Shown here: positions 1 to 31,975 of the stretch, in pieces
How the letters are laid out: every line of letters starts with the position of its first letter
Position numbering within the stretch: the stretch's first letter is position 1
Assembly (NCBI GenBank): GCA_021734045.1
Contig: JAIPJR010000029.1
Location: 1 to 31,975 of the forward strand
Direction: 5' to 3'
DNA: 31,975 nucleotides
Source: Fidelibacterota bacterium
Lineage (GTDB): Bacteria; Fidelibacterota; UBA8477
Translations under genes and position numbers: made by a program
Notes under the pieces: model-generated
Database searches by the model: none
What the model was told of the DNA's origin: nothing
What the model saw: only the letters and a program-made list of their open reading frames with translations

Positions 1-39
1 GGAGATAGTATGAGAAAGCTCAAAAACAGGGTAGGTCTC

Positions 40-126
40 TCGGACACCTCGCCTTAAAATTGCTCGACCTGAACAGGGGCAATCAGGGTGTCCGACAAAA
101 ACCGGAACAGGTGTCCGATACTTCCG
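40..126. mobile_element. IS21-like insertion sequence end (terminal repeats only)
   Basis: The nonamer GGTGTCCGA occurs at 87-95 and 110-118, 23 bases apart, and its exact reverse complement lies at 40-48. CCGGAA-type boxes follow each direct copy (102-107, 124-129), and a weaker third copy with GAACAGG starts near 71. Arrays of spaced short repeats are typical of IS21-family (IstA/IstB) ends. No transposase gene is visible, because the window starts here. The family assignment rests on repeat style only. The array lies directly against a truncated gene remnant, which fits an insertion that broke that gene. Confidence 0.42.
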
Positions 127-127
127 G

Positions 128-295
128 AATAACCATATATTGGTAACCTTTCAGACTACACCCGGACTCATTCGGTTTATTAGTCTCGAAAACGAGTTAA
201 CTGACCTATTGGATATTAAGGTCGATCTGGTTATGCAAACCGCGTTGAAACCACATGTTGGTGAGAACATTCTGGCTGAAGCAGTGCCCGTATAA
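128..295 (+). pseudogene. 3' remnant of a MntA-type minimal nucleotidyltransferase gene
   Basis: An open frame without a start codon runs from about 128 to a TAA at 293-295. Its last ~40 residues read like the C-terminal part of small (MNT/MntA, KNTase-like) nucleotidyltransferases: an arginine-containing helix, an ELTDLLDIKVDLVMQTALKP segment and an ILAEAVPV end. The catalytic GSxARG and DxD region is missing, cut off where the IS21-like repeats begin. Intact relatives are usually paired with a HEPN-domain toxin gene, but none follows here. The family call is from recognisable motif spacing. That the gene is dead is inferred from the missing catalytic half. Confidence 0.55.
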
Positions 296-463
296 AACCA
301 TCTCGCCCGATAAATTGACATAATCCACCCACTTCTCCCCTATCCACCCCACCCCATCCCTTCTATATTACCGCGTTTTGTTTTTACACGCACCCAGCCG
401 CCAGGCGGCTGCGGGAATGGATTGATAACGACGGACAGACATCACAAACAGGGCTTTTCTCCA

Positions 464-3127
464 ATGACCACCGAAACCGAACTCTCCAAACGCTACGACG
501 CCTCCCAGATTGAGGACAAATGGTACCAGCACTGGCTGGACCAAAACTATTTCCACTCCGAGCCCAATCCGGGTAAACAGCCCTACGTCATTGTCATTCC
601 CCCGCCCAATGTCACCGGCATTCTCACCCTGGGACATGTTCTGAATAACACCATGCAGGATATTCTTATTCGTTGGCGACGCATGCAGGGCTACGAAGCC
701 TGCTGGATTCCCGGAACCGATCACGCTTCCATCGCCACCGAAACCAAGGTGGTGAACATGCTGCGTCACGATGGCATCACCAAATCCGGAATCGGCCGGG
801 AGAAATTCCTGGAGCACGCCTTTGAATGGAAAGAGAAATACGGCGGGATCATCATCGAACAGCTCAAAAAGCTGGGCGCCTCCTGTGACTGGGAGCGGGA
901 ACGCTTTACCATGGACGACGGGTATTACAGGGCGGTGCTCACGGCATTCGTAGAGCTGTATAAAAAAGGTTATATCTACCGCGGCAAACGCCTGGTGAAC
1001 TGGTGTCCCGCCACAAAATCCGCCATTTCCGACGAAGAGGTCATTTATCAAGAGCGGGAATCCCACCTGTGGTACATGCGCTATCCCGTTAAGGACAGTG
1101 ACGACTATATCGTGGTGGCCACCACCCGTCCGGAAACCATGCTGGGTGATACGGGCATTGCGGTGAATCCGGAAGACAAACGCTATCAACACCTGGTGGG
1201 CAAAAGTGTGGTGCTGCCCTTGGTGGGGCGCGAGATTCCCATCTTTGCCGACGACTATGTGGACAAGGAATTTGGTACCGGCGCCGTGAAGGTCACGCCG
1301 GCCCACGATCCCAACGATTTTGAGATGGGACAGCGCCACAATCTGGACGTGATTAACATTTTTAACGAAGACGCCAGTCTGAATGGCAATGTGCCGGACT
1401 ATCTGGAGGGACTGGATCGTTTCGAAGCGCGCGAGGTCGTGATTGAGCGGCTCAAGGAGGCCAAACTCCTGGAAAAAACCGAAGATTACACCCACAAGGT
1501 GGGCTATTCTGAACGCGGCCATGTACCCATTGAGCCTTATCTGTCCGAGCAATGGTTCATGGACATGAACAAACTGGTGGAGCCGGCATTGGAAGCGGTG
1601 CGCAGCGGACGGGTGAAATTTCATCCCGCCCACTGGACCAAGACCTACGAACACTGGATGACCAACATCAAGGATTGGTGTATTTCGCGACAATTGTGGT
1701 GGGGACATCGGATTCCGGTATATACCTGCGAATCGTGTGGCGAGGTGATGGTGCAGGTGGATGCGCCGGAGAAATGCAGTGTGTGCGACCATGGGACATT
1801 GAAACAGGATGAGGACGTGCTGGACACCTGGGCTTCCAGTTGGCTATGGCCTTTTGTCGTTCACTCCTGGCCGGAAGAAAGCGAAGATCTGAAGTATTAT
1901 TATCCCACCAACGATCTGGTTACCGGTCCCGACATTATCTTTTTCTGGGTGGCGCGCATGATCATTGCCGGTCAGGAATTCATGGGCGACGTGCCGTTTA
2001 ACAATGTCTATTTCACCAGCATTATCCGGGATGCTCAGGGACGGAAAATGTCCAAATCCCTGGGAAATTCGCCGGACCCGCTGGATTTAATCGCGAAATA
2101 TGGTGCCGATACCCTGCGTTACGGCATCATGCTCATGGCGCCCAAGGGCCAGGATATTTTGTTCAGTGAAGATCGGCTGGAGGTGGCGCGAAATTTCATG
2201 AACAAGGTTTGGAATGCCAGCCGGTTCGTGCTCATGAATCTGGATTTTGAAATCACAGCCGATGATTTGAATCCGGGTAAGTGGCAGGATTTGGAACTGG
2301 CTGATCGCTGGATTCTGCACCGCATGAATGAGACGGTGAAAAAAATTAATGACCAGTTGGAAAAATTTGGTTTCAATGACGGTGCGTGGACCCTGTGGGA
2401 GTTTATCTGGAGCCAGTTCTGTGACTGGTATATCGAGATTATCAAGATTCGTATGTATGATGGGACGCCCGAGCAAAAACGCCAAGCCTTGTCGGTTGCC
2501 ATTTATGTCCTGCGCAATATCATGAAGCTGTTCCATCCCTATGCGCCCTTTATCAGCGAGGAGATTTGGCAGCAGGTGAAACTGGCGGAGGAGCCGGATC
2601 TGATTGTTGCTGATTTCCCCCGATTTGATAAGCGGTTTGTCTCCACGGATGTGGACGAGATGGAATTTATCCAGCAAATAATTACCCAGATACGAACCAT
2701 TCGAAGTGAAATGAATGTTCCCCCGTCAAAGGAAATCGCCATTATTGGCCGTCCAGCAAATGCTGCGCAGGGCGCCCGGTTGGAAAAGGTGGCCGATTAC
2801 CTGAAAAAACTCGCCCGTGTGAGCGAGCTGACCCTGGATCCCAATGCAAAGAAGCCAAAAGGTTCTGCCACTGCCATGGTGGAAAAACTGGAGTTGTTTA
2901 TTCCGCTGGAGGGATTGATTGATGTGGAAAAAGAGGTGGAGCGGCTGGAAAAGGAGATTACCAGCAAATCCGGATTCATCAATGGTTTGAATAAGAAATT
3001 ATCCAACGAGAACTTCGTGAACCGAGCCCCGGCGGAGGTTGTGACCGCCGAGCGGGAAAAGCTAGTCCAGGCGGAAGCAGCGTTGGCCAAGCTGGAAGAG
3101 TCGTTAAAGTCGTTGAAGGCAGAGTAA
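464..3127 (+). CDS. valS: Valine--tRNA ligase
   Basis: This class I aminoacyl-tRNA synthetase charges tRNA-Val with valine in the cytoplasm. The product is 887 residues, a normal ValS length. The ATP-binding HIGH motif appears as TLGH (residues 55-58) after the ValS signature PPPNVTG, and KMSKS is at 528-532. The CP1 editing domain lies between, with the conserved TTRPETMLGDT stretch. The C-terminal ~65 residues form the ValS coiled-coil arm that contacts tRNA. I chose ATG 464, which begins MTTETELSKRYD. A TTG start at 422 would add 14 residues with no resemblance to the family. No T-box is visible upstream. The gene stands alone and is followed by a repeat-filled gap. Identification is secure. 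Confidence 0.98.
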   Translation: MTTETELSKRYDASQIEDKWYQHWLDQNYFHSEPNPGKQPYVIVIPPPNVTGILTLGHVLNNTMQDILIRWRRMQGYEACWIPGTDHASIATETKVVNMLRHDGITKSGIGREKFLEHAFEWKEKYGGIIIEQLKKLGASCDWERERFTMDDGYYRAVLTAFVELYKKGYIYRGKRLVNWCPATKSAISDEEVIYQERESHLWYMRYPVKDSDDYIVVATTRPETMLGDTGIAVNPEDKRYQHLVGKSVVLPLVGREIPIFADDYVDKEFGTGAVKVTPAHDPNDFEMGQRHNLDVINIFNEDASLNGNVPDYLEGLDRFEAREVVIERLKEAKLLEKTEDYTHKVGYSERGHVPIEPYLSEQWFMDMNKLVEPALEAVRSGRVKFHPAHWTKTYEHWMTNIKDWCISRQLWWGHRIPVYTCESCGEVMVQVDAPEKCSVCDHGTLKQDEDVLDTWASSWLWPFVVHSWPEESEDLKYYYPTNDLVTGPDIIFFWVARMIIAGQEFMGDVPFNNVYFTSIIRDAQGRKMSKSLGNSPDPLDLIAKYGADTLRYGIMLMAPKGQDILFSEDRLEVARNFMNKVWNASRFVLMNLDFEITADDLNPGKWQDLELADRWILHRMNETVKKINDQLEKFGFNDGAWTLWEFIWSQFCDWYIEIIKIRMYDGTPEQKRQALSVAIYVLRNIMKLFHPYAPFISEEIWQQVKLAEEPDLIVADFPRFDKRFVSTDVDEMEFIQQIITQIRTIRSEMNVPPSKEIAIIGRPANAAQGARLEKVADYLKKLARVSELTLDPNAKKPKGSATAMVEKLELFIPLEGLIDVEKEVERLEKEITSKSGFINGLNKKLSNENFVNRAPAEVVTAEREKLVQAEAALAKLEESLKSLKAE

Positions 3128-3786
3128 AGGCATTTCACCGCAGAGACCGCCGAGAAGAATTTACCGCCAAGGCGCAAAGCAGATCGCAAAGACCGCTGAA
3201 TTTTTTAATAAACCGGTAAAAAACACCAGCAGAATGAATTCTCCCCTTGAGGGGAGATTTAGAGGGGTGTTGATTCCTTGATTTCTTACCAAAAAGCCTT
3301 CAGCCATCCAAATCGTAGAAAAATTTAACCGCCCGGTGTCGCCCCGAAAGTGTTCGAGGCTATGCCGCGGCAGGCAGAGAAGAATTTTTTAGCCGCAGAT
3401 TTACGCGGATCACACATTTGAATACATATTTTGATTAAAACCAGCTTTAGCTCGTCACCCTGAGGCTGAGCTCATCAAAGTACACGTGAGATGATAATTA
3501 TTTCCCCAAGATGTCCTTCGACCAGTCTTCGCAAGGCTATGACTCGGCAGGCCCCGTGCAAATCATCTAAAAGAGGAGCATTTCACAGGGGCAGGCGGAG
3601 GCTCAGGAAGCCATCTTGGGGAAGCATTAAATCACTGAATAAACGATCACCTTGGGCTGGACAAACAAAGCCAAAGAGTACATTTCAGGATTTTTTTAAA
3701 TTCGTGCTATTGGTGTAATTCGTGGTTCAGTTCTGTATTAATCTGAGAAGTCTGTGTAATCTGTGGTTTCTAAAGATCTTGGTGGC
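3128..3786. repeat. Repeat-filled intergenic region (no gene)
   Basis: No convincing gene lies in this ~660-base gap. A short open frame at 3491-3718 has no family resemblance. Instead there are fragments of low-copy-looking interspersed repeats: 'accgcagagaccgccgag' just after the valS stop (3137-3154), a CTCCCC-TTGA-GGGGAG hairpin at 3241-3256, a 'gccgcagatttacgcggat' stretch at about 3392-3410, two copies of GGCTATGnCnCGGCAGG (3358-3374 and 3535-3551), and 'ctgtgtaatctgtggttt' near 3752-3769. Similar strings recur at 8454-8604 and 11912-12055. They fit a family of short interspersed repeats placed after stop codons. The role is unknown. Confidence 0.6.
3502..3623. repeat. 12-bp perfect inverted repeat enclosing 98 bases
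   Basis: TTCCCCAAGATG at 3502-3513 is exactly matched by CATCTTGGGGAA at 3612-3623. Further short pairings (CTTC with GAAG) lie just inside, so the segment could fold as a ~120-nt hairpin in RNA or act as a small MITE-like element. No flanking target-site duplication is obvious. It overlaps one of the two GGCTATG...CGGCAGG repeats. Confidence 0.5.
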
Positions 3787-4581
3787 TTAGTGGTGAATAC
3801 CCCCCATTGCCTCCGGCAAAGACGCAAACTGATACCCACGATCCTGTAATTCCGTAATCAATGCATCCAGACGGTGATAAAATTTATCCGTCCGCCGGGG
3901 GTCAGTGCCGATATGAGTCAGGAGCAGGAATCCATTCAAGCCGTTTTTTACTTCGTAGTCCAGAATGCGTTGAAAAATGGTCTCGCTGTCCAGGTAGCGC
4001 TTTCCCATATCCGGCGTGGTATAATCGGCATTGGAATAGGTGCCGGGGGAGAAATTCACCAGCGATAGTCCCAACTCACGGGTCCAAGCGGCAATAGTGT
4101 CGTTGTACCATTCAAAGGCGGGTAAAAACCAGGGTGCGTCCTGTTTTGTAATGCCAAAGCGCGCCATTTCAGCGTAATTGTTCTCCACATCTTCCCTGAA
4201 TTCCGCCCGCGTCACCAATGTGGAATCACGCTTACGCCAGTCACTGTACAAAAGATGCCGGTCCGAATGCGCACCCAGGTAATGACCCTCTTTTTTAAGG
4301 TTACGGATGAGTGGCGAAAAGTCGGAATTGCGGTAAAAATCGCCTGTGAAGAAAAAAGCGCCCCTGATGTTATAGGAGTTCAGTGTTTCCAGGATCAGCG
4401 TCCCGCCGTCAGCGTAATCCCCGCCGGTGAAAACGAGTGTAATGATTTTACGCGTGGTATCGGTCCGAATAATACCACCGTGATCATAAACGCGGTGGAG
4501 CGACGGGGTTTTTTTTGAACAAGCGGTTATGAGGAGAATACAAGCCGCGGTTAAAAGGGAAAATATTTTTGCGTTCATCAT
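3787..4581 (-). CDS. Lipoprotein polysaccharide deacetylase (NodB-fold)
   Basis: The 264-residue protein has a lipoprotein signal with lipobox LITAC (Cys21), so it should sit in the envelope. The rest is a NodB-like deacetylase fold: a first strand IITLVFTGGDYADGG (residues 46-60), an AFFFTG strand (75-80), and the metal-binding pair HSDRH (His105, His109). Several stretches (GHYLGAHSDRHLLYSDW, FLPAFEWYN, NFSPGTYSNADYT, LTHIGTDPRRTDKFY) match a subfamily common in Bacteroidota. The usual TFDD of motif 1 is replaced by FTGGDYAD, so the catalytic Asp is not where expected; Asp55 or Asp58 may substitute. The start is the first of two Met codons, preceded by a GGGGG Shine-Dalgarno. A longer frame reaching 4629 has no signal peptide at its end. 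The substrate cannot be told. Confidence 0.85.
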   Translation of the reverse strand: MMNAKIFSLLTAACILLITACSKKTPSLHRVYDHGGIIRTDTTRKIITLVFTGGDYADGGTLILETLNSYNIRGAFFFTGDFYRNSDFSPLIRNLKKEGHYLGAHSDRHLLYSDWRKRDSTLVTRAEFREDVENNYAEMARFGITKQDAPWFLPAFEWYNDTIAAWTRELGLSLVNFSPGTYSNADYTTPDMGKRYLDSETIFQRILDYEVKNGLNGFLLLTHIGTDPRRTDKFYHRLDALITELQDRGYQFASLPEAMGGIHH

Positions 4582-4587
4582 TTGATT

Positions 4588-4592
4588 CCCCC
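4588..4592 (-). promoter_or_regulatory. Shine-Dalgarno deciding the deacetylase start
   Basis: On the minus strand GGGGG lies six bases before the ATG at 4581. It selects the start that exposes a lipoprotein signal peptide, rather than the longer frame beginning at 4629. Confidence 0.6.
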
Positions 4593-4672
4593 GGTGTGAA
4601 TGTGCAGACAGCGCAGGAAGTATAAGCAATTAATGCCATTCCCAAAACGATTGAGGTTAATGTTGTTGTGTC

Positions 4673-4891
4673 GTCCCTAAGGGACTGGTCGGGTTGTCTG
4701 CTGTCGAATTCCCACCAATAAATTGGTGGGCTAAGCACTGTCCATCTCTGCCGGGATGTCCGGACTGGGTGGAATTGCCAAGATCAATAGCATCGATCAG
4801 AATAAGTCCCCCAGGGACGACAGATCATAGCCCGGTCTTTCAAGGGGGGGGAATAAGGAATGGCAATTACGGAAAAAGTCCCGCAAGGGAC
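4673..4891. repeat. Cluster of REP-like palindromes
   Basis: Three small hairpins share a GTCCC...GGGAC stem: 4673-4685, 4806-4818 and 4878-4891. The second and third continue with GACAG; the first is in the opposite orientation with the same GTCGTCCC edge. Between them lies a perfect 9-bp stem, CCCACCAAT-AA-ATTGGTGGG, at 4711-4730. A 'tagcccggtctttcaa' string is at 4828-4843. This modular set of short palindromes resembles REP elements mobilised by Y1 (TnpA-REP) transposases. No such transposase is in the window. Together these elements occupy most of the ~400-base gap between the deacetylase and the DUF4139 gene, and I see no gene in the gap. Confidence 0.6.
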
Positions 4892-4979
4892 GACAGAATA
4901 ATGCCACCAAAATCTTCCCCTTGAGCAATCCCTGGTCTGGGGTAATTTATGTTTCACCAACTTTCGGGAGGACATCACC

Positions 4980-6350
4980 ATGCTGCGCGTTATAAAATTC
5001 ACCATTCTAACATCACTACTCACCATCACACTTTGCGCCCAGACCGGAAAAGACCTGCGGGTAACCGTTTACAACGACGGCCAGGGACTGGTAAAAACCC
5101 GCCTGCTGCGCGAACTCCCCCGCGGCGTCTCCTCTGTTGAGCTCACCGATGTAGCCTCCGGTCTTATCCCCACCACGGTTAAGCTCGCTCCCGCCAATAA
5201 CCAGACCGGGCTGCGCATTATCGAACAGAATTACCGCTACGATCTGGTGAATGAAGACCAGCTTCTGAAAAAATACCTGGGTGCTGAGGTGGAAGTCATT
5301 CTGCAAAATGACGAGAAGGTCAGCGGCAGTCTGCTGAGCTTTACCGGTGGCGTCATTATCCTCCAGACCAAAAATCGCACAGAAGTGATTCAGCGGAACT
5401 TCGTAGCCAATATCAAATGTCCCGAACCCCGCGAGAGGCTCTATTCAAAACCCACACTGCAATGGCTGGTTGAAGCCGGGAAAGCAGGAAATTTTCCGCT
5501 GGATCTTAGTTATCTCACCCGCGGCATGTCCTGGCAGGCTGAGTATGTGGCGGAATTAAATGACACGGAAGACCGGTTGAATATCAGTTCGTGGATTAAT
5601 CTGGATAACCATTCCGGTGCGCAATTTGACAATGCCAAGCTGAAGTTGGTGGCGGGTACGATTCACCGGGCGCGGAATCGGGACCAATACGGCGCGGAGA
5701 GAGCCATGATGGCGACCCGGGCAATGCCCAAGCAAGCCGTGGAGGAGCGCAAGTTTTTCGACTATCACATTTATGAGGTGAATTTCCCTGTGACGCTGGC
5801 CAACAAAGAAGAGAAGCAGATTCAATGGCTCCAGCCCAAGGATGTGGCGGTGGAAAAACGTTACTATTACGAGCATGGCAATGAGGAGGAATCCAATCTT
5901 GATGTGCGGGTGAAATTCAAAAATGACAAAAAATCCGGCGTCGGTGAACCTCTGCCTGCCGGTGTGGTGCGGGTTTTCAAGCGGGATACGGATGGTGCGC
6001 TGGAACTCATTGGCGAGGATAATCTGGACCACACCTCCGTGGATGATGATGTGACATTGACTATGGGTGAAGCCTTTGATGTGAAGGGCACACGTGTGGT
6101 GCTGAACCGGGATACGCGGCGGGAGAAATATCACCGGGAGACGGTGGAAATTACACTGAAAAACCGGAAGGACGAAGAATCGGCACCCGTTACGGTAATC
6201 GAAAATTTCTGGGCGTATGGCGAATGGGAGATCAAAGACAACTCAGAGCCTTTTCACAAACGCTCTGCAAACAGTATTGAATTCAACGTGACCATTGCAC
6301 CCAAATCGGAAAAGACCATCACCTACACACTGGAACGCGACCTGCGTTAG
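4980..6350 (+). CDS. Secreted DUF4139-domain protein
   Basis: The 456-residue product begins with a Sec signal peptide (about 1-20, ending CAQ) and should be exported to the periplasm or surface. The body is beta-rich and matches the DUF4139 family: an N-terminal VTVYNDGQGLVKTRLLRELP segment typical of these proteins, a central LTRGMSWQAEYVAELN motif, and a C-terminal region ending in TIAPKSEKTITYTLE. DUF4139 proteins have no established biochemical role. A strong Shine-Dalgarno GGGAGG (4966-4971) sits eight bases before the ATG. recG starts 12 bases after the stop, so the two are probably co-transcribed, although their functions look unrelated. The family call is good; the function is unknown. 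Confidence 0.85.
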   Translation: MLRVIKFTILTSLLTITLCAQTGKDLRVTVYNDGQGLVKTRLLRELPRGVSSVELTDVASGLIPTTVKLAPANNQTGLRIIEQNYRYDLVNEDQLLKKYLGAEVEVILQNDEKVSGSLLSFTGGVIILQTKNRTEVIQRNFVANIKCPEPRERLYSKPTLQWLVEAGKAGNFPLDLSYLTRGMSWQAEYVAELNDTEDRLNISSWINLDNHSGAQFDNAKLKLVAGTIHRARNRDQYGAERAMMATRAMPKQAVEERKFFDYHIYEVNFPVTLANKEEKQIQWLQPKDVAVEKRYYYEHGNEEESNLDVRVKFKNDKKSGVGEPLPAGVVRVFKRDTDGALELIGEDNLDHTSVDDDVTLTMGEAFDVKGTRVVLNRDTRREKYHRETVEITLKNRKDEESAPVTVIENFWAYGEWEIKDNSEPFHKRSANSIEFNVTIAPKSEKTITYTLERDLR

Positions 6351-6362
6351 GTTGACCCTGTA

Positions 6363-8444
6363 ATGGACTGGAACAGCCCGGTAAAATTTGTTAAAGGTGT
6401 TGGCGAACGCCGCGCCCGGGCGCTGGAACAGGCCGGTATTACCACGCTGGGCGAACTCATTTACCATGTGCCCCGGCGCTATTTGGATCGCTCCACCATC
6501 AGCCCGATAAATCAGCTTTCCGTGGGTGCTGAAGCCACGGTGGTGGGGCGCGTCACCGGTGCCAAAATGGTGCGTGGCAAGCGAAGACCCTATTTCCAAC
6601 TCGTCCTCACCGACGACACGGGATTTCTCACCTGCCGCTGGTTCAATGGCGCCCAATGGCTGACAGACCGATTTACAAAAGACGATGTTGTCGCGGTGAG
6701 CGGGAAGGTGGATTTTTACGGGGGCCTGCAGATTTCTCATCCTGATTTTGATATTCTCTCCGACGACAAAACCAATCCCATCAACACCGGCATGATCATG
6801 CCGCTGTACCCATCCACCCAGGCGCTGCAGTCAGTTGGCTTGGACAGTCGGGGATTTCGGCGTGTGCTCAAACCGCTCATGTCGAATCTGAAAGAATTGG
6901 TGCCGGATCCTTTACCGGAGAATGTCCTGCGCGATTATCGTCTGCTCCCTCGCTATGCAGCACTGGAACAGGCGCACTTTCCGGATTCCCCGGAGCATCT
7001 GGAAGCCGGTCGGGACCGGTTGAAATTTGACGAACTTTTTTTCATGCAACTCCTGCTGGCCCTGCGATCCAGCGCCGTGGTGCAAAAAACCAAACGCAAC
7101 CGGTATGAACAACCCGGCGATATTCTGGATTCCCAGTACAAATTGCTGCCCTACGACCTGACAGGCGCCCAAAAACGGGTGGTGCGGGAAATCTGGAATG
7201 ACCTGAAATCGCCCCATCCCATGAATCGCCTGCTCCAAGGCGATGTGGGTTCGGGAAAAACCGTTGTGAGTTTGTTGTCCGCTGCGATCGCCGCGGGAAA
7301 TGGATTTCAGACAGCGCTCATGGCGCCCACGGAAATCCTGGCGGAGCAGCATTATCAGAACGCGGTAAAATTTTTCGAGGGCACGCAAATCCGTCCGGTA
7401 TTGCTCACAGGCTCTAACACACCTGCCCAAAAGAAGGAAATCTACAAGGCGCTGAAGTCCGGGTATTATCACCTGGCAGTGGGAACCCACGCCCTGATTC
7501 AGGGGAAGGTGGAATTCAAAAACCTCCAATTGGTCATCATTGATGAACAGCATCGTTTTGGTGTGGTTCAGCGGGGTGATTTGATTGAAAAAGCGGCAGA
7601 CGCGGATGTGTTGGTCATGACTGCCACGCCCATTCCACGGACATTATCCATGACGATTTACGGCGACTTGTCGGTCTCTATTCTGGACGAAATGCCAAAA
7701 AACCGCCAGCCCATCATCACCCGGCGGGTGGATGTAGCCAAACTGCGGGCCGTGTACGATTTCGTTCGACAGGAGATCCAGGCCGGACGCCAGGCTTTTG
7801 TGGTTTATCCCCTGATTGAGGAATCGGAGAAGATTGATCTGGAGGCGGCCACCAAGGGGTTTGATTATTTGAGCAAGCAGGTTTTTCCGGAGTTCAAGCT
7901 GGCTTTGTTGCACGGACGAATGACATCCGCGGAGAAGGATGTGGTGATGGCGTCCTTCGCCAAAAATGAGACCCAGATTCTGGTGAGCACAACTGTGATC
8001 GAAGTGGGGATTGATTATCCCAACGCCACCGTGATGGTAATTGAAAATGCGGAGCGGTTTGGCTTGACGCAGCTCCATCAATTACGCGGACGCATAGGGC
8101 GCGGGAAGCATCGCAGCGTGTGTGTACTCGTCCAGCGCAAACCCAATCCCGAATCCACCCATCGCCTGGAGATCATGGTGAAAACCAGTGACGGATTTAA
8201 GATTGCCGAGGAGGATTTGAAAATTCGCGGGACCGGGGATTTGTTTGGTACCCGCCAGCACGGTTTGCCGAACCTGAAACTGGCCGATCTGGTGACGGAC
8301 GCAGACATCCTGCGAGCGGCTCGCAAAGCGGCCTTTGAAGTGGTGGATGACGACCCACAATTACGAAAATCCCAACACACCGGATTACGGCAGGTGGTAT
8401 TGACGGAATTCAATGATTTGCTGGGATTTGCTAAGATCGGGTAA
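6363..8444 (+). CDS. recG: ATP-dependent DNA helicase RecG
   Basis: RecG remodels stalled replication forks and branch-migrates Holliday junctions. The 693-residue protein shows the N-terminal wedge/OB domain (about 50-150, GRVTGAKMV...FQLVLTDDTGFLTCRWFN). The superfamily 2 motor follows: Walker A GDVGSGKT (about 292-299), DEQH box in IIDEQHRFGVVQR (about 392-404), TATPIPRTL, and motif VI QLRGRIGRG (about 573-581). The C-terminal TRB-like region with GTGDLFGTRQHG is intact. The N-terminus is short and starts directly at the helix-hairpin-like GVGERRARALEQAGI. There is no strong Shine-Dalgarno, which fits translation coupled to the DUF4139 gene 12 bases upstream. Identification is secure. Confidence 0.97.
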   Translation: MDWNSPVKFVKGVGERRARALEQAGITTLGELIYHVPRRYLDRSTISPINQLSVGAEATVVGRVTGAKMVRGKRRPYFQLVLTDDTGFLTCRWFNGAQWLTDRFTKDDVVAVSGKVDFYGGLQISHPDFDILSDDKTNPINTGMIMPLYPSTQALQSVGLDSRGFRRVLKPLMSNLKELVPDPLPENVLRDYRLLPRYAALEQAHFPDSPEHLEAGRDRLKFDELFFMQLLLALRSSAVVQKTKRNRYEQPGDILDSQYKLLPYDLTGAQKRVVREIWNDLKSPHPMNRLLQGDVGSGKTVVSLLSAAIAAGNGFQTALMAPTEILAEQHYQNAVKFFEGTQIRPVLLTGSNTPAQKKEIYKALKSGYYHLAVGTHALIQGKVEFKNLQLVIIDEQHRFGVVQRGDLIEKAADADVLVMTATPIPRTLSMTIYGDLSVSILDEMPKNRQPIITRRVDVAKLRAVYDFVRQEIQAGRQAFVVYPLIEESEKIDLEAATKGFDYLSKQVFPEFKLALLHGRMTSAEKDVVMASFAKNETQILVSTTVIEVGIDYPNATVMVIENAERFGLTQLHQLRGRIGRGKHRSVCVLVQRKPNPESTHRLEIMVKTSDGFKIAEEDLKIRGTGDLFGTRQHGLPNLKLADLVTDADILRAARKAAFEVVDDDPQLRKSQHTGLRQVVLTEFNDLLGFAKIG

Positions 8445-8453
8445 GAAAGAGTT

Positions 8454-8604
8454 AACCACGGATTGCACAGATTTCACAGAAATGCAGCCAAGAAAAATTC
8501 TTCTATAGTGACCAGTGGTGGAAATCCCCTTGAGCAATGGGAAAGCCCTTTATAAATAGTTCATCTGCTTTTCTTAATCTGTGTTATCTGTGTTATCTGT
8601 GGTT
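8454..8604. repeat. Long imperfect inverted repeat of CACAGAT units
   Basis: The arm at 8454-8480 is built from AACCACGGATT, GCACAGATTT and CACAGA. The arm at 8578-8604 is its reverse complement with 5 mismatches in 27. Each arm is itself a tandem of ~9-10 base CACAGAT-like units. The arms enclose about 97 bases with no gene. The unit resembles strings at 3752-3769 and 11912-12055. It lies immediately downstream of recG. Confidence 0.6.
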
Positions 8605-8625
8605 CCAAAATTCTCTTTCAACCCA

Positions 8626-8656
8626 TTGGCACTTTCCCGCCTGAAATTATTATACT
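8626..8656 (+). promoter_or_regulatory. Candidate sigma70-type promoter for the DUF1844-nfo pair
   Basis: TTGGCA (8626-8631) and TATACT (8651-8656) are separated by 19 bases, slightly longer than ideal. They lie 52 bases before the DUF1844 start and after the repeat block. The call is by sequence match only. Confidence 0.35.
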
Positions 8657-8707
8657 ACGCTCTTGAAAATGATTGAACGCAACACGCAATAGGAGGAAAC
8701 GGTAGAT

Positions 8708-9058
8708 ATGTCAGAACAAAAACTATCCAAAGACGAACTGTTTATGTTATTGGTGAACCAGCTTTCCAGCTCCGCCTGGATTCAACTGGGAAAAATTCCC
8801 GATCCCATGTCGGGTAAAGTGGAGCGAAATCTGGAGGCGGCATCCCTTACCATTGACATTATTGACGCCATGGCTGATAAGTCAAAAGGCAATCTGGACA
8901 AAGATTCGGAGCAGTTTCTCAAAACAACATTAAGCCAGTTGAAAATGAACTATCTGGACGAGAAAAAGAAACCGGATCCACCGAAAGACGAAGAATTGGA
9001 CAAAAAAGAGACCGCCGGCAAGGACGACGCTGAAAAAGAAGCGCAGAAGGAAGAATAG
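8708..9058 (+). CDS. DUF1844 family protein
   Basis: The 116-residue soluble protein has an N-terminal alpha-helical DUF1844 domain (about 1-85). It includes LFMLLVNQLSSSAWIQLGK, the NLEAASLTIDIIDAMADKSKGNL stretch and a LSQLKMNYL helix. The last ~30 residues are a highly charged Lys/Asp/Glu tail of low complexity. No enzymatic motif is visible and the family has no defined role. An AGGAGG Shine-Dalgarno (8691-8696) precedes the ATG. The TAG stop at 9056-9058 is in the same reading frame as the following nfo gene, only 36 codons before its first conserved residues end, with no standard start codon between. The two are likely one transcript. Confidence 0.85.
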   Translation: MSEQKLSKDELFMLLVNQLSSSAWIQLGKIPDPMSGKVERNLEAASLTIDIIDAMADKSKGNLDKDSEQFLKTTLSQLKMNYLDEKKKPDPPKDEELDKKETAGKDDAEKEAQKEE

Positions 9059-9061
9059 TTT

Positions 9062-9946
9062 ATCGATACGTCAGCAAACGGGAGCGGACAAAAAAAATTT
9101 ATCGGTGCTCATGTCAGTGCCGCCGGCGGTGTGGAAAATGCCCCGCTGAATGCCGTCGAAATTGGCGCGACAGCCTTCGCTTTTTTCACGCGGAACCAAC
9201 GCCAATGGCATTCCAAACCACTCACAACGGAGAACATTGACGGTTTTAAGCGCAATTGTGAGGATCACGGATTTTCCCCCGAATATATCCTGCCCCACGA
9301 TAGCTATCTCATCAATCTGGGACATCCTGAACCGGAGAAACGCCAGAAGTCATTCAATGCGTTCCTGGACGAGATGCAGCGCTGTGAACAGTTGGGTTTG
9401 AAACTGCTAAATTTTCATCCCGGCAGCCATCTGAATCAGATCAGCGAGGAAGAATGTCTGACCAATATTGCGAATTCATTGAATCACGCATTGGAAATGA
9501 CCAATGGCGTCACGGCGGTCATTGAGAATACGGCCGGACAGGGGACAAATCTCGGGTTTCGGTTTGAACACCTGGCGGAGATCATTGATCAGGTTGAGGA
9601 CAAGTCGCGCGTGGGTGTCTGTATTGATACCTGCCACACTTTTGTAGCCGGGTATGATTTCCGCATGGAGATGGATTATATGCTCATGATGCAGCGTTTT
9701 GACCATATCGTGGGGCTGCAATACCTGCGCGGGATGCATCTCAATGACGCCAAAAAACCGTTCGGAAGCCGGGTGGACCGACATGAGTCATTGGGGAAAG
9801 GTCACATCGGCCTGGATGCATTCAGGTTGATCATGTCCGACGAGCGTCTCAATGGCATTCCCCTGATTCTGGAAACACCCAATCCGGACACCTGGCCGGA
9901 AGAGATCAGGCTGTTGAAATCGTTCGGCATGAAATCGTCTCCCTGA
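9062..9946 (+). CDS. nfo: Deoxyribonuclease IV (AP endonuclease Nfo), start codon unclear
   Basis: Nfo cleaves DNA 5' of abasic sites in base-excision repair, using a trinuclear zinc centre. All zinc-ligand motifs are visible: [65 protein letters not shown] and LILETPN. The conserved N-terminus [12 protein letters not shown] begins at 9095, giving 283 residues, close to the usual ~285. No ATG, GTG or TTG lies in frame between the preceding TAG (9056-9058) and this segment. The first standard start (GTG 9131) would delete strand 1. I place the start at ATC 9062, eight bases after AGGAAG (9048-9053), as the best guess. Amber readthrough from the DUF1844 gene, or slippage or an assembly error at the A8 run (9090-9097), are alternatives. 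The enzyme call is secure; the start is not. Confidence 0.9.
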
Positions 9947-10183
9947 AGTGGGGCATTACAGCGATCGAAAGGGGCATTTATCCACAGAATTCTTCGATTA
10001 TTTGCTGAGATCGGCACACAATCCCAAACAATAAACAATTTTTTGCCCGGTGCTTCGACGGAGCTCAGCAAGACGGGGTAAAAAATGATGGATATCCAAT
10101 AGGCAATATCAAAGACTATTCCCTTGGCCTCACCCTTGCAGCGTATTTTACAAACAATCACCAGAATCAATGAGGATGCCTGA

Positions 10184-11248
10184 ATGAGCATGACCAGTCG
10201 TGAACGGGTGAAAGCAGCACTAAACCACCAGGAAACCGACCGGGTTCCGGTGGGAGAGATCGGTGGCGGCTATGTGGAGGAATTTGTCCGGGCGATTATC
10301 AGCGATGCCTACCGGACCGATGAGGATGGCTATTTTCATAACCATAAATTATTGCGGGAAACCCTGGCGGCAGACATTATGGGCGCCCGGGCGATTTCAC
10401 CCAATCCGGACGAGCTGGTGGGCGAGCACCCGGAGTGGGGCACGCCGGTGTACCGTAATTTTTGGGGCTCGGAGGTCACCAATCCGCCGGATTCTACCCA
10501 ACAACTGGTGAAACCCATTGCTGAAACTCCGGAAGAGCTGGAAAAATGGGAGCCGCCGGACTGGACCCGATTTTCCGGAGATGTGATCGCCCGGTGGAAA
10601 CGGGAAACCGATTTTTTCATCCTGGCCACCACCAATGCCGGGTTCGATCTGGGGTATGAAATTTTAGGATTTGAACGATTCATGCTCTGGACAGCTTTAG
10701 AGCCCCGGGTGATGCGGGGGTATTATGAAAAACTCATCGAAACCAACATCGGCTTCGCGAAAATCGCCGCCAAAGTCGGAGCTGACGCGGTATTGATCGC
10801 TGATGATCTGGCATTCAACAGCGGGCCGTTTGTGGACCCGGAATATCTGCGCCGCGATTATTTTCCCTTGTTAAAGAAGCAGATACAGACAATCCATGAC
10901 TTGGGACTTCCGGTGATTTTTCACTCGGATGGCGATTTGCATATGCTCATGGACGATCTCCTGGACTGCGGGATTGACGGTCTCCAGTCCTGTGATCCCA
11001 ATGCCAATATGGATATTCCGGCGTTGAAACAGCAGTATGGCGAGCGATTGACATTTATGGGAAATATTGACATTGATCTTCTGGCTCAGGGGACACCCCA
11101 AGAGGTGGGAAGCGTAACCCGTGACCTCATCCGCGATGCCCGGACCGGCGGTGGCTTTATTCTCAGCGCCAGTAATGTGATAACCAAATATTGTAAACCG
11201 GAAAATGTCCTGGCCATGTATGCGGCAGTGACCGAGATGGAGCGATGA
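10184..11248 (+). CDS. Uroporphyrinogen decarboxylase-family (URO-D) methyltransferase
   Basis: The 354-residue protein has the URO-D TIM-barrel fold. It starts MSMTSRERVKAALNHQETDRVPV, a hallmark of MtaA/CmuA-type methyltransferases rather than HemE. Other features are the barrel strands ILATTNAGFDLGYE, DAVLIADDLAFNSG and PVIFHSDGDLHMLMDDLLDCGIDGLQ, and a closing TGGGFILSASN. Housekeeping HemE begins differently and has other arginine motifs. The ATG follows a GAGG box (10172-10175). A corrinoid-binding protein gene starts three bases after the stop, so the pair probably moves a methyl group between a substrate and cobalamin, as in methanol, methylamine or O-demethylase systems. The methyl donor cannot be told. 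The 237 bases before the gene (9947-10183) hold no gene. Confidence 0.88.
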   Translation: MSMTSRERVKAALNHQETDRVPVGEIGGGYVEEFVRAIISDAYRTDEDGYFHNHKLLRETLAADIMGARAISPNPDELVGEHPEWGTPVYRNFWGSEVTNPPDSTQQLVKPIAETPEELEKWEPPDWTRFSGDVIARWKRETDFFILATTNAGFDLGYEILGFERFMLWTALEPRVMRGYYEKLIETNIGFAKIAAKVGADAVLIADDLAFNSGPFVDPEYLRRDYFPLLKKQIQTIHDLGLPVIFHSDGDLHMLMDDLLDCGIDGLQSCDPNANMDIPALKQQYGERLTFMGNIDIDLLAQGTPQEVGSVTRDLIRDARTGGGFILSASNVITKYCKPENVLAMYAAVTEMER

Positions 11249-11251
11249 GAG

Positions 11252-11902
11252 ATGAATGCTGTAACCTTTGACCATATTTCCCAGAGCGTGATTACCGGTG
11301 CCACCGGGACAATTGTTAAACAGGTGGAGACCTTGCTGGACGATGGGCTTACGGCACGAGAAATCCTGAATCAGGGGTTGATGCCGGGCATGAGTGTGGT
11401 GGGTGACCGTTTCCGACGGAATGAAATGTTTTTGCCCCAGGTGCTGCTGTCCGCACAAGCCATGAAAATGGCTGTGGATCTGCTAAAGCCCAAATTGCTG
11501 GATGAGTCGGAAGAGGGCGGGAATGCCCACGGTACCGTTGTGGTGGGAACCGTGAAGGGTGATATGCACGACATTGGCAAGAACCTGGTGAAAATCATGC
11601 TGTCGGGTGCGGGATTTGAGGTGATTGATCTGGGAACCAATGTGACTGAACAAAAATTTGTGGATTCGCTCCGTCAGTCCGGTGCTCAATATGTGGGCTT
11701 ATCAGCTCTGCTAAGCTCCACCATGAAACACATGAAAGCAGTGATCGAGGCGATTCGACGAGAGCCGGATTTGGATCATGTCCGTGTCATTATTGGCGGG
11801 GCGCCTGTGAGTCGCGAGTTCGCCCAGACCATTGGTGCGGATGGCTACGCCCCCAATGCCGCCAGCGCGGTGGATGTGATTAAAGGGCTGGAGGCAGATT
11901 AA
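11252..11902 (+). CDS. Corrinoid (B12-binding) methyltransferase protein
   Basis: This 216-residue protein should carry the cobalamin that shuttles the methyl group for the upstream URO-D-family enzyme. An N-terminal helical cap (about 1-90, with LDDGLTAREILNQGLMPGM and FLPQVLLSAQAMKMAVDLLKP) is followed by a Rossmann-like B12 domain. The lower-ligand motif DMHDIGKN (DxHxxG) falls at about 107-114, with the expected GFEVIDLGTNV and QYVGLSALLSSTM stretches after it. This two-domain arrangement matches MtaC/MtbC and the B12 modules of MetH. It starts three bases after the preceding stop, so translation is likely coupled. No RACo-like reactivase or second methyltransferase gene is adjacent. Confidence 0.93.
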   Translation: MNAVTFDHISQSVITGATGTIVKQVETLLDDGLTAREILNQGLMPGMSVVGDRFRRNEMFLPQVLLSAQAMKMAVDLLKPKLLDESEEGGNAHGTVVVGTVKGDMHDIGKNLVKIMLSGAGFEVIDLGTNVTEQKFVDSLRQSGAQYVGLSALLSSTMKHMKAVIEAIRREPDLDHVRVIIGGAPVSREFAQTIGADGYAPNAASAVDVIKGLEAD

Positions 11903-11911
11903 GAGTTTTTA

Positions 11912-12055
11912 TCCGCGAATTTCCCCAAAGGGATCCCTCCGGGACACGAAAAGACTCGAATTAGAAAAAAATAAAAGCTCCGTACTCCTCAGCATCTTCT
12001 CCGAGATTCTCCGTATAATAATCTAAAAAAGAAAATCCGCGTGATCCGCAGCAGA
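11912..12055. repeat. Interspersed repeat fragments after the corrinoid gene
   Basis: The 163-base gap between the converging corrinoid and PorV/PorQ-like genes holds no gene. It contains 'atccgcgaatt' near 11912, 'gggatccctccgggacacga' near 11930-11949, and 'aaaatccgcgtgatccgcag' near 12034-12053. These resemble the CCGCAGATT/CGCGGAT strings in 3128-3786. Confidence 0.45.
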
Positions 12056-12065
12056 ATAAGGTGAA

Positions 12066-12971
12066 TTAAAGCTTTACAGCCAGTGACATCTGTTGCACGA
12101 CACCGGCACCTCCGAAACTTTGCAGAGCGAATTCAAAGGATAACTTCTTCATCGTCAGACTGAATCCCGCCGTTCCACCGGCGATAAAATCGCTCCGCAG
12201 GACATTGGTCTGGAGGTCAAAGCGGTTGGAATTCAGACCAGCCCGCAGGGAAAAATTTTCCTGAACAAACAATTCGCCGCCTACGGCTACACGCCATTGT
12301 TGTTGGCGATTCATGTGGGCGTCCAGATGGACCCGGGCCGGCAGGTACATGAGCTGTTGCGATCCGCCCACCACCAGTGTGGTGGGAAGGTCATCAGCGC
12401 CCTGATTGGCGCCAAAATTCATGAGAGCTATCCCGATTGTGGTGGAGTCATCCCGAAAATGGTACATTCCACCCACGGAGGAAACCAATGTCTGTTGTGT
12501 CTCGTTATCAACGACTACGGAGTATAGACCAAGTCGTCCTCCCAGGGCAACCTGGGGAAGAATGTCGAGGGCATAACCGCCACCCACATAGAGCTCGTGA
12601 AATCCGAAGGTACCCGTCTGGGTGTTATGTTCATCCGTGCGATCGAAGGTGCCGTAGTTGAAGTAGGTGGCCTCACCGAAAAACCGATGTTGCTCCACGG
12701 GCATTACACCACCCAGCCCCACGCCCTGGATATCCGCAACATGGCGTACGGAACCGGTAAACGCCTGGAAACCTGTGGTGAGTGCTGCTGCAGCGGGATT
12801 GGTGAAGATTTGAAATTCATCACCGCCGGCAGCGGCGTAAGTGCCGCCCATTCCGGCTGAGCCGGTACTAAAGGGGAAGGTCAACAGGTGATAACCGGAG
12901 GTGGCGGCCGGTAGTGTTTTCGCTCCCCAAAAGAGCAGTAATAATCCAAGAAGTGTGCGTAAACGAGTCAT
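12066..12971 (-). CDS. PorV/PorQ-family outer-membrane protein
   Basis: The 301-residue protein begins with a signal peptide (about 1-23, LLGLLLLFWGAKTLPAA). It has the PorV/PorQ N-terminal signature FPFSTGSAGMGGTYAAAGGDEFQIFTNPAAAAL, in which an early Gly-rich turn is followed by NPA. The rest alternates short beta strands, as in FadL-like barrels, ending in a strand with hydrophobic C-terminus SLAVKL. Relatives act in type IX secretion, shuttling cargo from the translocon to the attachment complex, but many paralogues have no known role. A GAGGT Shine-Dalgarno precedes the ATG. The gene is divergent from tnaA and the subtilase, which has a T9SS domain. That proximity is suggestive, not proof of partnership. 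Confidence 0.8.
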   Translation of the reverse strand: MTRLRTLLGLLLLFWGAKTLPAATSGYHLLTFPFSTGSAGMGGTYAAAGGDEFQIFTNPAAAALTTGFQAFTGSVRHVADIQGVGLGGVMPVEQHRFFGEATYFNYGTFDRTDEHNTQTGTFGFHELYVGGGYALDILPQVALGGRLGLYSVVVDNETQQTLVSSVGGMYHFRDDSTTIGIALMNFGANQGADDLPTTLVVGGSQQLMYLPARVHLDAHMNRQQQWRVAVGGELFVQENFSLRAGLNSNRFDLQTNVLRSDFIAGGTAGFSLTMKKLSFEFALQSFGGAGVVQQMSLAVKL

Positions 12972-13155
12972 TTACCTCTATTGGGTTCGTTGATTAGCAA
13001 AATGTTGTCCGTTAAAACCTTAGCTGCGGTAAGTGTTCCCATGGCCGAGTCTAAATCGGGGGTGGAAAATCACCAAGAAGAATTTCTGGTGGAATCGAGA
13101 AGAAATCGTCACGCCACACCCATGTCCGGCGTAGCCTTTGCAAAGCTCAAGCTGT

Positions 13156-13173
13156 ATCTTTGAATTCAAAGAT
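13156..13173. promoter_or_regulatory. Perfect 18-bp palindrome upstream of tnaA
   Basis: ATCTTTGAATTCAAAGAT is a perfect palindrome centred 37 bases before the tnaA ATG, in the gap between divergent genes. Its size and position fit an operator for a dimeric regulator. The site could also form a hairpin in the leader. No regulator gene is nearby. Confidence 0.5.
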
Positions 13174-13201
13174 GAACCTATGATAGGGAGTGGAATCGGG
13201 C

Positions 13202-14578
13202 ATGAAATACCCACCAGAACCGTTTAAAATCAAAGTTGTCGAGCCCATTGGGCGTACCACCCGGGAAGAGCGGGAGACTGTATTGGAACAAGCCGGGTAT
13301 AATGTTTTCAATATTCCGGCGGATAAAATTTACATTGATTTACTTACTGACAGCGGCACCAGCGCCATGAGTGATAATCAATGGGCCGGCATCATGCTTG
13401 GGGATGAATCCTATGCCGGCAGCCGGAATTATTACCATTTCGAGCAGGCTGTTCAAAAAATCTTCGGGTTTAAGCATGTGATTCCCACCCATCAGGGTCG
13501 GGTAGCGGAAAACCTGCTGTTCTCCACCATATTGCACAAAGGCCTGGTCGTTCCCAATAACAGCCATTTTGACACCACCCGTGCCAATGTGGAATTTAAC
13601 GGTGCCGAAGCGGTGGATCTGGTGATTGATGAAGCCAAGGATCCGAATAAGATTCTGCCATTCAAAGGCAATATTGACCTGAACAAGCTGGAAGCGCTTA
13701 TCCAAAAAGTGGGACGGGAAAAAATCCCGCTGGGCATGCTCACCATTACCAACAATTCCGGTGGTGGTCAGCCGGTCTCCATGGCCAATATCCGGGCCAC
13801 CGCAGAGCTCTTATATTCCCATGAAATTCCACTCATCATCGATGCCTGTCGATTTGCGGAGAATGCCTGGTTTATCCAGCAGCGGGAAGCGGGTTACGCG
13901 GATAAAACCATCCTGGAAATCGCCAATGAAATGTTTTCTTATGCTGACGGCTGTACCATGAGCGCGAAAAAGGACGGGCTGGTGAATATTGGTGGTTTCA
14001 TCGCACTCAATGACGATCAATTAACCCAGCAGCTTACCAACCGGTTGATTCTCATTGAGGGCTTTCCCACTTACGGCGGTCTGGCGGGGCGCGATCTGGA
14101 AGCCATTGCCCGGGGATTAGCGGAAGTTTTGGATGAAAATTATCTGGCGTACCGCATTGGACAGGTAGCCCGGATGGGAGATCGGCTGGAAGAAGCCGGC
14201 GTGCCATTTTTAAAACCCACCGGTGGCCATGCGGTGTATCTGGACGCAAAATCGTTTCTTGCCCACATCCCCCAGAGCCAATTTCCCGGTATCGCCCTGA
14301 CGGTTGAGCTGTATCTCCATGCCGGGATTCGTGCTGTGGAAATCGGGAGTCTGATGTTCGCGCATAAAGATGCCCAAACCGGCACGACCCATTACCCCGA
14401 GTTGGAATTGGTGCGGCTGGCCATTCCACGGCGGGTGTACACCAATAGTCAGATGGAATATGTGGCCGAAAGTATTATCGAAATTTATGAAAATCGGCAG
14501 GAACTTCGCGGGTTTGAACTGACTTATGAAGCGCCAGTCCTACGCCATTTCACAGCCCGGCTACACCCCTTAGCCTAG
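13202..14578 (+). CDS. tnaA: Tryptophanase (tryptophan indole-lyase)
   Basis: This PLP-dependent beta-eliminating lyase splits tryptophan into indole, pyruvate and ammonia. The 458-residue protein has the whole family framework: IDLLTDSGT (45-53), THQGR (96-100), SMANIRA and the PLP lysine in MSAKKDG (Lys257). The sister enzyme tyrosine phenol-lyase is close, and MSDNQWAG and MFSYADGCTM look like it. Residues that separate the two favour tryptophanase: Asp in SHFDTT (124, Thr in tyrosine phenol-lyase), GIRAVEIGS in place of the phenol-lyase SMERG, and REAGY/EGFPTYGG. I chose ATG 202 bases into the 13000s (13202), with GGGAG (13186-13190) upstream; GTG 13190 would add four residues. A secreted subtilase gene follows after 11 bases, suggesting peptide and amino-acid catabolism. 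Confidence 0.92.
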   Translation: MKYPPEPFKIKVVEPIGRTTREERETVLEQAGYNVFNIPADKIYIDLLTDSGTSAMSDNQWAGIMLGDESYAGSRNYYHFEQAVQKIFGFKHVIPTHQGRVAENLLFSTILHKGLVVPNNSHFDTTRANVEFNGAEAVDLVIDEAKDPNKILPFKGNIDLNKLEALIQKVGREKIPLGMLTITNNSGGGQPVSMANIRATAELLYSHEIPLIIDACRFAENAWFIQQREAGYADKTILEIANEMFSYADGCTMSAKKDGLVNIGGFIALNDDQLTQQLTNRLILIEGFPTYGGLAGRDLEAIARGLAEVLDENYLAYRIGQVARMGDRLEEAGVPFLKPTGGHAVYLDAKSFLAHIPQSQFPGIALTVELYLHAGIRAVEIGSLMFAHKDAQTGTTHYPELELVRLAIPRRVYTNSQMEYVAESIIEIYENRQELRGFELTYEAPVLRHFTARLHPLA

Positions 14579-14589
14579 TAGTCTGGTTC

Positions 14590-16212
14590 ATGTTTCCCGC
14601 GACCATGCGACGCTATTTTCCTCGTTTCATCTTCATCACGAGCCTTTTTTTTATCTCATCAACACTGTACGCTGAAACCGACTCGCATCACTATTGGGTG
14701 TTTTTCCGCGACAAAGGTCCCCAGGCACTCCAAAAGCCCATTCCCCTGAGTCCGGAAACCAGCCGGCGCATTGCCTTGCGGGGGAGGGACAAGGTCTGGC
14801 AAAATATCCCGGTCTATGAACCGTACGTGGATGAAATAGGTCTGGTGGGTGTGACTATCCGACAGCGCTCCCGGTGGTTCAATGCTGTGAGCGTGTCCAT
14901 TTCTACCCCTGCGGATCTGGATCGCATAAGACAATTGTCCAGTGTGAAAGGAATTCGACCGGTGGCCAGGGCGGGGCGTAAATATCCTCCAGAATTGTCC
15001 GCACCACTGGCACGGATGACAGATTTCAAATACGGTAACTCCCGATTTCAGAACGAATTGTTGAATCTTACGGCCCTGCACGCAGAAGGCTGGAACGGCA
15101 CCGGTGTGAGAATCGGCGTGTTCGATACCGGTTTCTTGTTATCGCACCCGGTATTTCAGCAATTGAATGTGGTCGCTGGTTATGATTTTGTTGCCCACGA
15201 GACCAATTTGGATGGCGTGAGTTCGGGTCATGGTACGGCCTGCCTGGGTTTAATTGCGGGTTACATGCCCGGTGAGTTTATAGGCGCTGCAAATGGGGCT
15301 TCGTTTCTGTTAGCGCGGACGGAAAATGCTACGACCGAAACGCCGGCTGAGGAGGATAACTGGGTCGCGGCCCTGGAGTGGGCGGATGCCCGGGGTGTTG
15401 AAATAATCTCCTCCTCGTTGGCCTATAAGGAATTTGATAATCCGACAGATTCATATCCCACTGACGCCCTGGATGGTGAAACGACGGTTATCACCCAGGC
15501 AACGAATATTGCCGCCCAGCGGGGGATTTTGGTGGTGAATGCCATGGGTAACGAGGGGCCTGATCCCACAACGCTCTGGGCGCCGGCGGACGGAAAACAT
15601 GTGCTGAGTGTGGGCGGAATTAATCAGGACTATTCTGCTTATGCGCAGGGCAGTCGCGGCCCCACCGCCGATGGCCGCATCAAGCCGGACGTGGTGACGC
15701 TGGCTACGACAGTATTTTTACCGTCCCAGGGTGGTGGGTATTATTACAGTTCGGGAACTTCTTTTGCCACGCCCATGATCGCTGGAGGGGCGGCGTTGGT
15801 GCTGCAGGCGCGCCCGGATTTACCACCTGATAGTGTTATTGCCTTGTTTCGTGCCGCCGGAGATCGATGGACATCACCGGATAATACATTCGGTTGGGGG
15901 GTACCCAATGTGCGCGCCATTATTGCTCGGCTTACGGCCGATACCGGTGATGAAGTCTCAACCAGGGTTTTTCCCAATCCGGTGAGTACAACGCCATTCT
16001 CAGTAAAATTGAGCCGGAACCGGGCGCCCATTTTGGAAACCTATCGCGTGTATAATCTGCGTGGTCAATTGGTGGGTGAAGGAAACCCACGGGTCACGAA
16101 TATCAATGAATTCAGGATCAACCACCTCCCGGAGCTTGCCGCCGGACTTTACTTTATCATTGCTGAAACAGCCACAGAAACGTTTCGGGCAAAATTCGTC
16201 TATCTTCCCTAA
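14590..16212 (+). CDS. Secreted S8 subtilisin-like protease with T9SS sorting domain
   Basis: The 540-residue protein has a signal peptide (about 7-28), a propeptide-like region (about 30-150), and a subtilase domain. Its triad is complete: Asp179 (GVFDTG), His214 (GHGTACLG) and Ser391 (SGTSFATPM), with oxyanion Asn321 (GNEG). The last ~80 residues, from VFPNPVSTTPF to GLYFIIAE...KFVYLP, form a type A T9SS C-terminal domain. The protease should therefore be exported through the type IX system and anchored or released at the surface. Translation may begin at ATG 14590 or ATG 14605; neither has a clear ribosome site. The gene sits 11 bases after tnaA, probably in the same transcript, linking extracellular proteolysis with tryptophan breakdown. 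Confidence 0.93.
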   Translation: MFPATMRRYFPRFIFITSLFFISSTLYAETDSHHYWVFFRDKGPQALQKPIPLSPETSRRIALRGRDKVWQNIPVYEPYVDEIGLVGVTIRQRSRWFNAVSVSISTPADLDRIRQLSSVKGIRPVARAGRKYPPELSAPLARMTDFKYGNSRFQNELLNLTALHAEGWNGTGVRIGVFDTGFLLSHPVFQQLNVVAGYDFVAHETNLDGVSSGHGTACLGLIAGYMPGEFIGAANGASFLLARTENATTETPAEEDNWVAALEWADARGVEIISSSLAYKEFDNPTDSYPTDALDGETTVITQATNIAAQRGILVVNAMGNEGPDPTTLWAPADGKHVLSVGGINQDYSAYAQGSRGPTADGRIKPDVVTLATTVFLPSQGGGYYYSSGTSFATPMIAGGAALVLQARPDLPPDSVIALFRAAGDRWTSPDNTFGWGVPNVRAIIARLTADTGDEVSTRVFPNPVSTTPFSVKLSRNRAPILETYRVYNLRGQLVGEGNPRVTNINEFRINHLPELAAGLYFIIAETATETFRAKFVYLP

Positions 16213-16232
16213 AATTGGAAAATTCTCAAATC

Positions 16233-16261
16233 TTGCATCTTTAATCTGCTGCGTTTATATT
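16233..16261 (+). promoter_or_regulatory. Predicted promoter of ssb
   Basis: TTGCAT (16233-16238) and TATATT (16256-16261) are separated by an ideal 17 bases and lie 44 bases before the ssb ATG. A 7-bp inverted repeat follows directly. Confidence 0.6.
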
Positions 16262-16264
16262 CGC

Positions 16265-16287
16265 GTGTTAATACTATTTTTTAACAC
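16265..16287. promoter_or_regulatory. Inverted repeat at the predicted ssb transcription start
   Basis: GTGTTAA (16265-16271) and TTAACAC (16281-16287) form a perfect 7-bp inverted repeat with a 9-base spacer. It covers the expected start of transcription. It may be an operator or a 5' UTR hairpin upstream of the AGGAGG ribosome site (16296-16301). Confidence 0.45.
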
Positions 16288-16305
16288 TAACAACCAGGAG
16301 GACTT

Positions 16306-16710
16306 ATGCAGCGCAATAGCCTGAATAAGGTCATGTTGGTCGGTCATGTCGGCGCCGATCCGGATGTTCGTTACACACCGAAAGGGACGGCCATCGCGAA
16401 CCTGAGCCTGGCTACCAATGAAACCCATAAAGATGACAAGGGTGAATGGGTAGAAAATACCGAATGGCACAAGCTGGTTATTTGGGGCAAAAAGGCTGAG
16501 TTCGTAGAGGAGTATGTAAAGAAAGGGAGTATGATCCTGGTGGAAGGGCGACTCCAGACCCGCAATTGGGAGGACAAGGAGAAACACAAACACTATGTGA
16601 CCGAAGTAGTTTGTGATCGCGTCACCCTGTTGGGCTCCGGTTCAGGAAAAAACAAAACCAAGGCTACGACAGCTGACGACGAGGAATCAGAAGAGGACCT
16701 GCCCTTCTGA
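16306..16710 (+). CDS. ssb: Single-stranded DNA-binding protein
   Basis: SSB coats single-stranded DNA during replication, recombination and repair, and recruits partner proteins. The 134-residue protein has the OB fold (about 1-108) with typical SLNKVMLVGHVGADPDVRYT, ATNE and VENTEWHKLVIWGKKAEFVEEYVKKGS segments. A short flexible linker leads to an acidic tail ending DLPF, the partner-binding tip. It is shorter than E. coli SSB because the linker is brief. AGGAGG (16296-16301) lies four bases before the ATG. The gene has its own predicted promoter, and a long hairpin begins within its last codons, so it is probably monocistronic. Confidence 0.97.
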   Translation: MQRNSLNKVMLVGHVGADPDVRYTPKGTAIANLSLATNETHKDDKGEWVENTEWHKLVIWGKKAEFVEEYVKKGSMILVEGRLQTRNWEDKEKHKHYVTEVVCDRVTLLGSGSGKNKTKATTADDEESEEDLPF

Positions 16711-16795
16711 GAACCAATCCCCCGGTTCGGCCGGACAGTAGAACAATCACACCGCTTCCGGCCGAGCCACTCGCCGGGGATTATACTTCTCAGAA
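16705..16795. terminator. Long three-segment hairpin at the ssb 3' end
   Basis: Three nested inverted segments pair in order: TTCTGAGAA (16705-16713) with TTCTCAGAA (16787-16795); AATCCCCCGG (16716-16725) with CCGGGGATT (16774-16782); and TCGGCCGGA (16727-16735) with TCCGGCCGA (16757-16765). The stem totals about 27 pairs with small bulges around a 21-base loop. The left arm includes the ssb stop codon. There is no U-tract afterwards, so it may be a non-canonical terminator, an mRNA-stabilising structure or a small MITE. The rest of the gap to 16921 shows nothing I can name. Confidence 0.5.
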
Positions 16796-16921
16796 AGTTC
16801 GCTAAAATTCCTGTTTTTAGGTAATTTACCCTCGAAAAAATCCTTAATGACACAATTATTATCACCGCCAATCCAACTAAATCTGGTGAAAGCCAACGCC
16901 TTTCGCACAATATATGGTGTC

Positions 16922-16942
16922 ACTTAAACCATTTATTTAAGT
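16922..16942. promoter_or_regulatory. Inverted repeat upstream of the motor operon promoter
   Basis: ACTTAAA (16922-16928) and TTTAAGT (16936-16942) form a perfect 7-bp inverted repeat with a 7-base spacer. It ends 37 bases before the -35 box. The position suits an activator or repressor site; the regulator is unknown. Confidence 0.4.
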
Positions 16943-16979
16943 CATTGCCTTAACCCCCTAAAACCAAGCCTGATATTTC

Positions 16980-17008
16980 TTGACAAGGTTTTTCAGTACA
17001 TCTATATT
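16980..17008 (+). promoter_or_regulatory. Strong predicted promoter of the Mot/FliF/FliG operon
   Basis: A perfect -35 TTGACA (16980-16985) and TATATT (17003-17008) are separated by exactly 17 bases. It is the best sigma70-type match in the window and faces the eight-gene operon starting at 17090. It leaves a leader of roughly 75 nt. No flagellar sigma54 or sigma28 signature is apparent. Confidence 0.7.
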
Positions 17009-17089
17009 CCCGAAAGGCAAAGACGACTGTGCAGGGCAGTCATGCCGTTTGGACAACTAAATAGCATACAAGCCGAGTAAGGGGCGAAG
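17009..17089 (+). other. Structured 5' leader with two competing hairpins
   Basis: GGCA (17016-17019) pairs with TGCC (17043-17046) around an inner stem GACTG (17025-17029) with CAGTC (17037-17041) and a 7-base loop. An alternative stem ATGC (17042-17045) with GCAT further downstream would exclude it. This looks like a switchable leader. GGCAAA is shared with the start of c-di-GMP-I (GEMM) riboswitches, but the GACGCAAAGC core is absent, so I do not call it one. A GGGG stretch lies just before the ATG. Confidence 0.35.
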
Positions 17090-18073
17090 ATGAAGCGTCT
17101 TCAGCTGACTACCATTGTATCGGTGACATTCTGCTTAATCTTGGCAGGTTGTTTCTCGAAATCGGCGTCAGAGATTGATGCTACCGGCGATGAAAAACTC
17201 CCGGCATCAATCACCAGTACGCCCGATGATTCCAATCTTGATACGCCATCAAGGAATCCCGGAGTAGCATCACAGACTGGTGCCAGAACGGTTCTGCCTG
17301 GAAATGCCCGGCCGGCCACTGGTGGGAAGCAGAGTGCGGACTTTGTATTGGAAGAGTTAAACTTTGAGCTGAAAAAACTGACCGCAGAGGTGAAACACCT
17401 GCAGTCCCAGGTTTCGGAGCTCCAGAGCAAGAGCGAGGTTTGGCTCAACCCTTTAAGTATCTACAGCAAGGAAGTGCACCTGTCCAACGGCTCCCGTATG
17501 TATGGTGACATTCTTGATCAGGATGATCAGACCATCCGGATTAAAACGCTTATCGGGGTTCTGTCAATCGACCGCAGCCAAGTGGTTCGAATTGTGGACA
17601 ACACACCCACTCAGGCACCTGAGACGGTTCCTCAAAGCCAACTCGCCGAGGAATTTCCGCCACCACCCGGCCGTCCAGGTATTGCCGGCGCAGATATCCA
17701 CACGCCCACAGCGCAATCAGCCAGCGTGGGAAGCGTTAGCCAGGATCTGCAGGCCAATCCGGTGTTATCCGGCACCATTAAAGAACGGAAAGATCGTAGC
17801 GGGAATACCATTCTCTCCGGCACGATTAAAAATATTGGCGGGAAACGTGCCGATTTTATCAAGGTCAATTTTGTTTTTCGGATGAACTGGAGTGGCGACA
17901 CCAAAGAACTGACGGCATTTGTGAAGGGATCGCACCACACATTTAAAAGCGGCGTAACCACGGATACCTCACTATATCCCGGCGCCAGCGGAAGTTTCGA
18001 ACTCTACATTCCTAAATCATTCGGTAATTTCATCGGGTACTCCTACTCCATTGCATGGGAAGAATATGAATAG
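17090..18073 (+). CDS. Lipoprotein with short coiled coil and C-terminal FxLYD-like domain
   Basis: The first gene of the motor operon encodes a 327-residue lipoprotein (lipobox LAGC, Cys21). A low-complexity Ser/Thr/Pro region (25-80) leads to a coiled coil (about 84-115, LEELNFELKKLTAEVKHLQS). Next is a compact beta segment, SNGSRMYGDILDQDDQTIRI (about 131-150), continuing to VVRIVD, with the look of a small Sm/SH3-like barrel. After a proline-rich linker the last ~110 residues resemble an FxLYD-type beta sandwich (LSGTIKNIGGKRADFIKVNFVF). I do not recognise a named family for the whole protein. It overlaps the next gene by 8 bases, so the two are translationally coupled. A periplasmic or outer-membrane anchoring role is inference from the operon. 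Confidence 0.8.
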   Translation: MKRLQLTTIVSVTFCLILAGCFSKSASEIDATGDEKLPASITSTPDDSNLDTPSRNPGVASQTGARTVLPGNARPATGGKQSADFVLEELNFELKKLTAEVKHLQSQVSELQSKSEVWLNPLSIYSKEVHLSNGSRMYGDILDQDDQTIRIKTLIGVLSIDRSQVVRIVDNTPTQAPETVPQSQLAEEFPPPPGRPGIAGADIHTPTAQSASVGSVSQDLQANPVLSGTIKERKDRSGNTILSGTIKNIGGKRADFIKVNFVFRMNWSGDTKELTAFVKGSHHTFKSGVTTDTSLYPGASGSFELYIPKSFGNFIGYSYSIAWEEYE

Positions 18074-19022
18074 ACATTGGACAATAACACTAACGCTTAC
18101 ACTTGCGCTGGGACTCACCACACTCTTTTTCTCCGGCTGCTCCAGTACCAAACCGGCCGAGCCTGATCCGATTCAACAGGAATTACTGACACAACTCAAG
18201 TCGCTGGGTGGTGAAATAGGTAAACTACAAGCCACGCAGGACGAACTGCTGGAGATGCGGCAAAATCTGACGCAGATGGATTCCCAGTTGGTTATTTACC
18301 AGAACACCTTGGCTGAAAAGGAAAAAGACAGCAAAGCCAAAGACTCGGAAATCTTGGAATTGCGGGGAAATATTGACATCCTGAGCAGTGAAATCCAAAG
18401 TTTGCGCGTGGTGGTTGACACATTAAGAATGGCCAAAGACTCGCTGGATTTCCGGCTCCAGAGATTAACAGAAGAGATTCTGCCCAAACTGGAACAGAAA
18501 ACGGTGGTGGTGCAGAAGGAGGCGCAAGCCGACTCTGCGCAAACCGCAGAAATGCCGGCACAAGACACACCGGACAAAACGAAACCAGCGGAAGCGGGTG
18601 CGGCGCCCTCGGAGCCAGCGAAACCGGTCAAAACCACATTAACTGCCCGGGAATATCGGCGTCAGTATAATGCCGCTTTAAATAAGTATTTCCAAAGGGA
18701 CTACGTTTCCGCCATTAAATTATTCAATGAGCTCATCAATCTCTGGCCGGATGGGACTTATGCCGATAATTGTCAATATTGGATTGGAGAATGCTATTAT
18801 TCCCTGGAAAACTACCAGCAGGCCATTGAGGAATTTTCCAAAGTAAGTGCGTTTCCGGAAAATAATAAAGCCGATCACGCATTATTTAAAATCGGCATGT
18901 GCTACCTTCAGCTTGGCAACAAAACAGAGGCGGAAACGCTTTTCCATCAGGTGATGGATAAATATCCCGAAAGCGATATGATACCCCGTGTGAAGGAGTA
19001 CTTTGCAGGGAAGAAGATGTAA
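18066..19022 (+). CDS. YbgF/CpoB-like coiled-coil TPR lipoprotein
   Basis: The 318-residue protein has a lipoprotein signal ending FFSGC (Cys25). A long coiled coil follows (about 35-145), then an Ala/Pro/Glu-rich linker (146-195) and about three tetratricopeptide repeats (197-318), including YNAALNKYFQRDYVSAIKLF and YADNCQYWIGECYYSLENYQ. The layout is that of YbgF/CpoB, the periplasmic partner of Tol-Pal, but without Tol genes. I chose ATG 18066, which lies inside the preceding stop region and gives a proper signal. A TTG at 18051 would add five residues. GGGAAG lies just upstream. Its place ahead of MotA/MotB suggests it links the motor to peptidoglycan or the outer membrane. Confidence 0.85.
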   Translation: MNRHWTITLTLTLALGLTTLFFSGCSSTKPAEPDPIQQELLTQLKSLGGEIGKLQATQDELLEMRQNLTQMDSQLVIYQNTLAEKEKDSKAKDSEILELRGNIDILSSEIQSLRVVVDTLRMAKDSLDFRLQRLTEEILPKLEQKTVVVQKEAQADSAQTAEMPAQDTPDKTKPAEAGAAPSEPAKPVKTTLTAREYRRQYNAALNKYFQRDYVSAIKLFNELINLWPDGTYADNCQYWIGECYYSLENYQQAIEEFSKVSAFPENNKADHALFKIGMCYLQLGNKTEAETLFHQVMDKYPESDMIPRVKEYFAGKKM

Positions 19023-19031
19023 GCAGGAACC

Positions 19032-20042
19032 ATGCACCGGCAGTGGTTTAAATATGGAATAATCATATCCCTCATGATGACAGGACTACAAGCGCAAACC
19101 ACCGATCAGGGCAAATTGCTCTATGACTTGGGTATTTTTATCCAGGACACGGTTCCCACGCCAGTGGATAGCGTCACGCTGGAGACTCAGGCAGACACAC
19201 TGCCGGCGGAGGTTCCGTCGAGGGAACAAATTGATATTCAGCATGAGCAAGCTCCGGCTCCAAAAACCAAATCACTCCCCCGGGAGGAAGACATCCCCTT
19301 GCGCGGTGGTGATATGGACTTATACCAGTTGGTGATGGATTACCAAATTCGAGTAGCCCGGATGGAGCTTGAAATCGCCAAACTATACCGCTCTATCGAC
19401 AGCTTAAAAACTTTTATCGCGGAACAGGGCGCCGGTTACCGCACCGATCTGGCCGTTCTGGAAAAACAGAATCGCCTGTTGGGTGAAAAGGTGTCGGAAC
19501 TGGAGCGCTTGAGGGATTCAGCGACACAGACGGATCTGCCGGAAAATGCACTGTCGTCTACGGTGACACCCGCTGACAGTATTTGGCTGGAAACCGCCCC
19601 AATTTCACCTCAGATGGTTGCCAGCCTCCAGTCCCATCCCGACAGCCCCAACCGCAGTGAAGAGGACATTTACCGGGACGCTCTGACGAAATACCACCGC
19701 CAGTCCTACCTGTCCGCCCTGGATGACTTTAAGCGACTGACCGCCTACGGAAAAAACGAACGACTGAAAGCCAGCGCCCAGTATTACGCCGGTGCCTGCT
19801 ATTATGCGGTAGGGCTTTTAATTCCGGCTGATCAGGAACTCACCCGGGTTACCCAATATCCGGATTCAGATAAGCTGGATGATGCCCTGGCGTTACGGGG
19901 GATTCTGTACGAAGGTCAGGGGCGCCTGCCGGAAGCCCGGGCGGTGTTTGAGAGTCTGGTACGACAATATCCAAACAGCGAGTATGTCACAGTGGCCACT
20001 CGCTTTTTACAGCGTGCGCGGAAATTATCGCAGCATGAATAA
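19032..20042 (+). CDS. Secreted coiled-coil/TPR protein, YbgF-like
   Basis: The 336-residue product has a signal peptide (about 1-22, ending LQAQ) without a lipobox, so it should be soluble in the periplasm. After a variable segment comes a coiled coil (about 96-160, DYQIRVARMELEIAKLYRSI). Tetratricopeptide repeats occupy about 215-330 (YRDALTKYHRQSYLSALDDF, AQYYAGACYYAVGLLIPADQ, ALRGILYEGQGRLPEARAVF). The architecture parallels the preceding lipoprotein and suggests the two are diverged paralogues or partners. It starts nine bases after the previous stop. The function is not known; a structural role in the same envelope complex is inferred from the operon. Confidence 0.8.
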   Translation: MHRQWFKYGIIISLMMTGLQAQTTDQGKLLYDLGIFIQDTVPTPVDSVTLETQADTLPAEVPSREQIDIQHEQAPAPKTKSLPREEDIPLRGGDMDLYQLVMDYQIRVARMELEIAKLYRSIDSLKTFIAEQGAGYRTDLAVLEKQNRLLGEKVSELERLRDSATQTDLPENALSSTVTPADSIWLETAPISPQMVASLQSHPDSPNRSEEDIYRDALTKYHRQSYLSALDDFKRLTAYGKNERLKASAQYYAGACYYAVGLLIPADQELTRVTQYPDSDKLDDALALRGILYEGQGRLPEARAVFESLVRQYPNSEYVTVATRFLQRARKLSQHE

Positions 20043-20055
20043 TGGGAATGGTTGC

Positions 20056-21525
20056 ATGCGATACTTAAAAAAACCTAGTCAGATGTTGATCCTTTTACTG
20101 GCGGGATTGATGATGTCCGCCAGCGGACAGACACAGCTTAGTTTCTCCCGTCCGGGATTGATGATGAATATCCCCACCACGAGCCTGTACCCCTATCCCT
20201 ATCTATTAAGGGTGGGCATCGGGACGCAATATCTGGGGAAAACGGCTGCGGCAACCCAGAGCACTCAGGTCTGGAACCGGGGGCTCTATCTGGAAACCGA
20301 CATTACCCGTTCCTTTCGCCTGGGAATTTCCACGGTACAGCAATCCAATTCGACCGCACCGACCCAACTGGCGCTCCATGTACAGGACCGGTTGCTCACC
20401 TATGGCGAAGCAGCCATCGGCGTGGGGGTGTCAGACATCGTTTTTGATTTGAATTCGGGCGGCAATAACGAAAGTGTCTCCGAGCAGGTGCGGAATTTAT
20501 CCTACTACATGCTCATCAGCCGGGAGAATAGTTTTTCTGAATACAATCTCAAGACCTACCTGGGTGTTGGGACCGGCCGGTATGGCATTAATTTTGGGAA
20601 AACAGTCTTAGACTCAAGCCTCACCGATGTTTACACTGACTTGAACAGCAATGGCATTTGGGATTCAGGCGAGGCCATCCTAACGGACTACAACAATAAT
20701 GGCTTCGTTGATACGGTTTTCACGGATATGGCCAACTCCTTTGGTATTTTTATCGGCATGCTGCTGAACACCAATATCATGGCTGAGCGCGGCGGGATGG
20801 ATTTTATGGTGGAATGGGACGGCAGTTCGGTGAATATGGGACTGCGCATTCCCCTCACTCTGGAATACAAAGTGAATCTGGCCTTCTCCAACATGCAGAA
20901 TATCCCCAATTTCGGTGATGCCACAGCGGAGAAACCCCCGGCGATCACTGTGGGGCTGGATTATTTCCTGCCGCGCGTGAAAAAGCAGGCCACCCGGGGC
21001 CGCGGTCTGGCGGTTGAAGGGGTCGTGACAGAAGATGGTATTCCGGTTCGAACGGTAATCGACTCTGCCTGGCATAAAGCCCAGGAAAACCAGATTATTC
21101 TGCTACAGGACTCCCTGCGCATGACGGCGGCGGAAATCGAACAATTGAACCGGATGGTGGAGCAACTGGAGCAACGCAACAAGGTTTTGGAAGATTCCAT
21201 CGCCACCATGAAGCTGGCCCAGCATGTCTCACAAGCCCGTGTAAATCAGGCATTAAAACATTTATCACGCTCCCTCAGGTTGTTCTATAACGAAGAATAC
21301 CCGGAAGCGCTGGCAGAGGTTAACAGAGCGTTGGAATTGAATCCCAATCTGGCCTTGGCGTACGCCCGCCGGGGATCCATATATTACAAAATGGGACAAC
21401 TGGACCGGGCGACAATTAACTGGAATCTGGCACTGCAGATCGATCCGGGCTACGATGATGTTCGGAATATCTTACGGGCATTAAACGAAAACCGTCTCCG
21501 CACAACAACCACATTCAGAGACTAA
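20056..21525 (+). CDS. Outer-membrane-like beta protein with C-terminal coiled coil and TPRs
   Basis: The 489-residue product begins with a signal peptide (about 1-24). Residues 25-310 are rich in alternating strands, as in outer-membrane barrels. Two acidic calcium-loop-like motifs lie at about 194-216 (DLNSNGIWDSGE and DYNNNGFVDT). A coiled coil follows (about 340-385, QENQIILLQDSLRMTAAEIE), then TPRs (about 395-475, LFYNEEYPEALAEVNRALEL and YARRGSIYYKMGQLDRA). I chose ATG 20056 for its basic N-terminus and signal. ATG 20035 would overlap the preceding gene, and the open frame runs further upstream by chance. The barrel-plus-TPR layout would let it join the outer membrane to the motor proteins encoded next. 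Confidence 0.78.
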   Translation: MRYLKKPSQMLILLLAGLMMSASGQTQLSFSRPGLMMNIPTTSLYPYPYLLRVGIGTQYLGKTAAATQSTQVWNRGLYLETDITRSFRLGISTVQQSNSTAPTQLALHVQDRLLTYGEAAIGVGVSDIVFDLNSGGNNESVSEQVRNLSYYMLISRENSFSEYNLKTYLGVGTGRYGINFGKTVLDSSLTDVYTDLNSNGIWDSGEAILTDYNNNGFVDTVFTDMANSFGIFIGMLLNTNIMAERGGMDFMVEWDGSSVNMGLRIPLTLEYKVNLAFSNMQNIPNFGDATAEKPPAITVGLDYFLPRVKKQATRGRGLAVEGVVTEDGIPVRTVIDSAWHKAQENQIILLQDSLRMTAAEIEQLNRMVEQLEQRNKVLEDSIATMKLAQHVSQARVNQALKHLSRSLRLFYNEEYPEALAEVNRALELNPNLALAYARRGSIYYKMGQLDRATINWNLALQIDPGYDDVRNILRALNENRLRTTTTFRD

Positions 21526-21538
21526 AACGAGGCCATAA

Positions 21539-22354
21539 ATGGATATTGCAACAATTATTGGAATTCTTCTGGGCGTAGGTTTGGTGGGCACTGCCATGGT
21601 GCAGGCCACCGTGAACCTTTCCGGTGGTATTCTGACCTTCGTTGAGCCCGCATCACTCATGATTGTGCTGGGTGGAACCATTGCCGCAACAGCGATAGCC
21701 TTCCCGCTGGCCGAAGTTTTACGCCTGGTGGCAAATCTGAAGGCGGTTTTTTCTGGTGAAAAGGTTAAAAATGCCCTGATTCTGGAAGAGATTGTTGAGA
21801 TGGCAGCCGTAGCCCGCAAGGGAACCGCTGATCTGGAAAAATCGCTGGGTGATGCCAAAACACCCTTTTTCAAAGATGGCCTTCAAATGATTGTAGACGG
21901 TCTGGCGGAGGAGGATATCCGGTATATTCTGGAAACTCGTGTTGATAATCGGGCTTTGCGGGAGCAAGCGGAAGCTAATGTATTTCGCACCATGGGAACC
22001 ATGGCACCGGCCTTTGGTATGGTGGGAACCCTGGTGGGTTTGGTGGCGATGTTATATGGTATGGCGCAGGCTTCCTCCGGTGGTGGTGGTGCAGGCAAGG
22101 ATCCGGCCGCAGCGCTGGGGCAGGCCATGGGTTTGGCGTTGATTACCACACTCTATGGCGCACTGTTCGCTAACCTGTTGTTTAATCCTATCGCCACAAA
22201 ACTCAAATCCAGAATTGAGAAACGCAATATTTCGCAGAATATGATTATTGAAGGTGTCGTTCTGTTAAAGAAGAAAAAACACCCGTTATTGGTGCGCGAG
22301 CACTTGAACTCATTCCTGCCGCCCAAAGAATGGAAGCGGGAAGAATTGACTTAA
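21539..22354 (+). CDS. motA: MotA/PomA stator subunit
   Basis: The 271-residue inner-membrane protein forms, with MotB, an ion channel that turns ion flow into torque. It has four membrane segments (about 4-24, 32-54, 152-174, 196-218). The large cytoplasmic loop carries the charged ARKGTADLE stretch (Arg93, Glu100) that contacts FliG in flagellar motors. Conserved prolines are Pro157 and Pro217. The transmembrane motifs GMVGTLVGLVAML and ALITTLYGA match Vibrio PomA almost residue for residue, including the threonines typical of sodium-driven stators. A glycine-rich insert (about 179-190) extends the TM3-TM4 loop. It starts 13 bases after the previous gene. This is a true MotA rather than the shorter TolQ/ExbB type. 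Confidence 0.95.
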   Translation: MDIATIIGILLGVGLVGTAMVQATVNLSGGILTFVEPASLMIVLGGTIAATAIAFPLAEVLRLVANLKAVFSGEKVKNALILEEIVEMAAVARKGTADLEKSLGDAKTPFFKDGLQMIVDGLAEEDIRYILETRVDNRALREQAEANVFRTMGTMAPAFGMVGTLVGLVAMLYGMAQASSGGGGAGKDPAAALGQAMGLALITTLYGALFANLLFNPIATKLKSRIEKRNISQNMIIEGVVLLKKKKHPLLVREHLNSFLPPKEWKREELT

Positions 22355-22408
22355 CGGGATTCAAGAGAGACTTGAAATGAGACCGTACCCGGGACGAAAA
22401 GAAAGCAT

Positions 22409-23089
22409 ATGTCTGAAGTAGCAGCAAAAAAACAGAGCCAAGCCCGCAAATCCAGTGCGCTGAAAGATGAAGGTACGGCAGGCGAGGAATGGCTCACGAC
22501 CTTTGCGGATATGATGACGCTGCTCATGACCTTTTTTGTGCTACTTTTTTCCATGTCAACCATTGACCCGGTGAAATTACAGCAATTCGGCGAATCCCTG
22601 GGCACCCAGGAAGGTTCCACCAGGCCTTCGGAAAAATTGGTCTCGTTAAGCGAGATTTCCAGGGATATTCAGCAGGTTATTGCCCAGGAACAACTGGGGT
22701 CTATGGTGCAGGTCAGCTTGACTTCCCGCGGTGTGACCATGGGGATTGCCAGCGATTTGGCGTTTGGGGTGGGAAGTGCAGATTTGTCGAATCAAATTCA
22801 GGACTTTTTATCCCGGCTCATTCCCACGATGAAGCAGGCAACCTATAACATCGCTGTGGAAGGGCATACCGATAATGTGCCCATTCGATCCTCTCGATTT
22901 CCATCAAACTGGGAACTGTCTGCCTCCCGGGCCAGTGCGGTAATCCGATTTTTGGTCGAAGAGGGCGTGGCAGCAGATAAATTACGGGCGATTGGCTATG
23001 GCGATACCCGGCCGAAAGCCAGTAACGAAACAGATGCCGGGCGCTCGAAAAACCGGCGCGTTGACATAACATTTTTATCGATCGGCTAA
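22409..23089 (+). CDS. motB: MotB/PomB stator subunit with OmpA-like peptidoglycan-binding domain
   Basis: The 226-residue partner of MotA has a basic cytoplasmic N-terminus and a single membrane helix (about 28-49, WLTTFADMMTLLMTFFVLLF). Asp34 is the ion-carrying residue. A linker (50-95) follows, then an OmpA-like domain (about 100-225) with the peptidoglycan-binding motifs GHTDNVPI (152-159), NWELSASRA (167-175) and NRRVDI (215-220). The domain should fix the stator to the cell wall. There is no strong ribosome site, only AAAAGAAAG upstream. The stop codon overlaps an ATG of the next frame, but the next gene probably starts 30 bases later. Confidence 0.95.
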   Translation: MSEVAAKKQSQARKSSALKDEGTAGEEWLTTFADMMTLLMTFFVLLFSMSTIDPVKLQQFGESLGTQEGSTRPSEKLVSLSEISRDIQQVIAQEQLGSMVQVSLTSRGVTMGIASDLAFGVGSADLSNQIQDFLSRLIPTMKQATYNIAVEGHTDNVPIRSSRFPSNWELSASRASAVIRFLVEEGVAADKLRAIGYGDTRPKASNETDAGRSKNRRVDITFLSIG

Positions 23090-23106
23090 TGGAATTGGTT
23101 GGAAGC

Positions 23107-23112
23107 AAGGAG
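23107..23112 (+). promoter_or_regulatory. Shine-Dalgarno deciding the FliF-like start
   Basis: AAGGAG lies six bases before ATG 23119. It supports that start over ATG 23089, which overlaps the motB stop and would place ten extra residues before the basic signal sequence. Confidence 0.7.
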
Positions 23113-23118
23113 CGACCT

Positions 23119-25107
23119 ATGAAACATCCAGCGCGGAAATGGCTTTTCGGAGTGATTGCCGGCAGCATGCTGGTGGGCATGACACTGCTGGCGCAATCTG
23201 AAGCCGCAGAAAATTTCTACGCTCAGAAAATCATGCTGGAGAATACCATTCGGCATCGAATTTCAGATGCGATTTTCAAAATCACGGATAACGACCGGTT
23301 CGTTGTTGATGTGAAGGTGTTCATGGATGTCCAACCCGGGCAGTCATTTCAGACCGAGTACGTTCCTGAACCGCCAGCCGATAGCCGGCGTCGTTCTACC
23401 GGGAAAAAACCGACCACTACCCACCCGGAACCCCGTACCACCACACCCACATTGGACTCAAACGGTGCTCCCGGAAATGCGGTTAGTCCAAAACCGGATC
23501 AGACCGGCGGAATTCCTGCAAAAGAATCCGCTCCAACAGAAACCCGGTTAGACGAAATTTTGCCGGGCATTCCCGGTGTACAGCGCCCTCGTTCTGACCT
23601 GTTTAGCCCGGCGGAAACACCCGCTCCTCAACCAACGGCTGACAATACGCCGGTTTCTGCACCGGAAGTAGACGAAATGGCTGGTGCTGCAGAGGATTCG
23701 TTACCGGATGCCGCCTCAGAACCGGCTGAACCACTACCGGAAGAGACCGTGGTTGCAGAAGAGACTATTCCCTACGAGGAAACCACTCCGGAAGCAACGA
23801 AACCGCCGCGCATCCGTCGTCACACGGTAGCGACTACATCGATTCCCCGGGTTTCGGTTGATCATGTGGAGATCACCGTCATTCTGGAAGATCAGGTGAG
23901 CCCGTCGGTAGTTGAAAATATCCGCCAGGTAGCCATGGTGGCAGCCCATTTTGATCGCTCCCGTGGTGATGTCATGAATATTATGACCGCCTCTTTCAAG
24001 GATAATCAAAAGCAAAAAACCGACGCGGAACAGGTTTTACTGAAATCCATCGCCGAACGCATGGCTCTGATCGAACAGCAACAAAAAGCAAAAGCTGAGG
24101 ATGAGAAGGCGAAAACGCTGGCGGCTGAGCAGGATAAGCTGCAGAAAGAGCGGGAAGAGTTGGCCAGAATTCGCCAACAAGAAGAAGAGCGTTTAAAACA
24201 ACGCGAGGCGGAATTGAAAAAACAGCGGGAAGATGAGCAGCAAAGAATCGCCCAGCGGGAAGATGAGCTCCGGCGGGAACGTCAGGCCGAGCAGGAGCGA
24301 CTGGCCACGGAGCGGGAACGATTATTTGAGCAGCAGCGTGAACAAGCACAGGCACAGCTGAAAGCCGATTCCCTGCGAATCGCCTTGCTGGAAAATCAGC
24401 TACAGGAGCTCCAGGTCCAGCTAAAGAGCAATGATATGGAAGAGGAGCGCAAGCTCCAGCTGGAACTGGAACAGCGTAAAAAAGAGCAGGAACGCTCCAA
24501 GTTGGTTGAAGAGCAGGAATCGCTGAATAAGAAATTACTGGAAATGCAGCAAAAAACCCTGGAAACGCCGCCGGCAGCGGCCAGCGTTGACAACACCAAT
24601 TTGTATTTAATCCTGGGCGGTGCGGCGCTTCTGATTCTGTTACTGGGGTTGGTTTTTGCGGCGATGAACCGGCGACCGCAAACACCGGTCTATCCGGAAT
24701 ATCCGCCGGCTGGAAAATGGTCTTCGGATGACGAACGGATTGATAAGGCCGCTGAAAAAGCAGCGTTACAGGCGGAAAAGCGACTGAAAGATCTCTTGCA
24801 AACTCAACGCGATCTCAACAGTGAGCCCGAATCCAAAACACCCCCACCGGAAAAAATGACGGAGGAATCTTTGTCCAGCGCGGCCACCGGCGGCGCAACA
24901 CAAATGACCTACCGCCGTCAACCGGTCCGGTCGGATGATGCGGCTCGATCCGAAATGGATGATGTGCGGAAATCAGTGGTTTCACTGGCGATTGGACGCC
25001 CTCAATCCGCATCGCGCATTATCAGTAACTGGCTGGGTGACAGCGGTGGCTCTACTACCGAAAGCGCTACAACAAGTGAGGCTGGCAGTGAAGAAAACCA
25101 AGATTAA
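23119..25107 (+). CDS. FliF-like MS-ring protein lacking RBM1/2, with long coiled coil
   Basis: The 662-residue protein has an N-terminal membrane or signal segment (8-25). A first half of a FliF RBM3-like domain follows (about 31-72, ENFYAQKIMLENTIRHRISD...FVVDVKVFMDV). Next come a 170-residue Pro/Thr/Glu-rich insert (73-245) and the second half of RBM3 (about 246-295, VDHVEITVILE...VAAHFDRSRGDVMNIMTASF), which matches the FliF_C pattern ending in RGD. Residues 300-480 are a charged coiled coil. A second membrane helix (494-516) and a cytoplasmic tail complete it. The tail's DVRKSVVSLAIGRPQSASRI...NWL (about 615-638) resembles the FliG-binding end of FliF. RBM1 and RBM2 are missing. By topology the coiled coil is periplasmic. 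The fliG gene follows. The homology call is from motif pattern; a ring structure is inference. Confidence 0.8.
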   Translation: MKHPARKWLFGVIAGSMLVGMTLLAQSEAAENFYAQKIMLENTIRHRISDAIFKITDNDRFVVDVKVFMDVQPGQSFQTEYVPEPPADSRRRSTGKKPTTTHPEPRTTTPTLDSNGAPGNAVSPKPDQTGGIPAKESAPTETRLDEILPGIPGVQRPRSDLFSPAETPAPQPTADNTPVSAPEVDEMAGAAEDSLPDAASEPAEPLPEETVVAEETIPYEETTPEATKPPRIRRHTVATTSIPRVSVDHVEITVILEDQVSPSVVENIRQVAMVAAHFDRSRGDVMNIMTASFKDNQKQKTDAEQVLLKSIAERMALIEQQQKAKAEDEKAKTLAAEQDKLQKEREELARIRQQEEERLKQREAELKKQREDEQQRIAQREDELRRERQAEQERLATERERLFEQQREQAQAQLKADSLRIALLENQLQELQVQLKSNDMEEERKLQLELEQRKKEQERSKLVEEQESLNKKLLEMQQKTLETPPAAASVDNTNLYLILGGAALLILLLGLVFAAMNRRPQTPVYPEYPPAGKWSSDDERIDKAAEKAALQAEKRLKDLLQTQRDLNSEPESKTPPPEKMTEESLSSAATGGATQMTYRRQPVRSDDAARSEMDDVRKSVVSLAIGRPQSASRIISNWLGDSGGSTTESATTSEAGSEENQD

Positions 25108-25156
25108 TAAAAGCAACCCCACAGACCAGCCGGCTAACGAGCGAAAGGGTCCGGTT

Positions 25157-26092
25157 ATGGCAGAAGAAAAACCGCAACTCAATGGACTTGATAAAGTTGC
25201 CGTTCTCTTCAAAATTCTGGGGACCCCTCTGGCGGTCTCATTATTCAAGGATTTGAAAGAGAATGACTTGTTAGCGATTCAGCAGCGCACCCAAAGTTTG
25301 GGGGAGGTGGACTTCAAAACCAAACGCCTGGTTTTGGAGGAATTTTACTTCAGTTTCGTTTCGGAGAAACTGAAGGCCGAGGATAAAACCGAAGCCAAAA
25401 AACACCCTTTCGCGTTTCTCAATGACCTGACCGAGTTGCAGTTGACCTATCTGCTGCGCCAGGAACCGGAACGCAGTCAGGCTATTATTTTAGCCCAATT
25501 ACCGGAAGACAAACAATTCCACCTTATCAAATCCATGTCACCAGAACAACGCGCCAATGTGTTGGTGGAGATGGGCAAAATTGAGGAAATTCCGTTTGAG
25601 GCCATTTTGGATTTTGCGTCGGACCTGAAGAATAAAGCCCGCTCCATTCCGTCCCATGCCGAATATGAAAAGGGCGGCAGTGCCGCACTGGCAAAGCTGT
25701 TAGGGAAGCTGGACACGCGCGAGCAACGGGAGTTCCTGGATTTCATTAATGATGAAGCCCCCGACCTGGCCGAAGAGGTCCGCAAGGTTCACTTCACCTT
25801 TGATTCTGTCCCCTTGCTGCCGGACAGCATATTGCGGGATGTGTTCAATTCCGTGGATCTGGATGTGGTTGCGCTGGCGCTGAAAGGTCAGGATAAGGAA
25901 TTTGTGGATCGCATCATCAACAACCTTCCCCAGAAAAAGCAGGCCATGTTTGAACCCAGGGAAGGGCCGGTCGCACGAAAATTGGTGGAGAGCGCCCAAA
26001 AGCAAGTGGTGGACCAGATCGTTGCAATGGACCACAATCCTGATAACGATTTCCGCTTAGAAGATTATCTGGAGTCTGATTTTATCGAATAA
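25157..26092 (+). CDS. fliG: FliG-like rotor protein
   Basis: The 311-residue cytoplasmic protein spans all FliG domains. FliG-N (about 8-68, LDKVAVLFKILGTPLAVSLF) would bind FliF. FliG-M (about 84-155) has EPER (103-106) where flagellar FliG has EHPQ. The GG hinge is at 173-174, and FliG-C (about 188-311) reads EEVRKVHFTFDSVPLLPDSI...VALALKGQ. In the torque helix only one of the paired aspartates (LLPDS) is kept, and the arginine expected a few residues on is replaced. ATG 25157 follows AAAGGG and gives the standard N-terminus. The frame is open further upstream within the FliF-like gene by chance. It is the last gene of the operon and converges on upp. No fliH, fliI, fliM or fliN follows. 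Confidence 0.92.
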   Translation: MAEEKPQLNGLDKVAVLFKILGTPLAVSLFKDLKENDLLAIQQRTQSLGEVDFKTKRLVLEEFYFSFVSEKLKAEDKTEAKKHPFAFLNDLTELQLTYLLRQEPERSQAIILAQLPEDKQFHLIKSMSPEQRANVLVEMGKIEEIPFEAILDFASDLKNKARSIPSHAEYEKGGSAALAKLLGKLDTREQREFLDFINDEAPDLAEEVRKVHFTFDSVPLLPDSILRDVFNSVDLDVVALALKGQDKEFVDRIINNLPQKKQAMFEPREGPVARKLVESAQKQVVDQIVAMDHNPDNDFRLEDYLESDFIE

Positions 26093-26147
26093 GGAATGCG
26101 GTAGATAAACGGACTTCAGCAAACTGCTGTCCTGCACAAGCGAGATG

Positions 26148-26185
26148 GAGAGGGAGACTCAACCCGCCCGGGTTGGCTCCCTCTC
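26148..26185. terminator. Hairpin between convergent fliG and upp
   Basis: GAGAGGGAG (26148-26156) pairs with CTCCCTCTC (26177-26185). A second stem CAACCC (26160-26165) with GGGTTG (26170-26175) is nested inside. The double stem lies between converging operons and could stop transcription from both sides. A U-tract is missing on the + strand. Confidence 0.65.
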
Positions 26186-26261
26186 GCACGTTAGGCCGAA
26201 GCTTAATAAAGAAGTTAATCATTTGCAGGATTCTGCATAGCATTTAATGCTAAGATTGTGC

Positions 26262-26885
26262 TTAACTGCCGAAAATCCGGTCACCCGCATCCCCGAGCCC
26301 CGGCAGGATATAGCCCACCTGATTCAGTTGGTCATCGATTGCGGCGCTAAACAGATGAACATCCGGATGGGCGGCATGGAGTGCCTTAATGCCTTCCGGA
26401 GCAGAAATCAGCGCCAATAACGAAATGGTCTGGGCGCCCTTTTGCTTGACAAATTCAATCGCTGCATTAGCACTACCGCCTGTTGCCAACATGGGATCCA
26501 CGATAAAACAAGTGTCCAGGGCTTTGAATGTGGGCAGGTTTTGGTAGTAGGACTGGGGATTCAGCGTCTCCTCGTCCCGGTATAATCCAATCACACCTAC
26601 CCGGGCTTCCGGGTAAATATCCCAACAGGCTTCCACCATTCCCAGTCCTGCCCGTAACACGGGAATCAGCCAAATATCACCTACCACCCGCTTTTCTTTG
26701 GTAACCGCCAGGGGGGTCTCCACCGCAAGGTCTTTCGTGGCCAGACTGCGGGTTGCTTCGATGAAAAGCTGGTAAGTAATCCGCTTCAATGCCTGCCTGA
26801 ATAGCGCCGGAGATGAATCTTTGTTGCGCATAATGCCCATATCCTGGCGGATGAGCGGATGGTTCAATTCGGTAACATGATTCAT
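26262..26885 (-). CDS. upp: Uracil phosphoribosyltransferase
   Basis: The enzyme joins uracil and PRPP to make UMP in pyrimidine salvage. The 207-residue protein is the normal length. It shows the PRPP-binding loop FIVDPMLATGGSA (about 127-139), the flexible-loop LYRDEETLNPQSYY, and the C-terminal uracil-binding YILPGLGDAGDRIFG (192-206). The ATG has an AAAGGA site on the minus strand. It is the last gene of a minus-strand set after lptD, separated by 31 bases. Identification is secure. Confidence 0.97.
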   Translation of the reverse strand: MNHVTELNHPLIRQDMGIMRNKDSSPALFRQALKRITYQLFIEATRSLATKDLAVETPLAVTKEKRVVGDIWLIPVLRAGLGMVEACWDIYPEARVGVIGLYRDEETLNPQSYYQNLPTFKALDTCFIVDPMLATGGSANAAIEFVKQKGAQTISLLALISAPEGIKALHAAHPDVHLFSAAIDDQLNQVGYILPGLGDAGDRIFGS

Positions 26886-26916
26886 ATTGCAGATTCCTTT
26901 GGTTTGACTGACCGCT

Positions 26917-29900
26917 TTAACGCCGGAAGGGCTGGCTGCGATGCTGTAATTTCAAATCCTTCAATTGTGATGCATCCACCTGAATCAGTAAATAATAGCC
27001 GGCAGCGTAACCTGATGGCCGCCAGGTGAATTTTAATGACCAGCAGTGCAAGTCCCGGGTAACGCGCACATCATGACTCACCAATTCCCGCTGAACCAGG
27101 TCAAAACGGGCATTATAGGAGAGTTTCCAGAATTTCGTCAGGTTAAGGCGGGTTTGGGTATTCACCCAGAAGTTCTTATTGACCGGCCGAAAAGGATCGG
27201 CCTGACTGTAGGAGTAATTGAAAGAGAAATTGGAGTCCCATAAATTTCCTGATCCCGAGCCCAACGTGCGATTCTCAAAACGCGAGTCCAGAAAAGCATC
27301 CTCCTGGAACGTGGTATCAGCGGTATCGACACGCGCTACTGTGGTCTTGCTTTTGAACGCAAAGCCAAACCCCACCGAAGCGGAGGTAAGCCGGGGTGAA
27401 CGCAGGCGATTCACAAGATGACTGTTGGTTGTATTTCCGGGAATGGAATCCCGCTCATAAATCTCAAACCTGGCCGAGTAATTCAGGCTCCCCAATTTTC
27501 CCAACCGGAGTACGCCATTATTATTTATCTCCGACGCACGCAGGGAATCTTTCGCCATATTATAAGAGCCGCTCATCTGCCAGGTAAAAAGCTGTCCCTT
27601 CGTCTCCCGGGGGTCAGCATCCGGTGTTTCACCGAGTTGTATTAACTTATAATCGAACTCATTTTTCAGGCTCCAGTTCAGATTAAAGGTCTCATTGGCA
27701 GGCGTGGCGCCGATGCTGGAATAGCGGTAAGGATCGAAGGTAACTGTTGCGCCAGCGCTATCAGGATAGGACTGCACATACCCCCAGAATGACCGGGAAA
27801 AATCGGGGGCATAACGGAGACCAATATTGGGGGTTAGCTTATGGCGGATGGCATTCAAGGGCCCAAGGTTCAGGGGAAATAGTCCGTAAAGGGTAGTATT
27901 CAGGTTTACGCCGGTGGAAAACGTGCCGCGCCGGAGAAATCCTTCTACCGGATCCCGTAAAACCACGCCGTTGGAATCGGTTTGAATAATGCCATTGTCC
28001 GTGCGCGCTTGCTCGTACCGAAATGCCCAGTTATCCCGGTAACTCACATTGCCGGATGCGGTGAGTATACCGAAAAGGGATGTGGCGCCGGTTAATGCCA
28101 TGGAATGGTCCATGGACTGGGTAGATTCAGTCTCTTTCCGCCAATCCAGGGTAGAATCATTCACAGCGTAAGATTCGTAGTCGGTAGTGGTTGTATTGTT
28201 AAACCGGGTGGAATAGTTCCACAGCAGTTTGTTGTACCACTCTTCCTGCTGTCCGGATTTGGATGGGAAGAGGTTGCTGCTGCTATGGCTGAAACTGAAC
28301 GACGGTAGATTCAGCGTCGATTCCCGCAGTCGGGTCCCCGCCGATGTGGGCGATGATAGAACCACCTGCCCAACCTGGAGATTGCGGGTGTAACCCAGAT
28401 TGGCGCTCATGCTGTTTTTGGTGCCCTCAAACCGTTTGTTCAGGGTCAGGTTGGACTGGAGGTTTTTCTGAAGACGGGCATCCTGTTCCTGATAATAATC
28501 CTGCCCGAAATTGGCATCTCCCGTGAGACGACCTGACCCGCGGATGGACATGGTGGGATCAACGGTATGGTTATGGTTGAAAGCCAGGTCCCAGCGATAG
28601 GTCCCGCTTTGTCCCGATCGGTCTGGCGTAAGCGAGCCGCTAATGGTGCCGTCTAAAATGTAGCGTAATTTGTACCGGAAGCGTCCCCGATAGAGGAAAT
28701 CTTCATAGCGGTCATAGAAATCAACCACCAATTTGGCGTCCATGTAGTCGCTGATTGCCCAATAATACCCCAACCCTTTCAGCGAACGACCTTCACTGAT
28801 TTTGTAATCATAACCCGGCATGAGAAAACCGGAGCGCCGTCCTTTCTGCTGAGGAAAAACGGCGAAAGGGAGTATCGCCAGAGGCACATCAGCGATATAC
28901 AGCACCACTGGCTTTGCAATCACCAGCTTATCGGTGATGAGCTTCATGCGCTTGCTGTAGAAATAATAATGGGGATGATCCGGGATATCGCAGGTGGTGT
29001 AATAGCCATCGTGGACATGATACACATCCGAACGGATACGCTGCATATCCTGACCATAATAATAACCTTCGTCGATTTCTGTTCTTCCGGCCACGACCTG
29101 TCCCCGATCCTGGCGCATGTTATACACCATTCGCTTTCCCACCAGGGGTTTCTGTCCCATCTGCTCTAATCGGGGATAGTCTTCCGCATTCATTGTATCG
29201 GTCTGACTGCGGGCGGTGAGGAGATTCTGTCGCCAGTCCACATCAATTTCTCCCGCCACCAATGACATATCCTCGTAGTACACACTGGCACCGGTGAGCA
29301 AAAAGGTACGCTCCTGGGGAATATTGTACCGGATAACCTCTGCCTTGTAGGTAATGTCATCTTCCAGATCACTGTTGGCAGCCGGCGTATATGTGCCCTC
29401 ACTGCCTCCCACCACATGAATCTCATTTACCTCATCATTTTGCATGAAAATGGTCAGCGTATCACCGCTCACCACATTCAGCCCCCGGTAAACTGAGTCC
29501 TCCACGGCATGGAATTTGGATGTGGCCATTCCCACCAATATCACCTGCTGTACCTTATTGTCCACCAGGTCAACACCCATCTCTTTTCCCGTGAGGCGAT
29601 CCACAAATGCCGTGTCAGGCAGGAATTTATTTCCCATAAACGAGGGGTTTTTTGGAATAAAAACGGAGCGGAGTTCATCATTTTCCAGATTCAACTGAAT
29701 CACGTCGCCCCGCAGAATATAGTCCCCTTCAATGAGAACGGGATCTTCCTTCAGAATGGCGTAATTATCAACGCGCTGTAAAACCGCCTGCCCTGCCGAG
29801 CCGCGCACCTCCTGATGCGAAATTCGCACATTTCCCCAGGCGAAAAAGTAATCGGACTCCACCGACAACGAATCAGCAGCGATGGAAAATATTTCTTTCC

Positions 29901-30537
29901 CCAATGAATCCAGCCGGGTCACTTGCGGGTCACCTGACGCCAGCAACGAATCGTTGTCCGGATAAAACTGAAGTCGTCCTCCGGTAATATTTACACGGTT
30001 AATGTGGTCATAAAGCTCAGCCTCACCAATGGCATAGCCGTAGCGATCATTTTCAAAAAAGGTCACATTGTGCGCCGTCAGTGTGCGGGTGGAATCCATC
30101 ATCACGGGCTGACCACCGGCCGTGACGATTTTCTTGTTCATCTGGTAATTAATGCGCTGGGCCGTGACCCGTTGGTCCCTGTGGCGATAGCGGGCATTTC
30201 CCGTGAGTTTAAGGATTTCCGTGTCACGATGATATACACCGTTTTCGCTGGTGAGCACGGCTTCACCCTGAACGACCCGCACATTTCCATTCAAACGCGT
30301 CTCGTTCTGCCGCTCATCAAATTCCGCCAGATCGCAGGTGAGAATCGCCTGCCCGCGTTTGAATTTCACCTCACCTACCAGCCGTTTCACGGTAACGCCA
30401 TTCCGGGTGATATTCTCCAGAGTCCGGGCATTAAGAAGCTCAAGGCGATTGCTTTCCTGGGCGTTAACCGGTATCCACAGCAATTGTGCCGCAAGTAAGA
30501 ACAGTAGTGAGCGATAACGTCGGTAAAAACGGGTCAT
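26917..30537 (-). CDS. lptD: LPS-assembly protein LptD with extended OstA region
   Basis: LptD is the outer-membrane barrel that inserts lipopolysaccharide into the outer leaflet. The 1206-residue protein is longer than E. coli LptD (784). A signal peptide (about 1-27) leads to several OstA/LptA-like repeats over about 30-520 (LEGEV-type strands such as LVGEVKFKRGQAILTCDLAEF and LTGNARYRHRDQRVTAQRIN). These form a long periplasmic beta-jellyroll. The LptD core begins near 530 with TTCDIPDHPHYYFYSKRMKL and PVVLYIADVPLAILPFAVFP followed by GRRSGFLMPGYDY. The remaining ~600 residues are barrel strands. This large form is typical of Bacteroidota and relatives. rarA ends 11 bases upstream. The fused OstA part may replace a separate LptA. 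Confidence 0.9.
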   Translation of the reverse strand: MTRFYRRYRSLLFLLAAQLLWIPVNAQESNRLELLNARTLENITRNGVTVKRLVGEVKFKRGQAILTCDLAEFDERQNETRLNGNVRVVQGEAVLTSENGVYHRDTEILKLTGNARYRHRDQRVTAQRINYQMNKKIVTAGGQPVMMDSTRTLTAHNVTFFENDRYGYAIGEAELYDHINRVNITGGRLQFYPDNDSLLASGDPQVTRLDSLGKEIFSIAADSLSVESDYFFAWGNVRISHQEVRGSAGQAVLQRVDNYAILKEDPVLIEGDYILRGDVIQLNLENDELRSVFIPKNPSFMGNKFLPDTAFVDRLTGKEMGVDLVDNKVQQVILVGMATSKFHAVEDSVYRGLNVVSGDTLTIFMQNDEVNEIHVVGGSEGTYTPAANSDLEDDITYKAEVIRYNIPQERTFLLTGASVYYEDMSLVAGEIDVDWRQNLLTARSQTDTMNAEDYPRLEQMGQKPLVGKRMVYNMRQDRGQVVAGRTEIDEGYYYGQDMQRIRSDVYHVHDGYYTTCDIPDHPHYYFYSKRMKLITDKLVIAKPVVLYIADVPLAILPFAVFPQQKGRRSGFLMPGYDYKISEGRSLKGLGYYWAISDYMDAKLVVDFYDRYEDFLYRGRFRYKLRYILDGTISGSLTPDRSGQSGTYRWDLAFNHNHTVDPTMSIRGSGRLTGDANFGQDYYQEQDARLQKNLQSNLTLNKRFEGTKNSMSANLGYTRNLQVGQVVLSSPTSAGTRLRESTLNLPSFSFSHSSSNLFPSKSGQQEEWYNKLLWNYSTRFNNTTTTDYESYAVNDSTLDWRKETESTQSMDHSMALTGATSLFGILTASGNVSYRDNWAFRYEQARTDNGIIQTDSNGVVLRDPVEGFLRRGTFSTGVNLNTTLYGLFPLNLGPLNAIRHKLTPNIGLRYAPDFSRSFWGYVQSYPDSAGATVTFDPYRYSSIGATPANETFNLNWSLKNEFDYKLIQLGETPDADPRETKGQLFTWQMSGSYNMAKDSLRASEINNNGVLRLGKLGSLNYSARFEIYERDSIPGNTTNSHLVNRLRSPRLTSASVGFGFAFKSKTTVARVDTADTTFQEDAFLDSRFENRTLGSGSGNLWDSNFSFNYSYSQADPFRPVNKNFWVNTQTRLNLTKFWKLSYNARFDLVQRELVSHDVRVTRDLHCWSLKFTWRPSGYAAGYYLLIQVDASQLKDLKLQHRSQPFRR

Positions 30538-30548
30538 TGGCGGGTGTG

Positions 30549-31916
30549 TTATTGATTGCCCTTGCTGGTAGCGTCGTCCTCCGGCCCGGTTGAACGGCTT
30601 TCAGACGGAAAGCGCTTCGGCCATAATTTGCTTAGCCGCTGATAAATCCGTTGTTCCAACCCCTGCTGGCTGGGCTGGTAGAATTGCGCACCCCGCAATT
30701 TTTCCGGTAGATAATCCTGTGCACTGAAATGACCGGGCTCATCGTGGGGATAGCGGTAGCCTTTGGCATACCCTTCCGCTGCCATCAGTTTGGTGGGTGC
30801 GTTCCGCAGGTGGAGGGGCACCGGCAGGGCACTATTTTCCTGAACCGCTTTTCGGGCGGCATTGATACCCAGATAACTGGCATTGCTCTTCGTGGTTGAC
30901 GCGAGATAAGTGGTGACCTGCGCCAGCACCAGTGACGCTTCCGGCATGCCAATGTTGTGAACGGCCTGAAATCCGGCCGTTGCCAGGGTCAGTCCCTGGG
31001 GATCGGCATTGCCAATGTCTTCGGACGCCAGAATAATAAGTCGCCGGGCGATAAACAGCGGATCTTCCCCGCCCTCCAACATCACTGCCAGCCAATACAG
31101 CGCCGCATCGGGATCGCTGCCGCGCACGCTTTTTATGAAGGCGGAAATGGTGTCGTAATGGTATTCACCGGTCTTGTCGTAAATAGCCGCCCGGTTTTGC
31201 AGTGCTTCCCGGATGTGCTCCGGTTTGATTTTTACCGTTTTGGATTTTCCCCGCACCAAATTTACAGAGAGCTCCAGTGTGTTCAGCAGCTTGCGTGCGT
31301 CACCGCCGGCGGCTTCGATGAGAAAGCCGCGGGATTTTTCCAAAAATTCGATTTTCAGTGTGCTGAGAAAGAGATCATCAGTAAGCGCCCGGTCCAGGAT
31401 GGCGGAAAGTTCCTTTTCACCCAACGGCTGGAGTTTCAACACCCGGCAGCGGCTCAGCAGGGGGGTAATGACCTCGAAGGTGGGGTTTTCAGTGGTGGCT
31501 CCCACCAACAGGATACTCCCGTCTTCTGCCGCGTGGAGCAGGGCGTCCTGCTGGGCTTTATTGAACCGATGAATTTCGTCAATAAAGAGCATGGTCTTGC
31601 GACCCAATTCCAGATTGGCTTTGCCCCGGCTGATGATTTCGCGGATATCCTTCACACCGGCGGTGACAGCGGAGACTTCGAAAAAGACGAGCCCGGTGGT
31701 GCGAGCCAGGATTTTAGCCAGAGTGGTTTTTCCGGAGCCGGGTGGCCCCCATAAAATCATAGAGAAAAGCTGTTGAGACTGAAGTGCCTGCTGCAGGAGT
31801 TTCCGCGGTCCCAGAATGTGCTGCTGGCCTAAAAATTCATCCAGCGATTTGGGACGTAAGCGCTCCGCCAGCGGTGGCAGAGTGCTGGATTGCTCCTGTG
31901 CATTGAAAAGACTCAT
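30549..31916 (-). CDS. rarA: Replication-associated recombination protein A (MgsA/RarA AAA+ ATPase)
   Basis: RarA is a clamp-loader-like AAA+ ATPase acting at stalled replication forks. The 455-residue protein shows Walker A GPPGSGKT (57-64), Walker B MLFIDEIHRF (109-118), the sensor GATTENP and the Arg finger in LLSRCRVL. The MgsA C-terminal domain has RRLIILASEDIGNADP, and the family end-pattern GYRYPHDEPGHFSAQDYLPE is present. I chose the start that gives MSLFNAQEQ...PLAERLRP, as in relatives. An ATG 36 bases upstream adds 12 residues that do not fit the family. It heads the rarA-lptD-upp set on the minus strand. No clear promoter is visible in the few bases before it. Confidence 0.96.
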   Translation of the reverse strand: MSLFNAQEQSSTLPPLAERLRPKSLDEFLGQQHILGPRKLLQQALQSQQLFSMILWGPPGSGKTTLAKILARTTGLVFFEVSAVTAGVKDIREIISRGKANLELGRKTMLFIDEIHRFNKAQQDALLHAAEDGSILLVGATTENPTFEVITPLLSRCRVLKLQPLGEKELSAILDRALTDDLFLSTLKIEFLEKSRGFLIEAAGGDARKLLNTLELSVNLVRGKSKTVKIKPEHIREALQNRAAIYDKTGEYHYDTISAFIKSVRGSDPDAALYWLAVMLEGGEDPLFIARRLIILASEDIGNADPQGLTLATAGFQAVHNIGMPEASLVLAQVTTYLASTTKSNASYLGINAARKAVQENSALPVPLHLRNAPTKLMAAEGYAKGYRYPHDEPGHFSAQDYLPEKLRGAQFYQPSQQGLEQRIYQRLSKLWPKRFPSESRSTGPEDDATSKGNQ

Positions 31917-31975
31917 TTTGATAAAGTAACCCGTGCTGGTGTAAATTCGCATAGAGAATGTTTTTTGAGGGAAGT

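Follow-up and report, generated by a model that had tools for sequence, protein, structure and literature searches.

Few ion-driven motors of the bacterial envelope are known, namely those of the flagellum, Tol, Ton, GldLM, Agl and Zorya, and FliF and FliG are known as flagellar parts. TM1, RBM1 and RBM2 make up the part of FliF that is linked to the export gate. To our knowledge, the Agl-Glt system contains neither FliF nor a FliG ring, and the GldLM/T9SS gliding system lacks FliG. Torque in the flagellar motor follows a path through MotA/B, FliG and FliF (PMC11087270), the RBM3 and collar of FliF comprise residues 228–438 (PMC10198558), and the EHPQR motif is the FliM site on FliG (PMC6290876). 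A review of Agl-Glt does not mention FliG, and describes GldLM as non-homologous to MotAB (PMC13104615).

Here we describe an operon in a window (the whole stretch of DNA analysed, 31,975 nucleotides) from an uncultured, marine-type member of the Neomarinimicrobiota (SAR406, Fidelibacterota). The operon is like the flagellar motor in its homologous stator with intact ion-binding and torque-interface residues, its FliG N, M and C domains, and its FliF RBM3/collar, TM2 and tail, but it is without FliF TM1, RBM1 and RBM2, FliM/FliN and EHPQR, is found in a genome without FlhA, and has links to lipoproteins, TPR proteins and an outer-membrane (OM) barrel. As compared from the literature, Agl-Glt of Myxococcus is alike in its ion-driven MotAB-like motor with trans-envelope partners (PMC13104615), whereas AglRQS motors travel along tracks. 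GldLM/T9SS of Bacteroidota offers the likeness of a rotary 5:2 motor pushing OM-associated parts, and SprA is present in Neomarinimicrobiota. Tol-Pal with CpoB/YbgF shares a stator-type motor, a CpoB-like TPR protein and OM partners, but has no FliG/FliF rotor. The MotB of the operon resembles ZorB (1.9e-24), as expected of any MotB, but Zorya does not include a FliF/FliG rotor; the operon MotA gave no ZorA match, and the other proteins tested gave no match to a Zorya effector or other defence protein. Zorya defence was rejected, the ZorB match reflecting general MotB kinship only. The FliF-like protein also weakly matches LmuB through its coiled coil.

Operon layout and gene products

Eight genes on the + strand (17090–26092), tightly packed or overlapping, encode two lipoproteins, a TPR protein, an OM barrel with TPRs, MotA, MotB, a FliF remnant and FliG (Table 1), which bears out the head-to-tail arrangement described in an earlier note on this DNA. 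That note had also placed a strong promoter in front; a sigma70-like site is present, but its strength is a matter of consensus only, and such sites are not in excess across the whole region (11 versus 8.0 +/- 2.7 expected). The hairpin that it saw at the end of the operon is genuine, though the T tract is absent. Its recognition of four flagellar motor parts (MotA, MotB, FliF-like and FliG) agrees with Pfam matches, FliF being firm only with relatives, and its description of the other four as two lipoproteins, a coiled-coil/TPR protein and an OM-like beta/TPR protein fits the lipoboxes, the TPR matches and the barrel model of g4.

Table 1. Features of the operon; gene starts are the likely ones, that of the FliF-like gene being 23089 or 23119.
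Feature	Position	Strand	Evidence
Sigma70-like promoter TTGACA-17-TATATT, 5' of operon	16980–17008	+	11/12 consensus match, best of region; consensus match only
g1: lipoprotein (lipobox LAGC), coiled coil and C-terminal beta-rich part, 327 aa	17090–18073	+	No Pfam family
g2: lipoprotein (lipobox FSGC), coiled coil and CpoB/YbgF-like TPR domain	18066–19022	+	TIGR02795, 98.6 bits
g3: exported coiled-coil and CpoB-like TPR protein	19032–20042	+	TPR_6 1.7e-7; TIGR02795 9e-13
g4: OM barrel, periplasmic helix and C-terminal TPRs	20056–21525	+	Predicted model of relative, Foldseek
MotA stator subunit	21539–22354	+	Pfam MotA_ExbB 4.7e-25
MotB stator subunit, plug and OmpA peptidoglycan domain	22409–23089	+	Pfam MotB_plug 2.6e-20, OmpA 4.3e-20
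FliF-like: signal peptide, RBM3 split by variable insert, coiled coil, one TM, FliG-binding tail	23089–25107	+	Profile and fold matches
RBM3, two parts with collar insert between	23224–23997 (first 23224–23331, second 23857–23997)	+	HMM, hhalign, L039 model
Single TM helix of FliF-like, TM2 equivalent	24598–24666	+	Sequence; co-linear FliF HMM match in relatives
Predicted C-terminal FliG-binding motif VRKSVVSLAIGRPQSASRIISNWLGD	24964–25041	+	Trp invariant in 59 aligned relatives
FliG2: FliG_N, FliG_M, FliG_C, without EHPQR (EPERS here), altered torque helix	25157–26092	+	Pfam, alignment
Hairpin 3' of fliG, without T tract	about 26148–26185	+	-32.1 kcal/mol for folded stretch, z -3.8

In the stator, R93 and E100 of MotA are equivalent to R90 and E98 of E. 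coli, and D34 of MotB to the ion-binding D32. Among relatives, R90, P173, P222 and T209 of MotA are each kept in 100/100, E98 in 99/100, and D32 of MotB in 94/94. All the marks of flagellar-type (FIT) stators are thus found, namely MotB Asp32, MotA Arg90, Glu98, Pro173 and Pro222, the plug and the OmpA domain. By sequence and fold, the stator is of the complete MotAB type, with an ion-binding Asp, torque-interface Arg and Glu, and a peptidoglycan-binding OmpA domain.

The FliF-like protein of the window matches YscJ_FliF_C weakly (E 0.0018, under the cut-off), its L044 relative passes the cut-off (E 4.5e-7), and hhalign relates the FliF-like protein to FliF at 96.5% (8.8e-10); the FliF identity is weak from the window protein alone, but firm with relatives. 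Against these relatives the canonical FliF HMM (best E 1.1e-16) gives co-linear pieces running from residue ~228 only to the C-terminus, where they reach residue 549–550 of 552, and TM1, RBM1 and RBM2 are missing, as the matches begin only at that residue. Residues 26–225 of a predicted model (L039) align to Salmonella FliF 228–438 with a Z of 14.6, the next unrelated fold scoring 9.0. The features of the FliF (MS-ring) family that are found are the RBM3/beta-collar, TM2 and the C-terminal FliG-binding tail, and by sequence and fold the protein is the half of FliF made up of these three. The earlier view that it is remodelled can hence be sharpened to the loss of TM1, RBM1 and RBM2.

FliG2, the FliG of the operon, has Pfam matches to FliG_C (2e-22), FliG_N (3.7e-13) and FliG_M (3.2e-8). 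Among 84 FliG2 proteins, all retain K264 and all have K or R at the position of R281, as befits the FliG family, whereas EHPQ is found in none, compared with 19 of 20 flagellar FliG proteins. The acidic pair D288 D289 of the torque helix is missing from 73/84, as it is from the FliG2 of the window (11/84 retain DE), and R297 is replaced in most, and therefore the stator contact must be altered. In the FliG tree, FliG2 forms one clade (support 99/99) separate from flagellar FliG. By sequence and fold, FliG2 is a torque-ring protein of the FliG type in which the motif for FliM docking is absent.

Two genomes encode natural fusions, in which a TM-bearing, weakly RBM3-like N-terminus and FliG M and C domains are joined in one protein; the RBM3 evidence is weak in both, and their position in the FliG tree is unsafe because of long branches. 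The genes that follow encode MotAB, or coiled-coil/TPR proteins. At the L063 locus, the fusion and MotAB are located within an exopolysaccharide-export operon, alongside a PorV/FadL-like barrel-TPR protein and a large secreted protein whose type B sorting domain scores 21.9, under the cut-off of 35. Engineered FliF-FliG fusions form rings and are functional in Salmonella (PMC11481574).

Of the remaining proteins, g1 at the operon head is conserved among the loci of relatives, and g2 exceeds the TIGR02795 cut-off of 90.1; g2 also weakly matches GltC (1.7e-4), which is accounted for by its TPRs. The predicted structure of a relative of g4 (pLDDT 80.9) comprises a 12-strand barrel, a long helix and TPRs, and resembles OmpG/FapF/NanC and TPRs in Foldseek. 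The g4 gene is present in 104/149 genomes of the phylum.

Distribution and relation to the flagellum

Gene order is conserved at 38 loci that represent about 28 families, and therefore chance is ruled out; MotB, FliF-like and FliG occur in 38/38 loci and any flanking gene in at most nine. The operon was found in 104 of the 149 phylum genomes sampled (roughly 70%) and flagellar export, scored by FlhA, in 33, with 26 genomes having both, 7 the flagellum only, 78 the operon only and 38 neither (Fisher p 0.28). The operon and flagellar export are statistically independent across these genomes. The 45 genomes missing the operon include 12/12 sampled from the streamlined family f7.

In the host genome, which is 92% complete, searches found no FlhA (FHIPEP), no FliM/FliN (PF01052), no FliF N-domain (PF01514) or full FliF, and no canonical flagellar FliG, in agreement with the earlier claim that export and switch genes are lacking. 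The eight genes themselves include none for rod, hook or flagellin. The co-occurrence without export genes that had been proposed as a check is seen in the 78 genomes with the operon and without FlhA. Neither situation held to contradict a non-flagellar motor was encountered: flagellated relatives, such as G020 and G057 of the same genus, hold the operon in addition to a complete fliF and fliG elsewhere, and 0/38 loci lie inside a flagellar cluster. When named genomes were scanned with the g4 alignment, 151 loci were recovered, and from the 80 listed, which belong to Neomarinimicrobiota, Marinimicrobia, the FCB group or plain 'bacterium', the system is likely restricted to the phylum. Fidelibacter multiformis IA91, the only isolate of the phylum, is described as non-motile (PMC11652737), and is probably G017, a genome with the full operon.

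Candidate machine and alternative explanations

We consider it likely that the gene products form a rotary motor that is driven by ions, exports no protein and is coupled to the outer membrane, a judgement that does not extend to gliding; the motor would be either a descendant or a sister of the flagellar one. Ion flow would turn the MotA pentamer against FliG2, and torque would pass via FliG2 and the FliF tail to a periplasmic ring, which may engage the TPR/coiled-coil lipoproteins and the OM barrel-TPR protein; we infer both the FliF-like/FliG2 and the ring/TPR contacts. As output, an OM or surface component might be moved, of which we are less sure. Gliding-type surface motility or surface transport is our leading, if tentative, choice of output, with envelope maintenance and secretion as alternatives; counted towards it are the L063 fusion in an exopolysaccharide-export operon and the absence of the operon from the 12 streamlined f7 genomes, while the non-motile isolate that probably carries the operon speaks against gliding. 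The analogy with Agl-Glt in the earlier note keeps its mechanical likeness, but is mechanical only, because Agl-Glt is, as far as we know, without FliF/FliG and this isolate is described as non-motile.

The motor might instead replace Tol-Pal, its torque pulling OM CpoB-like TPR proteins in division or lipid transport. The score of g2 above the YbgF/CpoB cut-off is consistent with this, as are the wide occurrence of the operon, probably also in the non-motile isolate, and the scarcity of TolB, for which TolB_N gave only weak matches (best 4.6e-6) in 17/149 genomes and none in the host. However, YbgF-like TPR domains are found in many unrelated systems too, and the operon-less genomes include f7 genomes that are also without TolB matches; loss in 45/149 argues against a housekeeping envelope system, which should not vanish so easily, and we regard this role as rather unlikely. 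Less likely still is a motor that drives SprA-dependent type IX secretion or surface presentation instead of GldLM. Next to the operon is a gene for an S8 peptidase that carries a sorting domain of type A, SAR406 genomes have many genes for Por sorting-domain proteins (PMC5596340), and SprA occurs in 144/149 genomes, but these include operon-less ones, for example those of f7 and of genus g17 in f6; neither TIGR03517 nor PF12081 picked up a GldM, in searches that, lacking a working positive control, do not show absence.

That the operon is a degenerating, functionless flagellar remnant is extremely improbable and was rejected. The shortened FliF, the lost FliG motifs and the patchy flagella across the phylum would suit it, but the operon exists beside complete separate flagella in 26 genomes, FliG2 is a clade of its own, the catalytic stator residues are kept in essentially all members, and synteny spans about 28 families. 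We give equally little credence to the idea that the operon belongs to an ordinary flagellum and that the remaining flagellar genes are hidden in the 8% of the host genome that is not assembled. The flagellated G020 and G057 might suggest it, yet in both the operon is additional to full fliF and fliG, and it stands without FlhA in 78 genomes; missing contigs might hide a flagellum here, yet would not make the operon part of one.

In the open-access literature, including that on FliG/Marinimicrobia and SAR406 gliding, we found neither a non-flagellar FliF-FliG machine nor a description of the operon. On balance, we think that an outer-membrane-coupled rotary motor of this kind probably represents a previously unreported class of trans-envelope machine, one that is characteristic of Neomarinimicrobiota, in which a flagellar-type rotor and stator, minus the secretion half of FliF, turn a periplasmic ring to move OM or surface components, and which would be the first FliF-FliG motor outside the flagellum. 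The few known ion-driven envelope motors would gain a new class. With the torque half of FliF kept and the export-associated half dropped, rotation and secretion would be separable, which bears directly on the origin or dismantling of the flagellum. The operon would also provide a testable machine for a globally abundant ocean phylum with one described isolate.

Composition and conservation of the operon

The host assembly (119 contigs totalling 2.54 Mb, with a completeness of 92%) belongs to the phylum known as Neomarinimicrobiota, Marinimicrobia or SAR406, now also named Fidelibacterota (PMC11652737). Eight genes, g1 to g4, motA, motB, a fliF-like gene and fliG (product FliG2), make up the operon, and the MotA, MotB and FliG that the earlier note had recognised in the sequence are confirmed by their Pfam domains. 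Lipoboxes in g1 and g2 likewise bear out the two proposed lipoproteins; g2 exceeds the cut-off of the YbgF/CpoB family, to which g3 is related. As for the proposed borders, a near-consensus promoter lies upstream and a stable hairpin downstream, but the latter lacks a T tract.

Coordinates and domain matches of the operon and of other features observed
Feature	Location	Observation
Operon	window 17090-26092	eight genes, all on the same strand
MotA		Pfam E 4.7e-25
MotB		Pfam plug 2.6e-20, OmpA domain 4.3e-20
FliG		Pfam, all three domains: 2e-22, 3.7e-13, 3.2e-8
FliF-like (seventh protein)		sole Pfam match sub-threshold: FliF C-terminal family, 0.0018
S8 peptidase	window 14590-16212	adjoins operon; type A T9SS sorting domain above cut-off
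LptD-like protein	window 26917-30537	downstream of operon, opposite strand; 1206 aa, OstA domain
Second MotA-MotB-like pair	L161:623-2226	own genome, contig C10
Fusion locus	L063:181-16866	FliF-FliG fusion, MotA and MotB close an exopolysaccharide-export operon that also encodes response regulators and a large secreted protein
Barrel-TPR protein	L184:3808-5292	downstream of fusion locus; 494 aa, FadL/PorV-like barrel, coiled coil, TPR tail

Co-occurrence in relatives, which the earlier note had proposed as a check, was recovered in 38 of 40 regions sampled around divergent FliG genes, some of which end at contig edges. These genes keep one arrangement, which runs from g1 through one or two CpoB-like genes to g4, motA, motB, fliF-like and fliG. 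Protein clustering places MotB, FliF-like and FliG in all 38 loci, g4 and MotA in 37 each, g1 in 32 and g2/g3 in 30, while the commonest flanking gene occurs in 9 only; the unit therefore consists of exactly these genes.

Rotor and stator

That the FliF-like protein is remodelled is borne out by three comparisons: it matches FliF only from about residue 228 onwards. A search profile that combined the FliF of E. coli with flagellar FliF from the phylum matched in co-linear pieces (best E 1.1e-16; residues about 235-289, 401-441 and 437-550 of 552), whereas the first 227 residues were never matched in that search. Residues 228-438 form the RBM3/collar region (PMC10198558), over which profile-profile comparison with FliF gave 96.5% and 8.8e-10, and the nearest solved sequences are FliF. 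For a short relative, L039, the predicted model (mean pLDDT 69.8, RBM3 parts above 90, collar insert poorly modelled) matches Salmonella FliF 228-438 over its own residues 26-225, with Z 14.6; the top 15 entries of the structure search are FliF, and the next unrelated fold scores Z 9.0. To judge from sequence, a signal peptide appears to stand in place of TM1, RBM1 and RBM2. RBM1 and RBM2 surround the export gate. Since the MS-ring houses this gate (PMC11481574), what has been lost is plausibly the half concerned with secretion.

The FliM-binding EHPQ motif of FliG (PMC6290876) is missing from 84/84 distinct FliG2 proteins and kept in 19 of 20 flagellar FliG of the phylum, and FliG2 forms a single clade separate from flagellar FliG (support 99/99). 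Lys264 is retained in all 84, as is Lys or Arg at the Arg281 position; by contrast, 73 have a deletion of the acidic pair 288/289, and 83 carry another residue in place of Arg297. MotA keeps Arg90, Pro173, Pro222 and Thr209 (100/100 each) and Glu98 (99/100), and MotB keeps Asp32 (94/94). By these residues, the stator is intact and the FliG2 surface facing it is altered. The second MotA-MotB-like pair of the own genome keeps the MotA torque residues, while Ser replaces the ion-binding Asp32 of MotB; it is a candidate pseudo-stator or regulator.

Two natural fusions argue that FliF-like and FliG2 act as one rotor. One, of 466 aa in genome G035, is made up of a signal peptide, a stretch weakly resembling RBM3, a single TM and the M/C domains of FliG, and is followed by MotA and MotB; in G026, a 509-aa protein of the same layout precedes two coiled-coil/TPR proteins. 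Their FliG parts are certain (3e-21, 3e-25), their FliF parts weak. Other genes of the G035 locus serve exopolysaccharide export or encode two response regulators, a large secreted protein whose type B sorting domain scores below threshold, and a FadL/PorV-like barrel that carries a TPR tail. The L184 protein resembles g4 in layout but differs in its barrel.

Relation to the flagellum

INDEPENDENCE from the flagellum was assessed over 149 phylum genomes. FlhA is convincing in 33, FliM/N occurs in 31 and the FliF N-terminal domain in 33, while g4 occurs in 104, a count that excludes one weak, TPR-only match (G035). Both systems are found in 26 genomes, the flagellum only in 7, the operon only in 78 and neither in 38 (Fisher p 0.28). 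The seven flagellated genomes with no g4 match are G016, G038, G046, G077, G089, G117 and G073, the last with a short fliG match; the four genomes sampled from family f13 (G038, G046, G077, G089) all apparently lack the operon.

Of the export and switch genes that the earlier note missed among the eight, FlhA and FliM/N were searched for in the own genome and gave no match there, and neither did the FliF N-terminal domain. Because flagellar genes cluster, a flagellum could hide there on a missing contig; the operon is independent of the flagellum on phylum-wide data, not on this one genome. Neither a flagellar gene set without its own fliF and fliG nor the operon inside an ordinary flagellar cluster was found, the latter in the 38 loci examined, since flagellated relatives, two of them congeneric, have a canonical FliG and a full-length FliF encoded elsewhere in addition to the operon.

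Possible output of the motor and known systems

Three observations favour a gliding-type output: the operon encodes outer-membrane components, the G035 variant lies among exopolysaccharide and surface-protein genes, and 12/12 genomes sampled from f7, a streamlined family, lack the operon. The predicted g4 model (pLDDT 80.9) comprises a 12-strand barrel, a long helix and TPRs, the last being its most conserved portion, and Foldseek returned porins and TPR proteins. Against gliding, Fidelibacter multiformis IA91, the only isolate of the phylum, is described as non-motile (PMC11652737), a description that may not cover surface movement; G017, probably IA91, carries the full operon. The CpoB-like genes and the absence of TolB suggest that the motor may replace Tol-Pal, but the frequent loss of the operon weakens this, and a role in type IX secretion, suggested by SprA in 144/149 genomes, meets the difficulty that SprA persists where the operon is absent. 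GldM gave no match in phylum genomes, in searches run without a working positive control. Two ExbB/ExbD-type motors, one adjoining a large TPR protein, lie elsewhere in the own genome (L158, L159; contigs C13, C17).

The core of the flagellar motor is homologous to that of the operon, but the operon system fails the defining features of the flagellum that were tested. FliG is unmentioned in a 2026 gliding review and appears once, as a flagellar partner, in a survey from 2025 that covers MotAB together with homologues outside the flagellum; no description of a non-flagellar FliF-FliG machine was found in the open-access literature. The system as a whole is rated categorically new, its parts belonging to known families, and on a stricter view it could be a variant of the MotAB-driven rotary motor. 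With the torque order borrowed from the flagellar motor (PMC11087270), ion flow through MotAB would turn FliG2 and, through it, the FliF-like ring with its TPR partners, thereby loading the outer membrane.
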